A stretch of 64,000 bases of DNA from Paenibacillus sp. OV219 (GTDB taxonomy: Bacteria; Bacillota; Bacilli; Paenibacillales; Paenibacillaceae). The notes under the pieces were generated by a model that was not told the origin of the DNA, searched no databases, and saw only the letters and a list, made by a program, of their open reading frames with translations. The stretch lies in the NCBI RefSeq assembly GCF_900110075.1, contig NZ_FOCJ01000003.1, forward strand, positions 248,001 to 312,000, written 5' to 3'. Positions 1-64,000 of the stretch are shown piece after piece (the first letter of the stretch is position 1; each line of letters begins with the position of its first letter). The translations under genes and the position numbers were made by a program.

Positions 1-507
1 TGGCAGGGCGACCATGTGCCGGAGCGGGTAACGGGCTATGATATGCTCGTTAAGCTGCTAGAAGGGGCGAAGAATGAGCCTTTCTCGCTGTATGTCGTTG
101 GTGCGGATGAAGAGACGAACGCAAAGTCAGTGGAGATTATTCAAGATCGTTATCCTGGCGTTACGATCGCTGGACGGCATAACGGCTTCTTCAATGCGGA
201 GCAAGAAGAGGCTCTCGTCGCGGATATCGAGCAGAAGCGCCCGGATATGGTCATTGCTGCGCTTGGTGCTCCTTTCTCGGAGAAGTGGATTTATAAGCAT
301 AAGAGCCGCATGAAAGCGAAGATTGCTTTTGGCGTTGGAGGCAGTCTCGATGTTATTGCCGGCAAAGTGAAGCGTGCGCCGGTCATTTGGCAGAAGCTCA
401 ATGTGGAGTGGCTGTACCGGCTGCTCAAGCAACCGTCTCGCTGGCGCAGACAGCTCGTGCTGCCGAAGTTCGCGCTGACCATCCTTACCTCGCGCAAATC
501 GCGCTAA
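1..507 (+). CDS. WecG/TagA/CpsF-family glycosyltransferase, 3' part
   Basis: C-terminal part of a glycosyltransferase of the WecG/TagA/CpsF family, which transfers N-acetylmannosamine or a related amino sugar from a UDP donor to a lipid-linked acceptor at the inner face of the membrane during wall teichoic acid or other surface glycan synthesis. The frame is open from base 1 (W-Q-G-D-H) into V-P-E-R-V-T-G-Y-D, the family's conserved P-E-R-V-T-G motif, so the GTG at 16 is internal and the true start lies outside the window. Further family marks are I-A-G-R-H-N-G-F-F, the A-L-G-A-P-F-S-E-K-W-I segment and G-V-G-G-S-L-D-V-I-A-G, and a basic C-terminal tail that is typical for membrane association. 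Family members are about 240 residues, so roughly a third is missing. The mnaA gene at the far end supplies ManNAc precursors for the same pathway. Confidence 0.9.
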   Translation, partial: WQGDHVPERVTGYDMLVKLLEGAKNEPFSLYVVGADEETNAKSVEIIQDRYPGVTIAGRHNGFFNAEQEEALVADIEQKRPDMVIAALGAPFSEKWIYKHKSRMKAKIAFGVGGSLDVIAGKVKRAPVIWQKLNVEWLYRLLKQPSRWRRQLVLPKFALTILTSRKSR

Positions 508-513
508 TTCGTC

Positions 514-546
514 AAGAGTCCTTGAGTTGTTGAAGGGCTCTTTTTT
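514..546 (+). terminator. Rho-independent terminator of the glycosyltransferase gene
   Basis: Arms AAGAGTCC and GGGCTCTT pair with one G-U, separated by a 13-nt loop and followed by a run of T, directly after the stop codon. Confidence 0.85.
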
Positions 547-570
547 CATTGTCACAGATCGTTTCAAAAC

Positions 571-616
571 GATGTGATTGCAATCACATCGGCTAGGCGT
601 CGCTTCTCGCTATACT
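571..616 (+). promoter_or_regulatory. hmp promoter with perfect FNR/CRP-type palindrome
   Basis: Positions 571-590 form a perfect 20-bp palindrome, GATGTGATTGCAATCACATC, containing the TGTGA-N6-TCACA core bound by Crp/Fnr-family regulators. A -10 hexamer TATACT lies at 611-616, which places the palindrome centre about 42 bp upstream of the expected start, the class II activator position. No good -35 is visible, which fits activator dependence. The Crp/Fnr gene just downstream of hmp is the natural candidate regulator (inference). Confidence 0.75.
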
Positions 617-659
617 TGATTCATAACAAGATTAAGCAAATGAAAGCGGGGAGTAAACC

Positions 660-1913
660 ATGCTAAGCGATAAAACGATCCAAATCATCAAATCGACCGT
701 GCCGGTGCTCGAAATCTACGGAACTGCGATTACAAAACGTTTCTACGAATTGTTGTTTACGCGTTATCCGGAGCTGCTGAACCTGTTCAATCATGCCAAC
801 CAGCGACAAGGCAAGCAGCAGACGGCGCTTGCGAATGCGGTCTATGCGGCAGCGCTGCATATCGATAAGCTGGAGATGATTCTGCCGGCGGTGAAGCAGA
901 TCGCGCATAAGCACCGAAGTCTCGGCGTGAAACCGGAGCAGTATCCAATCGTAGGAGAAATGCTGCTTACGGCAATCAAGGATGTGCTCGGCGATGCGGC
1001 GACGGATGAGATTCTAGGAGCGTGGGCGGAAGCATACGGCATCATTGCAAAAGTGTTCATCGACGTAGAAGCTGACATGTACGAGGCAGCAGAGCAGCAG
1101 CAGGGCGGTTGGGCGGATTACCGGGCTTTCCGCGTGGAACGGAAAGTCATTGAGAGTGACGTCATTACTTCCTTCTACCTGGTGCCGCAAGATGGTGGCG
1201 ACATTGCTTCTTTTGAGCCGGGGCAGTATGTGAGTGTGAAGGTGGACATTCCGGGTGAAGCCAATACGCATATTCGTCAATACAGCTTATCCGATGCGCC
1301 AGGCAAGCCTTATTACCGAATTACGGTGAAGAGGGAAGAGGCACAGCATGGCAAACCAGCTGGGAAAGTGTCGGTGCACTTGCACGAGCAAGTACAGTGC
1401 GGGGATGTACTCTGGTTGTCGGCTCCGGCAGGCGAATTTACGCTTGATCAACAGGATGATCGGCCGCTTGTCCTGATGAGCGGAGGGGTTGGTCAGACAC
1501 CGCTAGTCAGTATGCTGAACACGGTCGTAGAAGCGAGTCCGGGAAGGAGAGTTATCTTTATCCATGCTGCTCAGAACGGCGATGTTCATGCGCTTAAGCA
1601 GCAGGTGAAAGAGCTGGCTGTTCGTCATTCACAAGTAGCCGTTCACGTTGTTTACGATAAGCCTACAACGCGTGATCAAGAGCTGCAAGCTTACGATAAA
1701 AAAGGTTTTATCGATCTTCCTTGGCTTACGAGAGTGATTCCAACGACCAATGCGGCATTCTACTTCTGCGGTCCGGTTCCATTCATGCGGACGATGAACA
1801 GCTTACTGAAGGAGCTTGGGGTAAACGCCGCGGACATCCACTACGAATTCTTTGGTCCAGCTGGTAGTTTGGAGGCGGGCGAGGTTACTGCACAGACTCA
1901 GCCGCAGCCCTAG
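660..1913 (+). CDS. hmp: Flavohemoglobin / nitric oxide dioxygenase
   Basis: Oxidises nitric oxide to nitrate with O2 and NADPH in the cytoplasm, using haem and FAD. At 417 residues it has the full three-domain build. The N-terminal globin domain (about 1-140) opens with the I-I-K-S-T-V-P-V-L motif and has the proximal-histidine segment I-A-H-K-H-R-S-L-G-V-K-P-E-Q-Y. The FAD domain carries the R-Q-Y-S-L-S-D flavin motif near residue 205, and the NAD domain has G-G-V-G-Q-T-P-L-V-S-M-L near 275 and F-Y-F-C-G-P-V-P-F-M near 370. The ATG follows GGGGAG with 6-nt spacing. The promoter carries a strong FNR/CRP palindrome, and a Crp/Fnr regulator gene lies convergently 25 bp beyond the stop codon, suggesting a local NO or redox response unit. 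Confidence 0.95.
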   Translation: MLSDKTIQIIKSTVPVLEIYGTAITKRFYELLFTRYPELLNLFNHANQRQGKQQTALANAVYAAALHIDKLEMILPAVKQIAHKHRSLGVKPEQYPIVGEMLLTAIKDVLGDAATDEILGAWAEAYGIIAKVFIDVEADMYEAAEQQQGGWADYRAFRVERKVIESDVITSFYLVPQDGGDIASFEPGQYVSVKVDIPGEANTHIRQYSLSDAPGKPYYRITVKREEAQHGKPAGKVSVHLHEQVQCGDVLWLSAPAGEFTLDQQDDRPLVLMSGGVGQTPLVSMLNTVVEASPGRRVIFIHAAQNGDVHALKQQVKELAVRHSQVAVHVVYDKPTTRDQELQAYDKKGFIDLPWLTRVIPTTNAAFYFCGPVPFMRTMNSLLKELGVNAADIHYEFFGPAGSLEAGEVTAQTQPQP

Positions 1914-1938
1914 CAACAACAGACGCAATGGTAATGAG

Positions 1939-2442
1939 CTATGACCTCTTCTGGGAGCGCAGCAGCCGGTTAATCGTTTCGCGGCGCAGTCCGATCAATT
2001 GGCCGATCTCGTCCTGCGTGAGCAATTCCGTCAATGTGGCAGGCGCGATGTAGAGCTGAAACCAACTTTCAAGCTTGCGCAGCTTCTCTGCCGGGGTCAC
2101 TTCGGTTAGCTGATCGATGCGCTGCTGCATCATCCGCAGTTTATTTTGCAGTTGCTGAGCAATGTCTAGGCATCGCTGAGCATCCTGCTTCAGCGCCTCA
2201 TACCAAGGGGCCTCTGGCAGAACATCGACCTCACATGTCACGAGCGCGACAGCCGAGCCGTTGTACGGATTCGGGCTTATGAGCGAATGATGGGGGATTG
2301 TCTCGCCTGGAACGATGATGTTCACGATGAATTGCGAGCCATCTTCGTGTACGCGGACGATCTTAAGCATACCGGACTTCAGATGAAACAGTGACCCATA
2401 TTCACCTTGCCGGAATAGCACTTCACCTTTATGTAGAATCAT
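1939..2442 (-). CDS. Crp/Fnr-family transcriptional regulator
   Basis: A 167-residue regulator with a cyclic-nucleotide-binding-type beta-roll (residues 5-95, G-E-V-L-F-R-Q-G-E-Y-G-S-L-F then a G-E-T-I-P loop), a long dimerisation helix (about 95-125) and a C-terminal Crp winged helix with recognition segment L-T-Q-D-E-I-G-Q-L-I-G-L-R-R-E-T-I-N-R-L. The ATG follows AGGAGA with 8-nt spacing. It is shorter than typical Crp (about 210-230) at both ends. It has no cysteine cluster, so an oxygen-labile Fe-S centre of the FNR type is unlikely; the ligand is unknown. It is convergent with hmp, whose promoter carries a perfect TGTGA-N6-TCACA site, so this protein is the best local candidate for hmp control (inference). 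Confidence 0.85.
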   Translation of the reverse strand: MILHKGEVLFRQGEYGSLFHLKSGMLKIVRVHEDGSQFIVNIIVPGETIPHHSLISPNPYNGSAVALVTCEVDVLPEAPWYEALKQDAQRCLDIAQQLQNKLRMMQQRIDQLTEVTPAEKLRKLESWFQLYIAPATLTELLTQDEIGQLIGLRRETINRLLRSQKRS

Positions 2443-2466
2443 AGCGCATGTCTCCTGTATATCGAT

Positions 2467-2515
2467 AAAAACAAATCGCCCCCATTTTGCCGGTTATGGC
2501 AGGCTGAGGGCGATT
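2467..2515 (-). terminator. Rho-independent terminator downstream of ferritin
   Basis: On the minus strand the arms AATCGCCC and GGGCGATT enclose an inner GCC/GGC pairing and are followed by TGTTTTT. It lies between the ferritin stop codon and the Crp/Fnr start. Confidence 0.75.
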
Positions 2516-2527
2516 CTTAGTTCTGTT

Positions 2528-3037
2528 CTAGGCAGTCGTTGGTGGAACGAATGTCCGCCCTGCAAATTCACTATCAAGCATGAAGAACGCATTGCTGTCT
2601 TGATCAATCCGCTTCAGCTTGTTAATGATGCTGTCGAACATAGCTTCTTCTTCGACTTGCTCGTCAATGAACCATTTCAGGAACTGCATCGTCGCATGCT
2701 CGCGGTCATTCAAAGCAAGGTCGGATAAGTGATAAATCCGTTTCGTGACTTCTTTCTCGTGCCCAAACGCATGCTCGAAAGCATCCAGTATGGAGCTATA
2801 TTCATTGTTAGGTGTGCCCATGCCGACTATGGTGGCGCGTTGCCCGCGATCATTTAAGTACTTGTACATTTTCATCGCGTGGAAGCGTTCTTCTTCGGCT
2901 TGAACAATAAAGAAATTAGCAAATCCATCAAGACTTTCTCCGGAACAGTAAGCGGCAATTGCCAGGTATACGTGTGCAGAGTAGAACTCGAAGTTCATTT
3001 GCTCGTTCAAAGCTTGGCTGAGTGAATCATTCATCAT
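2528..3037 (-). CDS. ftnA: Ferritin
   Basis: Non-haem bacterial ferritin that oxidises Fe(II) at a di-iron centre and stores it as mineral inside a 24-subunit cytoplasmic shell. The four-helix bundle is clear, with ferroxidase residues visible in order: the Glu in N-E-Q-M-N-F-E-F-Y, Glu and His in Q-A-E-E-E-R-F-H-A-M-K, Glu in H-E-K-E-V-T-K-R, and Gln in F-I-D-E-Q-V-E-E-E. The start is set at the ATG-ATG pair reading M-M-N-D-S, because AAGGAGG sits 8 nt upstream; an earlier in-frame ATG at 3058 lies upstream of that site. At 169 residues the length fits the family. A terminator follows. Its neighbour at 3144-3368 is under a Fur box, so iron homeostasis is a local theme. Confidence 0.93.
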   Translation of the reverse strand: MMNDSLSQALNEQMNFEFYSAHVYLAIAAYCSGESLDGFANFFIVQAEEERFHAMKMYKYLNDRGQRATIVGMGTPNNEYSSILDAFEHAFGHEKEVTKRIYHLSDLALNDREHATMQFLKWFIDEQVEEEAMFDSIINKLKRIDQDSNAFFMLDSEFAGRTFVPPTTA

Positions 3038-3143
3038 CGGCCGCACCTCCTTATTCAAGTGTTTAAAAAGAAAAAGAGACGAAGCGTTAGCCCAGTTACA
3101 GGAGCTGACAACTTCTTCCCCTATGTTACCATACTATTCCACA

Positions 3144-3368
3144 TTATCCTATCCGGTGCTTTAACTTCTTATACAGTTTATCAGCGGACGGAGCAACAAT
3201 GACTTCAGTCTTCCCAATCAGTACCATGCATTGCTTGGAACACAGCTTGCAGTTGCCTAGACAATCCTTCTTCTTCTGCTTCAGATCAGGGAACTCGTGC
3301 TTCAAAGCTTTGAAGACGGACTTCGAGCCATGTTTGAAGTTTCTGCAGCAATACTTGATCTTCTTCAT
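3144..3368 (-). CDS. DUF1450 family protein (YuzB-like)
   Basis: A 74-residue basic cytoplasmic protein of the DUF1450 (YuzB) family, function unknown. The family pattern is seen in the C-terminal half: D-C-L-G-N-C-K-L-C, then a short strand and V-A-P-S-A-D-K-L-Y-K-K-L. It carries six cysteines, C-C near residue 8 and then the C-x3-C-x2-C-x3-C cluster, so metal or Fe-S binding is possible. The start is placed at M-K-K-I-K-Y; a longer frame to 3410 would run over the promoter and Fur box. Transcription starts from a TTGACA-17-TATCAT promoter overlapped by a strong Fur box, so expression should rise under iron limitation. Confidence 0.72.
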   Translation of the reverse strand: MKKIKYCCRNFKHGSKSVFKALKHEFPDLKQKKKDCLGNCKLCSKQCMVLIGKTEVIVAPSADKLYKKLKHRIG

Positions 3369-3416
3369 CTGTCGATACCGACCTCTTTCGAAACGGTGGT
3401 TGGAGTTCACAACATA

Positions 3417-3445
3417 ATGATATTAATTCTCATTATCACTGTCAA
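3417..3445 (-). promoter_or_regulatory. Fur-controlled sigma-A promoter
   Basis: On the minus strand TTGACA (3445-3440) and TATCAT (3422-3417) are separated by 17 bp. Within them, GATAATGAGAATTAATATC (3437-3419) matches 16 of 19 positions of the classical Fur box. Fur bound here would block RNA polymerase directly. Confidence 0.8.
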
Positions 3446-3600
3446 TCGTTATTTGAGAATTGTTGTCCTTCCAGCTTAGAATTCTCCGGAATGAAACGCT
3501 CTGCACCGTCAAGAGGGCGGCGACAGACGGTTCACCTTGCTTCACGTAGCTCACTGCCTTATGATAGGGAACAATCCATGGAATAAAGGAGCTAGTTAGT

Positions 3601-3804
3601 ATGAATATGAGTGGACAGCAGCGTTCCAATATTCGCCCGGGCATTACGGTCGATATTGTATTAAAGAAGGATCAGGCGAGCGGTCGGATGACGCGTGGCG
3701 TTGTGAAAGACATTTTGACCAATTCACCGAATCATCCGCATGGCATTAAAGTGAGGCTGCAATCAGGCGACGTTGGTCGGGTGAAAGCAGTTATTGAGGG
3801 ATAG
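3601..3804 (+). CDS. ywbE: YwbE family protein
   Basis: A 67-residue cytoplasmic protein of the YwbE (DUF2196) family, function not established. Nearly the whole chain matches the family as I remember it: an N-terminal R-S-N-I-R-P-G-I-T-V-D-I-V-L-K-K-D-Q segment, then R-G-V-V-K-D-I-L-T-N-S and H-P-H-G-I-K-V-R-L, a small beta-barrel pattern of the kind seen in RNA- or protein-binding KOW/SH3-like folds. The ATG is 8 nt after AAGGAGC. It stands alone, with about 97 bp before ccdC and no clear terminator, so it may share a transcript with the following genes. Confidence 0.88.
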   Translation: MNMSGQQRSNIRPGITVDIVLKKDQASGRMTRGVVKDILTNSPNHPHGIKVRLQSGDVGRVKAVIEG

Positions 3805-3901
3805 AATCGAAGCCCCAACGATTTGCAACACCGCAGCAAAATGAGTAGGATTAGAGGAAGTAAGCGATTTACTTCATATAGTTAAAGGAGCCGCGCTTTC
3901 G

Positions 3902-4369
3902 ATGACTCTTCCTCATCTAGCATCTATATTCGTTACGCTGCTCTCCGGCGTCGCCGTTATGTTCCTGCGGCTGCGTGCGAGTAATCGGCCGACGACGATG
4001 CGCAAAATCATTATTCCGCCGATCGGCATGTCGACCGGCTTTCTTATGTTTGTCGCTCCGTTCACACGGGTGCCGTGGTCGTGGGCGTTGCTTGCTTTTG
4101 CCGTTGGCGCGGTGCTGTTCGCGTATCCGCTCATCCGCACATCCAAGCTGGAGCGAGTGGGCGATGACATCATCCTGAAACGGTCCAAAATGTTTATATT
4201 TATTCTGCTTGGGCTCCTCATTATCCGCTTGCTTGTCCACAATCTGGTGGAGCAGTCGGTGTCGATTCCACAAACAGGCGGCCTCTTCTTCATCCTAGCA
4301 TTCGGTATGATTGTCGTATGGCGCGTTGCGATGCTTCAAGCTTTTCTTAAATTAAAAAAGCGGGGGTAA
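3902..4369 (+). CDS. ccdC: CcdC-like membrane protein (DUF1453 family)
   Basis: A 155-residue integral membrane protein resembling Bacillus CcdC, a protein encoded with cytochrome c biogenesis genes but of unclear role. About five hydrophobic segments are visible, near residues 4-21, 35-57, 60-77, 95-112 and 125-145. The family pattern R-K-I-I-I-P-P-I-G-M-S-T-G-F, and later L-K-R-S-K-M-F-I-F-I-L-L-G-L, supports the call. The start follows AAAGGAG with 11-nt spacing. The stop codon lies 12 nt before the ankyrin gene start, so the two are probably cotranscribed. No ccdA or resABC genes are nearby, so a role in cytochrome maturation cannot be inferred from context. Confidence 0.75.
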   Translation: MTLPHLASIFVTLLSGVAVMFLRLRASNRPTTMRKIIIPPIGMSTGFLMFVAPFTRVPWSWALLAFAVGAVLFAYPLIRTSKLERVGDDIILKRSKMFIFILLGLLIIRLLVHNLVEQSVSIPQTGGLFFILAFGMIVVWRVAMLQAFLKLKKRG

Positions 4370-4381
4370 CGAAGGATGCAC

Positions 4382-5971
4382 ATGTCAGAAGCGGACTTAC
4401 ATATGGTTGATAGATGCATAGCAGGCGATGCAGCGGCAGTTCACGAGCTGCTCGCTAGTGATACAACATTAGCAGCGGTGAGCTGGGGATACTTCACACC
4501 GCTGCATTTTGCTGTGCGCGAAGGGCATCTCGAGCTGACCCGGCTGCTGCTCTCTTATGGGGCGGACGCTTCGGAGCAGCCTTGCCTCAGCTGGCAGGAT
4601 TCGCTGCTGCAGAAGGCGCAGGACCGAGGCCATGACGATGTTGCGAAGCTGCTGCGAGAGCATCTGCAGAGCACCTTGAAAGCAGAGCCGATCGGCGAGA
4701 AGTTGGCTGAGCTCATTCGCGATCGCAAGGTGAAGGAGCTGCTGCAGCTGCTGGAGCAGCAGCCTGAAGCCATTCATGCGAGCGACGAGCGCGGTAATAC
4801 GCCGCTGCACTGGGCCGTCATGACCCGGCAGCTAGAGCTGATCGATCAGCTGCTGGCTATGGGGGCAGACCCGCTCGCGAAGCGCGGGGACGGAAGCCAG
4901 TCTGCGCAGCTAGCGCTGGAGGGCGACTATTTCTACCGCGCGAACCGGAATTTGCCGCCTGATGCTGGTAGAGATGCGAGCTTCCTGCTCGGCTATCTTG
5001 TCGGCAAAGGCGGTGTGCCTTACGATGTCTACCTCGCTGCTGCAGCCGGTGATGCGATGCGCGTAGACGAGCTGCTGAAGCAGAATAGATTGCTTGCGCA
5101 TGAGCGAGATGCCTCCGGGCGTTCTGCGCTCTATTATGCTGCGAAGCGCGGGTTTATGGAGGTCGTGAAGAGGCTGCTCGCCGCAGGAGCCGATCCGAAC
5201 GCGACGGAGCGGGATGCACAGCAGGGAGCGGCATTATATGCAGCGGTTAGAGGCGGGCATACCGGCTGCGCGAAGCTGCTGCTTGAGCATGGAGCCGACC
5301 CGAATGCTGAGGTGGAAGCGGGTGGCAACGCTGTTTACGCAGCGCTGCAGGAAGGCCGCCAGGAACTAATCGAGCTGGTCTATGCTTACGGCGGTAATGT
5401 GACATTGACTGGCGCTTGCGGACTTGGACGTATCGATTTGGTCGGCGAGCTGCTAACGGCGAATCCTTCGTCTGTCGACGGCGGCGATTACGGGCCGCTC
5501 GCGCAAGCGGCAAGTTGTGGCTATACGGCAATCGTCAGGCTGCTGCTGCGCCATAACGCACCGCTGAACGATCCGTGGTATGCGAGCAACTATATGAACT
5601 ATGCTTGCTCGTTCGCAGATGCGGACATGGTGAAGCTGTTGCTCGAAGGCGGCGCAGACCTGAATCGCACGAACTGGCTTGGCGTCAGCTATCTGCACCT
5701 GGTAGCGTTGCAGGGCAAGCTGGACCTTGCGGAGCTGATGATTGCTCATGGCGCGAGTCTCGAAGCAGTCGATGATGAATACGGTACAACGCCGCTCGGC
5801 TGGGCAGCTAAATACGGGAAGCTCGAGATGGCAGAATTCCTGCTTCAACAAGGTGCAGAGGTAGAGCCGGCCAATGTGCCGCAGTGGGCGACTCCGCTCG
5901 CTTGGGCACAGCGTAGAGGTCATGAAGCGCTTGCCCGTCTGTTGCTCGCCCACCGCTCAGCGGCTGTCTAA
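4382..5971 (+). CDS. Ankyrin-repeat protein
   Basis: About 529 residues built almost wholly of ankyrin repeats, each near 33 residues. The recurring pattern is G-x-T-P-L-H-x-A-x-x-x-G-x-x-x-x-x-x-L-L-x-x-G-A-D-P, for example T-P-L-H-F-A-V-R-E-G-H, T-P-L-H-W-A-V-M-T, S-A-L-Y-Y-A-A-K-R-G and T-P-L-G-W-A-A-K-Y-G; roughly twelve to thirteen units are recognisable, some degenerate. No signal peptide, membrane segment or catalytic domain is seen, so it is probably a cytoplasmic protein-protein interaction scaffold; its partner is unknown. Of two in-frame ATGs the second (4382) is preferred because GAAGG is 6 nt upstream, whereas 4376 abuts that motif. Long ankyrin proteins are uncommon in Firmicutes but recur in Paenibacillaceae. 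Confidence 0.88.
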   Translation: MSEADLHMVDRCIAGDAAAVHELLASDTTLAAVSWGYFTPLHFAVREGHLELTRLLLSYGADASEQPCLSWQDSLLQKAQDRGHDDVAKLLREHLQSTLKAEPIGEKLAELIRDRKVKELLQLLEQQPEAIHASDERGNTPLHWAVMTRQLELIDQLLAMGADPLAKRGDGSQSAQLALEGDYFYRANRNLPPDAGRDASFLLGYLVGKGGVPYDVYLAAAAGDAMRVDELLKQNRLLAHERDASGRSALYYAAKRGFMEVVKRLLAAGADPNATERDAQQGAALYAAVRGGHTGCAKLLLEHGADPNAEVEAGGNAVYAALQEGRQELIELVYAYGGNVTLTGACGLGRIDLVGELLTANPSSVDGGDYGPLAQAASCGYTAIVRLLLRHNAPLNDPWYASNYMNYACSFADADMVKLLLEGGADLNRTNWLGVSYLHLVALQGKLDLAELMIAHGASLEAVDDEYGTTPLGWAAKYGKLEMAEFLLQQGAEVEPANVPQWATPLAWAQRRGHEALARLLLAHRSAAV

Positions 5972-6011
5972 CAGTTGACAGCGGGTGGCGTCACCTGATA
6001 TCCTAGCAACA

Positions 6012-6034
6012 TAAATTGCATGCAATTTAATTGT
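6012..6034 (+). promoter_or_regulatory. Overlapping palindromes, probable OhrR operator
   Basis: TAAATTGCATGCAATTTA (6012-6029) is a perfect 18-bp palindrome. It overlaps GCAATTTAATTGT (6022-6034), which contains the CAATT-T-AATTG core of the known OhrR box. The pair lies about 40 bp upstream of the ohrR start, consistent with autorepression. Confidence 0.65.
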
Positions 6035-6069
6035 GTTATATTAGAGCAACTTGAGAGAGGGAGACAGCG

Positions 6070-6528
6070 ATGGAGAAGAGTGCGCAACTTTCGCTCGATA
6101 ATCAGCTGTGCTTTGCCCTTTATGCCTGCGCACGTGAAGTAACCAAGCTGTATCGGCCGTTTCTGGATGAGATCGGCATCACGTATACCCAGTATGTAAC
6201 TTTGCTTGCGCTATGGGAGAAGGACGGAGTGCCCGTGAAAGAGCTTGGCGCCAGGCTGTATCTGGATTCCGGCACATTAACGCCGCTTCTGAAGAAGCTG
6301 GAAGGCATGAGCCTCATTCGCCGCGATCGTGATTCGGAGGATGAGCGCAGCGTCCTCGTCCGCTTGACGGATGCAGGCCGGGCGATGAAGGAGCAGGCGA
6401 AGCTGATACCGGAACGCGTCTTTTGCCAGACGAACCTGCCTCCTGGCGAAATAGCAATGCTGCGGGATCAGCTGCAGAAGCTGACAGCTGCTGTGCATCA
6501 GAGTACGTGCGGGACGCAGGAGTCATAA
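6070..6528 (+). CDS. ohrR: OhrR-type MarR-family organic peroxide sensor
   Basis: A 152-residue MarR-family repressor. The N-terminal L-D-N-Q-L-C-F-A-L-Y motif places Cys14 where OhrR has its peroxidatic cysteine, which is oxidised by organic hydroperoxides to release DNA. The winged helix covers about 40-105 (V-K-E-L-G-A-R-L-Y-L-D-S-G-T-L-T-P-L-L-K-K-L-E, then R-D-S-E-D-E-R-S-V wing). Additional cysteines near residues 20, 118 and 147 could act as resolving thiols. The ATG follows a GAGAGGGAGA purine stretch, and the upstream region holds a CAATT-T-AATTG site like the OhrR box. No ohr peroxidase gene is adjacent, which is unusual for the family; the target may be elsewhere. A strong terminator follows. 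Confidence 0.88.
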   Translation: MEKSAQLSLDNQLCFALYACAREVTKLYRPFLDEIGITYTQYVTLLALWEKDGVPVKELGARLYLDSGTLTPLLKKLEGMSLIRRDRDSEDERSVLVRLTDAGRAMKEQAKLIPERVFCQTNLPPGEIAMLRDQLQKLTAAVHQSTCGTQES

Positions 6529-6547
6529 AGCTTAAATAGACCAAAGA

Positions 6548-6597
6548 ACCACATTGTTACCGCGAGTTTGCGGGGCAATGTGGTTTTTGTTTTTTTT
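6548..6597 (+). terminator. Rho-independent terminator of ohrR
   Basis: Arms ACCACATTG and CAATGTGGT with an inner CCGC/GCGG pairing, followed by TTTTTGTTTTTTT. Confidence 0.9.
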
Positions 6598-6809
6598 ACG
6601 CCGGAAAAGCGACCACCTCTGAACTGAGGAGAGGGCTCGGCCGGAGGTTGGGCACTGAGAGTTGGATTATCGGTCTCTCGGAGCAGAACAGCGGCTGTTT
6701 TTGGACGGAGAGTAGTGTTTTGCGACTCTCAGGGTTGCTGACAGCTCCAATTGGCGATTGTTGAGGACCAGAGACACTCGCTTGCACCGAATAGCCCAAA
6801 AGAACGGCT

Positions 6810-7053
6810 GAGAGAGCAAATACGCTCTCTCACGCACCGGAAAGGCCTAAAAAAAAGCTGAGAGAGCAAATACGCTCTCTCAGCAGGGAAAACGGCGGGG
6901 AAACCCGCCGAAACGCATCCGAGAGAGCGAATACGCTCTCTCACGCGAGGGAAAGGCCTAAAAAAGAGCTGAGAGAGCAAATACGCTCTCTCAGCAGGGA
7001 AAACGGCGGGAAAACCCGCCGAAACGCATCCGAGAGAGCAAATACGCTCTCTC
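6810..7053. repeat. Five-copy GAGAGAGC hairpin array in a 111-bp higher-order unit
   Basis: Five near-identical inverted repeats, GAGAGAGC-AAATAC-GCTCTCTC (one has GAATAC in the loop), begin at 6810, 6860, 6921, 6971 and 7032. Spacing alternates 50, 61, 50, 61 bp, so the real unit is a 111-bp tandem carrying two hairpins plus a third GGCGGG/CCCGCC hairpin. The flank 6598-6809 holds degenerate relatives (for example ACTGAGAGTT and CGACTCTCAG) but no gene. A 115-residue open frame across the array simply reads the repeat and is not believed to be a gene. Confidence 0.9.
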
Positions 7054-7065
7054 AGTTTCGATTGG

Positions 7066-7175
7066 AATAAGTGCAAATGTCCACTTATTCATTGCTCAAA
7101 AATAAGTGGATTTACGCACTTATGAGCGAGCTATGCTAAGGAACCACCTCCGATAAGTGGATATTCCCACTTATT
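7066..7175. repeat. Three ATAAGTG/CACTTAT hairpins
   Basis: Three inverted repeats with arms of the ATAAGTG/CACTTAT type lie at 7066-7089, 7101-7123 and 7152-7175. The middle one is in the opposite orientation. Loops are short and A/T-rich, two with an AAAT core like the adjacent GAGAGAGC family. The stretch from 6598 to the yceI terminator is otherwise without genes. Confidence 0.8.
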
Positions 7176-7274
7176 AAGGATGCGAGCTAGGTTGGTATCT
7201 CGCCACCCGCTGAGCTGTACTCAACATAGCGGTTCTAAAACAGCCGGTTCGAACTGAAGTGTGTTTCTCCGCAA

Positions 7275-7307
7275 ACAAAAAAGAGGCCCCCCAACATGGA
7301 GAGCCTC
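7275..7307 (-). terminator. Rho-independent terminator of yceI
   Basis: On the minus strand GAGGCTCTCC and GGGGGGCCTC form a 10-bp stem with two G-U pairs and a 5-nt loop, followed by TTTTTTG. Confidence 0.85.
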
Positions 7308-7318
7308 ACTCAACTCTA

Positions 7319-7852
7319 TTAAGCTTGCTTACCAGCCTCAAGCTCGATCGAGATTTTCACTTCGTCGCCGATCAGAACGCCGCCTGTTTCAAGTGCTGCA
7401 TTGTACGTTAAGCCGTAGTCACTGCGTTTGATTGAGCCTTTCGCGCTGAAGCCGGCTTTCTCGTTACCCCAAGGGTCTTTGCCGCTACCTTCATACGTGA
7501 CTTCAAACGTTTCCGGACGCGTTACGCCGTGCAGGCTCACATCGCCTGTAACATCGTACTCGCCGTCGCCTGTGCGAACGATCTTCGTTGCTTTGAACGT
7601 CAGGTTCGGGTGCTCTTCGATGCCGAAGAAGTCGCCTGAACGCAGGTGATTGTCACGGTCGGCGTTACGAGTGTCAATGCTGCTCAGTTCAACGGAGAAC
7701 GCAATGCTAGCCGTTGTCAGATCCTCCGGATTCGCTTCGATCTCAGCGCTGAAATTGTGGAAAGTACCTTTTACTTTAGCAATCATCATGTGACGAATTG
7801 TGAAATCTGCAGAACTGTGTGTTGCGTCAACTACCCATTTGGATACGGACAT
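7319..7852 (-). CDS. yceI: YceI family lipid-binding protein
   Basis: A 177-residue YceI-fold protein, a lipocalin-like beta-barrel that binds polyisoprenoid or other lipids in characterised homologues. Family signatures are visible throughout: W-V-V-D-A-T-H-S-S-A-D-F-T-I-R-H at the start, then R-N-A-D-R-D-N-H-L-R-S-G-D-F-F, Y-D-V-T-G-D-V-S-L-H-G-V-T-R-P and G-F-S-A-K-G-S-I-K-R-S-D-Y-G-L. There is no signal peptide, so unlike the periplasmic E. coli protein it should be cytoplasmic, as is usual in Firmicutes. The start follows AGGAGG. It is monocistronic, with its own promoter and terminator, and a 17-bp dyad near the expected transcription start suggests a dedicated repressor. Confidence 0.92.
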   Translation of the reverse strand: MSVSKWVVDATHSSADFTIRHMMIAKVKGTFHNFSAEIEANPEDLTTASIAFSVELSSIDTRNADRDNHLRSGDFFGIEEHPNLTFKATKIVRTGDGEYDVTGDVSLHGVTRPETFEVTYEGSGKDPWGNEKAGFSAKGSIKRSDYGLTYNAALETGGVLIGDEVKISIELEAGKQA

Positions 7853-7890
7853 TAACTTGACCTCCTAAATTTACTTACAATTAATAATAA

Positions 7891-7937
7891 ACTTTATTAT
7901 ATAAAGTAAGTTTATCGGAGAGTCGAATCATTGTCAA
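7891..7937 (-). promoter_or_regulatory. yceI promoter with downstream dyad
   Basis: On the minus strand TTGACA (7937-7932) and TAAACT (7914-7909) are 17 bp apart. A perfect inverted repeat, ACTTTAT-TAT-ATAAAGT (7891-7907), covers the expected start site and looks like a repressor operator of the MarR type (inference). Confidence 0.7.
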
Positions 7938-7964
7938 CAGAAATGTGACTAATTGTTGAACGTG

Positions 7965-9536
7965 TTACTTTGCTTCGGGATAAGGGAACAGATCGACGAT
8001 GCGAGTCGTTTGTCCGCTCTCAGTGGTGAACACGACATGCTCGCGCCTGAAGCCGCGCGGACTTTCCAGCCCGCAAGCGGCAGCCAGAGAGAACAGTCCT
8101 TCCCGTAGCTGCAAAATATAGTTCATGACTCGCCACTGCTTCTCTTCCGGAGCGAGCGCAACCTGGTACTTGGAGTCCGTCGTCGTAATGCCTGTCGGAC
8201 ATTTGCCGGTATGGCATTGCATAGCCATAATGCAGCCGTTCGCCATCATGAAGCCGCGCGCAGAGTTGACGCAGTCCGCGCCAAGCGCGAGGGCAATCGC
8301 CACTTTATCCGGCGTAATGAGCTTGCCGGAGGCGAAGATGCGGATGCGGTCGCGCACGCCGAATTTGCGCGCCGTATCGTCGAGAATGACGAGCGCAGCA
8401 TAGAGCGGCAGTCCCATACCATCCGCCATCGCTTTGAACGTCGCTCCGGAGCCGCCTTCCGAACCGTCCACCGTAATGAAATCGGGGTACGTGTCTTGTG
8501 TCCGCATCGCTTCGAACAACGGCTCAAGCCGCTTCGGATCGCCGACCACGATTTTGATGCCGACCGGCTTGCCGCCTGCTTCCTGGAGCGAGCCGACGAA
8601 ACGAATCGCTTCGTCCGCGTTCGTCAGAAACTCGAACCGGTTCGGGGAGTTGACCGTCTTGCCGACCGGAACGAGGCGGGCTGCCGCGACTCTCTCGGTC
8701 ACTTTGGAGCCTTCGAGATGGCCGCCGCGGATCTTTGCCCCTTGATGGAACTTCAGCTCGAACGCTTTGATATTCGGAATTTCGGCTTTACGCTTAAATT
8801 CCTCGATGGAGAACTTACCCGTATCATCGCGGAAGCCGAACATGCCGGGGCCGATCTGCGAGACGACGTCGACGCCGGTAGCGAGATGCACATCCGCGAC
8901 GCCGCCTTCGCCCGTATTGATCCAGGAGCCGCCTGCCATGTTGGCGCCGCTGCCTGTGGACTGGATATAATGCTCGCCGACCGCGCCGAAGGAGGTCGCT
9001 GAAGCGCCGAACATACCTTTGATCCGCCACGGCTGTCTACGGTTAGGGCCGACGACGATGGCGTCGTCGTCATGGAGCAGCCAACGTTTTACCGATTCCT
9101 CGACGAATTTTTCCTGCCTAGTGAACAAGCCTTCGTCGGTGATCACATACTTCTTCCCTTGCACGAGCTCGTCATTATCAACCCTTAGCTCGCTCGTCAG
9201 CTTCGGGAACATCGCATTGGAAATATAGAAGCCGGGCTTCTCATAATCGCGCCGTCCGCCGAAGGAGATGAGGTCGGTCCGGTATTTGGCCGCATAGACG
9301 AGACCTACGAAATCCGCACGCGAGAACGGCTTGCCCTCGGTATCGCTGTCGAACCAATATTGCCGGAATTCGGGTCCAAGCTTCTCAAGCAAATAGCGGA
9401 TCCAGCCGAGAAAAGGGTGCGAGCGGAGAATGGAGTGCTTCGCTTTCTTGGAGAGTGAATACATGTAGCCGAAGAAAATGACGATGGGCAGCACAATAAT
9501 AACAAGCAGGGCGGAAACCAGAATTGTAGTCACCAT
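7965..9536 (-). CDS. FMN-binding glutamate synthase family protein
   Basis: A 523-residue protein with an N-terminal membrane segment (about 3-25) followed by the FMN/Fe-S central domain of glutamate synthase large subunit, with no glutaminase domain. Visible marks include G-G-S-W-I-N-T-G-E-G-G-V near 205, the I-T-V-D-G-S-E-G-G-S-G-A-T phosphate-binding segment near 355, and the cysteine cluster G-C-I-M-A-M-Q-C-H-T-G-K-C-P-T-G-I, which in glutamate synthases ligates a 3Fe-4S centre. It is close to the YerD-type proteins of Bacillus, whose reaction is not defined; amidotransfer from glutamine is unlikely without the N-terminal domain. It stands alone on the minus strand, with a 111-bp gap to yceI. 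Confidence 0.88.
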   Translation of the reverse strand: MVTTILVSALLVIIVLPIVIFFGYMYSLSKKAKHSILRSHPFLGWIRYLLEKLGPEFRQYWFDSDTEGKPFSRADFVGLVYAAKYRTDLISFGGRRDYEKPGFYISNAMFPKLTSELRVDNDELVQGKKYVITDEGLFTRQEKFVEESVKRWLLHDDDAIVVGPNRRQPWRIKGMFGASATSFGAVGEHYIQSTGSGANMAGGSWINTGEGGVADVHLATGVDVVSQIGPGMFGFRDDTGKFSIEEFKRKAEIPNIKAFELKFHQGAKIRGGHLEGSKVTERVAAARLVPVGKTVNSPNRFEFLTNADEAIRFVGSLQEAGGKPVGIKIVVGDPKRLEPLFEAMRTQDTYPDFITVDGSEGGSGATFKAMADGMGLPLYAALVILDDTARKFGVRDRIRIFASGKLITPDKVAIALALGADCVNSARGFMMANGCIMAMQCHTGKCPTGITTTDSKYQVALAPEEKQWRVMNYILQLREGLFSLAAACGLESPRGFRREHVVFTTESGQTTRIVDLFPYPEAK

Positions 9537-9645
9537 GATAGGGCAGCCTCCGATGTGATTTTGTAGGGACTATTGCCAGTTTCAGTATACCATGTGCTTC
9601 CAGTTTTTAACCGCAGCGGGGAATGTGAAATGTAGATGAAGGTGC

Positions 9646-9690
9646 AAAAAAAGCCTTCCCGAAGTGAGTGACACTCAACTCAAGGAAGGC
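9646..9690 (-). terminator. Rho-independent terminator of the ABC exporter operon
   Basis: On the minus strand arms GCCTTCC and GGAAGGC with an inner GAGTG/CACTC pairing are followed by TTTTTTT. It lies 18 bp beyond the last exporter gene. Confidence 0.88.
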
Positions 9691-9707
9691 AATATAAATT
9701 AAGTTAT

Positions 9708-11675
9708 TTACACCGCATCTACTTGACGTTTGCGGCTGCTGAACTGGCTCTCGTACAGGTCGGCGTAGAAGCCGCCCGATGCGAGCAGCTGCTCGTGAGT
9801 ACCTTGCTCGATAACTGTGCCGTGGTTCATAACGAGAATGAGATCGGCATCGCGGATCGTCGAGAGGCGGTGCGCAATGACGAAGCTTGTTCTGCCCTGC
9901 ATCAGCTCATTCATAGCGCGTTGGATATGGATCTCCGTCCGCGTATCGACGCTGCTTGTCGCTTCGTCGAGAATGAGGATGGCCGGATTCGCCAGAATAG
10001 CGCGGGCAATCGTGAGCAATTGCTTTTGTCCTTGGGAAATATTCGATGCTTCTTCATTAAGCACCGTATCGTATCCGTCAGGCAACGTGCGGATGAAATG
10101 GTCCGCATAGGCCGCTCGTGCTGCTGCCACGACTTCTTCTTCGGTTGCTCCGGCACGCCCGTATGCGATGTTATCGCGGATTGTACCGTTAAACAGCCAC
10201 GTATCCTGCAGCACCATGCCGAACAGGTTCCGCAGATCGCCGCGCTTCAGCTGTGTTATGCCCACGCCATCAATCGTAATGCTGCCGTCATTAATCTCAT
10301 AGAACCGCATCAGCAGGTTGATGAGCGTCGTCTTCCCCGCGCCTGTCGGACCGACGATGGCAATCGTCTGGCCGGAACGGACGTGAATGTCCATGTCCTC
10401 GATGAGTGAGGTATCTTCCTTGTAGCGGAACTGCACATGGTTGAAGCTGACGTCGCCGCGAGGCTTGATCGCTTTGCCAGGCACGGCCTCGGATTCCCGC
10501 GACACAACTGCAATCGGGTTCGCTGCCTCCGGCACTTCTTCCTCTTCATCGAGCAATTCGAAGATCCGCTCTGCTGAAGCGACGGTCGATTGAAGGATGT
10601 TAGCGATTTGAGCCGTTTGCGTGATCGGCATCGTAAATTGGCGCGAGTAGGAGATGAACGCCTGTACGTCACCGATCGTGATCGTCTTATGCAGGACGAA
10701 GATACCTCCAGCCACGCTCACGAGCACGTAGCCGATGTTGCCAATGAACCCCATGATCGGCATGATCATGCCGGAGACGAACTGTGCTCGCCAGCCGGAT
10801 TCGTAGAGCTGCTCATTCACGCTGTTGAACTTATCTACCGACTTGCGTTCATGACCGAACGCCTTGACGATGTTGTGACCGGTATACATCTCTTCGACAT
10901 GACCGTTAAGTTCGCCGAGCGCTTTCTGTTGGCCTTTAAAATATAACTGCGAGCGCCCTGCGATCATCTTGATTGCAATGAAGCTAAGCGGAAGCGTCAC
11001 AATGGAGATGAGCGTCATGAGCGGGCTGATCGTCAGCATCATGATGACAACGCCGATAAGCGTGACGACCGATGTAATGATCTGCGTCAAGCTCTGCTGG
11101 AGCGTACCGCTGATGTTATCGACATCGTTGACAGCGCGGCTTAGAATTTCGCCGTGCGTCCGGGAGTCGAAGAATTTAAGCGGCAGACGCGCCAGCTTCT
11201 CGTTAACATCCTTGCGTAAGCCATACACGGTTTTCTGCGCGACGCCAGCCATCATATACTGCTGAATGTAGCCGAATACGGCGCTGATGATGTAGAGGCC
11301 GCCGAGCAGGGCGAGAATTTGCCAAATGTAATGAAAATCAATCTCCGCGCCAGGTGTGCCCTTAATCTTGCCCATTAAGCCTTCAAACAGCTTGGTTGTT
11401 GCTTTACCCATAATCTTCGGACCGATAATCGAGAAGACGGTGCTCAGTACCGCTGTCAGGAGAACGATGAGTAGCGAGAAACGGTACGGCTTCAGGTAGC
11501 CGGTCAGTCTGCGCAAGGTTCCTTTGAAGTCTTTGGCCTTCTGGACGGGCATGCCCATCGCGCCCGGGCCACCGCGGCCTGGGCCGAATCCGAAGTTGCC
11601 CGGGGCTGGCCCTTGGCCGCCTGGGCGCTGACCGCCCGGACCGCCGCCCGATGGCCCTCTCTGCTGTTCACTCAT
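9708..11675 (-). CDS. ABC exporter half-transporter, catalytic-Glu subunit
   Basis: Second subunit of a probable heterodimeric drug or lipid exporter of the YfiBC/LmrCD type, an ATP-driven pump in the cytoplasmic membrane. The 655 residues begin with an unusual Gly/Pro-rich tail of about 45 residues, then six membrane helices (about 60-360) and a nucleotide-binding domain. The latter has Walker A G-P-T-G-A-G-K-T-T, signature I-S-Q-G-Q (degenerate from L-S-G-G-Q), Walker B I-L-I-L-D-E-A-T with the catalytic Glu, and the H-loop I-A-H-R-L-S-T. The degenerate signature complements the partner's Asp-for-Glu change, which predicts one canonical and one silent ATP site. Its start overlaps the partner's stop by 4 bp, so the two are translationally coupled. 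Confidence 0.92.
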   Translation of the reverse strand: MSEQQRGPSGGGPGGQRPGGQGPAPGNFGFGPGRGGPGAMGMPVQKAKDFKGTLRRLTGYLKPYRFSLLIVLLTAVLSTVFSIIGPKIMGKATTKLFEGLMGKIKGTPGAEIDFHYIWQILALLGGLYIISAVFGYIQQYMMAGVAQKTVYGLRKDVNEKLARLPLKFFDSRTHGEILSRAVNDVDNISGTLQQSLTQIITSVVTLIGVVIMMLTISPLMTLISIVTLPLSFIAIKMIAGRSQLYFKGQQKALGELNGHVEEMYTGHNIVKAFGHERKSVDKFNSVNEQLYESGWRAQFVSGMIMPIMGFIGNIGYVLVSVAGGIFVLHKTITIGDVQAFISYSRQFTMPITQTAQIANILQSTVASAERIFELLDEEEEVPEAANPIAVVSRESEAVPGKAIKPRGDVSFNHVQFRYKEDTSLIEDMDIHVRSGQTIAIVGPTGAGKTTLINLLMRFYEINDGSITIDGVGITQLKRGDLRNLFGMVLQDTWLFNGTIRDNIAYGRAGATEEEVVAAARAAYADHFIRTLPDGYDTVLNEEASNISQGQKQLLTIARAILANPAILILDEATSSVDTRTEIHIQRAMNELMQGRTSFVIAHRLSTIRDADLILVMNHGTVIEQGTHEQLLASGGFYADLYESQFSSRKRQVDAV

Positions 11676-13399
11676 GCGATTTCCTCCTCTGACAGCTGTG
11701 ACGTTACGATTTCGCGATAAACGGTAGACGTTTGCAGCAAATCTTTATGTGTACCGATTGCGGAAATTTGGCCATCGTCGATGACGATGATCCGGTCCGC
11801 ATCCATAACCGTGCTGACGCGTTGCGCAACGATCAGTACCGTTGCATTCGTCGTCTCGCCGCGAAGCGCTTCGCGAAGCTTGGCGTCGGTCTTGAAGTCG
11901 AGCGCCGAGAAGCTATCGTCGAACAAATAAATGTCCGGTTTGCGGATGAGCGCGCGGGCAATGGAGAGCCGCTGCTTCTGTCCGCCGGAGACGTTCGTGC
12001 CGCCTTGTGCGATTGGCGAGTCGAAGCCTTCCTTCATCTCGGAGATGAATTCGTAAGCCTGCGCAATGACAGCAGCATGACGGATCTCTTCTTCGCTCGC
12101 GTCTTCCTTGCCGAAGCGAATGTTATCCGTGATTGAGCCGGTGAACAGCACGGCTTTCTGCGGTACAAGGCCGATTGTGGAGCGGAGAGTCTCCTGCGTC
12201 AGCTCGCGCACATCGACGCCACCGATTGTAATGCTGCCGCCCGTTACATCATAGAAGCGCGGAATGAGGTTGATCAGCGTCGATTTGCCGGAGCCTGTAC
12301 CGCCGATAATAGCCGTCACTTCGCCGCGGCCTGCTGTGAAGGAGATATTCGACAACGCCGCCATCTCAGCGCCCGGATAGTGGAACGATACATTATTGAA
12401 CGCCAGCTCGCCGCGTGCAGCAGAAGCCGTCCTCGGTGCTGTAGGATCGTTAATATCTGGCACCATGTTCAGCACCTCATTGATTCGTGCCGCCGATGCG
12501 GAAGCGCGCGGAATCATAACGAACATCATGGAAGCGAAGATCAGCGCGAACATGATCTGCCATGCGTACTGGATGAATGCCATCAAGTCGCCGACTTCCA
12601 TATTGCCGCTGTCGATACGCAGGCCGCCGAACCAAACGATCGCAAGGCTCGCGAAGTTGATGACGAGCATCATGATCGGCATGAGTGATGCCATAATGCG
12701 GTTTACTTTGATCGACGTTTCCGTCAAATCGTTGTTCGCTTCATTGAAGCGGCCCTGCTCATGCGTCGTCCGGTTGAAGGAGCGGATAACACGGATACCG
12801 GTCAGATTTTCGCGGAGCACGAGGTTCAGCTTGTCGATCTTCGTCTGCATCACCTTGAACAGCGGTACGCCGCGGCTGACGATGGCAAAGATAATGATCG
12901 CAAGGATCGGTACGATTGCAATAATGACAAGCGAAAGCGTTGCGTCCTTATAGAGTGCCATAATGATACCGCCGAAGCACATCATTGGCGCCATGACCAT
13001 GACTCGCATCATCATCATGAGCACTTGCTGGACTTGCGTAATATCGTTCGTCGTACGCGTGATAAGGGAAGCCGTTCCGATCTGGTCGAACTCGTGCAGC
13101 GAATATTTCTCTACATGGCTGAACACGCGACTGCGCAGATCTCGGCCGAAGCCTCCGGCTGATTTGGCGGACAAGTAGCTGGCGCCGATAGAGCAAATGC
13201 CGCCGCCGAGCGCGATGAGCAGCATTAGGCCACCGATCTTCCATATGTATGGATTGTCGCCACCTACAACGCCTTTGTCGACAATGTCAGCGAGCAGTGT
13301 CGGCAGATAGAGATCAGATAACGACTGCAGGAAAACGAATAGGAGTACGAAGAATACGAGCACCCAGTAGGGACGCAGCATGCGCAGCAATTTCATCAT
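11672..13399 (-). CDS. ABC exporter half-transporter, degenerate-site subunit
   Basis: First subunit of the heterodimeric exporter. The 575 residues contain six membrane helices (about 15-300) and a nucleotide-binding domain with Walker A G-G-T-G-S-G-K-S-T, a consensus signature V-S-G-G-Q-K-Q-R, and Walker B I-Y-L-F-D-D-S-F-S-A-L-D. The residue after the Walker B Asp is Asp instead of the catalytic Glu, and the H-loop has Q-R (V-A-Q-R-V-S-T) where His is expected. Both changes mark the non-hydrolysing site typical of heterodimeric type IV exporters. The gene starts 5 bp after the MarR regulator and overlaps the next subunit by 4 bp, giving a three-gene operon under MarR control. Substrate cannot be told from sequence. 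Confidence 0.92.
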   Translation of the reverse strand: MMKLLRMLRPYWVLVFFVLLFVFLQSLSDLYLPTLLADIVDKGVVGGDNPYIWKIGGLMLLIALGGGICSIGASYLSAKSAGGFGRDLRSRVFSHVEKYSLHEFDQIGTASLITRTTNDITQVQQVLMMMMRVMVMAPMMCFGGIIMALYKDATLSLVIIAIVPILAIIIFAIVSRGVPLFKVMQTKIDKLNLVLRENLTGIRVIRSFNRTTHEQGRFNEANNDLTETSIKVNRIMASLMPIMMLVINFASLAIVWFGGLRIDSGNMEVGDLMAFIQYAWQIMFALIFASMMFVMIPRASASAARINEVLNMVPDINDPTAPRTASAARGELAFNNVSFHYPGAEMAALSNISFTAGRGEVTAIIGGTGSGKSTLINLIPRFYDVTGGSITIGGVDVRELTQETLRSTIGLVPQKAVLFTGSITDNIRFGKEDASEEEIRHAAVIAQAYEFISEMKEGFDSPIAQGGTNVSGGQKQRLSIARALIRKPDIYLFDDSFSALDFKTDAKLREALRGETTNATVLIVAQRVSTVMDADRIIVIDDGQISAIGTHKDLLQTSTVYREIVTSQLSEEEIA

Positions 13400-13404
13400 A
13401 GCGA

Positions 13405-13944
13405 TTAGTCACCCTCTTTGGAATTGGTAGATTGGTTGTGGTCCTGACCGAGCTTGAAGCAGCCCGGATCAAAATCAGGATTGCTTGCATGGAAGAAAGC
13501 CGCCGCGTCATCAATCAGCTCAACGAGCAGCATCGCGCGTTCTTCGCCTAGATGTGCAATGAGTGCGGTCAACTTCTCATGCATCTTGGATTCGGCAAGC
13601 TGGGTCAGACGCTGGCCTTCCTCCGTCAGCTTGATGCGCACCGCTCTGCGGTCGTTCGGATCGGTTTCCCGATCAATGAGCCCTCTTGCCATTAGTACAT
13701 TGAGCGTTTGGGTCATCGTTGGGGAAGCAACATTCATGATGTTGCTGATCTCGGACGCTTTCAGTCCTTCAGGTTGTTCGTTGGTAGCCTTGCGAATAAA
13801 GAACAATGTCATCGTTTCGGCAGGTGTGCAGTTCTCGATAGGGCGTCGGTTGTTCCATGAGATGTTCCGCAGCTGACGAAACGCGCGCATCAGTTCATGA
13901 GGCGCGTTGCAATTACGGTCATGTTGTTCATCATGTTCGGACAT
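13405..13944 (-). CDS. MarR-family regulator of the ABC exporter operon
   Basis: A 179-residue MarR-family winged-helix protein. The core is about 25-150, with the recognition region L-K-A-S-E-I-S-N-I-M-N-V-A-S-P-T-M-T-Q-T and the wing D-P-N-D-R-R-A-V-R-I. The N-terminal tail is rich in His and acidic residues (M-S-E-H-D-E-Q-H-D-R-N-C) and the C-terminal tail is polar, with a Cys near residue 161. The start follows AGGAGGGG. Its promoter carries the GTTAGCTAAC dyad, so autoregulation and ligand-dependent derepression of the exporter is the likely logic, as in other marR-ABC-ABC operons. The effector is unknown. Confidence 0.88.
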   Translation of the reverse strand: MSEHDEQHDRNCNAPHELMRAFRQLRNISWNNRRPIENCTPAETMTLFFIRKATNEQPEGLKASEISNIMNVASPTMTQTLNVLMARGLIDRETDPNDRRAVRIKLTEEGQRLTQLAESKMHEKLTALIAHLGEERAMLLVELIDDAAAFFHASNPDFDPGCFKLGQDHNQSTNSKEGD

Positions 13945-13973
13945 GATGGGGATCCCCTCCTGAACAATTTAAT

Positions 13974-14019
13974 TTAGTTAGCTAACCTAAGTATATTTAT
14001 TTTGACTAACGAATGTCAA
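13974..14019 (-). promoter_or_regulatory. marR-ABC promoter and operator
   Basis: On the minus strand TTGACA (14019-14014) and TATACT (13995-13990) are 18 bp apart. The perfect dyad GTTAGCTAAC (13977-13986), extended imperfectly to TTAGGTTAGCTAACTAA, sits just downstream of the -10 where a MarR dimer would block initiation. Confidence 0.75.
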
Positions 14020-14092
14020 TAATCCTATTTATAAACGAGTCAAAAATTGTGTATGATAGTAGGATAAGATTCTGCTAGGAGTGTTGATTGAG

Positions 14093-15751
14093 ATGGAGAA
14101 TAAGACATCATCCTCTAACTTTATTAAAAATATTGTGGCTGATGATTTGAAAGCCGGTAAAGTGAAAGAGGTCATTACGAGATTTCCGCCCGAGCCGAAC
14201 GGGTATCTGCACATTGGACATGCCAAGTCAATCTGCTTGAACTTCGAGCTTGCTGACGAATATGGCGGCAAAACAAACCTGCGTTTCGACGATACGAACC
14301 CTGTGAAGGAAGATACGGAATACGTTGAATCCATCCAAGAGGATGTAACCTGGCTCGGATTCGAGTGGGATGATCTCCGCTTCGCATCGGATTATTTTGA
14401 AGAGCTGTATCAGCGCGCCGTGCTTCTTATTAAGAAAGGCAAAGCATTCGTATGTGATCTGACTGCGGAGGAAATGCGTGAGCTGCGCGGTACCCTTACA
14501 GTGGTGGGCACGAACAGTCCTTACCGCGACCGCAGCGTCGAAGAGAATCTCGATTTGTTCGCCCGCATGCGTGCTGGTGAATTCAAGGACGGCGAGCGCA
14601 TTCTTCGTGCGAAGATCGATATGGCTTCGCCGAATATCAACCTTCGTGACCCGGCGCTGTACCGGATTGCACATGCCCATCACCACCGGACAGGCGATGC
14701 TTGGTGCATCTACCCGATGTACGATTACGCGCATCCGATCAGCGATGCGATTGAAGGTGTGACCCACTCAATCTGTACACTGGAATTCGAGGATCACCGC
14801 CCGTTGTACGATTGGGTGATAGAAGAGTGCGAGATGGAATCACAGCCGCGACAATATGAGTTTGCCCGTTTGAACGTAACCAATACGATTATGAGCAAAC
14901 GTTACCTGAAATCGCTTGTCGATCAAGGTGTTGTCGAGAGCTGGGACGATCCGCGCATGCCGACGATCAGCGGCCTTCGCCGCCGCGGCTTCACGGCGGA
15001 ATCGCTGCGTGCGTTCTGCCGCGAGATTGGCGTTGCGCGCGCTTATAGCGTTGTAGATGAGCGGATGCTGGAGTTCTTCATCCGTGAAGATTTGAAGCTG
15101 AAGGCACCGCGGACAATGGCAGTGCTTGCGCCGTTGAAGGTGGTTATCACTAACTATCCGGAAGGCCAAGTTGAGATGCTTGAAGCGGAGAACAATGCGG
15201 AGAACGAAGCGATGGGTAACCGCCAAATCCCGTTCTCGCGCGAGATCTACATCGAACAGGATGACTTCATGGAGAATCCTCCTGCAAAGTACTTCCGTCT
15301 GTTCCCAGGCAATGAGGTTCGTCTGAAGCACGCGTACTTCATTAAGTGCGAAGAGGTCATCAAGGATGAGGCGGGCAACGTGGTTGAGCTGCGCTGCACG
15401 TACGATTCAGAGACGAAAAGCGGCAGCGGCTTCACAGGCCGCAAGGTGAAAGGAACGATCCACTGGGTGGAAGCGTCCCAAGCGGTACCTGCAGAATTCC
15501 GCTTGTTCGAGCCGCTGCTCGTAGACAACGCGGACGATGAGGACAAGGAGTTCCTTGAGCGCATCAATCCGAACTCGCTCGAAGTGCTGCAAGGCTTCGT
15601 TGAGCCGAACATGAAGGAAGCGCGTGGACAGGACAAGTTCCAATTCTTCCGCCACGGTTACTTCAACGTCGATCCGAAGCATACAAGCGAGTCGAAGGTT
15701 GTGTTCAACCGTATCGTGTCTCTGAAGAGTTCTTTTGATCCGAAAGCTTGA
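14093..15751 (+). CDS. glnS: Glutaminyl-tRNA synthetase
   Basis: Class I aminoacyl-tRNA synthetase that charges tRNA-Gln with glutamine. The 552 residues match the E. coli enzyme in length. The catalytic domain shows [15 protein letters not shown] (HIGH motif) and [11 protein letters not shown] (KMSKS equivalent), with F-D-D-T-N-P and the Y-P-M-Y-D-Y-A-H-P segment between them, followed by the two C-terminal anticodon-binding beta-barrels. No YqeY-like appendix is present. ATG at 14093 is preferred because AGGAG lies 11 nt upstream; the GTG at 14081 overlaps that motif. Bacillus lacks this enzyme and makes Gln-tRNA by GatCAB amidation, so its presence marks a lineage with direct glutaminylation. 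A terminator follows directly. Confidence 0.95.
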
Positions 15752-15767
15752 TATAGTAGTTAGGGAG

Positions 15768-15808
15768 AACCGTCTTTAAGCCGACTGTGGCTTGGAGGCG
15801 GTTTTTTT
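15768..15808 (+). terminator. Rho-independent terminator of glnS
   Basis: Outer arms AACCG/CGGTT and inner AAGCC/GGCTT, then a run of seven T. Confidence 0.9.
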
Positions 15809-15912
15809 GTGTTGGCCTGTTGCTGTTGTTGTTTTGCGGCGGCGGAATTACAGTCATTTTATACCCACTTCCGTTTAACTTGGAGATGTATGATAGAGCT
15901 TAGTATGATGAT

Positions 15913-16272
15913 ATGGAGAGGGGCAGGTTATGGGCAATCTGCGGATTGACTGCAAGGAATGTGTATTTAAGAGAATTCGTCGCTGCCGATTTAGACGTGC
16001 TTCATTCGCTGGCATGGCAGCCTGAAATATACGATTATTTGCCGGGCTGGAACGTGCCGAAGGAGCAGTGGACGGATTGGTTTGTGAACAGCGAAATGCC
16101 AGAGAATGCGGAATTTTTGAAGGCGGTCTCGGACGGCGGTGGGGATGTAGGGGAGCTGCGTCTTCGGATCGAGATTAATCAGAAGGAGACGGAGGAGTTG
16201 ATCGGCTGGTGCTGCATTGGCGGAAAATCCGCCGGAAAAGCGAAAAGAGGGGTAGTGATTACCCTACATTAG
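15913..16272 (+). pseudogene. GNAT acetyltransferase, frameshifted and truncated
   Basis: N-terminal part of a GNAT-family N-acetyltransferase: N-V-Y-L-R-E-F-V-A-A-D-L-D-V-L-H-S-L-A is the usual opening, and the segment to E-L-I-G-W-C-C-I-G is the run-up to the acetyl-CoA-binding strand. Two lesions are visible. The best ribosome-binding site (GGAGAGG) serves the ATG at 15930, which is in another frame and reads M-G-N-L-R-I-D-C before it would have to shift near 15950 into the acetyltransferase frame. At the other end the reading frame enters a 51-bp repeat array at 16216 and stops at 16272, before the acetyl-CoA motif R/Q-x-x-G-x-G/A. At 119 residues it is well under the usual 170-190. It is judged non-functional, although the ATG at 15913 keeps the frame open. 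Confidence 0.7.
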
Positions 16273-16626
16273 TGGAAATCCGTCGGAAAAGCGAAAAGAG
16301 GGGTAGTGGTTACCCTACATTGACGGAAATCTGATGAAAAAGCGGCAAGAGGGTAGTGATTACCTTACAGTAGCGGAAATCCGGCTGAATAAGTGAAAGA
16401 GAGCCCCCTCGGGATCTACATAGGTGGAAATCCGGCCAAAGAAGCGAAAGAGAGTACGATAGGGATCTACATAGGTGGCAAGCGGGAGTGTGGTTGGGGT
16501 AAGAAGCTGGTCAGGTGGACTACATGAGGGCGAATTGGTGGTTAGTCCGGTAAAGTACCTGGTCTGGTGGACCTCTCGAGGGCAAACTGTCGGTTTCTTG
16601 CGAAAGAAGCTGGTTTACTGGACTTC
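16216..16626. repeat. Array of about eight degenerate 51-bp tandem repeats
   Basis: Units begin near 16216, 16268, 16319, 16369, 16420, 16471, 16524 and 16576 (50-53 bp each). The first five share the core GGAAATCC-(G)-GGAAAAGCGAAAAGAG and end in ACCCTAC or GGATCTAC; the last three are a diverged subfamily sharing AGCTGGT...GGTGGAC. Copies 1 and 2 are almost identical, so the array is probably still changing. It starts inside the acetyltransferase remnant and runs up to the ptsI terminator. Confidence 0.85.
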
Positions 16627-16650
16627 ATCGCCTCCGCAGCCGCTACTATC

Positions 16651-16692
16651 AAAAAAGCCTCCCACCCTCATTTATTGAGGGTGGGAGGCTTT
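16651..16692 (-). terminator. Rho-independent terminator of the PTS operon
   Basis: On the minus strand an almost perfect long stem, AAAGCCTCCCACCCTC and GAGGGTGGGAGGCTTT, around a 7-nt loop, ends in TTTTTT. Confidence 0.93.
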
Positions 16693-16706
16693 GCTATTGC
16701 AACCCA

Positions 16707-18440
16707 TTACAACCCGCGCACCGCAGGTACGCGCGCTTCGACGAGCTCGCGGATCGCTTGCGGCGAGTCGAGGTCGAGCGCCTCGGCCGCCAGAGCCGCC
16801 ATCTCCTGCTTGCTCAGCTGGCGGATCAAAGCCCGTGCTTCGAGCACCGCGTTCGCGCTCATGCTGAACTCCTGCAGGCCGAGCCCGAGCAGGAGCGGCA
16901 CGGCATGCGGCTGGCCCGCCATCTCGCCGCACATGCCGACCCACTTGCCTTCGGTCTCAGCTGCGCGGATCACGCGTTCGATCAGCCGCAGCACAGCCGG
17001 CTGCATCGGGTCGCCGAGCGCGGTCAGCTTCTCGTTCATGCGATCAGCCGCCATCGTGTACTGCGTCAGATCGTTCGTGCCGATGCTGAAGAAGTCGACC
17101 TCCCGCGCGAAGCGGTCGGCCATCATCGCAGCACCTGGCACCTCAATCATAATGCCGACTTCGACGCCTTCGCCGACAGGCAAACCCTCGGCGACCAGCT
17201 CTTCGCGGCATTCCGCCAGAACAGCCTTCGCGGCGCGGAACTCCGCGAGCGTCGCGATCATCGGGAACATGATCTTCACGTTCCCGTGGGCGCTCGCCCG
17301 CAGGATGGCGCGAAGCTGCGCCTTGAATAAATCGTGTCGATCCAAAGAAATTCGGATCGCCCGATAGCCGAGGAACGGATTGTCCTCCTTCGGCAGATCG
17401 AGCAGCGGCAGCTCCTTGTCGCCGCCGATATCCATCGTGCGGATGACAATCGGAGCACCTGGCTTGAAAGCCTCAGCTGCCTTCTTATAAGCGGCGAACT
17501 GCTCCTCTTCCGATGGCAGCGTGTCGCGGCCCATGTACAGAAACTCGGTACGGAACAGGCCGATGCCTTCCGCACCCGCAGCACGTGCGCCCGCCGCATC
17601 GTCCGGGGAGCCGATGTTCGCGGCAAGCTCCACATGGACGCCATCGGCAGACACCGACTCTTCGTCCAACAATGTACCGAGCCGCTCACGCCGCTCAATC
17701 AGCACCTGCTGGCGCCTTCGATAATCCTGCACAACTGCTGGGTCCGGATCAACGAACAGCTCGCCCGTCGAGCCGTCGACGATTAGCAGCTGCCCGTTCT
17801 TGATGGCCCCGAGCTCACGGCCCATGCCGACGATAGCCGGGAAGCCTGATGCCCGCGCAATAATCGCGGAATGCGAGGTGCGTCCGCCGATCATCGTCAC
17901 GAAGCCGGCTACGGCGTCCTTGTTCAGCTGCGCTGTATCGGACGGCGTGAGATCCGCCGTCACGAGCACAACAGGGTCGCCATCCACCGACGATGGCACC
18001 CCTGCGCGGCCGGTCAGATGGCCGATTACGCGTCCGCATACGTCGCGAATGTCTGCGGCGCGCTCGCGCAAATATTCATCATCGAGGCTCTCGAACATCG
18101 CCGCGATTTCGTCCCGCGCCGCCACAATGGCTGCTGCGGCAGGCTTCAGTTCATCCCCGATGAACTGAAGTGCACGGCCGATAAGCTCCTCGTCTTCGAG
18201 CAGCAGCAAATGCCCTTCAAAAATCTCCGTCTCTTCTGACCGTCCATCAGAAGCCATCCGGTCGCGCAGCCTGCTAATGTCCGCGATGCTTGCGGCGACG
18301 GCTGCTTCCAGTCGCTTCGTCTCGCCAACGACAGCGAACGCCTCGATTGAAGTGGGAAGGGCTGCTTCGTCGAGCTGTTCAATGACCCAAGCCGGGCCGA
18401 TCGCGATGCCAGATGATGCGGCAATACCGCTCAGCTTCAT
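16707..18440 (-). CDS. ptsI: PTS enzyme I (phosphoenolpyruvate-protein phosphotransferase)
   Basis: Cytoplasmic enzyme I transfers phosphate from phosphoenolpyruvate to HPr, the first step of the sugar phosphotransferase system. The 577 residues hold the HPr-binding N-terminal domain, the phosphohistidine segment G-G-R-T-S-H-S-A-I-I-A-R near residue 190, the PEP-binding barrel with G-L-F-R-T-E-F-L-Y-M, R-T-M-D-I-G-G-D-K and the F-S-I-G-T-N-D-L-T-Q-Y-T signature, and a C-terminal dimerisation part with G-M-C-G-E-M-A-G. Its start overlaps the ptsH stop by 4 bp, so synthesis is coupled. It is the last gene of a minus-strand operon glcT-crr-EIICB-ptsH-ptsI, ended by a strong hairpin. Here the general PTS genes and one sugar-specific permease share a promoter. 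Confidence 0.96.
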   Translation of the reverse strand: MKLSGIAASSGIAIGPAWVIEQLDEAALPTSIEAFAVVGETKRLEAAVAASIADISRLRDRMASDGRSEETEIFEGHLLLLEDEELIGRALQFIGDELKPAAAAIVAARDEIAAMFESLDDEYLRERAADIRDVCGRVIGHLTGRAGVPSSVDGDPVVLVTADLTPSDTAQLNKDAVAGFVTMIGGRTSHSAIIARASGFPAIVGMGRELGAIKNGQLLIVDGSTGELFVDPDPAVVQDYRRRQQVLIERRERLGTLLDEESVSADGVHVELAANIGSPDDAAGARAAGAEGIGLFRTEFLYMGRDTLPSEEEQFAAYKKAAEAFKPGAPIVIRTMDIGGDKELPLLDLPKEDNPFLGYRAIRISLDRHDLFKAQLRAILRASAHGNVKIMFPMIATLAEFRAAKAVLAECREELVAEGLPVGEGVEVGIMIEVPGAAMMADRFAREVDFFSIGTNDLTQYTMAADRMNEKLTALGDPMQPAVLRLIERVIRAAETEGKWVGMCGEMAGQPHAVPLLLGLGLQEFSMSANAVLEARALIRQLSKQEMAALAAEALDLDSPQAIRELVEARVPAVRGL

Positions 18441-18697
18441 TTCGCGTGCTCCGCTAATATCGCGCCGATTTCTTGCTGCGCTGCTTCCGCCTGATCACCT
18501 TCCGTGACCACGATTACGCTGTCGCCGTGCTTCGCGCCGAGCGTCAGCACGTTGACGAGACTTTTTGCCGCTACGCGCTTGCCGTCTTTCTCCAGAAATA
18601 CTTCAGTGCCAGCATATTTCTTAACCGCTTCTACAATCAGTTTCGCAGGGCGAACGTGGATGCCAAGCTCGCTGCCAATCGTGTATGTGTTTTCCAT
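18437..18697 (-). CDS. ptsH: PTS phosphocarrier protein HPr
   Basis: 86-residue phosphocarrier between enzyme I and the sugar-specific EIIA proteins. His14 in G-I-H-V-R-P-A is the catalytic phosphorylation site. Ser46 in A-A-K-S-L-V-N-V-L-T-L-G occupies the HPr kinase site used with CcpA in Firmicutes, although the following residues differ from the common K-S-I-M-G-V-M-S-L-G, which may weaken CcpA or HPrK contact. A candidate cre site lies in the promoter of this operon. The gene is preceded by an unusual run of three to four tandem AGGAG-type motifs and overlaps ptsI by 4 bp. The 118-bp gap to the EIICB gene contains no terminator. Confidence 0.95.
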   Translation of the reverse strand: MENTYTIGSELGIHVRPAKLIVEAVKKYAGTEVFLEKDGKRVAAKSLVNVLTLGAKHGDSVIVVTEGDQAEAAQQEIGAILAEHAK

Positions 18698-18706
18698 GAA
18701 GTAGGT

Positions 18707-18748
18707 TCCTCCTCGGTTATCTCCTCAGTTATCTCCTCTGTTATCCTC
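18707..18748 (-). repeat. Tandem Shine-Dalgarno-like repeats before ptsH
   Basis: Read on the minus strand, the 42 bp are three to four copies of a roughly 13-bp unit GAGGAGATAAC(C/T), giving successive GAGGAT, GAGGAG, GAGGAG and GAGGAGG motifs; only the last is at normal distance (about 10 nt) from the ptsH ATG. Confidence 0.8.
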
Positions 18749-18815
18749 ACGCAATGTATAGAAGCGCGGAGAGAACAGCTTCCAATGCCGTCTCCCGCGC
18801 GCCCATCGCTAATCC

Positions 18816-20291
18816 TTACATCAATTTCTTAATATCGTCCTTCAAACGCTCGGATTGCGTACCGAAAATAACCTGCACGGCGCCGGAGCCAAGACGCATA
18901 ACCCCGGAAGCGCCCAGCGCTTTAAGCGCGGAATCATTGACGGCTTTATCGTCTTTCACAACAAGGCGTAGACGTGTAATACATGCATCGATGCCGACGA
19001 TGTTATCCGAACCGCCGATGTTCTCAAGCACGCGAGCTGCTTTATCATTGCCTCCAGCCGTGCTACCTTTGCCAGCAGCACCAGTGCGCTGCTCTGGCGT
19101 TGTGCCGACAAGTGCATCATCGTCTTCACGGCCAGGTGTTTTGAGGTTGAACTTCACGATCACGAAGCGGAACAGGAAGTAGTACACAACCGCGAACACA
19201 AGACCGATTGGGATCAGAAGCAGAGGTTTCGTCGCCAGAGGGTAGTTGACCAAGTAGTCGATCAAGCCTGCTGAGAAGCCGAAGCCATGCTTAATGCCAA
19301 TCGTATAGGTGATATATCCGGATAGGCCAGTCAGAACCGCGTGGATGACATAAAGGCCTGGAGCGACAAACATGAACGCGAATTCAAGCGGCTCCGTAAT
19401 ACCAGTTAGGAACGAAGCAACGGCTGCACCGACGAATACGGAAGCAATTGCTTTGCGCTTCTCAGGGCGGGCTGACTGAATAATCGCCAGCGCACCTGCA
19501 GGAAGCGCGAACATCATGATCGGGAAGAAGCCTGTCATGAACATGCCCGCTGTCGGGTCTCCGGCGAAGAAACGAGTCAAGTCGCCATGCACGACTTTGC
19601 CTGCTGCATCTGTGAAATTGCCGATTTGGAACCATGCAATCGAGTTGATGATGTGATGCAGGCCAAAAGGAATCAGCAACCGGTTCGCCATCATGAAGAT
19701 GCCGGAGCCGATACCGCCGAGGTCAACAACCCATTGTCCGAAGTCATCGAGTACGTTCTGGATTGGACCCCAGATCAGACCGAAGATGAGGCCGATAATA
19801 ACCATCGCAAGCGATGTGATGATGGGTACGAAACGTTTGCCCGAGAAGAAGCCGAGCCAGTCGGGAAGTTTGATATTATGATATCGATTGTAGAAGAATG
19901 CCGCGAACATACCTGCGATAATACCGCCAAGCACGCCCATGTCGAGCTTTGCGTCCTTACCGACGAAGTCAGCGAATGCAACTGGCACCTTAGCCAGGAC
20001 GTTCGTCAGTACCAAGTAAGCGAGTACGGCAGCCATTGCTGCTACAGCGTCACCGGCAAGGCCGATGGCAACGCCGACCGCGAACAGAAGCGGCAAGTTA
20101 TCGAATATCGCGCCGCCGCCGGCAGCGAGGAATGGTGCCACGTATTGATTCAGCCAACCGCCGAACCCTTCGCCAAAATGAAAATCAGTGACATAATTGA
20201 TGTTACCGAACCGCAGCAGTATGGACAGCGCTGGGAGAACGGCAACGGGAAGCATGAGTGCTTTTCCGATTCTTTGCAGAAATGCTAACAT
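18816..20291 (-). CDS. PTS sugar permease EIICB, N-acetylglucosamine/glucose type
   Basis: A 491-residue membrane permease of the glucose/N-acetylglucosamine PTS family, which imports and phosphorylates its sugar. The EIIC domain (about 1-390, ten or so hydrophobic segments) begins M-L-A-F-L-Q-R-I-G-K-A-L-M-L-P-V and includes the G-I-T-E-P-L-E-F-A-F-M-F sugar-site motif and L-L-I-P-F-G-L-H-H. The C-terminal EIIB domain (about 415-491) carries the phosphocysteine in G-I-D-A-C-I-T-R-L-R-L. EIIA is supplied in trans by crr. Segments such as K-L-P-D-W-L-G-F-F-S-G-K-R-F-V-P and the W-F-Q-I-G-N-F-T region resemble NagE/NagP more than PtsG as I remember them, whereas the leader RAT resembles that of ptsG, so either sugar is possible. 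The start follows a GGATGGAGATGAC purine tract. Confidence 0.88.
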   Translation of the reverse strand: MLAFLQRIGKALMLPVAVLPALSILLRFGNINYVTDFHFGEGFGGWLNQYVAPFLAAGGGAIFDNLPLLFAVGVAIGLAGDAVAAMAAVLAYLVLTNVLAKVPVAFADFVGKDAKLDMGVLGGIIAGMFAAFFYNRYHNIKLPDWLGFFSGKRFVPIITSLAMVIIGLIFGLIWGPIQNVLDDFGQWVVDLGGIGSGIFMMANRLLIPFGLHHIINSIAWFQIGNFTDAAGKVVHGDLTRFFAGDPTAGMFMTGFFPIMMFALPAGALAIIQSARPEKRKAIASVFVGAAVASFLTGITEPLEFAFMFVAPGLYVIHAVLTGLSGYITYTIGIKHGFGFSAGLIDYLVNYPLATKPLLLIPIGLVFAVVYYFLFRFVIVKFNLKTPGREDDDALVGTTPEQRTGAAGKGSTAGGNDKAARVLENIGGSDNIVGIDACITRLRLVVKDDKAVNDSALKALGASGVMRLGSGAVQVIFGTQSERLKDDIKKLM

Positions 20292-20345
20292 GTCATCTCC
20301 ATCCTTTCAAGATAGTGTAATAGCCTAGCCTTTACCGTATTTGCG

Positions 20346-20834
20346 TTATGCAAGCACCGCACGAATGACGGTCGTATCACCTGACAACACATCGCCGAAC
20401 AACGTTTCCATCTCCGCTACCGTCTCGCCGTTGGCAATAATGACTGGTGTAATGACCGGATAGCCGGCAGCTTTAATTTTGTCGATATCGAACTCAATGA
20501 GCGTTTGGCCTGCTTTGACCGTGTCGCCTGTTTGAACGTGGCCTGTGAAGCCTTCGCCTTGCATTGCTACCGTGTTGATGCCGATATGCGCAAGCAGCTG
20601 AATACCTGATTCATGCTCAATGATGACAGCATGGTTGGTATGAATGACATGCGCTATCGTTCCGTCGAATGGCGCGATCAGTTTGCCGACAGTCGGCTCA
20701 ATGGCAACGCCATCGCCCATATGCTTGCCTGCGAAGGCTTCATCCGGCACCTCCGCGAGCTGTACGGCTTTACCTGTGAGAGGAGAGACGATCTCAAGCA
20801 TTGCTTTCTTCGATTTAAACAACTTACCTAGCAT
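20346..20834 (-). CDS. crr: PTS EIIA component, glucose type
   Basis: 162-residue stand-alone EIIA of the glucose family, carrying phosphate from HPr to the EIIB domain of the adjacent permease. The conserved pattern runs from I-V-S-P-L-T-G-K-A-V through V-P-D-E-A-F-A-G-K-H-M-G-D-G, then the two active-site histidines in H-A-V-I-I-E-H-E-S-G and L-L-A-H-I-G-I-N-T-V (the second is phosphorylated). The ATG at 20834 is preferred over an in-frame GTG at 20846 because an AAGGAG site lies 11 nt upstream of it. It lies 8 bp after glcT and 54 bp before the EIICB gene. In Bacillus this domain is usually fused to the permease; here it is a separate protein. Confidence 0.92.
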   Translation of the reverse strand: MLGKLFKSKKAMLEIVSPLTGKAVQLAEVPDEAFAGKHMGDGVAIEPTVGKLIAPFDGTIAHVIHTNHAVIIEHESGIQLLAHIGINTVAMQGEGFTGHVQTGDTVKAGQTLIEFDIDKIKAAGYPVITPVIIANGETVAEMETLFGDVLSGDTTVIRAVLA

Positions 20835-20842
20835 AATTTCCT

Positions 20843-21712
20843 TCACTCCTTAACGGGATGATCTTGTTCTAGCCCTTGGAAAAAGCGGTACAACTCAATT
20901 GCTATGTAGCCGACCTCTTCATCCGGTACAGCTGTGCCTAGCCGCTCTGCCATAAGTACGGACAGGTCCTGCGCTAGGGCATAATCACCCTTGAACTTCT
21001 TCCGAAGCTCCGGCAGAAGCGGATTCGCCATATGCTTCCCAAGACTAATCCGCTCGACTGTATACCTGAGGTCAGTAACGAGCCGCCGATAGTCCATACT
21101 GTCCCGGGAGATGGCTATTGCTTTGCGTGCTTCGATCCGCTCAATCAGCTCCGTCACGACATTCGTGAACTTGGCGAGCTCCCAAGCGGCAACATTCGTG
21201 AAAGCGGAATGGACGTGGTACGTGAGGAAGCCAATCTCATCCTCGGGCACGTCTACCCCGAACGTCTTCTGTATCAAGGCAGCTGCACGGCCAGCAGCTT
21301 CATATTCAGCCGGAAACCACAGCTTCGTCTCTTGGAGAAAAGGATTATTGATCTCCATGTCATTGCGAAGCCGATAGAGCACGAACTGAATATGGCTTGG
21401 CAGCGAGTAATACACTTTGTTGTTGAGCGGCCCACCGAACCTCTCCTCGATATCAGCGAGAATCGCCTCTGTAATGCGGATAACTTCAGGATCGGTTTCC
21501 TCCATCATGGCGTGATAATGCTTCATCTGCTTCGGATCGTCTAAGCGGAATCGTTTCTCAATCTGCTTATCGTCAGACAGAAGCTCGCCGGATTTGCTGC
21601 CGAACCCGATGCCTTTCCCCATGAGCACATACTCCATACCATCATCCGACTGTGCCAAAATGACGTTGTTGCCGATGACGCGTTCAATTCGAAGCTGCGA
21701 TTCACTCTTCAT
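20843..21712 (-). CDS. glcT: GlcT-type BglG-family transcriptional antiterminator
   Basis: 290-residue RNA-binding antiterminator. The N-terminal CAT domain (1-57, R-I-E-R-V-I-G-N-N-V-I-L-A and V-L-M-G-K-G-I-G-F-G) binds a ribonucleic antiterminator (RAT) hairpin. Two PTS regulatory domains follow (about 65-170 and 175-285), each with conserved histidines (for example Y-H-V-H-S-A-F-T-N) whose phosphorylation by PTS proteins sets activity. The frame is open up to 21904, but that stretch contains the promoter, RAT and terminator, so the start is ATG 21712 (M-K-S-E-S-Q-L-R-I). The RAT in its own leader means that it controls the whole operon glcT-crr-EIICB-ptsH-ptsI, including itself. In B. subtilis the RAT instead lies between glcT and ptsG. 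Confidence 0.92.
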   Translation of the reverse strand: MKSESQLRIERVIGNNVILAQSDDGMEYVLMGKGIGFGSKSGELLSDDKQIEKRFRLDDPKQMKHYHAMMEETDPEVIRITEAILADIEERFGGPLNNKVYYSLPSHIQFVLYRLRNDMEINNPFLQETKLWFPAEYEAAGRAAALIQKTFGVDVPEDEIGFLTYHVHSAFTNVAAWELAKFTNVVTELIERIEARKAIAISRDSMDYRRLVTDLRYTVERISLGKHMANPLLPELRKKFKGDYALAQDLSVLMAERLGTAVPDEEVGYIAIELYRFFQGLEQDHPVKE

Positions 21713-21763
21713 GCCGAAACATACACCTCGCACCTGCTTAGTATGGCAATTGGGCACAAAAAA

Positions 21764-21832
21764 GAGCCAAGAAAAATTCCGCTGGCAGCAGAAAGTTTCT
21801 TGGCTCATGCCCTTCATGTAAGGTAACACGCC
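21764..21832 (-). promoter_or_regulatory. GlcT-type RAT antiterminator overlapping an intrinsic terminator
   Basis: In the leader RNA, the RAT at 21832-21802 reads GGCGTGTTACC...GGGCATGAGCC and shares the CGTGTTAC and GGCATGAG blocks remembered for the B. subtilis ptsG RAT. A terminator follows, with arms GAGCCAAGAAA and TTCTTGGCTC (21806-21764) and then TTTTTT. The two share 5 nt (21802-21806), so they are mutually exclusive: GlcT binding to the RAT prevents termination. Confidence 0.88.
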
Positions 21833-21856
21833 ATTCGTAATGAAATACGCAGGCTC

Positions 21857-21885
21857 ATCATATCGTAGGGAAGCGTTTTCGTCAA
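21857..21885 (-). promoter_or_regulatory. PTS operon promoter with candidate cre
   Basis: On the minus strand TTGACG (21885-21880) and TATGAT (21862-21857) are 17 bp apart. The spacer holds CGAAAACGCTTCCC (21881-21868), matching 11 of 14 cre positions, so CcpA could repress here. Confidence 0.75.
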
Positions 21886-21988
21886 TGAGGTGCACAAAGC
21901 ACAATTTCTGGATATGCGAGAGGGTAAGAAGTGCTCATGCACATGGTATACTGGAGACAACAATTTTGCTCTGATGAGAGGAAGAACT

Positions 21989-22630
21989 ATGATGGCACTA
22001 ACAGGCGCGGACATTCACGGCGTCATTCTGGCAGGCGGTCAGAGCAGTAGAATGGGGACGGATAAAGCGTTGCTGCCGGTTGGCGAAAAGGTGCTGCTGC
22101 GCATCATTGCCGAGCAGATGCTGAGCGCTGGAATTGGCGGTAAAATCATCATTTCAGCAGGGGACGGACAGCGAGAAGAGGTCTATCAGCAGGCGCTGTC
22201 TGGTGTCCAGGCACCGCTTGAATTTGTCCGCGACACGTATAGGGATTGTGGTCCGTTAGCCGGTTTGCATACGGCGTTGTCGGTCATTCCGGGACAAGCT
22301 TATGGCTTCGTCATGGCCTGCGATATGCCAGTGCTGTCGGAACCATTGCTCGCGCGAATGATCTCTTCTGCCGAGGCAGCGGCATTCGAGGGTGAAGGCC
22401 GATCGGCTGTCATTCGCACCACAGCGAATCAGCCTTTTCACGCACTATACAATACCAGCGTAGTCGCCCAGCTGCAGCAGCTTCTGGAGCAGCGGGATCT
22501 CCGCGTCATGTCGTTCTTGAAAGGACTGACTGCCCTTCAGCTTGAGCCAACTCCCCAAGAAGCATTGGCTTTCATTAACCTCAATACGCCGGAACTCTAC
22601 GCACTGTACATGGCCGGGCAACGACGCTGA
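21989..22630 (+). CDS. mobA: Molybdenum cofactor guanylyltransferase MobA
   Basis: 213-residue cytoplasmic nucleotidyltransferase that attaches GMP to Mo-molybdopterin to form the guanine dinucleotide cofactor. The N-terminal GTP-binding loop G-V-I-L-A-G-G-Q-S-S-R-M-G-T-D-K-A-L-L is diagnostic, followed by D-C-G-P-L-A-G-L-H-T-A and the metal-binding V-M-A-C-D-M-P segment. The start is the ATG pair at 21989 (M-M-A-L-T-G), directly after GAGAGGAAGAACT; the open frame further upstream lies in the divergent PTS promoter region. No other molybdopterin genes are adjacent. A molybdopterin oxidoreductase lies at 33-34 kb, but its sulfite-oxidase-type fold normally uses the non-nucleotide form of the cofactor. 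Confidence 0.92.
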   Translation: MMALTGADIHGVILAGGQSSRMGTDKALLPVGEKVLLRIIAEQMLSAGIGGKIIISAGDGQREEVYQQALSGVQAPLEFVRDTYRDCGPLAGLHTALSVIPGQAYGFVMACDMPVLSEPLLARMISSAEAAAFEGEGRSAVIRTTANQPFHALYNTSVVAQLQQLLEQRDLRVMSFLKGLTALQLEPTPQEALAFINLNTPELYALYMAGQRR

Positions 22631-22639
22631 TAGGAGTAG

Positions 22640-23190
22640 GTGCCGGCGTCTGCTCGTTCTGCCAAACGCAGTTTACTGCTTCTTCGAACAGGTGCTCTCG
22701 GCGTTGAGTGAACGTAAATTATCGGCTCCTCGCCTCGTTCTCCAGAGGTGCGTAGTTCGCGCCGCTTTGTCACCGTCTTCGCAAGATTTTCTCAACACAC
22801 AGCAAACGTTCGTTTGTCACCGTCCACGCCTAGAATCTCTACACGCTCAGCAATCGCCATCTGTTGGCTCTTTAACCTCATTCCCACATTGTCTTGCGTT
22901 TCGCCCTCCATCCCCCTCCTCGTTCAACAATCCACACTTCGCACCGACTTGCGACTGTCATGCCTCAGTCACTGCGGATCTACCTCTAAACACACTGTAT
23001 CCTCAAAAACATTGCATCTTACCTTCTCTTCGACCCTTTCTGCGAAATTGTAACGATATGTGACATCCCCTCCCTCTTTTTGTCGCTCTCTTCAGCTACT
23101 TTCACCAGTATCTGGAATGAATCGTTCACACTACACCCAAATTACGCAATATGTTATTATTTCTTACAAATGACTTGTCGTGTTATGTCG
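22640..23190. other. Gene-free, pyrimidine-rich interval
   Basis: About 550 bp between mobA and alkD with no convincing gene on either strand. The plus strand is rich in C and T, and the block TTTGTCACCGTC occurs twice (near 22767 and 22813), each preceded by GC or CG and followed by a C-rich stretch. Open frames over it lack ribosome binding sites and any recognisable family. Confidence 0.6.
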
Positions 23191-23197
23191 ATGTAAG

Positions 23198-23226
23198 TTG
23201 TAGTGAAGGGCTGGAAAATTTATAAT
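23198..23226 (+). promoter_or_regulatory. alkD promoter
   Basis: TTGTAG (23198-23203) and TATAAT (23221-23226) with 17-bp spacing, 25 bp upstream of the start codon; AGAGGAGG supplies the ribosome-binding site. Confidence 0.65.
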
Positions 23227-23251
23227 CGAGTCATAGAGGAGGCTGGGATTT

Positions 23252-23953
23252 ATGGGTTCACGTACTGCATCGGCGGTGTCGCCGACTTATTGCAAAGACA
23301 TAGAAGCGCTGCTGCGCAGCCATGCTAACCAGGAGGCTGCGGAGGCGATGTCGGCTTATATGCGGGGCTTGTTCCCTTTTCTCGGAATACGTACACCGGA
23401 GCGTACTTCGCTTACGAAGCAGTTCATGAAGGCGAATGGCGTTCCTTCTGGTGAAGCGCTCGAGAGGGTTGTTCGCGAACTGTGGGCGACGCCGGAGAGG
23501 GAGTTTCATTATACGGCGATGATTCTAATGGAGAAGCGTAAGAAGGAATTACGGCCTGAAGACGCGTCGTTACTGGAGTTTATGGTCACGACGAACTCGT
23601 GGTGGGACACAGTGGATCTCATTGCCAGCCACCTTGTCGGCACGTTGTTTGCGAAGCATCCGGAGATGGTAGCGCCATATACGAAGAAGTGGATGGATGA
23701 AGCGGACAACCTGTGGCTGCGCCGCACGGCGATTCTGTTCCAGCTTGGCTACAAGTCGAAGACGGATGTACCGCTGCTCTTCGATTTGATTCGCCGAACC
23801 GCGCATGAGGAAGATTTCTTCATTCGCAAAGCGATCGGCTGGGCACTTCGGGAGTATGGCAAGTCGGACGCCGCAGCGGTCAAACAATTCGTTGCCGGAA
23901 CAGAGCTGTCTCGCTTAAGCGTAAGTGAAGCGCTCAAGCATATCGGCAGTTAA
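23252..23953 (+). CDS. alkD: DNA alkylation repair protein (AlkD family)
   Basis: 233-residue HEAT-like-repeat DNA glycosylase of the AlkD family, which removes bulky or cationic N3- and N7-alkylated purines without flipping the base. The all-helical pattern and the active-site segments are present: T-T-N-S-W-W-D-T-V-D contains the conserved Trp and catalytic Asp, and N-L-W-L-R-R-T-A-I contains the conserved Arg. L-G-I-R-T-P-E-R and D-F-F-I-R-K-A-I-G-W-A-L-R-E-Y-G are also family marks. Length is as expected. The ATG follows AGAGGAGG. It appears monocistronic, with its own TATAAT promoter. Confidence 0.93.
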   Translation: MGSRTASAVSPTYCKDIEALLRSHANQEAAEAMSAYMRGLFPFLGIRTPERTSLTKQFMKANGVPSGEALERVVRELWATPEREFHYTAMILMEKRKKELRPEDASLLEFMVTTNSWWDTVDLIASHLVGTLFAKHPEMVAPYTKKWMDEADNLWLRRTAILFQLGYKSKTDVPLLFDLIRRTAHEEDFFIRKAIGWALREYGKSDAAAVKQFVAGTELSRLSVSEALKHIGS

Positions 23954-24048
23954 AGTTTGGAAAAACGGTAATTGACGGGGCAGAGCATACGTGGTAAAGT
24001 TAATTCCAACAAAGTAGGTAGGAATTATAGGAATAAGGTGGTGCCGAG

Positions 24049-24873
24049 ATGAATCATCCTATAACGATTAAGAGCGGCGATTTGCAATTATCGGGCGTAC
24101 TTCAGTACCCCCAGTGCGATCCAGAGACGAAATATGCGGCGAAGTTTCCGCTTGTTATTATATGCCACGGCTTTATCGGCAACCGAATGGGAACGGATCG
24201 TTTGTTCGTCGAAGCGGCGGAGCGGCTGACACGCAGTGGTTATCTCGTGCTGCGGTTTGATTACGGTGGCTGCGGAGAGAGTACCGGCGATTATGGCAGC
24301 GGAGGCCTGGATGAGCTGATTGCTCAGACACGTACCGTCATTGACTACGCGTCGAGTCTTGACCTTGTTGACCATGAGCGAATTACGCTGCTCGGTCATA
24401 GCCTAGGCGGTGCGGTTGCTGTACTCACGGCAGCGCGCGACAATCGTGTGAAATCGCTTGTGCTGTGGGCTCCAGTCGCGCATCCGTTCCTCGATATTCG
24501 CAACATTATCGGTGCGAAGGCGATCAAAGAAATTGAGACCGAGGGCAAAACTGACCATATGCACTACGAATTTACGAAGCGCTTCACAGATTCGCTTGCA
24601 CAATATCAACCGCTGACAGAGCTGAGCGGCTACGGCGGTGAAGTGCTGATCGTACACGGCACTGCAGATATGGTCATTCCGGTCGATTATTGCTTCTTGT
24701 ATCAGAAGATGTTCTGGCTTCGCAAGGAAGGTGGCTGTGATAAGGAAGTGATCCTGCAGGCAGACCATACTTTCTCGTCGAAATCTTCCCGCGAGCAGCT
24801 GTTTGCTACTTCGCTCCGATGGATTAATGCCATTGGCAAGCGACGGAATGATTGGAGTTTGTGGACAATCTAA
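24049..24873 (+). CDS. Alpha/beta hydrolase
   Basis: 274-residue alpha/beta hydrolase, probably a cytoplasmic esterase or acyl hydrolase. The nucleophile elbow G-H-S-L-G-G is near residue 123, the oxyanion segment is I-I-C-H-G-F-I-G-N-R near 38, the acidic residue is probably the Asp in H-G-T-A-D-M-V near 205, and the catalytic His is in A-D-H-T-F-S-S-K near 245. The fold resembles the serine aminopeptidase S33/feruloyl-esterase-like group found in many Firmicutes, in which substrates are mostly unknown. The start follows AAGGTGG with 7-nt spacing. It is followed by a strong terminator and stands alone, so context gives no substrate hint. Confidence 0.88.
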   Translation: MNHPITIKSGDLQLSGVLQYPQCDPETKYAAKFPLVIICHGFIGNRMGTDRLFVEAAERLTRSGYLVLRFDYGGCGESTGDYGSGGLDELIAQTRTVIDYASSLDLVDHERITLLGHSLGGAVAVLTAARDNRVKSLVLWAPVAHPFLDIRNIIGAKAIKEIETEGKTDHMHYEFTKRFTDSLAQYQPLTELSGYGGEVLIVHGTADMVIPVDYCFLYQKMFWLRKEGGCDKEVILQADHTFSSKSSREQLFATSLRWINAIGKRRNDWSLWTI

Positions 24874-24889
24874 CATCAGATGTTAGAGT

Positions 24890-24926
24890 AGCCACTCTTT
24901 CTCATTATGAGAGAGGGTGGCTTTTT
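24890..24926 (+). terminator. Rho-independent terminator of the hydrolase gene
   Basis: Arms AGCCAC-T-CT-T-TCTC and GAGA-G-AG-G-GTGGCT around ATTAT, followed by TTTT. Confidence 0.9.
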
Positions 24927-25014
24927 GCATTTAATGGGGGGATAGAGGTTCTTCTGCTCCGGATGAGGAAATAATAAGGAAATCACGATACGTTGAAAGT
25001 AGGTGATTTTCACG

Positions 25015-26349
25015 ATGATTCGGAGCATGAAAGTCCGTGCCGCTGCGCTAACAGTTGCGATTCTATTGCTGAATGGCTGTGCTTCCCATGAACTTGCGGA
25101 GCAGCCTCCAGAAAAGCCCGCTCCTGGGCAGAACGGCGGAACGAATCAACATTCCGTTACTGAGCCGAACCAGCCTGTGGAGCCGACTACACCTGCCGAT
25201 GAGCCGGATCAGCAGCCCCCTGCTGAGGAGCCGCCGCCGAAGTCGGAGATCGAGAAGCAGCTCAAGGAGATGTCGCTTGACGAGAAGCTGGGCTCCATGA
25301 TAATTGCAGGCGTGGAAGGGAAGAAAGCGGACGCGCGGGCGAAGCGGATGATTGCGCAGCAGCATGTCGGCGGGGTTATTTTCTATAAGGATAATGTGGC
25401 GACGCCGAGCGGAGTCGCTGCGTATGTGAATCAGCTGAAAACATGGAACAGTGGGAACGCATCGCCGCTGCTCGTTACTGTCGATGAAGAGGGAGGCAGA
25501 GTTGCGCGTCTTCCTGGCCTTGTTGCCCTGCCAAGCGGGAAGGCAGTAGGCAATACCGGAGATGCGGCGTATGCGGGGCGAATTGGTCATTTGCTTGGAG
25601 AAGCGAGCAAGGCGATGGGATTTAATGTTGATTTTGCACCCGTGCTTGATATTAATAGCAATCCGAACAATCCCGTGATCGGTGATCGTTCCTTTGGAGC
25701 GACTGCGGACCTTGTGACGAAGATGGGGCTAGCTGTGATGGAGGGGCTGCAAGACGAGAAGGTTGTGCCGGTTGTGAAGCATTTTCCGGGGCATGGAGAT
25801 ACGTCTGTGGATTCGCATCTCGAGCTGCCGATTGTGTATAAAAGCTTGTCGCAGCTGAAGGCGTTCGAATGGCGTCCTTTCCAAGAAGCGATCGGCGACG
25901 GTGCGGATGTGGTTATGATAGCTCATATCCTGTTCCCGAAGCTGGATGCGAAGTGGCCGGCTTCATTATCAAAGCGTGTCATCACGGATGAGCTGCGAGG
26001 TACATTGAGGTTCGAAGGTGTTGTTGTCACCGACGATCTGACGATGGGGGCAATTGCCAATCATTACGGTATGGGCGAAGCGGCGGTGCAGGCGGTGAAA
26101 GCAGGCAGCGATATTGTGCTTATTGCGCATGAATATGCGAATGTGGACGCGGTTATTGCGGCGCTCAAGAAGAGCATAAGCAAGGGAGAATTGACCGAGC
26201 AGCGGATTAACAAGAGTGTGCTGCGGATATTGGCATTGAAGGAACGTTACGAGCTGTCGGATACGAAGGTGCCTGCTGTTCCTGATCTGAAGGTGATCAA
26301 TGCTGCGATTCGGGAGCAAACGGCGGCAGCTGCGCGTGTAGTGAAATAG
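25015..26349 (+). CDS. nagZ: Glycoside hydrolase family 3 beta-N-acetylhexosaminidase, lipoprotein
   Basis: About 444-residue secreted lipoprotein of the GH3 NagZ type, which releases N-acetylglucosamine from muropeptides during cell-wall turnover. A lipoprotein signal peptide ends in L-L-L-N-G-C (Cys about residue 22), then comes a Pro/Glu-rich linker to about residue 75. The catalytic barrel carries the NagZ hallmark K-H-F-P-G-H-G-D-T-S-V-D-S-H, whose Asp-His pair acts as acid/base, and the nucleophile Asp in V-V-T-D-D-L-T-M-G-A-I. The start is ATG 25015 with AGGTGA 8 nt upstream. It lacks the extra C-terminal domain of B. subtilis NagZ, and no amidase or MurNAc gene is adjacent. GlcNAc produced here could feed the NagE-like PTS permease (inference). 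Confidence 0.9.
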   Translation: MIRSMKVRAAALTVAILLLNGCASHELAEQPPEKPAPGQNGGTNQHSVTEPNQPVEPTTPADEPDQQPPAEEPPPKSEIEKQLKEMSLDEKLGSMIIAGVEGKKADARAKRMIAQQHVGGVIFYKDNVATPSGVAAYVNQLKTWNSGNASPLLVTVDEEGGRVARLPGLVALPSGKAVGNTGDAAYAGRIGHLLGEASKAMGFNVDFAPVLDINSNPNNPVIGDRSFGATADLVTKMGLAVMEGLQDEKVVPVVKHFPGHGDTSVDSHLELPIVYKSLSQLKAFEWRPFQEAIGDGADVVMIAHILFPKLDAKWPASLSKRVITDELRGTLRFEGVVVTDDLTMGAIANHYGMGEAAVQAVKAGSDIVLIAHEYANVDAVIAALKKSISKGELTEQRINKSVLRILALKERYELSDTKVPAVPDLKVINAAIREQTAAAARVVK

Positions 26350-26422
26350 ACGTGATCGAATAATTCCTATCGTCGCATCTCACACTAACAGCAGCTTGCT
26401 TGCGATAGGGGGCTCATGAGAA

Positions 26423-27187
26423 GTGATCGATGAAGCAATCGTTGCGATATTGGACGACCGGATTCAGACGTTGAAGAGTAAGCGGGGCACAATTATTCTG
26501 GTAGGCCCGATCTCGCTGCCGGTTAATTTGGACGGCGAAACCGTGCAGTTTCAGTGGTACTGCTGGCTGCCGTGCAAGGATCTCGTTCACAGCGAGGGTG
26601 GATGTCGGGAGAAGGAACGCACGGCGTACTTGATTGAGCAGCTGTCTGAGTCGAATTTGGCGGAGAAGCAGCAGTCGAGTGTGCTCGTCTACGGTGATTT
26701 CGCGAACCATGCAGATGCGCTCATTCGGATGCACAGTATATGCCATACGGGCGACATCTTCGGCAGTAAACGTTGTGATTGCGGTTTTCAGCTGCATCAG
26801 TCGATGAAGATGATTGTCAGCCATGGCACAGGTGCGCTGTTCTATCTCGCCAATCATGAGGGGCGCGGCATTGGGTTGTTCAGCAAAGCGATGGCATATA
26901 TTTTGCAGGAGAAGGGTTATGACACGGTGGAGGCGAATCTGGAGCTAGGTTTTCAGGATGATACGCGCAGCTACGAGGACACGCTGCTCGTGCTGTCGCA
27001 TCTGCGAAGCAAGCCGGTGACGCTTATCACAAACAATCCGAAGAAGCTTGCGGCGCTTAAGGCATCTGGGATGAACGTCGACGATCGCGTACCGCTGTGG
27101 GGCGATATTTCGGAGTTCAACCGCAAGTACTTGGAGACGAAGGTGAATCGGTCGGGGCATTATGCCGAGGAGCTGACAATACCGTGA
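26423..27187 (+). CDS. GTP cyclohydrolase II family protein, stand-alone
   Basis: 254-residue GTP cyclohydrolase II-like enzyme, which would open GTP to 2,5-diamino-6-ribosylamino-pyrimidinone phosphate, the first riboflavin step. The catalytic core (about 90-235) has R-M-H-S-I-C-H-T-G-D-I-F-G-S and K-R-C-D-C-G-F-Q with the three zinc cysteines, N-H-E-G-R-G-I-G-L, Y-D-T-V-E-A-N-L-E-L-G-F and T-N-N-P-K-K. The first 85 residues are an extension with no similarity I recognise. In Bacillus, RibA is fused to the DHBP synthase domain inside the rib operon; this copy is single-domain and outside any rib operon, so it is probably a paralogue, possibly for a specialised pterin or deazaflavin-like pathway. 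Start is GTG with GGGGG 10 nt upstream. Confidence 0.88.
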   Translation: MIDEAIVAILDDRIQTLKSKRGTIILVGPISLPVNLDGETVQFQWYCWLPCKDLVHSEGGCREKERTAYLIEQLSESNLAEKQQSSVLVYGDFANHADALIRMHSICHTGDIFGSKRCDCGFQLHQSMKMIVSHGTGALFYLANHEGRGIGLFSKAMAYILQEKGYDTVEANLELGFQDDTRSYEDTLLVLSHLRSKPVTLITNNPKKLAALKASGMNVDDRVPLWGDISEFNRKYLETKVNRSGHYAEELTIP

Positions 27188-27201
27188 GTTGGAGCAGAGA
27201 G

Positions 27202-27230
27202 ACCCCGCGTTGGTTGAACGCGGGGTTGTT
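27202..27230 (+). terminator. Hairpin terminator after the cyclohydrolase gene
   Basis: ACCCCGCGTT and AACGCGGGGT form a 10-bp stem with a loop of about 5 nt, followed by TGTTT. Confidence 0.8.
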
Positions 27231-27315
27231 TGCGTGCGGCTCGGGCAGCTGGGATGGCTTCCGTTAGAGTGCAGCGAAAGCCTTATGGGAACGAATACAG
27301 CCGCGTCATTAGCCG

Positions 27316-27819
27316 CTACAGCTTATCCATCGCTTCAAGAATCTCGTCATCGACGAGATCCTTGAAATCGGTGTCGCGCAGATAGACGACCATCACGTTG
27401 TCCTTCTCGTAGATGCCCGGATGCACTTGCAGCTGCGGCATCGCCAACATCTGTTTGTCAAAATCCTTCCGGCCCCGAACCCGCTCTGCCTCGGAATCGA
27501 ACACGTAAACGGACAGATTGACGACGGATGCGAGGGAATGGTCGGCTGCCTTGGTGGAAGGGTTGTCCGTGACCAGTCCCATCGCATACGTATCCATGCT
27601 ATAAGTATCCGGGTTCACCCGGTCCAGCAAACGAGCATAGATGCCGCCAGGGAATCCGCCGCCTTTGACATGCAAGCCATGCAGCTTCACTCCAGCCTGT
27701 CGCATGGACTCGACCACTTGCTCCGAGGTCAGCTGCCGAGGTGCAGCAGCTTCGGCTGCACATCCGGTGAGCAGAGCCACGAGCAGCAGTGTAAGCACGG
27801 TAAACTTGAGCTTCATCAT
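27316..27819 (-). CDS. Putative lipoprotein, function unknown
   Basis: 167-residue predicted lipoprotein on the outer face of the membrane. The signal peptide M-M-K-L-K-F-T-V-L-T-L-L-L-V-A-L-L-T-G-C ends in an L-T-G-C lipobox. The mature part is small and mixed alpha/beta, with an acidic C-terminal segment (D-F-K-D-L-V-D-D-E-I-L-E). No family is recognised with confidence. ATG 27819 is chosen because CAGGAGGTG lies directly before the ATG pair. The next gene upstream on the same strand also encodes an exported protein, 62 bp away; the two may be cotranscribed. Confidence 0.8.
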   Translation of the reverse strand: MMKLKFTVLTLLLVALLTGCAAEAAAPRQLTSEQVVESMRQAGVKLHGLHVKGGGFPGGIYARLLDRVNPDTYSMDTYAMGLVTDNPSTKAADHSLASVVNLSVYVFDSEAERVRGRKDFDKQMLAMPQLQVHPGIYEKDNVMVVYLRDTDFKDLVDDEILEAMDKL

Positions 27820-27880
27820 CGTAAGACACCTCCTGTACAAAAGATTTCAGTTTCTTCTCCAGACGATAAGGCTGCGGACA

Positions 27881-28858
27881 TTAAGGCAGCCTCACTTCAT
27901 TTCTCGTCTCATCCGGTGCAACCAGTGCAAGAGAACCGGATTGTTCCTTCACTTCTTCGCCGATGGTCCATTTGATGCCGAGCCGGGTGATGGTGCCGTC
28001 CGCAGCGATCTGACCCGCTTCCCGCCGTTCACTTGTGACGATGGAGCTATTGGTGAAATAGAAGAAGATTTTGCCAACCAAATCTGCTGGATACTTGCCC
28101 GTCGCTTTAGTGAACATGCGATCCATGAACAAGCGAAGCTCGTCCTTGTTTCCAAGTGGAATAAGCGCTCGCCAAGTGATCACGAAGAAGCCGCCTTTCA
28201 ATTCGTAGAAAGCAGCCGTGTCGCCTGCTACCAAGAAGAAGCGGTTCGCTTCCCCGGCAGGGAACAAGAACGTTGCGGCGAAGCCTTCCCTCCCTTCTGA
28301 TGGGTACATGGTTGGGATATTGGCATAACGAGCGTTCATTACACCCTTGGTTTTCACGAACATTCGCGCATCGCTCAGCTTACCTGTCGCGAGCAACTCC
28401 CGGTCGGATCGGCTTAATGGCGATTGAAGCAAAATGCTACCGTTCCCACGCAAGTCAACGAGATAACCGAGTGAATGGGCGATCATACGAAGCGGCACAT
28501 AGACGCGATCCCGCCGAACAATCACTTCCGTATCGAGCGCTACGGTCTGCGGGTCCGGACTCACGTTTCCATATACAGCCGTAGCCGTCTTAGAGCCTGC
28601 CTTGAACACAATTGAATCCGACCATTTACGAACCGAAGCTGTCCGCGACTTGGCATCCCAAGCTACGGAGGCGTCAAGCGCGTCTGCGACGACGCGAAGC
28701 GGGACAAGTGCTCTACCATTCTCCACAATCGGAGTGAAATCGGACGAGGACGATACAGACTGATCGTTCACGATAATATGGCGCGTTGTTGACGCATTGG
28801 CGACCGAGCTCGCTGCCAGTAAACTTAGCGCGGCTGTGAGGGTAATTATTTTCTTCAT
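27881..28858 (-). CDS. Exported protein with copper amine oxidase-like N-terminal domain
   Basis: 325-residue secreted protein with a cleavable signal peptide (M-K-K-I-I-T-L-T-A-A-L-S-L-L-A-A-S-S-V-A-N-A). Residues about 28-145 form the copper amine oxidase N-domain-like module common in Paenibacillaceae surface proteins: V-E-N-G-R-A-L-V-P-L-R-V-V-A-D-A-L-D-A-S-V-A-W-D and the second half R-R-D-R-V-Y-V-P-L-R-M-I-A-H-S-L-G-Y. The module binds no copper in these proteins and probably acts in wall or ligand binding. The rest (about 150-325) is not recognised. Start follows AAGGAGG. The downstream gene encodes a lipoprotein, so this pair may be an envelope unit. Confidence 0.85.
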   Translation of the reverse strand: MKKIITLTAALSLLAASSVANASTTRHIIVNDQSVSSSSDFTPIVENGRALVPLRVVADALDASVAWDAKSRTASVRKWSDSIVFKAGSKTATAVYGNVSPDPQTVALDTEVIVRRDRVYVPLRMIAHSLGYLVDLRGNGSILLQSPLSRSDRELLATGKLSDARMFVKTKGVMNARYANIPTMYPSEGREGFAATFLFPAGEANRFFLVAGDTAAFYELKGGFFVITWRALIPLGNKDELRLFMDRMFTKATGKYPADLVGKIFFYFTNSSIVTSERREAGQIAADGTITRLGIKWTIGEEVKEQSGSLALVAPDETRNEVRLP

Positions 28859-28923
28859 GGGAAAGCCTCCTTTATATAAAGCTCAGACGTCTGGTCAGAC
28901 GGGAAAGTTACGCTTCGTAACTC

Positions 28924-28983
28924 TTGACACCATCTCGCAAAGTCGTTATGATCACTTGAGGTCAGCTAACTAACGTTCGTTAG
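28924..28983 (+). promoter_or_regulatory. Promoter and TetR-type operator of the SMR operon
   Basis: TTGACA (28924-28929) and TATGAT (28947-28952) are 17 bp apart. CTAACGTTCGTTAG (28970-28983) is an inverted repeat with 6-bp arms CTAACG/CGTTAG located about 12-25 bp after the expected start, suiting repression by the adjacent TetR protein. Confidence 0.75.
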
Positions 28984-29044
28984 GCAATTGTGCAAGTAGT
29001 GTGCACGTTCAGATTACTCACTCAAAAGGGGATTGTGATTCATA

Positions 29045-29656
29045 ATGACGGCGAACCGAATAAAGCATGCGGCGCTCACGCTATTCGCGGAGTCGGGCTA
29101 CGAAGGCGTGTCTCTCTCGGAGATTGCGAAGTCGGTTGGCATTAAAACGCCGTCGATCTATGCCCATTTCGAGTCCAAGGAGCAGCTGCTTCTGGAGCTG
29201 ATCGACGATGCGATTCGCGAGGAGCATGCGAAGTTTATGCAGATGCTGGCGGAGACGACGGATCATCCTCCGATGGACCGTCTAAACGCGGCATTTATCT
29301 TTTACACAGATTTGGACCACATTTCGCAAGGGCAATCCTTTCTGAAGCGGACGCTGCTCGTCCCGCCACGGCATCTGGAGGAGCGGCTTGGACAGGATTT
29401 TATCGCCTATGAGAATCAAGTATCAGAACATCTTATGGAACTGTTGAACCGCAGCGTATTGTCAGTTGGTGGCTTTCATCCAGAGTCAGAGCAGACAGAG
29501 CGTCTACTAGCGCTATTCTATGCCTTAATAGACGGTCTGCTCGTTGAATATAAATTGTACGATTCGGCGCTATATAGGAGGCGGCAAGCGCTCATCTGGG
29601 ATTGCCTGCGGGAATCGGTAGAGAGGACGACGCCAAAGCCACAGCCGAGGGCTTAA
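29045..29656 (+). CDS. TetR-family regulator of the SMR pair
   Basis: 203-residue TetR-family repressor. The N-terminal helix-turn-helix (about 5-50) reads R-I-K-H-A-A-L-T-L-F-A-E-S-G-Y-E-G-V-S-L then I-A-K-S-V-G-I-K-T-P-S-I-Y-A-H-F-E-S-K, the standard TetR pattern; the remaining helices form the ligand and dimer domain. It is the first gene of an operon with two small multidrug resistance subunits, 22 bp upstream of the first. Its own promoter carries an inverted repeat, indicating self-repression that is released by a pump substrate. The ribosome-binding site AAAGGGG is somewhat far (about 14 nt) from the ATG. No ykkC-type guanidine riboswitch is visible in the leader. Confidence 0.92.
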   Translation: MTANRIKHAALTLFAESGYEGVSLSEIAKSVGIKTPSIYAHFESKEQLLLELIDDAIREEHAKFMQMLAETTDHPPMDRLNAAFIFYTDLDHISQGQSFLKRTLLVPPRHLEERLGQDFIAYENQVSEHLMELLNRSVLSVGGFHPESEQTERLLALFYALIDGLLVEYKLYDSALYRRRQALIWDCLRESVERTTPKPQPRA

Positions 29657-29678
29657 CACGAAAGGGGATTATATCATC

Positions 29679-30050
29679 ATGGCATGGCTATTTCTGCTCA
29701 TTGCAGGCTTGCTTGAAATTTGCTGGGCTTACGGGCTTCAGGCATCACATGGATTTACGCGGCTCGTACCGAGCATCATTACGGTAGCGCTGCTTATTAT
29801 AAGCTTCATGTTCTTCTCGACGGCGATGCGTAAGATCGAGATCGGCACAGCCTATGCGGTATTCACAGGCATTGGAACAGTTGGTACGGTCATCACCGGC
29901 ATCGTATTCCTGGATGAACCTGTCGATGTGCTCAAGCTGGTGTTCATCGCGCTGCTCATGAGCGGCATCATCGGACTCAAAATGATCGCTACTGATCCTG
30001 AAACAAGCGAGCCCACTGAAGTAAGCGGTTCGAAAGGAGGGGACAGCTAA
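29679..30050 (+). CDS. Small multidrug resistance (SMR) transporter subunit A
   Basis: 123-residue SMR protein with four membrane helices, a proton-coupled exporter of small cations. The sequence G-L-L-E-I-C-W-A-Y-G-L-Q-A-S-H-G-F-T-R-L has the membrane Glu14-equivalent and resembles the SugE/Gdx (guanidinium) subgroup more than EmrE. I-G-T-A-Y-A-V-F-T-G-I-G-T-V-G-T is the helix-3 motif. A polar tail of about 20 residues follows helix 4, longer than in most SMRs. It lies 1 bp before the second SMR gene and probably pairs with it in a fixed-orientation heterodimer, as with YkkCD and YvdRS. RBS is AAAGGGG. Confidence 0.9.
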   Translation: MAWLFLLIAGLLEICWAYGLQASHGFTRLVPSIITVALLIISFMFFSTAMRKIEIGTAYAVFTGIGTVGTVITGIVFLDEPVDVLKLVFIALLMSGIIGLKMIATDPETSEPTEVSGSKGGDS

Positions 30051-30051
30051 G

Positions 30052-30375
30052 ATGGAATGGTTGTATCTACTCGTATCGGGGCTTGGGGAAGTCGGCGGTG
30101 TGACGGGGATCAAGCTGTCGAACGGCTTTAAGAATTGGCGAGGAACGCTGCTCGCGCTGGGTGCGGGCTTCGTCAGCTTCTACTTCTTATCGCGGTCGCT
30201 CCAGGTCATTCCGATGAGTACGGCTTATGCTGTATGGACGGGAATTGGCTCGGTTGGCAGCGTCGTGCTCGGGATGACCGTATTCGGCGAATCGAAGGAC
30301 AAACGCAAACTGCTCTTTATCGGTATGATTATTATCGGTGTGATCGGACTTCGAATTGTCGGCGGCGGGCACTAA
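30052..30375 (+). CDS. Small multidrug resistance (SMR) transporter subunit B
   Basis: 107-residue four-helix SMR partner. The first helix, L-L-V-S-G-L-G-E-V-G-G-V-T-G-I-K-L-S-N-G, keeps the membrane Glu, and S-T-A-Y-A-V-W-T-G-I-G-S-V-G-S is the helix-3 motif. The two subunits differ clearly in sequence and in terminal charge, as expected for a paired heterodimer in which the two chains insert with opposite topology. It begins directly after subunit A with AAAGGAGG overlapping the end of that gene, and a strong hairpin ends the operon. Probable substrates are guanidinium-like or quaternary cations (inference from family). Confidence 0.9.
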   Translation: MEWLYLLVSGLGEVGGVTGIKLSNGFKNWRGTLLALGAGFVSFYFLSRSLQVIPMSTAYAVWTGIGSVGSVVLGMTVFGESKDKRKLLFIGMIIIGVIGLRIVGGGH

Positions 30376-30394
30376 TCCTCTGCAGTGAAATATA

Positions 30395-30429
30395 AAAGCT
30401 GAGCGCGGAGTTATCCGCCTCAGCTTTTT
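30395..30429. terminator. Bidirectional terminator between SMR and DsbA-like genes
   Basis: AAAGCTGAG-C-GCGGA and TCCGC-CT-CAGCTTT form a stem flanked by A- and T-runs, and it serves both converging transcripts. Confidence 0.88.
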
Positions 30430-30434
30430 CTCAT

Positions 30435-31070
30435 TTATACCCCTGTATTCACGCCGCTCATCAGCCCGAGCATTTCCTCGGCTGGGTATGCACCCGACAA
30501 CGAATAACGATTGTTGAAAACAACGAAAGGAACGCCGGTAATCCCGAGCTGCTGCGCCTTCCGTAGATCGGCATCAACCGCGTCTCCGCCTCCGCCGCTC
30601 GCGAGCTGCTTCTCCAGATCAGGAGTATTGACGCCAAGTCGCTCGGCAATGCTCATAATAGCGCTCAACTGTGCGACATCGACGCCTTCCTCGAAGTAAG
30701 CGCGGAACAGCTCCTCGACTGCATTAGCATGGTGCTCCTCCGGCAGTAAAGCGACGAATCGGTGCGCCAGCCGTGTGTTCGGCATGCGGCTCACCAAGTC
30801 AAAGCGGAATGTAACGCCGACAGCAGCACCAGCTCTAGTCACTTGATCCATCGCCCGCTTCAAGGACTCCGGACCGCCCATCTTACGTGTCATCACTTCA
30901 TCGAAAGCGCGGCCTTCTTCCGGCAAGTTCGGATCCAGCTGGTAAGCATGGTATGTCACAGTGACGGGTTCGTCGTTCTTCTCTTTCCACATTTCTATGG
31001 CACGGAACAGATTTTGCTTGCCGATGCGGCACCACGGACAGACAACATCGGAGTACAGATCAATATGCAT
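30435..31070 (-). CDS. DsbA-family oxidoreductase (FrnE-like)
   Basis: About 211-residue thioredoxin-fold protein of the DsbA/FrnE group. The active site C-P-W-C lies at the end of the first strand in D-L-Y-S-D-V-V-C-P-W-C-R-I-G, followed by the helical insertion and the cis-proline segment L-G-I-T-G-V-P-F-V-V-F. No signal peptide is present, so it acts in the cytoplasm, where FrnE homologues serve as disulfide isomerases or in redox defence. The start is placed at M-H-I-D-L-Y; upstream in-frame residues are basic and unlike the family. It converges with the SMR operon and shares a terminator with it. Gene context gives no specific partner. Confidence 0.88.
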   Translation of the reverse strand: MHIDLYSDVVCPWCRIGKQNLFRAIEMWKEKNDEPVTVTYHAYQLDPNLPEEGRAFDEVMTRKMGGPESLKRAMDQVTRAGAAVGVTFRFDLVSRMPNTRLAHRFVALLPEEHHANAVEELFRAYFEEGVDVAQLSAIMSIAERLGVNTPDLEKQLASGGGGDAVDADLRKAQQLGITGVPFVVFNNRYSLSGAYPAEEMLGLMSGVNTGV

Positions 31071-31239
31071 ATGGAAACGACAACCTTTCGCCCTTAGTTT
31101 GTCTGATGATGTAAGTTCAGTTGTTGATTTGCCGAATACGGACACTGTAAACTTATGCTAATCTCCATGCTAATGCAGTTTACACAATCAAGCAAGGGCG
31201 ACAAGGCCCGTCCTGCTGCAAAATATGAGGTGACAAATC

Positions 31240-32121
31240 GTGATCGAGATCGGTTTATGCGGCTGGGGCGACCATTCCGAGCTGTACCGCGGTGCGGGCG
31301 CTGCCAAGAATAAGCTGCCCGCGTATGCGAAGTGGTTCCGCGTTGTCGAAGTGGACAGTAGCTACTATGCGATTGCGTCGCCGCAAACGATGGCGAAGTG
31401 GGCAAACGATACACCGGATGACTTCCGCTTCGTCATTAAAGCGTATCAGGGCATGACCGGCCATTCGCGAGGCAAAGGCGCCCATCCTTACGAGAACGAA
31501 GACGCAATGTTTCAAGCATTTCTCGATGCGATCACGCCTATTCGCGAAGCGGGCAAACTAATGGCGGTATTGTTCCAATACCCGCCATGGTTTAACTGCA
31601 CGCGCGCAAACGTGGACGTGTTGCGGGCGGCGAAGGCGCGCATGGGCGATGTGCCGTGTGCGCTCGAATTCCGCCATCAGAGCTGGTACACGCCGGAGAT
31701 GCAGGAGAAGACCATCGCCTTCACGCAGCGGGAAGGCTGGTTCCATACGGTCTGCGATGAGCCTCAAGCGGGCGACGGCTCGATCCCGATTGTCGAAGCG
31801 GCAACGAGTGAGGAGCTGACGCTAGTCAGGTTGCACGGGCGCAATACGAGCGGCTGGGTGTCCGCCGGTCAGCCGAATTGGCGTGACGTGCGCTACTTGT
31901 ACCGCTACAATGACGTGGAACTGAACGATTGGGCGGAGCGTCTGCACCGCCTCGCTGGGCAATCGCGCACCGTATGCGTGCTGTTCAACAACAACTCCGG
32001 CGGCGATGCGGCGGACAATGCATTGCAGCTAATGGCGATGCTGCACCAGCTGCCGCCGCGCGGCTCGTTCGAGCTGCCGCCGCCAGGCGACGCGGACGCG
32101 GAACAGCTTGAACTGTTCTAG
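31240..32121 (+). CDS. DUF72 family protein (YecE/YunF-like)
   Basis: 293-residue cytoplasmic TIM-barrel-like protein of the DUF72 family, whose reaction is not known. The family pattern is clear: I-G-L-C-G-W-G-D at the first strand, then V-E-V-D-S-S-Y-Y-A-I-A-S-P-Q-T, F-V-I-K-A-Y-Q-G-M-T-G-H, V-L-F-Q-Y-P-P-W-F, C-A-L-E-F-R-H-Q-S-W, V-R-L-H-G-R-N and V-L-F-N-N-N-S-G-G-D-A-A-D-N-A. The GTG start follows GAGGTGA with 6-nt spacing. Homologues near Fe-S cluster genes have led to suggestions of a metal or radical role, but nothing here decides that. It is transcribed alone. Confidence 0.92.
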   Translation: MIEIGLCGWGDHSELYRGAGAAKNKLPAYAKWFRVVEVDSSYYAIASPQTMAKWANDTPDDFRFVIKAYQGMTGHSRGKGAHPYENEDAMFQAFLDAITPIREAGKLMAVLFQYPPWFNCTRANVDVLRAAKARMGDVPCALEFRHQSWYTPEMQEKTIAFTQREGWFHTVCDEPQAGDGSIPIVEAATSEELTLVRLHGRNTSGWVSAGQPNWRDVRYLYRYNDVELNDWAERLHRLAGQSRTVCVLFNNNSGGDAADNALQLMAMLHQLPPRGSFELPPPGDADAEQLELF

Positions 32122-32172
32122 ATGACTGAATAGAGCTGCCCCTGATATCACAAAATAAGACAGCTGCCGCCG

Positions 32173-32207
32173 TTGACAGCTTCAACTGTAACTGATATGA
32201 TTACAGT
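32173..32207 (+). promoter_or_regulatory. rrf2 promoter with embedded operator
   Basis: TTGACA (32173-32178) and TATGAT (32196-32201) have 17-bp spacing. A perfect inverted repeat, ACTGTAA-N9-TTACAGT (32185-32207), covers the spacer and -10, a strong candidate for autorepression by the Rrf2 protein. Confidence 0.8.
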
Positions 32208-32230
32208 ACAAAGCGGGGTGCTGCTTAAGC

Positions 32231-32659
32231 ATGAACAGCGAATTCACGATTGCCGTACACAGTTTAGTTTACTTGGCTTACTTGCCGGAGCGGATGGCGC
32301 CAAGCGAGGCCATTGCTGATAATGTTTCAACCAATCCGGCCCGCATACGCAAAGTGATGAGCTGTTTGAAGCGCGGCGGTTATGTCGACACGCGGGAAGG
32401 CGCAGGCGGCGGTTACCGGCTGACGCTTGATCCAGCTGTTGTCACCCTAGCCGATATTTATCGGCTGATGGCGCAAGGCTCCGTCATTCCGAGCTGGTGC
32501 TCGGGAGACCCGGATATGGACTGCGTCGTCGGCTCCAACATGCGGGAAGTGATGGACGGTATTTTCTGCAGGGCGGAGAAGCAGCTTGAGAATTATTTTG
32601 GCGGCATAACGATTTCCGATGTGCTGAGTCAGATCAAGGAATGCAAGCAGTGTCCTTGA
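32231..32659 (+). CDS. Rrf2-family transcriptional regulator
   Basis: 142-residue Rrf2-family regulator with an N-terminal winged helix (about 1-80): F-T-I-A-V-H-S-L-V-Y-L-A, I-A-D-N-V-S-T-N-P-A-R-I-R-K-V-M, and the wing G-A-G-G-G-Y-R-L. Beyond it, cysteines near residues 97, 104, 116, 138 and 141 could bind a metal, an Fe-S cluster or serve as a thiol switch, as in IscR, NsrR and CymR relatives; the spacing is not that of NsrR or IscR. The promoter carries a perfect inverted repeat. The thioredoxin gene begins 70 bp downstream with no terminator between, so the regulator may control a redox pair (inference). Confidence 0.87.
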   Translation: MNSEFTIAVHSLVYLAYLPERMAPSEAIADNVSTNPARIRKVMSCLKRGGYVDTREGAGGGYRLTLDPAVVTLADIYRLMAQGSVIPSWCSGDPDMDCVVGSNMREVMDGIFCRAEKQLENYFGGITISDVLSQIKECKQCP

Positions 32660-32728
32660 GGCATGAGTGTTAGGTGAGTCGGGGTATCCCTTCCCATAGG
32701 ATTACGAACTTATTTGTAGAGAGGATGA

Positions 32729-33046
32729 ATGAACATGGCAGTAGCATTGACGAAAGACACTTTTAACAAAAGCATCGAGAGCGGCGTAACGCTCGTTGAT
32801 TTCTGGGCGCCATGGTGCGGCCCTTGCAAAATGCAGCTTCCAATCGTAGAGGAGCTCTCCACTGAGCTTGCTGGTTCCGCAACAATCGCGAAAATCAACG
32901 TAGACGAAGAGCCAGAATTGGCTTCCCAATTCGGCGTGATGTCGATCCCTACGCTGATCCTCTTCAAAGACGGACAGCCAGTTGACAAAATGGTTGGCCT
33001 GCAATCCAAAGCAGCGCTTGCAAGCAAAATTCAAGGCCAAATCTAA
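32729..33046 (+). CDS. trxA: Thioredoxin
   Basis: 105-residue classical thioredoxin, a cytoplasmic dithiol reductant for ribonucleotide reductase, peroxiredoxins and other proteins. The fold markers are D-F-W-A-P-W-C-G-P-C-K-M with the C-G-P-C redox pair, the buried Asp region, and the cis-Pro segment V-M-S-I-P-T-L-I-L-F. Residue K-M-Q-L-P after the active site differs from the more common K-M-I-A-P. The ATG (M-N-M-A-V-A) follows GAGAGG. It lies downstream of an Rrf2 regulator and ends in a strong terminator. A second trxA may exist in the genome, since this is not the usual trxA context. Confidence 0.93.
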   Translation: MNMAVALTKDTFNKSIESGVTLVDFWAPWCGPCKMQLPIVEELSTELAGSATIAKINVDEEPELASQFGVMSIPTLILFKDGQPVDKMVGLQSKAALASKIQGQI

Positions 33047-33059
33047 GAACAGCAGCATG

Positions 33060-33095
33060 AGCCCTCGCACCAGTGGTGTGGGGGCTTTTTTTTCT
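33060..33095 (+). terminator. Rho-independent terminator of trxA
   Basis: AGCCC-T-C-G-CACC and GGTG-T-G-G-GGGCT pair around AGT, followed by TTTTTTTT. Confidence 0.88.
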
Positions 33096-33172
33096 TTCTA
33101 CATACGATCTTCATGTTCATAGGATATAATTGGGAAAGCGATTTCTAAATCTTAAGGAGGCGGGTGCTGCAG

Positions 33173-34408
33173 ATGCAGAACTGGCTAGCTCGTGTGCGAA
33201 AAGGGTACGGAAAGAAGCTAACTTCACTCCATTCTTGGAACGGTTATATTGTAGTCATCCTTGCTTTGACAGGGCTCGTCTTGTTTCAAGGGATGTGGCG
33301 CGGCATTCTGGGCGAAGGCCGGGTCATTATCCGCTATATACATATCGTGGTTGGCATCGCTTCGCTTGTGCCGGTCGTCTTCTACCTGCTGCTTGCGGGG
33401 AAGCACTGGAAACAGCTGAAGAGCAAAACAAGCCAAAAGGCCAATGTGCTCATCGTGCTCGGCTTGCTCGTTGGCTGGCTGCTGTCGGGCCTCTTGCTCT
33501 GGCAGTTCAGAGCCGTCGGACCTCGCTGGTCGAATAACGCTCTCTATGTGCATGATGTGCTGACATGGGTCGGCCTGCCTTACATCATCTATCATTCCAT
33601 CACACGTCTCAAATGGCTTAAGGAGCCGCATCGTCGCACCGTCAAGACGGGCAACGAGAAGAGAGAGATCCTCCATCCAGCAGCGGGGCAGCCGCAAGCG
33701 CTCATGTCACGTCGTGCCTTCATCCGAGCCACAGTCGGAGTAGGCGTCGCGGTTGCAATTGGGCCTTCTTTTCTGAAATGGATTGGAAACACGCTGAGCC
33801 CTGGCGAGGCAATCGAGAAGATCGTCGAGTCGGACGCGAACAACATGGTTCCTCTGCCTCAGGCGCTTCCGGCTTCATCACCACCTATTGGCGGGGGCAG
33901 CAAGGGGACGTTCCGGATCTATACGGTGACGGAGATTCCGAAGTTTGATAACAGCAACTTTTCCTTTATTATCGACGGCTTGGTCGAGAAGCCCATGCGT
34001 TGGAACTGGGAACAGTTCGTGGCGCTTAAGCGGGAAGTGCAGGTGAGTGATTTTCACTGTGTAACGGGCTGGTCGGTCTACAATAATACATGGGAAGGCA
34101 TCAAACTAAAGGATTTTCTGAAGATGGCAGGCGTGAAGCCGAATGCGAAGACGGTCAAATTATACTCGGGAGACGGCGTTTACACCGACTCGCTTACCCT
34201 CGAGCAGGCGAATATGGACGATGTGATGGTTGCTGTTCTGCATGACGGCAAGATCATTCCGAGCGATCTCGGCGGTCCGGTTCGGCTCATCGTGCCGAAG
34301 ATGTACACGTACAAATCGGTAAAATGGCTGAATCGCATCGAGCTTATTGACTCTGACTATACCGGATACTGGGAAGAACGCGGCTACGACACTGACGCTT
34401 GGGTGTAA
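33173..34408 (+). CDS. Membrane cytochrome b561-like / sulfite-oxidase-type molybdopterin oxidoreductase fusion
   Basis: About 411-residue fusion. Residues about 10-150 contain four membrane helices with histidines placed for two haems b (L-H-S-W-N-G, R-Y-I-H-I-V-V-G, Y-V-H-D-V-L, I-Y-H-S-I-T), like a cytochrome b561/PepSY-type membrane anchor. A linker leads to S-R-R-A-F-I-R-A-T-V-G-V-G-V-A-V, a twin-arginine-like motif in front of a fifth hydrophobic stretch. Residues about 240-410 form an oxidoreductase molybdopterin-binding domain, with D-F-H-C-V-T-G-W-S carrying the Mo-ligating Cys and G-P-V-R-L-I-V-P later, close to MsrP/YedY. The protein thus joins quinone-linked haem transfer and Mo catalysis in one chain, a job done by the MsrP-MsrQ pair elsewhere. 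Start is ATG 33173 after AAGGAGG. Substrate may be methionine sulfoxide or another S/N-oxide (inference). Confidence 0.85.
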   Translation: MQNWLARVRKGYGKKLTSLHSWNGYIVVILALTGLVLFQGMWRGILGEGRVIIRYIHIVVGIASLVPVVFYLLLAGKHWKQLKSKTSQKANVLIVLGLLVGWLLSGLLLWQFRAVGPRWSNNALYVHDVLTWVGLPYIIYHSITRLKWLKEPHRRTVKTGNEKREILHPAAGQPQALMSRRAFIRATVGVGVAVAIGPSFLKWIGNTLSPGEAIEKIVESDANNMVPLPQALPASSPPIGGGSKGTFRIYTVTEIPKFDNSNFSFIIDGLVEKPMRWNWEQFVALKREVQVSDFHCVTGWSVYNNTWEGIKLKDFLKMAGVKPNAKTVKLYSGDGVYTDSLTLEQANMDDVMVAVLHDGKIIPSDLGGPVRLIVPKMYTYKSVKWLNRIELIDSDYTGYWEERGYDTDAWV

Positions 34409-34490
34409 GCGCTTCAAAGTGATGATAGAATAACTTTGTCGAATATTGTAGAATATGGATATCTGCTCTCGAAAAGAGGTGACATCACGA

Positions 34491-35183
34491 GTGAACTATA
34501 TCGTCTACTTTATATTGGATTGTCTGGACACATTAGCGATTACGTTTGTCATGTTCTCGATTTTTCAGTATCCCATTCGGGAATATTTGAGAGAAATTTT
34601 GATTATTGTCTGCATTCTAGCTGTAACTTCAATTATTGGAAGAGAGCTACTCAGAATATCGCCAGTATACGATTCTCTTAATCATATTGTATTACTCATT
34701 GCTGGTTTGAGGATCTTTATGAAAGTGAAGCTGTATCGTTCCCTTCGTATTGTAGGAGTTGGGATGATTGGGTACTTTGCCATTCAGATATGCATCGTAG
34801 CCATGGTAGCAAAGACAGGTCTTCTCGATTCGTCTATGTTATATCAATCCAATAGTACTGAAGTGAGACTGGTCCAACTTATATCTCAAGCAGTTACTTT
34901 TACAGTTGCTTATTGTATCGTCAAGTTTAATCTAGGTATTGCAAAATATATAAGGCCGCCACATGATTTCTACTTGGATACCCGTATGTCTAAGGAGAAG
35001 CTGTGGGTTTATTTTGGCACTACGGTTGCGCTACTTGTACTATCATTAAGCTTCCATTTACTTGTCGAACGCTTTGAGATCATAGAGGTATTTATCATTG
35101 CGAATATATTGTTCATCATAGTCATCATGTTCACATACAGGAGAGATGCAACAATTGAGCGCAATCGTCTATTTATCGAATAA
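34491..35183 (+). CDS. AgrC-like multi-pass sensor protein without a kinase domain
   Basis: 230-residue membrane protein with six or seven hydrophobic segments (about 3-27, 35-52, 64-80, 86-108, 128-150, 172-193 and 196-216) and a short basic tail Y-R-R-D-A-T-I-E-R-N-R-L-F-I-E. Its size and layout match the N-terminal sensor domain of AgrC-type histidine kinases, but the chain ends exactly where the dimerisation and ATPase domains would begin, and no such domain follows in any frame: agrB starts within its last 40 bases. The GTG at 34491 is chosen because AGAGGTGA lies 8 nt upstream. The region is strikingly AT-rich against its neighbours. It may be a kinase-independent receptor, an immunity or export helper, or an AgrC decayed to its sensor. 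Sequence similarity to AgrC is only by topology. Confidence 0.72.
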   Translation: MNYIVYFILDCLDTLAITFVMFSIFQYPIREYLREILIIVCILAVTSIIGRELLRISPVYDSLNHIVLLIAGLRIFMKVKLYRSLRIVGVGMIGYFAIQICIVAMVAKTGLLDSSMLYQSNSTEVRLVQLISQAVTFTVAYCIVKFNLGIAKYIRPPHDFYLDTRMSKEKLWVYFGTTVALLVLSLSFHLLVERFEIIEVFIIANILFIIVIMFTYRRDATIERNRLFIE

Positions 35184-35640
35184 AGCCGCACAGGTCATAA
35201 AGAATGCTAATCCTGAACAGACGAGCAGTGTCGAGCGGCTTACAGCGCTTCTGGCGCTGCAAGTAAATAATTGTGGTGTGATTGTTGCTACTATGCTTAT
35301 TGGGTTGCTTACGGGGAAGCCGCTGGAAACTGCACTTGGGATAGCTATATTTGTTATAACAAGGCTTCTCACTGGTGGTTTCCATTTTCGCAACCTGGAC
35401 GTTTGTTTTCTTGTTAGTACGGCTGTGTTGGCGGCTATTCCCCACATCGAATTAAGTATAATTGTAATGGTTATTACATCGTTAATATCTATCGTAATAA
35501 CAGCTTTTTTTCCAACTAAGCAAAAAATTCTGCCAATTTGCATAATTATATTGAATGTTTTTCTATCATCACCTATTATTGCATTAGCAATATTTTTCCA
35601 ATCCATTTCTTTGCTACAATTTAGGAGGTTACAGCTATGA
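35146..35640 (+). CDS. AgrB-like accessory gene regulator (peptide-processing membrane protease)
   Basis: 164-residue AgrB-family membrane cysteine protease, which removes the C-terminal part of an AgrD propeptide and forms the ring of the autoinducer. The catalytic region R-L-L-T-G-G-F-H-F-R-N-L-D-V-C-F has His80 and Cys87 in the family spacing. The N-terminal amphipathic part N-P-E-Q-T-S-S-V-E-R-L is also typical, and four to five hydrophobic helices follow. It overlaps the upstream sensor-like gene by 38 bp and its stop codon overlaps the ATG of the AgrD-like peptide (ATGA). AGGAG lies only 2 nt before the ATG, so the TTG at 35155 is an alternative start. The catalytic pair is intact, suggesting an active processor. 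Confidence 0.88.
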   Translation: MQQLSAIVYLSNKAAQVIKNANPEQTSSVERLTALLALQVNNCGVIVATMLIGLLTGKPLETALGIAIFVITRLLTGGFHFRNLDVCFLVSTAVLAAIPHIELSIIVMVITSLISIVITAFFPTKQKILPICIIILNVFLSSPIIALAIFFQSISLLQFRRLQL

Positions 35641-35774
35641 AGAAGGAATTGGCCAAAATCGTCTCAGATGTACTAAACAAGACAGTGAGCAGGACAAATG
35701 ATGTTTCAACATTGAAAGTATTTCTAGGTACAATCGACATTCCAAGCGACAAGAAACAGCCAGAACAAAAGTAG
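35637..35774 (+). CDS. AgrD-like autoinducer propeptide lacking the ring cysteine
   Basis: 45-residue peptide encoded directly after agrB, with its ATG overlapping the agrB stop codon and TAGGAGG 10 nt upstream. It has the AgrD layout: an N-terminal amphipathic basic helix (M-K-K-E-L-A-K-I-V-S-D-V-L-N-K), a hydrophobic signal core S-T-L-K-V-F-L (residues 24-30), and a charged C-terminal recruitment part with I-D-I-P. Aligned on the proline, the core matches S. aureus S-T-C-D-F-I-M with V-P-K-E-L following, so the ring-forming Cys is Leu26 here. Ser24 or Thr25 could form a lactone, as serine does in S. intermedius, or the product may be linear. The assignment is from position and pattern only. 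Confidence 0.72.
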   Translation: MKKELAKIVSDVLNKTVSRTNDVSTLKVFLGTIDIPSDKKQPEQK

Positions 35775-35783
35775 GTGGATCCT

Positions 35784-36203
35784 TTGTCGATCTCGGTATA
35801 CTGCGTGCGGATGGACCCTGTTGATAATCAGGTGGTCTGCAAGAACCTCGATGTTCTGAATGAGGTTTTGTTTATGGGTGTGACCTCAAGACCCGTTAAG
35901 AAGGGGGTCAAGGCGCAGCATCCTCCTGGTATCCCGATGTTCGTTACCGCAGAGGCTACATACTTTCAGCTGCACAGCGTTGAAAGCTACCAGCGAATGC
36001 TCCAGCCGTACGGGTTCGATTTGTTCCACAGCTCTTATCTTGTGAATGTTCCTCTTGTAGACCGGATTGAGATTGGGAGATATGGCAATGACGCCTACTT
36101 CAAAGGCGGAGGTAATATCCATGTTCCTGTATCGAGACCGAAGACCGAGGAATATCGGCAACTTGTCATTAGAGGACCTTTTCAGCCCGAGTTTGGGCTG
36201 TGA
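35784..36203 (+). CDS. LytTR-domain DNA-binding protein without receiver domain
   Basis: 139-residue protein whose C-terminal 95 residues form a LytTR DNA-binding domain: F-Q-L-H-S-V-E-S-Y-Q-R-M-L, the G-F-D-L-F-H-S-S-Y-L-V-N-V core, and I-G-R-Y-G-N-D-A-Y-F-K-G-G with I-H-V-P-V-S-R. AgrA itself is a receiver-LytTR protein; here there is no receiver, only a roughly 40-residue N-terminal segment of unknown fold. The start is taken as TTG 35784 with AGGTGG just upstream; a GTG at 35775 follows the peptide's stop codon directly. As last gene of the agr-like cassette it is the probable output regulator, but how a signal would reach it without phosphorylation is unclear. A terminator overlaps its end. 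Confidence 0.82.
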   Translation: MSISVYCVRMDPVDNQVVCKNLDVLNEVLFMGVTSRPVKKGVKAQHPPGIPMFVTAEATYFQLHSVESYQRMLQPYGFDLFHSSYLVNVPLVDRIEIGRYGNDAYFKGGGNIHVPVSRPKTEEYRQLVIRGPFQPEFGL

Positions 36204-36215
36204 GGGTCTTTTTAT
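36174..36215 (+). terminator. Terminator of the agr-like cassette
   Basis: An inner perfect stem CAGCCC/GGGCTG, an outer GGACC/GGGTC pairing and then TTTTT. The stem begins inside the last codons of the LytTR gene. Confidence 0.82.
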
Positions 36216-36244
36216 TTTGTTGGATCGGATGGGGAAACTAAGGT

Positions 36245-36275
36245 TTGACATTGCCGTTACGGAAAGGTGTACAGT
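36245..36275 (+). promoter_or_regulatory. MerR-type promoter with 19-bp spacer
   Basis: TTGACA (36245-36250) and TACAGT (36270-36275) are 19 bp apart, the over-long spacing that MerR proteins correct by twisting DNA. The spacer holds the dyad ACATTGCCGT-T-ACGGAAAGGT (36248-36268), 8 of 10 pairs matching. Confidence 0.82.
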
Positions 36276-36299
36276 TGATTTGTCGGGAGGTGACGATGG

Positions 36300-37070
36300 A
36301 TGGAATATACGGTGCAGAAGCTGGGGAAGCTCGCTGGCATCAGTACGAGGACGCTGCGATTCTACGATGAGATTGGCATTCTGAAGCCGGCAAGAATGAA
36401 CACATCGGGATACCGGATTTACGGGCAGGCTGAGGTTGATCGGCTGCAGCATATTTTATTTTACCGCGAGCTTGGGGTTAGTCTGGATCAGATCAAAGCG
36501 ATGCTCACCGATCCGTTCTTCGACCGGTCATCGGCGCTGCTTCAGCATCGTCAGCAGCTTCTCGACCGAAGAAACCAGCTGGATGCGCTCATTGCCAATG
36601 TGGATATGACGATCGCATCGGCCGAAGGGAGAATGGCGATGACGGACAAACAGAGGTTTGAAGGCTTCAAGAAACAGATGGTCGACGAGAACGAGCAAAA
36701 GTATGGCAAGGAAGTACGCGAGAAGTATGGCGACGATGCTGTGAACAAGTCGAATGCGAAGCTGCAAAATATGACGCAAGAACAGTATGACGAAGTGACG
36801 CGGTTAGCGAAGGAAGTGCAGGATACGCTTGCGGAGGCGTTCAAGCAGGGCGATCCGGCGAGCGAGCTTGCACAGAAGGCAGTTGATCTGCATCGCCAGT
36901 GGCTCTGCTTCTATTGGGAGAAAGGCAAATACAGTAAGGAAGCTCACGCGAACTTGGCGCAAATGTACGTGGATGACGAGCGTTTCCGTGCTTACTATGA
37001 TGTGAACCAGTCGGGTGCAGCTGAGTTTCTGCGCGATGCGATTCTCATCTATACGGGTGCGAAGCAATAA
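36300..37070 (+). CDS. MerR-family regulator with TipAS ligand domain
   Basis: 256-residue autoactivating regulator. Residues 1-70 are the MerR winged helix (Y-T-V-Q-K-L-G-K-L-A-G-I-S-T-R-T-L-R-F-Y-D-E-I-G-I-L then S-G-Y-R-I-Y), then a coiled-coil dimer helix to about 115. The C-terminal part (about 130-255) is a TipAS-like antibiotic-recognition domain with Y-G-D-D-A-V, Q-W-L-C-F-Y-W and the Y-Y-D-V-N-Q-S-G-A-A-E-F end. TipA-type proteins bind thiopeptides and similar drugs and activate their own promoter; the 19-bp-spaced promoter here fits that. RBS GGGAGGTGACG precedes the ATG. A strong terminator follows and no resistance gene is cotranscribed, so the regulator may itself sequester the ligand. 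Confidence 0.92.
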   Translation: MEYTVQKLGKLAGISTRTLRFYDEIGILKPARMNTSGYRIYGQAEVDRLQHILFYRELGVSLDQIKAMLTDPFFDRSSALLQHRQQLLDRRNQLDALIANVDMTIASAEGRMAMTDKQRFEGFKKQMVDENEQKYGKEVREKYGDDAVNKSNAKLQNMTQEQYDEVTRLAKEVQDTLAEAFKQGDPASELAQKAVDLHRQWLCFYWEKGKYSKEAHANLAQMYVDDERFRAYYDVNQSGAAEFLRDAILIYTGAKQ

Positions 37071-37075
37071 TGGAG

Positions 37076-37122
37076 AAGAGGTGACGAAGGTCCAGTTTAG
37101 TTGGAGCCTGCAGTCACCTCTT
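37076..37122 (+). terminator. Rho-independent terminator of the MerR gene
   Basis: AAGAGGTGAC and GTCACCTCTT form a 10-bp perfect stem, followed by TTCTTTTT. Confidence 0.88.
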
Positions 37123-37141
37123 TTCTTTTTGCCAAAAACAG

Positions 37142-37288
37142 CTATTTATCGGTCTTCTTCTTCACACTGCTGTAATTAGTAACGGACTTGGCATCCTCAA
37201 TCGTATCGTTGACGAAGGCCATGTCCTGGTTTTTGGCGTGCATCGCAGTTGTACCTTTATAATTGCCTTTATGCTTACTGTTCTCCAA
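37142..37288 (-). CDS. Small basic protein, 48 residues, TTG start
   Basis: Short reading frame on the minus strand, TTG-initiated, with an excellent GGAGGTG site 7 nt upstream. The product is polar and Lys-rich, M-E-N-S-K-H-K-G-N-Y-K-G to K-S-V-T-N-Y-S-S-V-K-K-K-T-D-K, with no membrane segment or cysteine. It lies in the 410-bp gap between the MerR gene and ychF, convergent with the former. No family is recognised, though small polar proteins of this kind occur in Paenibacillus and are sometimes spore-associated. The ribosome-binding site and codon pattern are the main support. Confidence 0.6.
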   Translation of the reverse strand: MENSKHKGNYKGTTAMHAKNQDMAFVNDTIEDAKSVTNYSSVKKKTDK

Positions 37289-37480
37289 GAACGCTCACCT
37301 CCGGGGGATGTGCCTTGCGAACGTAGTATGTTCGGATTTGGGGGAGGGCATGCAGGTACTGGCTAATGGATGTAAATGTGAACTTGTAGACTGGGAATGA
37401 GCGGATTCACCTTTTTTATTAAAGTCCTTTCATGTATAATGTCCTGAGATTGTTATTACGGAACAGGGGTGTCTTCCTTC

Positions 37481-38581
37481 ATGGCTTTGAAAGCTGGAAT
37501 CGTCGGCTTGCCGAACGTGGGCAAATCGACTTTATTTAATGCAATTACTCAGGCAGGCGCGGAGTCTGCGAACTATCCGTTCTGTACGATTGACCCGAAC
37601 GTAGGCGTCGTAGAGGTACCGGATACGCGTTTGGATAAATTGACAGAGCTTGTTGTGCCGAACAAAACAGTACCGACAGCGTTTGAGTTTATTGATATCG
37701 CAGGTATCGTAAAAGGCGCGAGCAAAGGCGAAGGACTCGGTAACAAGTTCCTCGCGCATATCCGTGAAGTTGATGCGATCGTGCACGTTGTGCGCTGCTT
37801 CCAGGACGACAACATTACGCACGTATCCGGTAAAGTTGATCCAATCGGCGACATCAACACGATCAACCTTGAGTTGATCCTTGCGGATATTGACTCCGTT
37901 GACCGTAAGATCGAGCGTTCCCGCAAAAACCTTAAAGGCGGCGACAAGAAAGTCGTGCAAGAGGTGGAAACGCTGGAGAAAGTCAAAGAGGCGCTCTACA
38001 ACGATATGCCAGCACGGAGCATTGATCTCACTGATGATGAAAAAGCGCTTATTCGCGACCTGCACCTGCTGACAATGAAGCCAGTACTGTATGCAGCGAA
38101 CGTGAGCGAAGGCGAAGCGGCAAATTCCGATGGCAACAGCTTTGTGGAATTGGTTCGTGAATTCGCGAAGGCAGAAGGCGCGGAAGTGGTGCCGATCAGC
38201 GCGAAGGTGGAATCCGAAATCGCCGAGCTTGAAGGCGAGGACAAAGAGATGTTCCTCGAAGAGCTTGGTCTAACGGAATCCGGTCTGAACCGTCTAATCC
38301 GTGCAGCTTACAAGCTGCTTGGTCTGTACACGTACTTCACGGCAGGCGTACAAGAAGTTCGCGCGTGGACGATCCGCAAGGGAATGAAGGCTCCACAAGC
38401 GGCAGGCGTTATCCATACCGACTTCGAGCGCGGCTTCATTCGTGCAGAGGTTGTATCGTATGACGATTTGATCGCGGCAGGCTCAATGAACGCGGCGAAG
38501 GAGAAAGGCCAGCTTCGTCTTGAAGGCAAAGAATATGTGGTGCAAGACGGCGACGTTATGCACTTCCGTTTCAACGTATAG
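37481..38581 (+). CDS. ychF: Redox-regulated ATPase YchF (Obg-family GTPase-like)
   Basis: 366-residue conserved P-loop protein of the Obg superfamily that binds ATP rather than GTP and associates with ribosomes. The G domain holds [13 protein letters not shown] (P-loop), [17 protein letters not shown] and Y-A-A-N-V-S-E in place of the N-K-x-D guanine motif, which explains its ATP preference. A coiled-coil insertion (about 130-200) and a C-terminal TGS domain ([26 protein letters not shown]) complete it. ATG 37481 (M-A-L-K-A-G-I-V-G) is preferred to the GTG 12 bp earlier. A compact terminator follows. Confidence 0.96.
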
Positions 38582-38597
38582 ATGTGTTCACTCAGCT

Positions 38598-38621
38598 GGG
38601 CCCGGATGTCCGGGTCCTTTT
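38598..38621 (+). terminator. Rho-independent terminator of ychF
   Basis: GGGCCCGGA and TCCGGGTCC pair (one G-U) around TG, followed by TTTT. Confidence 0.82.
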
Positions 38622-38745
38622 GCTGTGCGTAACGAACAAAGAGATGCAAATCATCCATAATTGTCACGTTTATGGTTTCATGCGCGTTATGCTATACTAA
38701 AGAGACGATTATTAGACTTATTCTAACTTACAGAGGTGAATGACA

Positions 38746-39819
38746 GTGTTGGACCGTTTACAAGCACTCGCAGACCGGTATGAGAAATTGAGCGAGCTGT
38801 TGTGTGATCCTGACGTATCAAGCGATCCGAAGCGTCTGCGCGAGTTCTCCAAGGAGCAGTCGGATTTGCATGCCCCTTTTGAAGCATACACAGAATACAA
38901 GCAAGTATCTGAGCAGCTTGACGATGCGAAAGTGATGCAAGGCGAGAAGCTCGACGATGAAATGCGCGAAATGGTGAAGATGGAAATCGATGAACTGAGC
39001 ACGCGCAAGGAAGAGCTGGAAGCGCACATTCAATTCCTGCTGCTGCCGAAGGACCCGAACGACGACAAGAACGTAATTGTTGAGATTCGCGGAGCGGCTG
39101 GTGGCGACGAAGCGGCATTGTTCGCATCAGACTTGTACCGCATGTACATGAAGTACGCGGATACGCAAGGCTGGAGAGTTGAATTGATGGAAGCGAACGA
39201 GAGCGATCTTGGCGGCTTCAAAGAGGTTATCTTCATGGTGACGGGCAAGGGCGCGTATAGCAAGCTGAAGTTCGAGAGCGGCGCGCACCGCGTACAGCGT
39301 ATTCCTGTAACGGAATCGGGCGGACGTATTCATACGTCGACGTCGACGGTAGCGGTTATGCCTGAGGTTGAAGAGGTTGAGGTTGAAATCCTCGACAAAG
39401 ATATTCGTGTGGATACGTACTGCTCCAGCGGCGCTGGCGGTCAGTCCGTTAATACGACGAAGTCTGCTGTTCGCGTGCTTCACATGCCGACAGGCATAAT
39501 GGCGCAGTGCCAAGACGGCAAATCGCAGAACGAGAACAAAGCGAAGGCGCTGCAAGTGCTCCGGGCGCGGATCTCCGATCTGCACCGTCAAGAGGAAGAA
39601 GCGAAGTATGCCGGCGAACGTAAGAGCAAAGTCGGTACGGGCGACCGCTCTGAGCGGATTCGGACGTACAACTATCCGCAAAGCCGTGTAACGGATCACC
39701 GGATCGGCCTTACGCTGCACAAGCTGGATTCCGTACTCAACGGGGACATGGAAGAGATCATTAACGCACTGACGTTGACCGCTCAGACGGAACTGATGGA
39801 GCGCGAGAATCTCGCATAA
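38746..39819 (+). CDS. prfA: Peptide chain release factor 1
   Basis: 357-residue class I release factor that recognises UAA and UAG and triggers hydrolysis of peptidyl-tRNA. The catalytic loop [13 protein letters not shown] contains the G-G-Q whose glutamine is methylated by PrmC, encoded next. The codon-recognition helix carries [13 protein letters not shown]. The start is GTG 38746 (M-L-D-R-L-Q-A-L-A) because GAGGTGA lies 7 nt upstream and the product then begins like B. subtilis RF1; the ATG 6 bp earlier is too close to that site. It opens the conserved prfA-prmC-spoIIR region, but a terminator separates it from prmC. Confidence 0.96.
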
Positions 39820-39832
39820 TCAAAGTGAATGG

Positions 39833-39866
39833 AACGGGAGCTGCTTGTGGCGCTCCCGTTTTTTTG
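39833..39866 (+). terminator. Terminator between prfA and prmC
   Basis: AACGGGAG-C-TGC and GC-G-CTCCCGTT pair around a short loop, with T7 following. Confidence 0.88.
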
Positions 39867-39905
39867 TCATAGTGAGGGAAAGAATGAACGGAAGGGACGA
39901 TAAGG

Positions 39906-40988
39906 ATGGCGGAGCAAAAAGATCGCGAAGCGGAAGAGGTCGCTTCGCAGCGGCAAGCAGCAGATAGCACTGGCGTTGAAGGCATGGTAGAACTGGATGC
40001 AGATGGGGTTGGCTTTTCTCTGCTCGTACCCATGACAATCGCAGATGTGAGCTTGAAGGGGACTGCGCTTCTGAAGGAGCGCGGCATTATGGAGCCGCGC
40101 AATAACGCGGAGCTGTTGCTGCTGCACGTGCTCGGGCTATCTCGCACGGAACTGCTGCGTGATTGGCGAGAGCTGTTCCCGCCGCAGCATTACAAGCGGT
40201 GGAGGGAGCTGCTCGCGCGCAAAGCCGCGGGTGAGCCGGTGCAGTATTTGATCGGCGAGCAGTGGTTCTACGGCTTGCCGTTCACCGTGACGTCGGCCGT
40301 GCTTATTCCACGGCCGGAGACCGAGCTGCTCGTCGAGGCCGTGCTCGAGGCCGCTGACAAGCTGTGGCCGCAGGCGCGCGGCGAAGCTAGCGCTGGCGGC
40401 GGGGTTGTCGATGTGCCGACAGTGGTCGACGTCGGCACGGGCAGTGGCGCCATAGGCGTGACGCTGGCTGCGCTGCGCCCGCAGTGGCGCATCTGCGCGT
40501 CCGATCTGTCGCCGGACGCGCTCGCTGTCGCCCGCACGAACGCGGAGCGCCATGCGCGAGCTTCGCAGCGCATGACGTTCGTGCAGGGCGACCTGCTCGG
40601 GCCGTTCGCGATGCCAGCGGCGTCACGGCCCGGCGCAGATGAGCACGCCGAAGCGCAAGCTGGTGGCGTAGCCGGCTTGCGCATCGACGTGCTGGTCTCG
40701 AACCCGCCGTACATCCCGGCGGGAGACATTGCCGGCCTTCAGCCGGAGGTGCGCGATCACGAGCCGCGCCTCGCGCTCGACGGCGGCGAAGACGGCTTGA
40801 CGCCGTATCGGCGCATGGCCGAGCAGCTCGCGGAGCTGTCCGCGATGCCGCGCATCGTCGGCTTTGAGCTTGGCATGGGCCAAGCGGAAGCCGTCGCGGA
40901 GCTGCTTCGCGGCACCGGCGCATGGCGCGAGGTGCGCATCATCAACGACTACGCCGGAATCGGCCGGCATGTGCTGGCAGTGGAATAA
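39906..40988 (+). CDS. prmC: Release factor N5-glutamine methyltransferase PrmC
   Basis: 360-residue SAM-dependent enzyme that methylates the Gln of the G-G-Q motif in RF1 and RF2. The helical release-factor-binding domain (about 50-120, N-N-A-E-L-L-L-L-H-V-L-G) is followed by the Rossmann methyltransferase: I-P-R-P-E-T-E-L-L-V-E, V-D-V-G-T-G-S-G-A-I-G-V-T-L, and the catalytic V-S-N-P-P-Y-I-P near residue 262. It is about 70 residues longer than usual, from a roughly 45-residue acidic N-terminal extension and Ala/Gly-rich insertions near 155-165 and 235-250. The G+C content rises sharply in the second half. Start ATG 39906 follows GGACGATAAGG; initiation further in, near residue 43, would give a normal N-terminus. 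Confidence 0.94.
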   Translation: MAEQKDREAEEVASQRQAADSTGVEGMVELDADGVGFSLLVPMTIADVSLKGTALLKERGIMEPRNNAELLLLHVLGLSRTELLRDWRELFPPQHYKRWRELLARKAAGEPVQYLIGEQWFYGLPFTVTSAVLIPRPETELLVEAVLEAADKLWPQARGEASAGGGVVDVPTVVDVGTGSGAIGVTLAALRPQWRICASDLSPDALAVARTNAERHARASQRMTFVQGDLLGPFAMPAASRPGADEHAEAQAGGVAGLRIDVLVSNPPYIPAGDIAGLQPEVRDHEPRLALDGGEDGLTPYRRMAEQLAELSAMPRIVGFELGMGQAEAVAELLRGTGAWREVRIINDYAGIGRHVLAVE

Positions 40989-41015
40989 TAGCTTAACAAC
41001 TTGTTGAGCGGGTGT

Positions 41016-41381
41016 TTAGTTCGACAATGGTAGATCCCCATTGCACACTATTGTGTGTTTGTGGGGATTTTTTGTGCTCAAAACGACGATCAAATAAAGG
41101 ACAATCCATCCTTTTAAGATGCTGGCTGCCCAAGAGCCGACTTTGGTTTTTAACGTATCCAGAAAGGATTGCCCAGGTGCTTGTTTGTTCAGAATCGTGA
41201 AGAGCCATAAGGCATAACACCAATAAGCGATTAATCCGATCGAGCAGCTGATTGCGGCATCGCGCCTAGCAATCTCGGGGAGCACGGTGAAAGCAGTCAT
41301 TTGCGCGAGTGTGGAGATCGCATTAATGCTGAGCAGACTAGCCTGAAGGCTGCTTATTTTAGGATTGGAAAATTGCGACAT
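41016..41381 (-). pseudogene. GerAB-like spore germination permease, N-terminal remnant
   Basis: 121-residue fragment matching the N-terminus of GerAB-type spore germinant receptor permeases: K-I-S-S-L-Q-A-S-L-L-S-I-N-A-I-S-T-L-A-Q-M-T-A-F-T-V-L-P is the usual first-helix opening (Q-x-x-x-L-L... P), then I-A-R-R-D-A-A-I-S (equivalent of the A-G-x-D-A-W-I-S segment) and a third helix. Full proteins have about 360 residues and ten helices; this one ends after three, inside the terminator hairpin of prmC. The start follows GAGGTGA. No gerA or gerC partner is present. It is most likely the remains of a germination operon lost on this side of prmC. Confidence 0.65.
41033..41074 (+). terminator. 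Rho-independent terminator of prmC
   Basis: ATCCCCA and TGGGGAT with inner CACAC/GTGTG pairing, followed by TTTTT. It lies 44 bp beyond the prmC stop codon. Confidence 0.88.
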
Positions 41382-41572
41382 GTTATTCACCTCACGTCGT
41401 AGGTTTTCCAATTCCCCTGACTATTCTTGCTCGATTTGAGACGCCCCGGTTTTGCGAAACTATTAAGAGAGTGGAAGGTTTAGAGAGTGTCTGCTAGGGA
41501 CATAATGGGGATATAAACGTTCCGGAACGAGAAGCCGCTGCACCGACGGGTGCCACAAAGGAGCTTATCGTT

Positions 41573-42340
41573 ATGATCCGCACTTATTCCCGTTTTCCTT
41601 ATCGTCCAGTGTACGGTTATGTTCTTCTTCTTGTAGCACTGCTGCTTATGAGCTGGGAGAGCCAGCGCGCTGACGCGGCAATTGCCGGCGGAAGCATTCC
41701 GGCGGAATCGATCCGTCTGCGTATTCTTGCAAACTCTGATTCTGCGATGGATCAGCTTGTGAAGCGCGAAGTGCGTGATGCGGTTGTCGCTCAAATGAAC
41801 ACATGGGTTACTGGTCCGCAGACGATTGAAGAAGCAAGACTTACGATCCGTTCGCGCATGCATGACATCGAGGCAATTGTAGGAGAGACATTAGATGCCC
41901 GCGGATTTCATTATGGATATAAAGCGGAGCTCGGCATTGTGCCGTTTCCAACTAAAATATACGGAACTGAAGTTTATCCAGCCGGCAACTATGAGGCGCT
42001 TCGCATTACGCTCGGCGCTGGCGCAGGTCAGAACTGGTGGTGCGTGCTGTTCCCGCCGCTCTGCTTCGTAGATGCAGTGAGCGGAGAGTCCTCGACACCG
42101 GCAACCGCGGCAGTGGCAACAAACGTGGCGAAGACGACTGTGAAGGACGCAGAAGGTAGCGGCAATACAGACACAGCTGCGAAAGCTCAGGATGTACAAT
42201 CCAAGTCGGATTTAAGCGGCAACAACGGCGGGGCTATGCAAAATACAACGGACGATGCAGTGAAACAACCGGAAGTTCGCTTCTTCCTGTGGGACGTCAT
42301 TAAGTCGATCATCAGCTTCTTCCGCCACCTGTTCAGCTAA
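41573..42340 (+). CDS. spoIIR: Stage II sporulation protein R
   Basis: 255-residue secreted signalling protein made in the forespore under sigma-F, which activates the SpoIIGA protease in the septal membrane so that the mother cell can process pro-sigma-E. A hydrophobic signal segment (about 15-28, Y-V-L-L-L-V-A-L-L-L-M) precedes the conserved I-R-L-R-I-L-A-N-S-D-S-x3-D-Q and V-R-D-A-V motifs and the hallmark N-W-W-C-V-L-F-P-P-L-C-F-V-D near residue 155. The C-terminal tail (about 170-230) is low-complexity and rich in Thr, Ala and Asp, ending in an aromatic amphipathic stretch, and accounts for the extra length over B. subtilis (about 224). Position between prmC and tsaC matches Bacillus synteny. 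Confidence 0.94.
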   Translation: MIRTYSRFPYRPVYGYVLLLVALLLMSWESQRADAAIAGGSIPAESIRLRILANSDSAMDQLVKREVRDAVVAQMNTWVTGPQTIEEARLTIRSRMHDIEAIVGETLDARGFHYGYKAELGIVPFPTKIYGTEVYPAGNYEALRITLGAGAGQNWWCVLFPPLCFVDAVSGESSTPATAAVATNVAKTTVKDAEGSGNTDTAAKAQDVQSKSDLSGNNGGAMQNTTDDAVKQPEVRFFLWDVIKSIISFFRHLFS

Positions 42341-42358
42341 TCGCTTCATGCCAAATAG

Positions 42359-42392
42359 AAAGCTCATCCGCATTTCGTGCGAATGAGCTTTT
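42359..42392. terminator. Bidirectional terminator between spoIIR and the MFS gene
   Basis: AAAGCTCAT-C-CGCA and TGCG-A-ATGAGCTTTT around TTTCG; A- and T-runs on the two sides serve both converging genes. Confidence 0.88.
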
Positions 42393-42405
42393 ATTGTTGT
42401 AGGAG

Positions 42406-43860
42406 CTAGGCCGCGCGTTTGTGGGACTCCGTTTCACGTTTGAGCTTCGGTATGAAGAAAGTTACCGGCAGCGCAACAATAACGATGATGCTAGCGATGA
42501 GATAGACGTCGTTGATACTCATCGTAAACGCCATGATTTTGATATAGGTTGGATCGGTTGCTCCTGCCTTCGCGAGATCCTTGCCGTGCTCTATGGAGCG
42601 GGAAGACAGCATCGTTGTGAATATGGCAATCGCGAATGAGCCAAGCACGTTCCGGATCCAGTTGGTCAGCGAGGAAGCGTGGCCGCTGAATTGCTTCGGC
42701 ACAGCTTGCATGCCGGCGTTGCTCGCAGGCATCATCGCGAACGAAATACCGAGGTTCCGAATAATCATCCAGAACAAAATATAGCCGTGCGGAATATCGA
42801 CACTCAGCCAGCTAAGCGGCAGTGTGCCGCCAGCCATCAGCAGAACGCCGGTAATGAGCAGCGGACGCGGACCGATTCGGGTGAAGAGCTTGCCGACAAG
42901 CGGCGTCATCAGCGCCATTGCAAGGGAGGCCGGAAGCAGAATAAGGCCGGTATCGAGCGTCGACACATGCTGAATATTTTGCAGGAATACAGGTGACAGG
43001 AACGTTCCGGAGTACAAGCTGATCGTCACGATGCTCGTTATCGTCAGAGAGATTGTATACCGGCTGATGCGGAAGATGCGCAGGTTGAGCAGCGGCGTCT
43101 CGCATGTCAGCTCCCGCCAGATGAAGAGCAGCAGGAAGGCCGCTCCAATAATGAGCAGCGCAATGGTTTTCGCGCCGGTCCAGCCCCATGTATGTCCGTT
43201 CGAGAGGGCAATGAGCAGCGATGCGCTGCTAATAATAACAGTGATGAAGCCGATGAAATCGAATGACTTGGGCACATTCAACCGGTAATACGGAATGAAT
43301 GGAATGATGAGCATCATGCCGATAGCCGCAATCGGCACGTTCACCCAGAACAGCCAGTGCCAGCTGACGTTATCGAGCAGCCAGCCGCTGAAGGTTGGGC
43401 CGATAGCCGGAGCGAGCATGCTCGATGCCGCCCAGAAGCTGATCGCCATCGGCTGTTTCTCGCGCGGTATGACTTGGTAGACAATCGCCATCGTAACCGG
43501 GGAGATCAGACCGCTGAACGCGCCTTGCAAGATACGGAACGCGATGAGCGAATGAGCGTTCCATGCGAGCGCGCAGCAGACTGAGGCAAGCATAAAGCCG
43601 GATAGGGCGAAGATATACAGTCGTTTATAGCTGAAGCGTTCGCCGAAATAACCGGTAATCGGAGCAAAAGTGCCCATTGCGAGCATGAAGCCGGTCAGTG
43701 TCCACTGAATCGTGCTGAGTGAAGCGTGAAAATGATCAGAGAGCACCGGGATCGCAATGTTAATCGTGCTAATGTTGAGTGTCGAGATGAAGCTGCCGAA
43801 GAAGATGGCAATCATAATGGGCAGAACCCGAATTTGCGGCTTAGGTGCAGGTGGCTGCAT
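42406..43860 (-). CDS. MFS drug exporter, DHA2 (EmrB/QacA) family
   Basis: 484-residue proton-coupled drug exporter with about 14 membrane helices. It opens P-I-M-I-A-I-F-F-G-S-F-I-S-T-L-N-I-S-T-I-N-I-A-I-P, the DHA2 helix-1 motif with the usual acidic residue (L-D) replaced by L-N, and continues W-T-L-T-G-F-M-L-A-M-G and G-Y-F-G-E-R-F-S-Y-K-R-L-Y (motif A). Motif C in helix 5 appears as A-P-A-I-G-P-T-F-S-G-W-L. Loss of the helix-1 Asp may alter coupling. It interrupts the otherwise conserved spoIIR-tsaC order on the opposite strand and has an ATTCTT-N8-AAGAAT dyad upstream, so it is probably a regulated accessory insertion. Confidence 0.9.
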   Translation of the reverse strand: MQPPAPKPQIRVLPIMIAIFFGSFISTLNISTINIAIPVLSDHFHASLSTIQWTLTGFMLAMGTFAPITGYFGERFSYKRLYIFALSGFMLASVCCALAWNAHSLIAFRILQGAFSGLISPVTMAIVYQVIPREKQPMAISFWAASSMLAPAIGPTFSGWLLDNVSWHWLFWVNVPIAAIGMMLIIPFIPYYRLNVPKSFDFIGFITVIISSASLLIALSNGHTWGWTGAKTIALLIIGAAFLLLFIWRELTCETPLLNLRIFRISRYTISLTITSIVTISLYSGTFLSPVFLQNIQHVSTLDTGLILLPASLAMALMTPLVGKLFTRIGPRPLLITGVLLMAGGTLPLSWLSVDIPHGYILFWMIIRNLGISFAMMPASNAGMQAVPKQFSGHASSLTNWIRNVLGSFAIAIFTTMLSSRSIEHGKDLAKAGATDPTYIKIMAFTMSINDVYLIASIIVIVALPVTFFIPKLKRETESHKRAA

Positions 43861-43898
43861 AGTGGTTGTAACGCCTCCGTTCTATTTGTCTCATATGT

Positions 43899-43918
43899 AT
43901 TCTTTTACATATAAGAAT
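43899..43918 (-). promoter_or_regulatory. Inverted repeat upstream of the MFS gene
   Basis: ATTCTT-N8-AAGAAT, 38 bp upstream of the start codon, a possible repressor site. No regulator gene is adjacent. Confidence 0.45.
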
Positions 43919-44106
43919 GACCATGACATCATACGCTCTGTATTCGGATGAAGTCAACGACTGGCGGCTATGGTCTGAGGGCGTAGTGCAGCAATAAAAC
44001 GCATTCATGAGGCTTTGGCGGCTTTTTTCGGCTTCATGCAGCCCTGTGCTATAATGGAGCAAAATCTATTTTGCACTTTGCAAAAGCTGGGGATACGGAA
44101 TTGAAC

Positions 44107-45243
44107 ATGAACACCACGAACACAAATAGAGATATGGGCAACACGATGATATGGCAAGTCAGTGGCACAGAACCGCAAGCTGGCGAGCTGGCGGAGGCGG
44201 CGGCAATGCTGCGTGAAGGCGGCACTGTAGCCTTTCCGACGGAAACGGTGTATGGCCTAGGGGCGGATGCGCGGCGGACGGAATCGGTGGAGCGGATCTT
44301 CACGGCAAAAGGTCGCCCGTCCGACAATCCGCTAATCGTGCATATCGCGGATGCGGCGCAGCTCGCGGAGCTGACTTTGCCGCTTGCGGCTGATGCGGCT
44401 GCGCTAGCGGAGCGGCTGATGGCCCGGTTCTGGCCGGGACCGCTCACGCTCGTGCTGCCGGTGAAGCCGGGCGCCGTCTCGCCGCGCGTCACCGCAGGTC
44501 TGGACACGGTCGCGGTGCGGATGCCCGCGCATCCCGTCGCGCTGCGGCTCATCGCCGAGTCGGGCTGCCCGCTCGCCGCGCCTAGCGCGAATCGCTCGGG
44601 CCGTCCGAGCCCGACGCTGGCATCGCATGTGAGCGATGACCTGAGCGGTCGCATTGACGGCATCGTCGACGGCGGCGCGGCAGGCGTCGGCTTGGAATCG
44701 ACGGTCGTGCAAATCGAGGGCGGCGATTCCGTGCGAATCTTGCGCCCTGGCGGCGTGACCGCCGAAGCGCTGCACGAGGTTGCCGCGCATGTGGCGTACG
44801 ACGCCGTGGCAGCTCCCGGCGCCGGCACAGGCGAGAGCGAAGGAGAAGGCGGTACTGCCGCGGATGCAGCGGCACCGCGCTCGCCGGGCATGAAATACGC
44901 GCATTACGCCCCGCAAGGGCTGATGCAGCTGGTAAAGGGCGAGCCTGCCGCTGTCTCCGCCTATATTCAGGCGGAGACAGCAGCGGCGCGGGAGCGCGGC
45001 GAGCGCACGGGCGTGCTCGCCTTTGCCGAGCATGCTGCTCGGTACGATGCCGACTGCGTGCTCGTCGTCGGCAGCCTCGCGCAGCTGGAAACGGCTGCGC
45101 AAAGCCTCTATGGCGCGCTGCGCGAGTTCGACGCGCGCGGCGTGCAGCGCATCTGGGCCGAGACATGCCCAGAGCACGGCATCGGCCACGCGCTCATGAA
45201 CCGCTTGGCGAAAGCCGCCGGCCACGCCGTCGTGCGCGTCTAG
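44107..45243 (+). CDS. tsaC: Threonylcarbamoyl-AMP synthase (Sua5/TsaC)
   Basis: About 378-residue enzyme that makes threonylcarbamoyl-AMP from threonine, bicarbonate and ATP for t6A modification of ANN-decoding tRNAs. The YrdC domain (about 15-210) has G-G-T-V-A-F-P-T-E-T-V-Y-G-L-G-A-D, K-G-R-P-S-D-N-P-L-I-V-H-I, M-A-R-F-W-P-G-P-L-T-L and A-P-S-A-N-R-S-G-R-P-S-P-T. The C-terminal Sua5 domain (about 270-378) starts after S-P-G-M-K-Y-A-H-Y-A-P. The start is uncertain: ATG 44107 is used; in-frame candidates run from TTG 44071 to ATG 44134. The gene becomes very G+C-rich, and the 3' end leads into degenerate copies of its own last codons. Position matches ywlC of Bacillus. Confidence 0.93.
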   Translation: MNTTNTNRDMGNTMIWQVSGTEPQAGELAEAAAMLREGGTVAFPTETVYGLGADARRTESVERIFTAKGRPSDNPLIVHIADAAQLAELTLPLAADAAALAERLMARFWPGPLTLVLPVKPGAVSPRVTAGLDTVAVRMPAHPVALRLIAESGCPLAAPSANRSGRPSPTLASHVSDDLSGRIDGIVDGGAAGVGLESTVVQIEGGDSVRILRPGGVTAEALHEVAAHVAYDAVAAPGAGTGESEGEGGTAADAAAPRSPGMKYAHYAPQGLMQLVKGEPAAVSAYIQAETAAARERGERTGVLAFAEHAARYDADCVLVVGSLAQLETAAQSLYGALREFDARGVQRIWAETCPEHGIGHALMNRLAKAAGHAVVRV

Positions 45244-45445
45244 CGCTCTCGCAGCTCAGCCGGTGCCGTCGTCCGCGCGCCTAGCGCTCTAAACGGCGGA
45301 AGCCCTGCGCCTAGCACTCGCGCCCGCGCTTCACGGCCCAACCGCCGTCGTGCGCGCCTAGCGCCCGTGCTTCACGTCGCAGCCGCCGTCGTGCGCGCCT
45401 AGCGCACTCACGTCGCCCGCCCGCGTCTAGCGCTCTTACATCACT
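45225..45445 (+). repeat. Degenerate tandem copies of the tsaC 3' end
   Basis: The block CGTCGTGCGCG(C)TCTAGCGC, which contains the tsaC stop codon, recurs about six times in 200 bp, for example near 45227, 45269, 45347 and 45387 with partial copies near 45308 and 45420; most keep GCCTAGCGC. The stretch is extremely G+C-rich and holds no gene before mntP. Confidence 0.75.
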
Positions 45446-45527
45446 CTCTCCGCTCACCCAAGCGGTCATCATTCACCCCTTGTCCGCATATGCTTGTGAA
45501 GAAGAAGCGGGACAAGGAGAGGATGAC

Positions 45528-46085
45528 ATGATCGAGAGCATGCATGCCGGGCAGCTGCTGACGCTCATTATTATCGCGGTGGCGCTGGGGATGGACGCTT
45601 TTTCGCTTGGTGTCGGCATTGGGCTCAAAGGGATCCGGTTGCTGGACATTATGAAGCTGAGCGCCGTCATTGCGCTTTTTCACATAATTATGCCCTTGAT
45701 GGGCATCTTCACAGGTGAGTATGTCAGCACGCTGCTTGGCGGCGTCGCGACGACTGCGGCAGGCGCACTTCTGCTGCTCCTTGGCGGGCATATGATCTAC
45801 AGCTCGCTGCGCGGCGACGCGGTAGAATCAATTGACTATCGCAGCGGATGGGGCATTCTGCTGTTTGCGCTTAGCGTCAGCATTGACTCGTTCTCCGTTG
45901 GCATCTCGCTCGGTATGTTTGAGGCAGATATGCTGCTAACCGTGCTGCTCTTCGGCGTTGCTGGAGGCATCATGTCCGTGCTCGGCTTACTGCTTGGCAG
46001 ACGCGTAGGCACTAGTCTTGGCGGTTATGGAGAAGCGTGCGGCGGCGTCATTTTATTCACCTTCGGCTTGCTGTTCTTGTTCTGA
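45528..46085 (+). CDS. mntP: Manganese efflux pump MntP
   Basis: 185-residue membrane protein of the MntP (DUF204) family that exports Mn(II). Six helices are arranged as two inverted repeats of three, each with an acidic signature: A-L-G-M-D-A-F-S-L-G-V-G-I-G-L-K-G in helix 1 and V-S-I-D-S-F-S-V-G-I-S-L-G-M-F in helix 4. The start is ATG 45528 after AAGGAGAGG; upstream in-frame residues are charged and not part of the family. It corresponds to ywlD in the Bacillus order tsaC-ywlD-ywlE. No yybP-ykoY manganese riboswitch is visible in the G+C-rich 285-bp gap before it. Confidence 0.93.
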   Translation: MIESMHAGQLLTLIIIAVALGMDAFSLGVGIGLKGIRLLDIMKLSAVIALFHIIMPLMGIFTGEYVSTLLGGVATTAAGALLLLLGGHMIYSSLRGDAVESIDYRSGWGILLFALSVSIDSFSVGISLGMFEADMLLTVLLFGVAGGIMSVLGLLLGRRVGTSLGGYGEACGGVILFTFGLLFLF

Positions 46086-46115
46086 AATATATAAATATAG
46101 AGGAGTGTACGATTC

Positions 46116-46691
46116 TTGAAACGGATACTGTTTGTCTGCACTGGCAACACCTGCCGGTCGCCGATGGCTGAGGCGCTGCTTCGTACGCTCGCGCAGGAGC
46201 GGGGGCTGCAGCTCGATATTCGCTCTGCAGGTGTATCGACGATTGATGGGCTGCCTGTTTCGAAGAACGCGCAAGAAGCGCTGTCCCGCCGTGGCATTGG
46301 GCATCACAGCACGTCAAGGGCGCTCGAGACTGGCTCAATAGCTTGGTCGGACTTGATTCTGACGATGACAGGAAGCCATAAAAGACAACTGCTGCAGCGG
46401 TTCCCGAGCGCAGTGGACAAGACGTATACGCTGCTCGAGTTCGTGAATACTGACCCGGAAGTGCTTGAGCGCATCGCTGAGCTCGAAGGGATTTTGTCCG
46501 AGTGGCACATGAATCAAGCGCTTGGTCAGCCGTTTAGTGAAGCGAAACGCGCTAGGCTGCTGGAGTTGGAGCGGCAAATGCCGAACTTCGATATCGAGGA
46601 TCCTTTCGGCGGACAACTCAGCGTGTACGAACAAAGTGCGGCTCAGATCGAAGAAGCGCTGAAGAGGCTGCTTGACCGGTTGCAGCAATAA
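46116..46691 (+). CDS. ywlE: Low-molecular-weight protein arginine/tyrosine phosphatase (YwlE)
   Basis: 191-residue LMW phosphatase. The P-loop V-C-T-G-N-T-C-R-S-P-M-A-E has Thr at the position that gives B. subtilis YwlE selectivity for phosphoarginine, so it probably reverses McsB arginine phosphorylation rather than acting on tyrosine. The catalytic Asp is expected in the D-P motif I-E-D-P-F-G-G near residue 165. The protein is about 40 residues longer than YwlE because of a helical insertion between Y-T-L-L-E-F (about 110) and the D-P motif. It begins 30 bp after mntP with AGAGGAG upstream and is followed by the rpiB promoter and riboswitch. Confidence 0.92.
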   Translation: MKRILFVCTGNTCRSPMAEALLRTLAQERGLQLDIRSAGVSTIDGLPVSKNAQEALSRRGIGHHSTSRALETGSIAWSDLILTMTGSHKRQLLQRFPSAVDKTYTLLEFVNTDPEVLERIAELEGILSEWHMNQALGQPFSEAKRARLLELERQMPNFDIEDPFGGQLSVYEQSAAQIEEALKRLLDRLQQ

Positions 46692-46719
46692 TTGGGTAAC
46701 CTGAGGCCGCTTGGCCGGA

Positions 46720-46748
46720 TTGATTTTCGCGCGATAATCCGTTATGAT
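46720..46748 (+). promoter_or_regulatory. Promoter of the rpiB-ywlG-glyA operon
   Basis: TTGATT (46720-46725) and TATGAT (46743-46748), 17-bp spacing, placing the start near 46755, just upstream of the riboswitch. Confidence 0.75.
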
Positions 46749-46769
46749 GAAATCAACTAAAGACGGTTT

Positions 46770-46877
46770 CCAATGTAACTGGCGACGAGAGTGGGTTAAA
46801 CCACGGTGGAGCATTGGAATATACGGCCGGTCGCCTGGGCAAAGAGCAGTGTGCGTAAGCATGCTTGCTCTTTTTTT
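46770..46877 (+). ncRNA. ZTP (pfl) riboswitch with terminator
   Basis: Aptamer 46770-46841: P1 arms CCAATG/CATTGG enclose AACTGGCGACGAG and GTGGGTTAAACCACGGTGG, followed by the 3' domain GGCCGGTCGCCTGGGC. The ACTGGCG, ACCACGG and CGCCTGGGC blocks are the conserved ZTP/pfl motif. A terminator (46841-46877) with arms AAGAGCA/TGCTCTT and T7 follows at once. ZTP or ZMP, which rise when 10-formyl-tetrahydrofolate is short, should permit read-through into rpiB-ywlG-glyA. Confidence 0.9.
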
Positions 46878-47069
46878 GTCATTCGGAAGATGGATAAGTT
46901 TGCCGCTTGCAGCTAAATGACCGTCAGATGAAAATGATTTTTGTTCGATGTTCACCACGAATCTGGTGGATGTTCCGTTTTTGCTTGTCGCCCGAAATCA
47001 GGTATACTAGAACCAGTGTGAAATCGACATTTTCCGCCATGAGCGGTCACTTGGGAGGTATATGGAATT

Positions 47070-47525
47070 ATGAGAATTGCCATCGGTGCAGACCATGCGG
47101 GCTACCGTCTGAAAGATGAGATCGTTCCGTTCATTCAATCGCTTGGTCACGAAATCGAGGACGTCGGTTGTAATTGCGACCAGTCGGTCGATTACCCGGA
47201 TTATGCGCTGCCGGTTGCTGATCTAGTGGTATCGGGCAAAGCGGATCGCGGCATTCTGATCTGCGGAACCGGCATCGGCATGTCCATTGCGGCGAACAAA
47301 GTGAAGGGCATCCGCTGTGCGCTCGTGCATGATATGTTCTCAGCCAAAGCAACTCGCGAGCACAACGATACGAACGTGCTGGCAATGGGCGAGCGCGTCA
47401 TCGGTCCCGGCGTTGCGCAGGAGATTATCCGCATTTGGCTCGAGACGCCGTTCTCGAACGGTGAGCGCCATGTGGGCCGCGTGAACAAAGTGATGCAGAT
47501 TGAAGCGAAATTCGCGGACGCGTAA
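47070..47525 (+). CDS. rpiB: Ribose-5-phosphate isomerase B
   Basis: 151-residue cytoplasmic isomerase interconverting ribose-5-phosphate and ribulose-5-phosphate. The RpiB/LacAB signature is complete: I-G-A-D-H-A-G-Y-R-L-K at the N-terminus, V-D-Y-P-D-Y-A, and the active-site G-I-L-I-C-G-T-G-I-G-M-S-I-A-A-N-K with its catalytic Cys, then A-R/T-R-E-H-N-D-T-N-V-L-A-M-G. RBS GGGAGGT precedes the ATG. About 190 bp of untranslated leader separate it from the ZTP riboswitch. It is the first gene of rpiB-ywlG-glyA, equivalent to ywlF of Bacillus, and supplies ribose phosphate for purine synthesis, the pathway that ZTP reports on. Confidence 0.95.
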   Translation: MRIAIGADHAGYRLKDEIVPFIQSLGHEIEDVGCNCDQSVDYPDYALPVADLVVSGKADRGILICGTGIGMSIAANKVKGIRCALVHDMFSAKATREHNDTNVLAMGERVIGPGVAQEIIRIWLETPFSNGERHVGRVNKVMQIEAKFADA

Positions 47526-47537
47526 GGAGAGCTGGTG

Positions 47538-48134
47538 ATGACGATGGATCCGGCACAGCTATCTATTGATGTGGAAACCGTCATTCGTGAACTAGCTTCT
47601 GCAGCGCGGCTGCGAGAAGGGCAGCTGCTCGTCATTGGCTGCTCGACGAGTGAAGTGCTTGGCCAGCGGATCGGCACGTCCGGCACGCTGGAAACTGCTG
47701 AAGCCATCTATGCAGGCGTAGAGGCCGTTCGGCGCGAGCTGTTGTTCTATCCGGTGTTTCAGTGCTGCGAGCATTTGAATCGGGCGCTTGTCATGGAGCG
47801 TGAAGCGGCTGAGCGGTACGGGCTGGAGCTCGTATCGGCGATCCCTGTGCGCAAAGCCGGAGGATCAATGGCCGCATACGCCTATAGCAAGCTGCAGGAT
47901 GCCTGTCTGTCCGAGACGGTACAGGCACATGCCGGCATCGACATCGGCGACACCTTGATCGGCATGCACCTGAAGCGTGTAGCTGTGCCGGTGCGCCCGT
48001 CAATTCGGTCCATCGGAGCGGCACATGTGACGATGGCATATACTCGTCCGAAGCTAATCGGCGGAGAACGAGCTGTATATAACCGGGAAGCTGCTAACTT
48101 GGCGGCGCCTGGAGATAGCAATACTTGCGATTAA
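47538..48134 (+). CDS. ywlG: YwlG family protein (UPF0340/TIGR01440)
   Basis: 198-residue conserved protein of unknown function, always found between rpiB and glyA in Bacillus relatives. Family segments are V-I-G-C-S-T-S-E-V-L-G-Q-R-I-G-T-S-G, Q-C-C-E-H-L-N-R-A-L-V-M-E and V-R-K-A-G-G-S-M-A-A-Y-A-Y-S-K, then D-I-G-D-T-L-I-G-M-H-L-K-R-V-A-V-P-V-R. The fold is thought to resemble ribose-phosphate-binding alpha/beta proteins. ATG 47538 is preferred over the overlapping GTG at 47535 as AAGGAGAG lies 6 nt upstream. The 9-12 bp spacing to rpiB and 24 bp to glyA indicate one transcript, so it too falls under the ZTP riboswitch. Confidence 0.9.
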   Translation: MTMDPAQLSIDVETVIRELASAARLREGQLLVIGCSTSEVLGQRIGTSGTLETAEAIYAGVEAVRRELLFYPVFQCCEHLNRALVMEREAAERYGLELVSAIPVRKAGGSMAAYAYSKLQDACLSETVQAHAGIDIGDTLIGMHLKRVAVPVRPSIRSIGAAHVTMAYTRPKLIGGERAVYNREAANLAAPGDSNTCD

Positions 48135-48158
48135 TTATTTTGAGGAGGACTTATACAC

Positions 48159-49406
48159 ATGGAGAACCTACGTAAACAAGATCCCGAAATTTTGGCCGCA
48201 CTTGGCCTTGAGCTACAACGTCAGCGCGACAACATCGAGTTGATTGCATCCGAGAATATCGTTTCGGAAGCTGTACTTGAAGCAATGGGCACTGTCCTGA
48301 CAAACAAATACGCGGAAGGCTACCCGGGCAAGCGCTACTACGGCGGCTGCGAGCACGTGGATATCGCAGAAGATATCGCACGCAATCGTGCGAAGGAACT
48401 GTTCGGTGCCGAGCACGCGAACGTTCAGCCTCACTCCGGCGCACAAGCGAACATGGCTGTTTACCTGGCAGCGTTGAAACCTGGCGACACGGTGCTTGGT
48501 ATGAACCTCGCGCACGGCGGCCACTTGACGCACGGTAGCCCTGTTAATGCTTCCGGTATTCTGTACAACTTCGTTCCTTACGGCGTAAGCGAAGACACGT
48601 TCACAATCGACTACGCGGAAGTTCGCAAGCTGGCGTTCAAGCACCGTCCTCGTATGATCGTTGCAGGCGCATCGGCTTACCCGCGCATCATTGATTTCGA
48701 AGAGCTTGGCCGTATCGCTGACGATGTTGGCGCGCTGCTGTTCGTCGACATGGCGCACATCGCAGGCCTTGTTGCTGCTGGTCTTCACCCAAGCCCAGTG
48801 CCACATGCGCACTTTGTGACTACGACAACGCACAAAACGCTTCGCGGTCCTCGCGGCGGTATGATCTTGTGCCGCAAAGCATGGGCGCAAGCGATTGATA
48901 AAGCAGTATTCCCTGGTTCCCAAGGCGGCCCTCTGATGCACATCATCGCTGCTAAAGCCGTTGCTTTCGGCGAGGCGCTCCAGCCTTCGTTCAAAGAGTA
49001 TGGCAAGAACGTTGTGGACAATGCTAAGGCGCTTTCCGATGCGCTGATTGGACACGGCATCAACATCGTTTCCGGCGGCACAGACAACCATCTGATGCTA
49101 ATCGACCTGCGCAACATGGGCATTACAGGCAAGGATGCGGAGCATGTGCTTGATTCTGTTCAAATTACGGTAAACAAGAATGCGATTCCATTCGATCCGA
49201 CTAGCCCGTTCATTACAAGCGGTATCCGTATCGGTACACCTGCTGCAACTTCCCGCGGCATGGGCGTAGATGCGATGGGTACAATCGCAGAAGTTATCGC
49301 AATGACGCTGAAGAACCCGAAAGATGAAGCGGTTCTGACTAAAGCGCGCGGTATGGTTAGCGACCTCATGTCGCAATACCCGCTCTACCCAGGTATGACT
49401 TACTAA
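48159..49406 (+). CDS. glyA: Serine hydroxymethyltransferase
   Basis: 415-residue PLP enzyme converting serine and tetrahydrofolate to glycine and 5,10-methylene-tetrahydrofolate, the main cytoplasmic source of one-carbon units. The sequence shows [41 protein letters not shown], and the PLP-lysine segment [13 protein letters not shown]. The N-terminal [10 protein letters not shown] is typical. RBS GAGGAGG. Its control by the upstream ZTP riboswitch makes sense, as shortage of formyl-folate raises ZMP/ZTP. Codon usage is strongly biased, as for a highly expressed gene. A terminator follows; in Bacillus the next gene would be upp, here 13 kb away. Confidence 0.97.
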
Positions 49407-49433
49407 TTTGTTATTCACTTGCCACTATGAGAG

Positions 49434-49468
49434 AGGCTGTACCGCAATCGCGGTGCAGCCTTTTTTTT
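49434..49468 (+). terminator. Rho-independent terminator of glyA
   Basis: AGGCTG-T-ACCGC and GCGGT-G-CAGCCT around a short loop, then T8. Confidence 0.9.
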
Positions 49469-49536
49469 GCGATACTGCTCATATCTCTTGTTATATTTTT
49501 CCGTATAATTCCACATGTTTAAGTTGGAGGCATGAT

Positions 49537-49575
49537 ATGATGACCATATACCACGAACAAGGCGGTGCAGCATAA
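49537..49575 (+). CDS. Possible 12-residue leader peptide
   Basis: ATG-ATG start 6 nt after TTGGAGG, reading M-M-T-I-Y-H-E-Q-G-G-A-A then TAA, one base before the ATG of the next gene. The downstream gene has only a weak ribosome-binding site (AAGGCGGT), so its translation may be coupled to this short frame. Confidence 0.45.
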   Translation: MMTIYHEQGGAA

Positions 49576-49576
49576 G

Positions 49577-50665
49577 ATGAGTCCGTTTGCGATTGTGATT
49601 GTCGTAATCATTCTGTTTTTCTTATTTAAAGTTATCTCTTCAAGCGTCGGCCAAGGCAATGCGAATACTACACGTGCTGTACGGGGACGCCCGATGTCCG
49701 CTGCTCGGATGCCGATGCGTAAGCCGCCTGAATATCTCGGCGTACCGGTGGGGCATCCTGCGCGCACGGCTGCGGAACGGCTGGAAGCGACGCTGACAGC
49801 TGATTTCGAAGCGCGCGTAAAGGACCGCGTGCTGCGCAATACACCAAGCCTGCGGGACGGGGAATGGCAGTGGCAATGGTTCGAGCTGAAGCGGTATTTT
49901 CTCATGTGCGGTGTCCTGAGAGGCGTGCCGATGTACAGTGCGCGAGTCGATGATGTGTGGCATGAGATGCTCATGTTTACGCGTGAATATGAACAATTCT
50001 GCAAGCAGTTCTGCGGTGCGCTTATCCATCATGCGCCTCATACGCCGGGTGGGAAGCCGGATCCGGGTGAGCGTGCATGGTTCGATTGGATCTATGGCGA
50101 GCTATTCCTGCCGGCACCGGCGAGCGGACAGCTGTGGGGGCCGTTCTACCGGACGCCAATGTCGCATGAGCTGATGCGCGAGCTGGAGCAAGAGAGCGAT
50201 GAGGTGCTTCGCAGCCGGCGGTTTAATGAACGTGCGGCTGAACAGTTTCCTGATATGGATGCGACCATTCGCTACATAATTGAGCGAGGAAGAATGCTTA
50301 CTGCATCCTCTGGGCAAGAGCAGTCGTACCGGGATCGTGATGATTGGACGGGGATGGGCATGTCAACAGGCTTGCTTTCGGGGATGTTCTTTGCCTCGTC
50401 ATTAGGACCAATAGATGATTTCCACAATCAGATGAACGATGCGCAATCGGATGAGGAGCGCGAAGCGAACGGCGATAGTAGCGGCTCCAGCTATGTATGC
50501 AGCAGTGGCGATTCAGATGATAATAGCGGTGACGGAGGCGATTCAGGCGGCAGTAATTGCAGTTCGGACAGCGGCAGCAATTGCAGCAGTTCAGACAGTG
50601 GTAGCGGTGGAGACAGTGGTGGTGGCGGTTCGTCCTGCGGCAGCAGCTGCGGAGGCGGCAACTAA
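49577..50665 (+). CDS. GRDP-like protein with N-terminal anchor and Ser/Gly/Cys-rich tail
   Basis: 362-residue protein. One N-terminal membrane helix (about 3-20, A-I-V-I-V-V-I-I-L-F-F-L-F) is followed by a domain (about 70-240) with the glycine-rich-domain-protein-like pattern: V-D-D-V-W-H-E-M-L-M-F-T-R-E-Y-E-Q-F-C and A-L-I-H-H-A-P, where V-D-x-x-W-H and the downstream H-H are the conserved parts. The last 75 residues are low-complexity Ser/Gly/Asp with eight cysteines, ending S-S-C-G-S-S-C-G-G-G-N, as in several membrane or surface proteins of unknown role. The function is unknown; the tail could be crosslinked or modified. It lies after the glyA terminator, first of the genes that separate glyA from upp. 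Confidence 0.75.
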   Translation: MSPFAIVIVVIILFFLFKVISSSVGQGNANTTRAVRGRPMSAARMPMRKPPEYLGVPVGHPARTAAERLEATLTADFEARVKDRVLRNTPSLRDGEWQWQWFELKRYFLMCGVLRGVPMYSARVDDVWHEMLMFTREYEQFCKQFCGALIHHAPHTPGGKPDPGERAWFDWIYGELFLPAPASGQLWGPFYRTPMSHELMRELEQESDEVLRSRRFNERAAEQFPDMDATIRYIIERGRMLTASSGQEQSYRDRDDWTGMGMSTGLLSGMFFASSLGPIDDFHNQMNDAQSDEEREANGDSSGSSYVCSSGDSDDNSGDGGDSGGSNCSSDSGSNCSSSDSGSGGDSGGGGSSCGSSCGGGN

Positions 50666-50932
50666 TTATTGGTTAAAGCAGCGCGACGAGATAACACGCA
50701 GGGATAATGGATCCTCTCGCACAGCGCGGAGAAGGAAACAAGAAGCAGATGCTCCGGCATTTGTTTCTTTTTTCGTCCACACGCGGCTTTGTTCTCCTGC
50801 AGGTTTCTTCGTTCGTCCGAAGGATACTTTCTCGCAAGTACTTATCGCTGCTTGCCTCTTCCTTGCCCTTCCACATGTTCATTGCAGTATCTAATGTCAT
50901 TACAATCCAATTCTTAGTTTAATACAAAATGT
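50666..50932. other. Interval without a recognised gene
   Basis: About 270 bp between the tailed protein and the sugar-operon regulator. I see no terminator with a clear T-run and no supported reading frame in it. Confidence 0.5.
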
Positions 50933-50967
50933 TTGATTGAAAACGTTTTTTCATGTACAATACATGT
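50933..50967 (+). promoter_or_regulatory. Promoter and operator of the glycan-operon regulator
   Basis: TTGATT (50933-50938) and TACAAT (50956-50961), 17-bp spacing. CATGTA-CAA-TACATG (50953-50967) is a perfect inverted repeat over the -10. The spacer contains GAAAACGTTTT, a cre- or LacI-like core. Confidence 0.7.
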
Positions 50968-50998
50968 AATTGAACGACAAAAGAAAGGGAGGTGCGAC

Positions 50999-51928
50999 AT
51001 GTTGGAATTGAGCTTCGAAGATCCAGAGGGGCTGGTGAGCGTCGGGCACGCGTTGTCAACGCGGTCGCGAGTCGACGTTCTGCAGCTGTTAAGCACGAAG
51101 AAGCTGAACGTGGTGGAGATCGCCGAAGCGCTTAAGCTTCCGGTTTCGACCGTCGCCAACAACGTGAAGGTGCTGGAAGCGGCAGGTTTAATCAACACCG
51201 AATTGCTGCCGGCCACGCGCGGGGCGATGAAAGTGTGCAGCCGGAATTATGACGATATCCATATCGGCTTCAACATGCCGAAGACGCTCCCGAAAGGCGA
51301 GACCACGGAATACCGCGTCGAGATGCCAATCGGCCATTACAGCGACTGCGAGGTGTATCCGACCTGCGGCATCGCGGGCGTCGACGGTTTCTTGTTCAAC
51401 GAGGACGAGCCCGTCCAGTTCTATCATCCGAAGCATATCGAAGCACAATTGATTTGGTTCCGCAAAGGCTACGTTGAATACCAATTGCCGCTCGACCTGC
51501 CATCCGGCGCGCAGGTGAAGTCGCTCGAAGTGTCCATGGAACTGTGCTCGGAAGCACCGAATTACGACAACAATTGGCCTTCCGACATCACACTGTGGGT
51601 GAACGGACGAGAGATCAGTTCGTGGACGAGTCCCGGTGATTTCGGCGGCCGTAGGGGTAAACTCAATCCGGCATGGTGGGAAGACAGAGCGACGCAATAC
51701 GGGCTGCTTAAGACCTGGATCATTGACGGAGAACGAGCGACGCTCGATATGATGGAGATTTCCGAGATCAACATCGGGGACTTGAACTTGAAGCAGCGTC
51801 CGAGCGTCAGAATCCGGATCGGCGTCAAGGACGACGCGGTCCACAAAGGCGGCGTGAACCTGTTCGGCCAGCAGTTCGGCGATTACGAGCAAGGCATCGT
51901 CATGAAAGTCAATTATGGCATGGAGTAA
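50999..51928 (+). CDS. ArsR-like winged-helix regulator with large C-terminal sensor domain
   Basis: 309-residue regulator. Residues about 8-75 are an ArsR-type winged helix (V-G-H-A-L-S-T-R-S-R-V-D-V-L-Q-L-L, V-V-E-I-A-E-A-L-K-L-P-V-S-T-V-A-N-N-V-K-V-L). The remaining 230 residues are beta-rich, with W-V-N-G-R-E-I-S-S-W-T-S-P-G-D-F-G-G-R-R-G-K-L-N-P-A-W-W and Y-G-L-L-K-T-W, resembling a jelly-roll carbohydrate-binding module rather than a metal site; no ArsR metal cysteines are present. It precedes a sugar ABC importer and glycosidase genes, so it probably senses a sugar of that pathway (inference). ATG 50999 follows GGGAGGTG. An inverted repeat in its promoter and a related CATGTAC half-site in the importer promoter suggest control of both. 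Confidence 0.82.
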   Translation: MLELSFEDPEGLVSVGHALSTRSRVDVLQLLSTKKLNVVEIAEALKLPVSTVANNVKVLEAAGLINTELLPATRGAMKVCSRNYDDIHIGFNMPKTLPKGETTEYRVEMPIGHYSDCEVYPTCGIAGVDGFLFNEDEPVQFYHPKHIEAQLIWFRKGYVEYQLPLDLPSGAQVKSLEVSMELCSEAPNYDNNWPSDITLWVNGREISSWTSPGDFGGRRGKLNPAWWEDRATQYGLLKTWIIDGERATLDMMEISEINIGDLNLKQRPSVRIRIGVKDDAVHKGGVNLFGQQFGDYEQGIVMKVNYGME

Positions 51929-51961
51929 CATCGAATCGAGTAATTGGAATTTAAAAGGGGT

Positions 51962-52006
51962 AAAATAAGCCTTAATTACAGGATTCCTGTTATTAAGGCT
52001 TATTTT
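51962..52006. terminator. Bidirectional-type terminator after the regulator
   Basis: A near-perfect 20-bp stem, AAAATAAGCCTTAAT-T-ACAGG and CCTGT-T-ATTAAGGCTTATTTT, around a 3-nt loop. The importer genes therefore need their own promoter. Confidence 0.9.
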
Positions 52007-52040
52007 AGTTGGAATAAAACCGAAAATCAAATTGAAACCG

Positions 52041-52078
52041 TTGACATTTGTCAAAATTGAAGGTAATATACGTACATG
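52041..52078 (+). promoter_or_regulatory. Promoter of the glycan-uptake operon
   Basis: TTGACA (52041-52046) and TAATAT (52064-52069), 17-bp spacing. TTGACATTTGTCAA (52041-52054) is a palindrome over the -35, and GTACATG (52072-52078) repeats the half-site of the regulator's own operator. Confidence 0.7.
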
Positions 52079-52152
52079 GAAACGAAATTAATGTAATAAA
52101 ACAAAATAATCACTTCGTTTCTGAAGATAAAAAACAAATAGGGAGGCCCACC

Positions 52153-53517
52153 ATGAACAAAAAAAGATTATCCCTTGCAGCAACATCTTTGCTCTCGATT
52201 TCCCTGCTTCTCGCTGCATGCGGCGGCAATAACGCCGGAAACGCAAACAATGAAAGCGCAAACAGCAGCAACGCTAACGCCGATACAACGGCGACGGACA
52301 ATGCAAACAGCGGCAACGCTGCTGCGGACAGCGAAGAGAAAGTTAACCTGAACTTCTGGACTCTGTTTGACGGCGGCGACGGCGCCAACATGCAAACGCT
52401 GGTCGACGAGTTCAATAAATCGCATCCGAACATTCAAGTGAAGAACACGAAGCTCGTGTGGGGCGAATACTATACGAAATTGATTACGGCGGTCGGCAAC
52501 GGCAACGGTCCTGACGTCGGTATCTCCCATACATCCCGCTTGCCTGACTTGATCGACCAAGGCGTCGTGACGGAAATAGACGATGTGGCTGAAGTGGCAG
52601 GTGTGGACTGGTCGTCGTACAACCAGAACCTGCTGAACGCGACAATCGTCGATGGTAAACACTATGCGGCTCCGATCGATACGCATCCGTTCATCATGTT
52701 CTACAACAAGAAATTGTTGAAAGATGCTGGTCTTCTCGGTGAAGACGGCAAGCCGGTACTGGAACAATCCGCGGACGGCTTCATGAAATTCCTTGAGACG
52801 CTGAAAGCGAAGCTGCCGGCGAAAGTAACGCCGTTCGCGCTCTCCAATACTAACGACGACCCTTACCGTTTATGGTGGTCGCTGTACTCCCAACAAGGCG
52901 GCAACGACATCGTGTCCGACGATCTGAAATCCGCAGCCGTCGACAGTGACAAAGGTGCGAAAGCAGCTGATTACATCCAGAAGCTCTACACGGGCGGATA
53001 CATCAAGAAGAACGATCCGGACTTCTATAAAAACTTCCAAAGCGGCACGGCTGCCATCATGATGACAGGCGTATGGGCGACGGGCACTTGGGAGTCGACG
53101 AAAGGCCTCGAATTCGGCGCGATGCCGATTCCGAAAATTTTCGATCAAGAAGCGACATGGGGCGATTCCCATACGATCATCCTGCCAGTAACGAAATCCG
53201 AAGATCCAGCGAAGCGCAAAGCGGCAGTAATCTTCGCGGATTGGGTAGCTACAAACGGTCAAATCTGGGCAAAAGCGGGCCATATTCCGTCCAAGCCATC
53301 CGTTCTTGAGAATGCGGACTACAAAGCGATGCCTTACCGCAGCGACTATGCATCGGTTGCCTCGACGGTTAAATTCAACAAGCCATCCACGAAGAACTGG
53401 CAAATCCGCGACAACGCGTCGTTCAAAATTCTGAACGAAGTGTGGGCGAACAAGCTGGATCCGGCGGCAGCCATGGTCAAACTGCAAGACGGCGTTCAGA
53501 AAGTGCTGAACGAATAG
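52153..53517 (+). CDS. ABC sugar importer, solute-binding lipoprotein
   Basis: 454-residue extracellular solute-binding protein of family 1, anchored by a lipoprotein signal M-N-K-K-R-L-S-L-A-A-T-S-L-L with L-L-A-A-C-G-G as lipobox. A Asn/Ala/Ser/Gly-rich linker (about 22-60) leads into the binding domain, starting V-N-L-N-F-W-T-L-F-D-G-G-D-G and E-F-N-K-S-H-P-N-I-Q-V. It delivers an oligosaccharide to the two permeases that follow. The ATG lies after GGGAGG; upstream in-frame codons run into the promoter. No ATPase gene is in the operon, so a shared MsmX-type ATPase is expected to energise import. A T-less hairpin separates it from the permeases. Confidence 0.92.
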   Translation: MNKKRLSLAATSLLSISLLLAACGGNNAGNANNESANSSNANADTTATDNANSGNAAADSEEKVNLNFWTLFDGGDGANMQTLVDEFNKSHPNIQVKNTKLVWGEYYTKLITAVGNGNGPDVGISHTSRLPDLIDQGVVTEIDDVAEVAGVDWSSYNQNLLNATIVDGKHYAAPIDTHPFIMFYNKKLLKDAGLLGEDGKPVLEQSADGFMKFLETLKAKLPAKVTPFALSNTNDDPYRLWWSLYSQQGGNDIVSDDLKSAAVDSDKGAKAADYIQKLYTGGYIKKNDPDFYKNFQSGTAAIMMTGVWATGTWESTKGLEFGAMPIPKIFDQEATWGDSHTIILPVTKSEDPAKRKAAVIFADWVATNGQIWAKAGHIPSKPSVLENADYKAMPYRSDYASVASTVKFNKPSTKNWQIRDNASFKILNEVWANKLDPAAAMVKLQDGVQKVLNE

Positions 53518-53544
53518 TCTGATTCATATCGCAACATTTCCCGG

Positions 53545-53573
53545 GAGCTTGCGGCCATATTGGCCGCAAGCTC
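53545..53573 (+). other. Strong intergenic hairpin after the binding-protein gene
   Basis: GAGCTTGCGGCC-ATATT-GGCCGCAAGCTC is a perfect 12-bp stem without a T-run. It may protect the upstream mRNA and partly uncouple expression, so that the binding protein exceeds the permeases (inference). Confidence 0.7.
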
Positions 53574-53607
53574 TGCGGCGAAATGGAGAGAGAGGGAGGC
53601 GTAAGCG

Positions 53608-54498
53608 ATGAGAATGAGCAAGCTAAGGGCGGACGTACAGGCGCTTCTGTATCTGCTACCGTTTCTGATCATCTATTTCCTGTTCACTATCAAGCCGATG
53701 ATCAAAGGCGTGAATATGACGTTCTACAAGTGGACGCTTATTCGCAAAATGAAATACATTGGCTGGGACAATTATTCACGCATGATTCACGACAAGGAAA
53801 TGTGGGCGGCAATCGGTCACTCCGGCATTTTCGTATTGCTGACGACGCCTACGATGGTCATCTTGGCTATCGTGCTCGCCATGATTGCTAACCGCAAATC
53901 CAGGCTGCAGCGTCTCTACCGCAGTGTATTCTTCCTGCCTAGCGTTCTTTCCGTGGCGGTCGCGTCTTTTCTCGGCCTCTTCGTGTTTCAACCGTATACC
54001 GGGCTCGTCAATTCAGCCCTTCATCTGGTGAATTTGCTTCCGGAAAACACCGAAATCTTCTGGTTGACTGAAACGAACCTTTCCTGGATCGCCATCGCGC
54101 TCATCACGCTGTGGTGGACCGTAGGCTTCAACTTCATCCTGTACTTGTCCGCCATGCAGGAAATTCCCGACGAAATTTACGAGGCCGCCCGTCTGGACGG
54201 CGCGAACGATAGACAGATTTTCTTCCGGATTACGTTCCCGTACCTGAATCCCATCACGAAGACGATCACGATGCTTCAGATCATCGCTTCGTTCAAAGTG
54301 TTTCTGCAAATTTACATCATCACGGGCGGTGGGCCGCTCGACAAGACTCGTCCGATCATTCAATTGATCTACCAGACGGGCTTTAAGAAGAACGACCTCG
54401 GCTATGCGGCGACGATGTCTTACATGCTGTTTGCGATTCTGCTTGTGCTCTCCATCTTCCAATACTGGCTCAACAACCGGAAAGGGGCGAACGCCTAA
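53608..54498 (+). CDS. ABC sugar importer permease 1 (MalF type)
   Basis: 296-residue permease of a CUT1 carbohydrate importer, six membrane helices. The coupling-helix signature is E-A-A-R-L-D-G-A-N-D-R-Q-I-F-F-R-I-T-F-P-Y-L, and I-I-T-G-G-G-P-L-D-K-T is the usual MalF-type downstream motif. It starts after GGAGG and its stop codon overlaps the ATG of permease 2 by one base, so the pair is translationally coupled. Together with the lipoprotein it forms the importer for a sugar that the GH2 and GH43 enzymes further down can hydrolyse. Confidence 0.94.
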   Translation: MRMSKLRADVQALLYLLPFLIIYFLFTIKPMIKGVNMTFYKWTLIRKMKYIGWDNYSRMIHDKEMWAAIGHSGIFVLLTTPTMVILAIVLAMIANRKSRLQRLYRSVFFLPSVLSVAVASFLGLFVFQPYTGLVNSALHLVNLLPENTEIFWLTETNLSWIAIALITLWWTVGFNFILYLSAMQEIPDEIYEAARLDGANDRQIFFRITFPYLNPITKTITMLQIIASFKVFLQIYIITGGGPLDKTRPIIQLIYQTGFKKNDLGYAATMSYMLFAILLVLSIFQYWLNNRKGANA

Positions 54499-55304
54499 TG
54501 AAAAATGCCTACCGCGTCGTATCGCTCCTGTTCGCTTTCGTGTTCATGGCGCCGGTCGTTTGGATGCTCGTCGTGTCGATCAAGGAAGAGGGGATGAAGA
54601 TCGTTACGGTGCTGGACTGGTTCACGCCGCCGTATTCGTTCGCGGTCTACGATCAAATCCTGAGCGCCACTAAGCTGTCGAACTGGGTGTTGAACAGCTT
54701 CGGCGTCGCAGTCTGCGTGACGATCTTGACGGTCATCATTGCAGCGCTGGCGGCTTTCGTGCTGTCCAAGCTGCCGTTCCGCTACCGTTCGTTCATGTTC
54801 TTCTTCATTCTGGCGGGCTTGCTCGTGCCGGGCGAAGCGATTATCATCCCGCTATATCAAGTGGCCAAGGAGATGAATCTGCTGAATTCGTACCAAGGCT
54901 TGATCCTTCCGGCGCTCGCGTCGCCGTTCGCGGTTATCGTGCTCAAGAGCTTCTTCGACGGTGTGCCGAACGACCTGCTTGAGAGCGTGCAGATCGACGG
55001 AGGCGGGTCGTGGCGAATCTTCCGCAGCATCATGCTGCCGCTGACTCGTCCTGCGCTCGCTTCGATGGCGATACTGACGTTTATCGGCTCGTGGAACAAC
55101 TTCCTCTGGCCGTTTCTGTCGCTCACGGACGACAACCTGTTCACGCTTCCGATGGGCATTCCGACGCTGATGAGCTCGTACTCAGAAGACTACGTCAAGC
55201 CGATGGTCGTCAACACGATCGCTTCCTTGCCGATCATGCTGCTCTTCCTCGTGTTCGAACGTCAAATCGTCAAAGGAGTCAGCTTGTCCGGTATTAAAGG
55301 ATGA
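54498..55304 (+). CDS. ABC sugar importer permease 2 (MalG type)
   Basis: 268-residue second permease, six membrane helices, with coupling-helix motif E-S-V-Q-I-D-G-G-G-S-W-R-I-F-R-S-I-M-L-P-L-T-R-P-A and the MalG-like I-G-S-W-N-N-F-L-W-P segment. The C-terminus F-E-R-Q-I-V-K-G-V-S-L-S-G-I-K-G is typical of family members that interact with an MsmX-like ATPase. It overlaps permease 1 at the start by one base and the acyltransferase gene at the end by four (ATGA), which places that enzyme firmly in the same operon. Confidence 0.94.
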   Translation: MKNAYRVVSLLFAFVFMAPVVWMLVVSIKEEGMKIVTVLDWFTPPYSFAVYDQILSATKLSNWVLNSFGVAVCVTILTVIIAALAAFVLSKLPFRYRSFMFFFILAGLLVPGEAIIIPLYQVAKEMNLLNSYQGLILPALASPFAVIVLKSFFDGVPNDLLESVQIDGGGSWRIFRSIMLPLTRPALASMAILTFIGSWNNFLWPFLSLTDDNLFTLPMGIPTLMSSYSEDYVKPMVVNTIASLPIMLLFLVFERQIVKGVSLSGIKG

Positions 55305-56314
55305 GCAACGTCCAACCTGCGCGCAAGCGGGAGAGGGCGATCGACCTGTTCAAAGGCCTGCTCGTGCTGGGGATGGTGTATTGCCATACGCTGCAATTCT
55401 TCAGCGACCAGCAGATCTATCCGAACGGGCAGCGGGTCATCGACGTCATTAATCTCATCACCTTCTCCGGCTTCGTCTTCAGCTTCGGTTACGTATCCCA
55501 GCTGGCTTACTATACAAAGTCGTTCCGGCAGGCGGCGCCGCGCATGCTGGTGGCGGCTGTCAAGACGCTCGGGGCCTTCTACGTATCGGGACTGGCTTAC
55601 CGGCTGTTCATCGACGGTAAATTGCTGTCTTGGGCGACGGTAAGGCCGATCCTGCTGCTGCAGGACATGCCAGGCTGGTCCGAGTTCCTTTGGTCATTCA
55701 CGTATCTCATGATTGCAGGTCTTATTCTATTCGTTCCTCTTAAAGCGCTTGCCGGGCGTCAATGGCTCGGCTTCGCCGCGGCGGGCTTGCTCCTGCTGAC
55801 GACTTGGCTGCCGTACGGCTCGATTCACGCGATGAAGCTCGGACCGCTCATCGGCACGCGGGACTTCGCTTCGTTTCCTGTGCTGCAATATTTTCCATAC
55901 TATCTTGTCGGCATCTTGTTCGCGCGTTACCGCATCAGCTGGGATTGGCGCGTGCTCGCCCTCGCGGCCGCCCTTTCCGGAGCTTTTCTGTGGCGCTTAA
56001 TCGCGCATGACGGGGCGCTGCCGGAACGGTTTCCGCCATCGGTTTGGTGGATTATCGGACCGGCCTTGCTGCTATACGGTTACTTTTTGCTCGGCAAGCT
56101 GATGGAGCGTTATCCGGCACCGTTCGTCGTCTTCGAGACGATGGGACGAAACGTGCTCTGGTATCTGGTCATGAGCAACGTCATTATTTTCGCCTTGAAG
56201 GGCAATCAACAAGGCAATGTGCTCGTCAGCGCTCAGAGCGGTTTCTACCTGGCAGCTGCCGTGCTTGGCGTCGTGACGTTCACCATCTGGATCATTACGA
56301 AAAAAAGCAAATAA
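55301..56314 (+). CDS. Acyltransferase-3/HGSNAT-like multi-pass membrane protein
   Basis: 337-residue membrane protein with about ten hydrophobic segments. The N-terminal R-E-R-A-I-D-L-F-K-G-L-L-V-L-G-M-V-Y-C-H-T-L-Q-F-F has the R-x3-D-x-x-K-G...H layout of acyltransferase-3 and heparan-glucosaminide-acetyltransferase-like families, in which the His in the first helix is catalytic. Its substrate is unknown. The start overlaps the permease stop codon by 4 bp, so it is coupled to a sugar importer, an unusual partner: a glycan could be acetylated or deacetylated across the membrane, or its acyl group captured during uptake (speculative). The following GH2 gene starts 46 bp on. Confidence 0.75.
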   Translation: MSNVQPARKRERAIDLFKGLLVLGMVYCHTLQFFSDQQIYPNGQRVIDVINLITFSGFVFSFGYVSQLAYYTKSFRQAAPRMLVAAVKTLGAFYVSGLAYRLFIDGKLLSWATVRPILLLQDMPGWSEFLWSFTYLMIAGLILFVPLKALAGRQWLGFAAAGLLLLTTWLPYGSIHAMKLGPLIGTRDFASFPVLQYFPYYLVGILFARYRISWDWRVLALAAALSGAFLWRLIAHDGALPERFPPSVWWIIGPALLLYGYFLLGKLMERYPAPFVVFETMGRNVLWYLVMSNVIIFALKGNQQGNVLVSAQSGFYLAAAVLGVVTFTIWIITKKSK

Positions 56315-56359
56315 GCCTTTCATAAAATAAATAGATAAGCTTCGAAGGAGTGGAAGAAC

Positions 56360-58120
56360 ATGGTGCAAACAAGCCAGTTAAGAGACGAATATCCGCGCCC
56401 ACAGTTCGTCCGTGAGAAATGGTTGAATCTGAACGGCGAGTGGGAATTTGCATTCGACGACGCTGAGAGCGGGGAACGAGACGGCTGGCACGAAGGTAAC
56501 CTTGAATTCCCGGCGCGCATCGTGGTGCCATTCTGCTATCAAAGCGAGCTGAGCGGCATTGCGGACACGGCGTTCCACGACACGGTCTGGTATCGTCGTT
56601 CGTTCACGCTGCCTGCCGATTATTTCGGCAAGCGCATTGTGCTTCACTTCGGTGCCGTCGACTATGAGTGCCGCGTCTGGGTGAATGGCAAGTTCGTGCT
56701 CGCGCACGAGGGCGGCCATACGCCGTTCAAAGCTGACGTAACGGAGGCGCTGCAAGACGGCGAGAACGTTGTCGTCGTTAAGGCGGTCGATTATAGCAAG
56801 GACGTAACATTGCCACGTGGCAAGCAGTTCTGGGAGGAGAAGTCCGCCGGCATCTTCTATACGCGCACGACTGGCATCTGGCAATCGGTATGGCTGGAGC
56901 CAGTTGCCGAGGTGCATATCGGACGGGTTCGCCTGACGCCGGACATCGACCATAATCAACTTAAGCTCCAAGCGTTCGTTGCAGGCTTGCAGCCGGGTGC
57001 CGACGTCGCCTTGCGCGCGCTCGTCTCGTTCGATGGCGAAGTCGTCTCGGAAGACACGTTCCGCGTGATGCGCGGTGCGGAGACGCGCATTATCAGTCTT
57101 CACGACTTTAACGACCACGGCCTCGGCCGCTGGTGGACGCCGGAGAAGCCGAACCTGTACGACTTGCGCTTGACGCTGCTCGTGAACGGGGTGGAAGCCG
57201 ACCGTGTAGACAGCTATTTCGGCATGCGCAAAATATCCATCGAAGACGGCGTCGTGCTGCTGAACAACCGGCCGTACGAGATGCGGTTGGTGCTAGACCA
57301 GGGTTATTTTCCAACGGGCCTCTTGACCGCTCCGAGCGATGATGCGCTGAAGCGCGACGTTGAGCTGACGAAGGAGATGGGCTTCAACGGAGCCCGCAAG
57401 CATCAGAAGATTGAAGACCCGCGCTACCTATACTGGGCGGACCGGCTTGGCCTGCTCGTGTGGGGGGAGATGGCGAACGCGTACCATTTCTCCGAGTCTT
57501 ACGTAGGTCGCGTGACTCGCGAATGGATTGAAGCAGTCGAACGCGACTACAACCATCCATGTCTCGTTGCCTGGGTGCCGATCAATGAAAGCTGGGGCGT
57601 CGTCAACATTCTCGTCGATGAGCAGCAGCAGCAGCACACGCTGGCGATGTACCATATGACCAAATCGCTCGACCCGACCCGTCCGGTCATTTCTAACGAT
57701 GGTTGGGAACTCGTGAAGACCGATCTTGTCACGATCCATGATTACGAATGGCGCCGCGATGTGCTAGCCGACCGATATTCGTCGATCGACAAGGCGCTTG
57801 CTGCCCGCCCGGGCAATCGCTGGATTCTCGTGCCTGGCTTCCCGTACGAAGGCCAGCCGCTACTCGTCACCGAGTTCGGCGGCATCTCCTTCCAGAAAGG
57901 CGATTGGGAAGGGTGGGGCTACTCCGGCGCCAAGGACGAGGCCGACTTTGAAGAACGGCTGCGCAACGTCGTGGAGCCGCTTCGCGAAGCGCCGCTCGTG
58001 CAAGGCTTCTGCTATACGCAGTTGACCGACGTGGAGCAGGAGATCAACGGCTTGCTGACCTACGACCGGCAGCCGAAGCTGCCATTGGAACAGATTAGGC
58101 GCATAGTGGCGGGTCGATAA
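56360..58120 (+). CDS. Glycoside hydrolase family 2 enzyme, copy 1
   Basis: 586-residue cytoplasmic GH2 glycosidase, with sugar-binding jelly-roll (about 10-185, L-N-L-N-G-E-W-E-F-A-F-D-D-A and W-Y-R-R-S-F-T-L), immunoglobulin-like domain (about 186-280) and TIM barrel (about 285-585). The barrel has the acid/base Glu in W-V-P-I-N-E-S-W-G and the nucleophile Glu in L-V-T-E-F-G-G-I. Length fits the short beta-glucuronidase/galactosidase-like group, not LacZ. It has no signal peptide, so it acts on sugars already imported by the adjacent ABC system. Copy 2, after the GH43 gene, is a paralogue with the same plan. Specificity (galactoside, glucuronide, arabinoside) cannot be read from sequence. 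Confidence 0.9.
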   Translation: MVQTSQLRDEYPRPQFVREKWLNLNGEWEFAFDDAESGERDGWHEGNLEFPARIVVPFCYQSELSGIADTAFHDTVWYRRSFTLPADYFGKRIVLHFGAVDYECRVWVNGKFVLAHEGGHTPFKADVTEALQDGENVVVVKAVDYSKDVTLPRGKQFWEEKSAGIFYTRTTGIWQSVWLEPVAEVHIGRVRLTPDIDHNQLKLQAFVAGLQPGADVALRALVSFDGEVVSEDTFRVMRGAETRIISLHDFNDHGLGRWWTPEKPNLYDLRLTLLVNGVEADRVDSYFGMRKISIEDGVVLLNNRPYEMRLVLDQGYFPTGLLTAPSDDALKRDVELTKEMGFNGARKHQKIEDPRYLYWADRLGLLVWGEMANAYHFSESYVGRVTREWIEAVERDYNHPCLVAWVPINESWGVVNILVDEQQQQHTLAMYHMTKSLDPTRPVISNDGWELVKTDLVTIHDYEWRRDVLADRYSSIDKALAARPGNRWILVPGFPYEGQPLLVTEFGGISFQKGDWEGWGYSGAKDEADFEERLRNVVEPLREAPLVQGFCYTQLTDVEQEINGLLTYDRQPKLPLEQIRRIVAGR

Positions 58121-58146
58121 AACCCAGCGAACGGAGGGATGTCCGC

Positions 58147-60603
58147 ATGGGACGCATGAAATGGGCGAGGCCGCTGCTGGTTCTGCTGTGCCTTGGCTCG
58201 GCAGGCTGCGATGCGAACGACGACGGCAAGCCGGAGGCTTACGAAACGGCGGCGGTCCGCACGTATACGAACCCGATCAGTCTACCTGACGAATGGGGTG
58301 AGTACGGTATGGGCGATCCGTTCGTCTTCGCTTATAACGGCACGTACTATCTCTACGTCAGCACACGCGATACGGACGCGGGCGTGAAGGTGTGGTCTTC
58401 TGGCGATCTCGTCGACTGGAAATACGAAGGCTTGTGCACGGAGGACCCGCTGACGACGGCGGCTTACGCGCCGGAAGTGCGCTATTGGAACGGCAAGTTC
58501 TACATGTACACGTCGCCAGCCGGGCAAGGGCATTACGCCCTCGTTGCCGACAAGCCGACGGGACCGTTCAAGGTTGCGACCGATAACTTCGGTCGTACTA
58601 TCGACGGTACGACGTTTGTGGACGATGACGGGCAATGGTACTTCTACTATGCTGGTCCCATGGGCATTCAGGCTGCACCGATGATCGACCCGCTGACCGT
58701 TGCGCCGGAAGAGGCGCAGACGGGCGCCTACATGGGCGGCTGGACGGAAGGGCCGAGCGTATTCAAGCATCATGGCAAGTACTACATGACCTATACAGGC
58801 AACCACGTGTTCAGCGCTGGATATCGTGTCGACGCGGCGGTCGGCGATTCGCCGATGCAGAACTTCCATTCACAGCCGAACAACCCTGTTCTGCTGCGAA
58901 CAGAAGGTGCGACCGTCGGGCTCGGGCATAATTCCGTCGTCACGGGGCCGGACTTAGACACGCAATATATGATCTATCACAATCTCGAAGGACACGGCGT
59001 CGTCGGTCCGCTGCGGCATATGAATCTCGATCGGATCGTCTGGGATGGGGATTTGCTGCAGCTGGCCGGCCCGACATCGTCGAAGCAGGAGGCGCCGGCG
59101 CTGCCGGTGTTTGCCGACCGGTTCGACCGCAAGGAGCCGGGCAAGGCTTGGACGAGCACTGGAGACGCGAAGTGGGCGATAGACGCAGGCCAAGGGCTGA
59201 GCGCGAAAGGTATTGGCGAGTCTAGCTTGTCGATGCTCGTGACGAAAGTGAAGACCGCAGACAGCTATACGGCGGAATATCACGTTCGTCTGTCATCCGG
59301 TAAGCAAGGAAAGGCTGGCATCGTATTTTCGTACGCGGACAAGAAAAATTACGGAATCGCGACATGGAGCGCGGCTGATGGCAAGCTGGAAGCGCGTTAC
59401 GTCAAAGACGGCGAGGAAGCGATGAAGGTTTCGGCGGACGTGCCGGGCAACCTCGATCTCGGCCAACTGCAAATGCTGAAGGTGGAGAAAGTCGGCAGCG
59501 CACTGACCGTCTACGCGGAGGGCATGAAGCTGTTGACGGCGGAATTGCCGACCGAGGCTGGCGCAGGAGCGATCGGTTACGCATTGGAGAACGTGGACGC
59601 GTCGTTCGGATACGTCGCGTTCAGCAATGCCGTGGACGGCAGTGCTGCAGGCTTGACCTATGCGCCGCTTCCGGGGCGCGTGAATGTGTTTCAGGACGAG
59701 GACGGGGCTACCCGTGCGAACGGATTGAAGAGCGACGGAGCCGCCGGGCTCGCGGCGGCGAAGCTCGACGCATCGAAGCCGTTGACCTATCGGGTCAACG
59801 TGGCCGACAGCGGCGTCTTCAGCTTCGACTTCCGCGTCTCCGCCGGTGCGCAGGGCGCTAGTCTCCGTTTGAGCGAGGACGGCAAGCCGGTCGTCGGCGA
59901 GCTGAAGGTGGAGCCATCGGGCTCCGGCACTTGGCAGACCATCTCGGCGCAGGACGTCAAGCTCACGGCGGGGAATCACAGGCTGACGCTGGAGACAGTA
60001 ATTGGCACGATTGACGCCGCCTGGTTCTCGGCGTCTCCGTACGCCCCGGTCGCGGCCAAGTCGGACGACTTCGGCGTCAAGTTCATTCCAGGGTGGACGC
60101 GCTACGAAGGCGTCTGGTCGGTGAAGGACGGTCAACTGCGCGTCACGTCGGACGAAGACGGCAAGATTCTGACCGGTGAGGACGGCTGGGTCGATTATAC
60201 GGTTGAAGCCGACGCCACTGTGCCGGAAGAAGGCGGGCAGACGGGCATTCTCGTACGTGTGACCGAGCCGGCCAATGGCAGAGAGTTGAATCAGAACCGC
60301 AACGACTTCTTGCGCGGCTACTTCGCATACGTTGACGGGCAGGGTGTCCATCTGGCGAAGCACAATTATGACACGACGCCGCTCGCGGATGCGAAGATGC
60401 TGCTGCCAAAGCCGGGCGGGATCATTCATCTAAAAGTCGTGGCTACAGGCAACGCGATCGCCGTATATGCCGGCGCGAGCGCTGAGCCGCTCATTCGTTA
60501 CGTCGACGAGAGCGATTCGGCACTCCTGCACGGTCGAGTAGGGTTCAAGTCAGCCGGTGGCAGCGCTCGGTTCAGCGCGTTCCGGGTTGCGCCAACGCCT
60601 TGA
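58147..60603 (+). CDS. GH43-type glycosidase, multi-domain lipoprotein
   Basis: 818-residue secreted lipoprotein. Signal and lipobox L-G-S-A-G-C are followed by a five-bladed GH43 domain (about 35-320) with catalytic Asp in G-M-G-D-P-F-V-F, A-P-E-V-R-Y-W-N-G-K-F-Y-M-Y and general-acid Glu in W-T-E-G-P-S-V-F-K. Then come a concanavalin-like domain (about 325-500), a CBM6-like beta-sandwich (about 510-630) and a second concanavalin-like domain (about 640-815). GH43 enzymes act on arabinosyl, xylosyl or galactan chains. Surface location upstream of an importer suggests that it trims a polysaccharide outside, with GH2 enzymes finishing inside. It starts 27 bp after the first GH2 gene with GGAGGG upstream. 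Confidence 0.87.
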   Translation: MGRMKWARPLLVLLCLGSAGCDANDDGKPEAYETAAVRTYTNPISLPDEWGEYGMGDPFVFAYNGTYYLYVSTRDTDAGVKVWSSGDLVDWKYEGLCTEDPLTTAAYAPEVRYWNGKFYMYTSPAGQGHYALVADKPTGPFKVATDNFGRTIDGTTFVDDDGQWYFYYAGPMGIQAAPMIDPLTVAPEEAQTGAYMGGWTEGPSVFKHHGKYYMTYTGNHVFSAGYRVDAAVGDSPMQNFHSQPNNPVLLRTEGATVGLGHNSVVTGPDLDTQYMIYHNLEGHGVVGPLRHMNLDRIVWDGDLLQLAGPTSSKQEAPALPVFADRFDRKEPGKAWTSTGDAKWAIDAGQGLSAKGIGESSLSMLVTKVKTADSYTAEYHVRLSSGKQGKAGIVFSYADKKNYGIATWSAADGKLEARYVKDGEEAMKVSADVPGNLDLGQLQMLKVEKVGSALTVYAEGMKLLTAELPTEAGAGAIGYALENVDASFGYVAFSNAVDGSAAGLTYAPLPGRVNVFQDEDGATRANGLKSDGAAGLAAAKLDASKPLTYRVNVADSGVFSFDFRVSAGAQGASLRLSEDGKPVVGELKVEPSGSGTWQTISAQDVKLTAGNHRLTLETVIGTIDAAWFSASPYAPVAAKSDDFGVKFIPGWTRYEGVWSVKDGQLRVTSDEDGKILTGEDGWVDYTVEADATVPEEGGQTGILVRVTEPANGRELNQNRNDFLRGYFAYVDGQGVHLAKHNYDTTPLADAKMLLPKPGGIIHLKVVATGNAIAVYAGASAEPLIRYVDESDSALLHGRVGFKSAGGSARFSAFRVAPTP

Positions 60604-60695
60604 CCGGCGGCCCATACATGCATCCATTCCTAGTGTAAATGATCCACATAAACAGCTGATTCCAGCACTTATTTCATAAAGGCAAGGTGACAAAG

Positions 60696-62453
60696 ATGAC
60701 ACTCAGCATATACCGCGCGGACTATCCGCGACCGCAGTTCGTCCGTCAAGATTGGCTCAATCTGAACGGAACGTGGGACTTTCGGTTCGACGACGCAGGC
60801 GAAGGAGAAACTAAGCGCTGGTTCGAGGCGTTTCCCGGCGAGCTTCGCATCGAGGTGCCGTTCACGTACGAAACTAAGGCGAGCGGCATCGCGGACGAGA
60901 CTGCCCATCCGTACGTCTGGTACCGCCGGACGTTCGAGGTGCCTGCGGAGCAGCGGGACAAGCGGGTGCTGCTGCATTTCCAAGGGGTAGACTATCTGGC
61001 GAAAGTATGGGTCAACGGCGTTTACGCGGGCAGCCATGAAGGCGCGTACACCGCATTCTCGTTCGACGTGACGTCCTACCTAAAGGCCGGTGGAACCAAC
61101 GAAGTCGTCGTCCGTGCGGAAGACACGGAGAGCGGTACGCAGCCGCGAGGCAAGCAGCGCTGGCGCGAGGCGAATTTCGGCTGCTGGTACGTGCAGACGA
61201 CGGGGATCTGGCAGACGGTGTGGCTGGAATACGTCGACGCGAATCATTTGCAGTCGGTGAAGATTACGCCGGACGTCGATGCGAACGCCGTTCGCTTCGA
61301 CTACCGCGTTGCAAACGATACAGGAGCGGAGCCGCTACGGCTCACGACTTCGATCAGCATGGAAGGCACGCTGATCAAAGAAACGACTCAACTGGTTGAT
61401 CGCGCTGCCTTCTCCGCGACGGTAGATTTGATTAGCGAGAAGCGGGAGTGGCGAGTCGAATATTGGAGTCCGCAAAACCCGAAGCTGTATGAAGTGGAGT
61501 TCGTGCTGCGCCAAGGCGATCGGATCGTCGATAGCGTGGGGTCGTATTTCGGGTTGCGCAAGGTTTCTATCGTAAACGGCAAGGTTATGCTGAACTACGA
61601 TCAACTCTATCAACGGTTGATTCTCGACCAGGGCTATTGGACGGAAAGCGGCTTGACGCCTCCGTCTGAAGAGGCGATTATCACAGACATCGACGCGATC
61701 TTGGCGATGGGCTATAACGGCGTGCGAAAGCATCAGAAGATCGAGGACGCGCGTTTCCTGTATTGGTGCGACGTGAAGGGATTGCTCGTCTGGTCGGAAG
61801 CGGCTGCAACGTACGAATTCAACGACGAGGCGGTCGACCGTTTCACGCGCGAGTGGCTGGAGATCGTGCGTCAGCAGTACAACCATCCGAGCATCGTGAC
61901 GTGGGTACCGTTCAACGAATCGTGGGGGATCGGTAACGTCTTCTCCGACAAGCGGCAGCAACAGTTCACCGAGGCGATCTACCATCTGACCAAGGCGATC
62001 GATCCCATGCGTCCGGTCATTGTCAATGACGGCTGGGAGCATACTGTGTCTGATATCTTGACGTTGCATGATTATGAAGAGAGCGGCGAGAAATTTCTCG
62101 CCCGCTATCGCAACTTGGAAGGGATCGCCGGCAATGAACTGGCTTTCAACAACAATCGGTTCGCGATGGCACAGGGCTACGCGTACCGCGGTCAGCCGAT
62201 CATTATCAGCGAATTTGGCGGCATCGCCTTCCGTGACGAGAAGGGCTGGGGCTACGGCAATCAAGTGGCCGACGAAGAGTCGTTCGTCGCTCGGTTCCGC
62301 GGCATCACGCAGGCGATTAAGGACACGGAGGGCATCTGCGGTTATTGCTATACGCAAGTGACCGACGTGCAGCAGGAGATCAACGGGCTGTTGACGGAAG
62401 GTCGGAGGCCGAAGATTCCGCTTGAGACAATTCGGGCAATCAACTTGGCTTAA
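60696..62453 (+). CDS. Glycoside hydrolase family 2 enzyme, copy 2
   Basis: 585-residue cytoplasmic GH2 enzyme paralogous to copy 1 (both open with Y-P-R-P-Q-F-V-R and L-N-L-N-G). Domain order is the same: jelly-roll (about 5-180), Ig-like (about 181-275), barrel (about 280-585), with acid/base Glu in W-V-P-F-N-E-S-W-G and nucleophile Glu in I-I-S-E-F-G-G-I. Moderate divergence between the copies suggests different linkages of one glycan. ATG 60696 is chosen because AAGGTGA is 5 nt upstream; an in-frame GTG lies 9 bp earlier. It is the last gene of the operon, followed by a hairpin. Confidence 0.9.
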   Translation: MTLSIYRADYPRPQFVRQDWLNLNGTWDFRFDDAGEGETKRWFEAFPGELRIEVPFTYETKASGIADETAHPYVWYRRTFEVPAEQRDKRVLLHFQGVDYLAKVWVNGVYAGSHEGAYTAFSFDVTSYLKAGGTNEVVVRAEDTESGTQPRGKQRWREANFGCWYVQTTGIWQTVWLEYVDANHLQSVKITPDVDANAVRFDYRVANDTGAEPLRLTTSISMEGTLIKETTQLVDRAAFSATVDLISEKREWRVEYWSPQNPKLYEVEFVLRQGDRIVDSVGSYFGLRKVSIVNGKVMLNYDQLYQRLILDQGYWTESGLTPPSEEAIITDIDAILAMGYNGVRKHQKIEDARFLYWCDVKGLLVWSEAAATYEFNDEAVDRFTREWLEIVRQQYNHPSIVTWVPFNESWGIGNVFSDKRQQQFTEAIYHLTKAIDPMRPVIVNDGWEHTVSDILTLHDYEESGEKFLARYRNLEGIAGNELAFNNNRFAMAQGYAYRGQPIIISEFGGIAFRDEKGWGYGNQVADEESFVARFRGITQAIKDTEGICGYCYTQVTDVQQEINGLLTEGRRPKIPLETIRAINLA

Positions 62454-62514
62454 TAAATCGTTGCTCATGGCAGATGCACGCGCCTGCGTGAATACTCAGG
62501 TAAGGCGTAATAGA

Positions 62515-62554
62515 AAACCTTCGTTTCCGGATCACTGCTGGGGACGAAGGTTTC
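62515..62554 (+). terminator. Hairpin ending the glycan operon
   Basis: AAACCTTCGT and ACGAAGGTTT form a 10-bp stem, with extra CC/GG pairing inside. The T-run is short, so termination may be partial. Confidence 0.7.
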
Positions 62555-62769
62555 TTGGCGTTTCTTCTTTCGCACTTTAGGCAGTACATCCTGCAGAAAC
62601 AACAGCGGCGGCGGCAATTAATTCAGGCGGCCTAGGTAGAATTCACACGGTTTCGGGAATACTTTGCAAGAGTTTTATAGCTGTCGCTTATATTTAAATG
62701 TGCATATTGCGTCTCCGAATGTTATAATACTCAGTTGAAAAGAGCATTTCAGGAGGATGAATAATACTT

Positions 62770-63399
62770 ATGGGTAAGCTCACAATTTGCGATCACCCGC
62801 TTATTCAGCACAAGCTGACCTTTATCCGCGATAAAGATACGAAGACGAAAGATTTCCGCGAACTTGTTGATGAAGTTGCGACAATGATGGCTTATGAAAT
62901 TACAAGAGACTTGCCGCTTGAAACCGTTACGGTCAGTACGCCAGTTGTTGAGGCGACGAGCAAAATCGTTTCCGGCCGCATGCTCGGGCTCATTCCGATT
63001 CTGCGCGCAGGGCTAGGCATGGTTGAGGGGATGCTGAAGCTCATTCCATCGGCTAAAGTTGGCCATATCGGCTTGTTCCGCAACCCGGAAACGCTTGAGC
63101 CTGTTGAATACTATGTCAACCTACCCTCCGATGCACCAGAACGCCTCTTAATCGTCATCGATCCAATGCTCGCAACGGGCGGCTCGGCGAATGCGGCGAT
63201 CCAGGCATTGAAGACGCGCGGCTGCACGCAGATCAAACTGATGTGTCTCATTGCTGCGCCGGAAGGCGTAAAGGCCGTGCAAGAAGCGCATCCGGACGTT
63301 GATATTTTCTTGGCTTCGCTCGATAGCCATCTCAACGACCACGGTTATATCGTGCCAGGTCTCGGCGATGCCGGCGACCGCATGTTCGGTACGAAGTAA
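62770..63399 (+). CDS. upp: Uracil phosphoribosyltransferase
   Basis: 209-residue salvage enzyme converting uracil and PRPP to UMP in the cytoplasm. Diagnostic segments are [24 protein letters not shown], the PRPP loop [12 protein letters not shown], and the C-terminal uracil-binding [21 protein letters not shown] 62770 is preferred: the ATG in AGGAGGATG opens a frame that stops after six codons. A TATAAT at 62723 gives a plausible promoter with no clear -35. It restores the expected glyA-upp-mnaA order after the inserted cluster. Confidence 0.97.
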
Positions 63400-63422
63400 A
63401 ATTACTTTAGGGGTGAATAGCA

Positions 63423-64000
63423 TTGGCTAAGATTAAGGTAATGACGGTTTTCGGCACACGACCGGAAGCGGTCAAGATGGCGCCGCTCGTACTGGAGCTG
63501 CAGAAGCATCCTGAAGACATTGAGTCGGTCGTCTGCGTAACGGCGCAGCATCGCCAGATGCTGGACCAAGTGCTTGATTTTTTCAAAATCACGCCGGACT
63601 ACGATCTCAACGTCATGAAAGATCGTCAAACCTTAACCGAAACGACCGTTAAAGTGCTGCAAGGCCTTGATCCGATTCTAAGCGAATCAAAGCCGGATAT
63701 CGTACTTGTGCACGGTGATACGCAGACTTGCTTCCTAGGCAGCTATGCAGCGTTCTTGCGGCAGATACAGGTCGGCCATGTCGAAGCAGGCCTTCGTACT
63801 TGGAACAAGCTGTCCCCGTATCCGGAGGAGATGAACCGCCAACTGGCAGGTGTGCTCTCCGATGTGCATTTTGCGCCTACGGACAAGTCTGCTGAGAACT
63901 TGCTCAAGGAGAATAAGCCGGAGTCAGCTATCTACATAACCGGTAATACGGCAACGGATGTATTCCAGTACACGGTCGATCCTTCGTTCACGCATCCGGT
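63423..64000 (+). CDS. mnaA: UDP-N-acetylglucosamine 2-epimerase, 5' part
   Basis: First 192 codons of a non-hydrolysing UDP-GlcNAc 2-epimerase, which makes UDP-ManNAc for teichoic-acid linkage units and other wall glycans. The start is TTG 63423 ([21 protein letters not shown]), 6 nt after GGGGTGA. Conserved segments are [32 protein letters not shown] and P-Y-P-E-E-M-N-R-Q. The frame runs off the window's end. It sits 23 bp after upp, as in Bacillus, and feeds the pathway of the TagA-like transferase at the left edge. Confidence 0.94.

Follow-up and report, generated by a model that had tools for sequence, protein, structure and literature searches.

A cassette of four genes on the plus strand of the window (the whole 64,000-nucleotide stretch of Paenibacillus sp. 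OV219 DNA that was analysed) encodes a sensor related to AgrC without a histidine kinase, an AgrB-type peptidase, a short AgrD-like precursor and a LytTR protein without a receiver. We consider it reasonably probable that this is a phosphorelay-free signalling system derived from agr, in which AgrB makes a peptide ring closed at a lysine and the AgrC-like sensor directly controls the LytTR protein. In our model, AgrB would cut the precursor at a predicted site, after the residue six before the conserved proline, and export the peptide, probably closing it to a ring; in the Lys subclass, the side chain of the Lys probably acts as the nucleophile for the ring, which would give cyclo(K-V-F-L), a 16-membered lactam. 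The mature peptide would bind the sensor, the sensor would hold or release the LytTR protein by direct contact (the model accommodates inhibition and activation), and the LytTR protein would then switch its own operon, in a presumed autoregulation, together with other targets. The features of the cassette are as follows.

34409..34490, + strand: intergenic leader and presumed promoter, with TAGAAT twice (34426-34431 and 34449-34454, 23 bp apart)
34491..35183, + strand: sensor, a kinase-less AgrC-like membrane protein of 230 aa; GTG start behind AGAGGTGA; PPHDF motif of the phage-like subclass
35146..35640, + strand: AgrB-type peptidase/exporter; PF04647 at 33.2 bits; His80 and Cys87 intact; loop near residue 120 shortened
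35637..35774, + strand: AgrD-like precursor of 45 aa, without Cys; predicted core K27-V-F-L30 ahead of G31
35715..35726, + strand: codons of the predicted KVFL core, placed by the proline-position rule; Lys is the proposed ring nucleophile
35784..36203, + strand: LytTR protein without receiver, 139 aa; PF04397 at 21.6 bits; profile against the AgrA LytTR domain (4xqj) E 3e-10
36171..36212, + strand: terminator-like hairpin, -26.3 kcal/mol, z -6.2, overlapping the end of the LytTR gene; U-rich tail

Architecture of the cassette

By ORF reading of the window, the four genes (34491-36203) overlap or abut in the order sensor, AgrB, AgrD-like precursor, LytTR protein, with overlaps of 38 bp between sensor and AgrB and 4 bp between AgrB and the precursor, and they presumably form one transcript. 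The original prediction of a real and intact block (kinase-less sensor, AgrB with its His and Cys kept, Cys-less peptide, receiver-less LytTR protein) closed by a terminator agrees with what we found, including a strong hairpin with a U-rich end at 36171-36212; a simple terminator scan did not list this hairpin and returned one site, inside AgrB, no more than in shuffled sequences. For the LytTR gene, we prefer the TTG start at 35784, because AGGTGG precedes it and the P. taihuensis ORF starts at the matching place; the GTG at 35775 is less likely. The TAGAAT pair is a putative element that resembles, by eye, a pair upstream of the P. taihuensis cassette. Repeats in the window leader match at 8 of 10 positions at offset 23, not above shuffles, and a scan of the regions ahead of the window cassette and of 36 others that were fetched found direct repeats no more often than in simple shuffles. 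In a footprint of 20 upstream regions, a promoter-like stretch and a block ahead of it are conserved, and no clear repeat is seen.

The block had also been described as AT-rich. The GC content is 37-42% in windows over 34500-35999, about 49% over the LytTR gene and mostly 46-57% in the flanks, so that the description holds for the sensor, AgrB and AgrD genes and fails for the LytTR gene. We note that elsewhere in the window, at 40000-41000, the GC content is about 65-70%, well above the surroundings.

A lysine class of signal peptides

The AgrD peptides were aligned on the conserved proline (P) of the tail, and positions are counted back from it. Among 112 distinct peptides, 67 have Cys or Ser at or near the position that starts the ring (65 at -10 or -11, and two more with Ser at -9, at the main-class distance from their His); the remaining 45, among them the window's, carry Lys. 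Lys at P-9 is found in 45 of the 47 peptides without Cys/Ser at P-10/-11 (44 by script and that of plasmid pAP1, whose anchor the script had set one proline too late and which was corrected by hand) and in 1 of the 65 with Cys/Ser there. The window peptide has Leu at -10, Lys at -9 and no Cys. The table includes five peptides from kinase-bearing loci (L240-L244), one beside an AgrB without sensor (L202) and that of the G077 remnant; it leaves out 14 other Cys-type peptides of orphan AgrBs and L235, a near-copy of L234. Five spurious ORFs and two peptides without an anchor (orphan-AgrB, Cys-Cys type) were dropped by hand, L102 is counted as Cys/Ser by its Ser at P-11 (the likely ring Ser is nearer), and no peptide was found at L188, L191, L212, L213 and L231. 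L194 has two complete cassettes in tandem, and in the peptide of the first, Cys at P-10 and Lys at P-9 occur together.

Lys and the anchor proline are the only invariants of the Lys class; elsewhere in its 13 columns Lys fills 11 of 528 cells. The Lys is one residue nearer the presumed cleavage site than the Cys/Ser of the other class. We place this site ahead of -5 because of the preference at that residue in both classes (in the Lys class it is H or G in 42 of 44 peptides, in the other class H, N or Y in 62 of 65). The S. aureus AIP is a 16-membered thiolactone, according to the available text of PMC4979651. A ring from Cys/Ser at -10 to residue -6 has 16 members, matching this AIP, and one that the side chain of Lys at -9 closes with residue -6 also has 16 (counted as seven atoms from Lys, six from two residues and three from the last); the lactam idea stems from this equality. 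The KVFL|G core of the window peptide is identical in phage Harrison. An earlier suggestion of S-T-L-K-V-F-L as the core is probably misplaced, since Ser and Thr are unconserved in the class and Lys is kept; K-V-F-L is more likely. A Ser/Thr ring was discarded on the same ground, neither residue being kept among the Lys-class relatives.

Our fuller proposal is that AgrBs of the Lys subclass make macrolactams through the Lys side chain, with a 16-membered ring of four residues replacing the five-residue thiolactone or lactone, and that these are read by a kinase-free pair derived from AgrC and AgrA and common to bacteria, phages and plasmids. We put it forward tentatively, at a little under even chances. 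Somewhat doubtful, though to be taken seriously, is a linear peptide within a relay that is still kinase-free: AgrB would then only cut and export, and the Lys may be kept for recognition or as the site of a second cut. That no Cys or Ser is conserved in the class would suit such a peptide, as would the behaviour of the NCBI AgrD model, which at a cut-off of 19 bits gives both tested Cys/Ser peptides 33-35 bits and misses the four tested Lys peptides (one at 12 bits, three with nothing); the window peptide itself matches no Pfam or NCBIfam family, TIGR04223 included. However, a linear peptide leaves a class whose one invariant besides the anchor proline is a Lys placed for a 16-membered ring, whose presumed cleavage site has surroundings similar to those in the Cys/Ser class, and whose AgrB keeps both catalytic residues. 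The window AgrB lies above its Pfam cut-off (23 bits), and His80 and Cys87 are invariant in 20 of 20 aligned sequences.

The two classes also separate in a joined sensor and AgrB tree (96 rows, two of them without a peptide; quick method), where one branch with support 95 parts 37 Lys from 57 Cys/Ser cassettes. This tree omits most cassettes lacking a read peptide, including the L194 one with Cys and Lys; four duplicate copies of the same AgrB are left out of all trees, and three long branches and the orphan-AgrB group out of the second AgrB tree as well. In trees of AgrB alone, the class needed 3 and 4 changes. Several independent origins of the Lys, which these trees had suggested, were dropped after an AU test on the second AgrB tree did not reject a single Lys clade (p 0.765). 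To judge from the trees, the switch between Lys and Cys/Ser was probably one old event; the evidence on the Lys is its constancy since the switch and not repeated origin.

A sensor without kinase and a regulator without receiver

The window sensor matches no Pfam or NCBIfam family and no kinase domain at E up to 1; across the family of 33 sensors from which our sensor profile was built, only single weak kinase hits were seen, and none of the 33 matches DUF3021 or DUF2154 at E up to 0.1. The profile does match seven full-length AgrC-type kinases of other families in their N-terminal part (at 42-63 bits; the ORFs have 418-453 aa), and all five of these that were checked adjoin AgrB. Comparison of the profile with six AgrC N-termini by hhalign gives 99.2%, E 1.2e-19 over 152 columns, and the window sensor also matches PHROG 15604 (E 4e-30). 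The window LytTR protein falls just under its Pfam cut-off (22.6 bits), but among solved structures its family profile matches AgrA DNA-binding domains best (E 3e-10, over positions 12-109 of the 123 in the profile); it aligns to the LytTR domain of AgrA only and contains little beyond the DNA-binding domain. On these profile comparisons, the sensor is the sensor domain of AgrC without the kinase and the regulator is AgrA without the receiver.

The original prediction had both kinase and receiver absent from the signalling partners, and the genome searches extend this beyond the cassette. The sensor profile finds three copies in the window's genome, whose ORFs are 220-243 aa long and do not continue into a kinase; nine of ten LytTR matches lie in ORFs of 75-161 aa, the tenth (582 aa) having E 1.0, and no receiver-LytTR ORF was found in this search. 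An intact AgrC kinase of the sensor's type and a receiver-LytTR regulator, which might have paired with this AgrBD from elsewhere in the genome, were therefore both missing from these searches. The third sensor copy (L139, G000:C34:212986-213648) has no AgrB or LytTR gene recognised within 1.5 kb. The same genome has a LytTR-only protein that stands alone (L036 3159-3605, G000:C33), shares about 50% identity with the one in the window and has no AgrB match nearby, and an orphan AgrB without sensor or LytTR (L035 3075-3890, G000:C23).

That the sensor controls the LytTR protein directly is the simplest reading of this pair, with a precedent in the LytTR Regulatory Systems. The tree distances of sensor and LytTR protein correlate at 0.55 with AgrB held constant, against 0.28 for AgrB and LytTR with the sensor held constant, and the sensor-LytTR value is the higher in 97% of 300 half-samples, though AgrB lies between the two on the DNA. 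These values come from 79 cassettes, with regulators over 170 aa left out and kinship controlled only by the gene held constant, and we take them as no more than suggestive of direct control. It is improbable that the peptide instead re-enters the cell and binds the LytTR protein itself, the sensor being an importer or immunity protein. Other phage peptide systems (arbitrium) do use intracellular receptors, and the cassette has no kinase; yet the sensor is a homologue of AgrC's sensor domain, and the LytTR protein offers little besides its DNA-binding domain.

Distribution of the cassette

AgrB is present in 193 of 295 genomes of the family and in all 22 of the genus. We examined 110 distinct AgrB neighbourhoods, a non-random sample of all 35 genus listings and 75 others (30 best-match loci and 48 hand-chosen ones, four AgrB genes having been fetched twice and one stretch holding two). 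A kinase-less sensor is found in 87 of these 110, and in 82 sensor and LytTR gene flank AgrB; the three figures were 114, 91 and 86 before four duplicates were removed by hand. Within the genus, the cassette of sensor and LytTR gene occupies 30 of 35 places in 21 of 22 genomes. The window's genome carries a second full cassette (L034), so that it holds one Ser-type and one Lys-type cassette. Regulators are mostly 109-148 aa, with longer ones at L135 (278), L189 (241) and L191 (186). In L135 (4130-4966, minus strand), an AgrD-like start and a LytTR domain share one 278-aa open frame, and at L129 and L210 (P. lycopersici) two extra LytTR-only genes flank the cassette, making three in one place.

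Twenty-three neighbourhoods have no sensor. An AgrC-type kinase lies on the same strand in one of them (L041) and a kinase on the opposite strand in another (L190); in the stretches of the remaining 21, no sensor and no kinase was recognised. Besides L035, AgrB genes without sensor include those of L112, L119, L120 and L127, and a group without sensor and with Cys-type peptides (L042-L056) has several members near what appears, by eye, to be a phosphopantetheinyl transferase gene.

Across a class-wide sample, the sensor domain occurs in 30 of 299 genomes, 14 of them in the host family, 5 in two families with full kinases and 11 in two further families. In all 11 loci of the latter, the sensor is kinase-less and AgrB adjoins it; a LytTR-only gene comes next in 5, a receiver-LytTR of 253 aa in one (L226), and in 5 no LytTR gene was recognised in the stretch. 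L226 (2866-3627), with a kinase-less sensor and AgrBD ahead of the receiver-LytTR (receiver recognised by eye), is a possible intermediate. In a phylum-wide sample of 398 genomes, sensor matches above 50 bits are confined to the host family.

In a few cassettes a kinase gene does lie downstream in the same orientation: immediately behind in L103 and L104, about 850 bp further on in L128, and beyond a second LytTR gene in L217. The window's genome has 33 HATPase_c_5 matches (E up to 10), of which 11 exceed the cut-off. These would be the material for a kinase and receiver borrowed from elsewhere in the genome, which we nevertheless regard as very unlikely: the LytTR protein has no receiver to phosphorylate, the remaining kinase matches near cassettes are on the opposite strand, and the reading was rejected because the window's genome yielded no receiver-LytTR ORF.

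Selection, genomic site and mobile relatives

Compared with P. taihuensis, dN/dS is 0.16 for the sensor, 0.20 for AgrB, 0.16 for AgrD and 0.08 for LytTR, and all four genes look to be under purifying selection. The sensor, AgrB and AgrD are 62-69% identical and the LytTR protein 90%, with dS of 1.2-1.3 (near saturation) for the first three genes and 0.6 for LytTR. Faster divergence of the first three would be expected for a signal and its receptor; replacement by recombination may also account for it. A decaying remnant of a full agr operon, which the AgrD and LytTR genes left alone at the window's site in G077 might suggest, is ruled out for practical purposes by these dN/dS values of 0.08-0.20, and the kinase-less form is the common one in the sample.

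An orthologous MerR gene (at least 69% identity) marks the window's site in 16 genomes of the genus. Nine of these have an empty site, with the oxidoreductase 75-230 bp before MerR and no cassette; in four others the stretch showed no oxidoreductase. The window's genome and P. taihuensis have the full cassette there, and G077 has the most similar neighbouring MerR gene. In P. lycopersici, one of the nine, the site is empty (L262) and the cassette lies elsewhere (L129). The times of gain and loss can be placed only by deduction from this pattern.

The same succession of sensor, AgrB, Lys-type AgrD and LytTR gene recurs in four phages (Davies, Emery, Abouo and Harrison) and in plasmid pAP1 (the searches gave eight phage records, of which these four were examined, leaving out Paisley and RefSeq copies, and five plasmid records, of which pAP1 was examined). 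Their LytTR proteins score above the Pfam cut-off in Harrison, Abouo and pAP1 and below it in Davies and Emery. One scan of viral contigs gave three loci, one of them phage Abouo itself, and two more gave none. The window clade groups with the four phages and pAP1 in the joined tree (16 rows, support 99), and a PPH motif is common to the sensors of this clade and absent from all 54 Cys/Ser sensors checked and from 22 of 26 Lys sensors. An integrase precedes the cassette in Davies and Abouo, and in Harrison a serine recombinase follows at a distance of about 0.6 kb; none is annotated in the examined stretch of Emery. The empty site in nine relatives and the kinship with phage and plasmid cassettes support the acquisition proposed earlier from base composition.

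Relation to known systems

The agr quorum sensing system of Staphylococcus is AgrBDCA. The cassette shares with agr an AgrB with His and Cys, a short precursor with a proline-rich tail, an AgrC-type sensor domain, an AgrA-type LytTR domain and a compact operon, but it has neither a histidine kinase (the sensor is 230 aa) nor a receiver (the 139-aa protein is LytTR-only), and its subclass has Lys instead of the Cys/Ser nucleophile of agr precursors. In the split AgrC loci of other Bacillota (L146, L149, L150 and L153), an AgrC-type sensor domain likewise has its own gene; unlike the cassette, these have a separate kinase gene next to it.

With the LytTR Regulatory Systems (HdrRM, BrsRM), as described in the available text of PMC6193735, the cassette shares a receiver-less LytTR protein beside a non-enzymatic membrane protein. 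It differs from them in having the sensor gene first and the regulator last, the reverse of their order, in an AgrC-like sensor where theirs are DUF3021/DUF2154, and in its own AgrBD peptide; their direct repeats lie just upstream of the promoter, and no clear ones were found at the cassettes. Judged by membrane domain or gene order, the cassette is not a member. In those systems the membrane protein inhibits the regulator; in the cassette the sensor may inhibit or activate it.

In 2014, AgrB, AgrD and kinase-less AgrC-like membrane proteins without HATPase were described in phages Davies, Emery and Abouo (PMC3901668). These phage-borne cassettes share all three with ours; we find in them also a LytTR gene and Lys-type peptides, neither of which the available text of that paper mentions for these phages. 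According to the accessible part of a 2025 review (PMC11945551), AgrA is missing from the phages that have agr homologues, and these may draw on the AgrA of the host; the accessible part of PMC8895600 has nothing on a kinase-less cassette or Lys-type AIPs. Among open PMC papers, a scope that excludes subscription journals and preprints, we found no account of either the four-gene kinase-less cassette or Lys-type AIPs. The original prediction of a candidate for an undescribed system was incomplete: the architecture is common, and kinase-less AgrC-like proteins beside AgrB were already known in three phages. What is new is the Lys class of AgrD peptides.

If our model is correct, a widespread branch of agr signals without phosphorylation, and the cassette would provide a clean test of how a membrane receptor controls a LytTR protein, a question that the LytTR Regulatory Systems also raise. 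The Lys peptides would then add a chemically new type to the bacterial signals; as amides, Lys lactams are probably more stable than thiolactones. The recombinase or integrase genes near the cassette in three of four phages suggest a use in phage decisions. The Ser-type and Lys-type cassettes could be compared in one strain, since the window's genome carries both.
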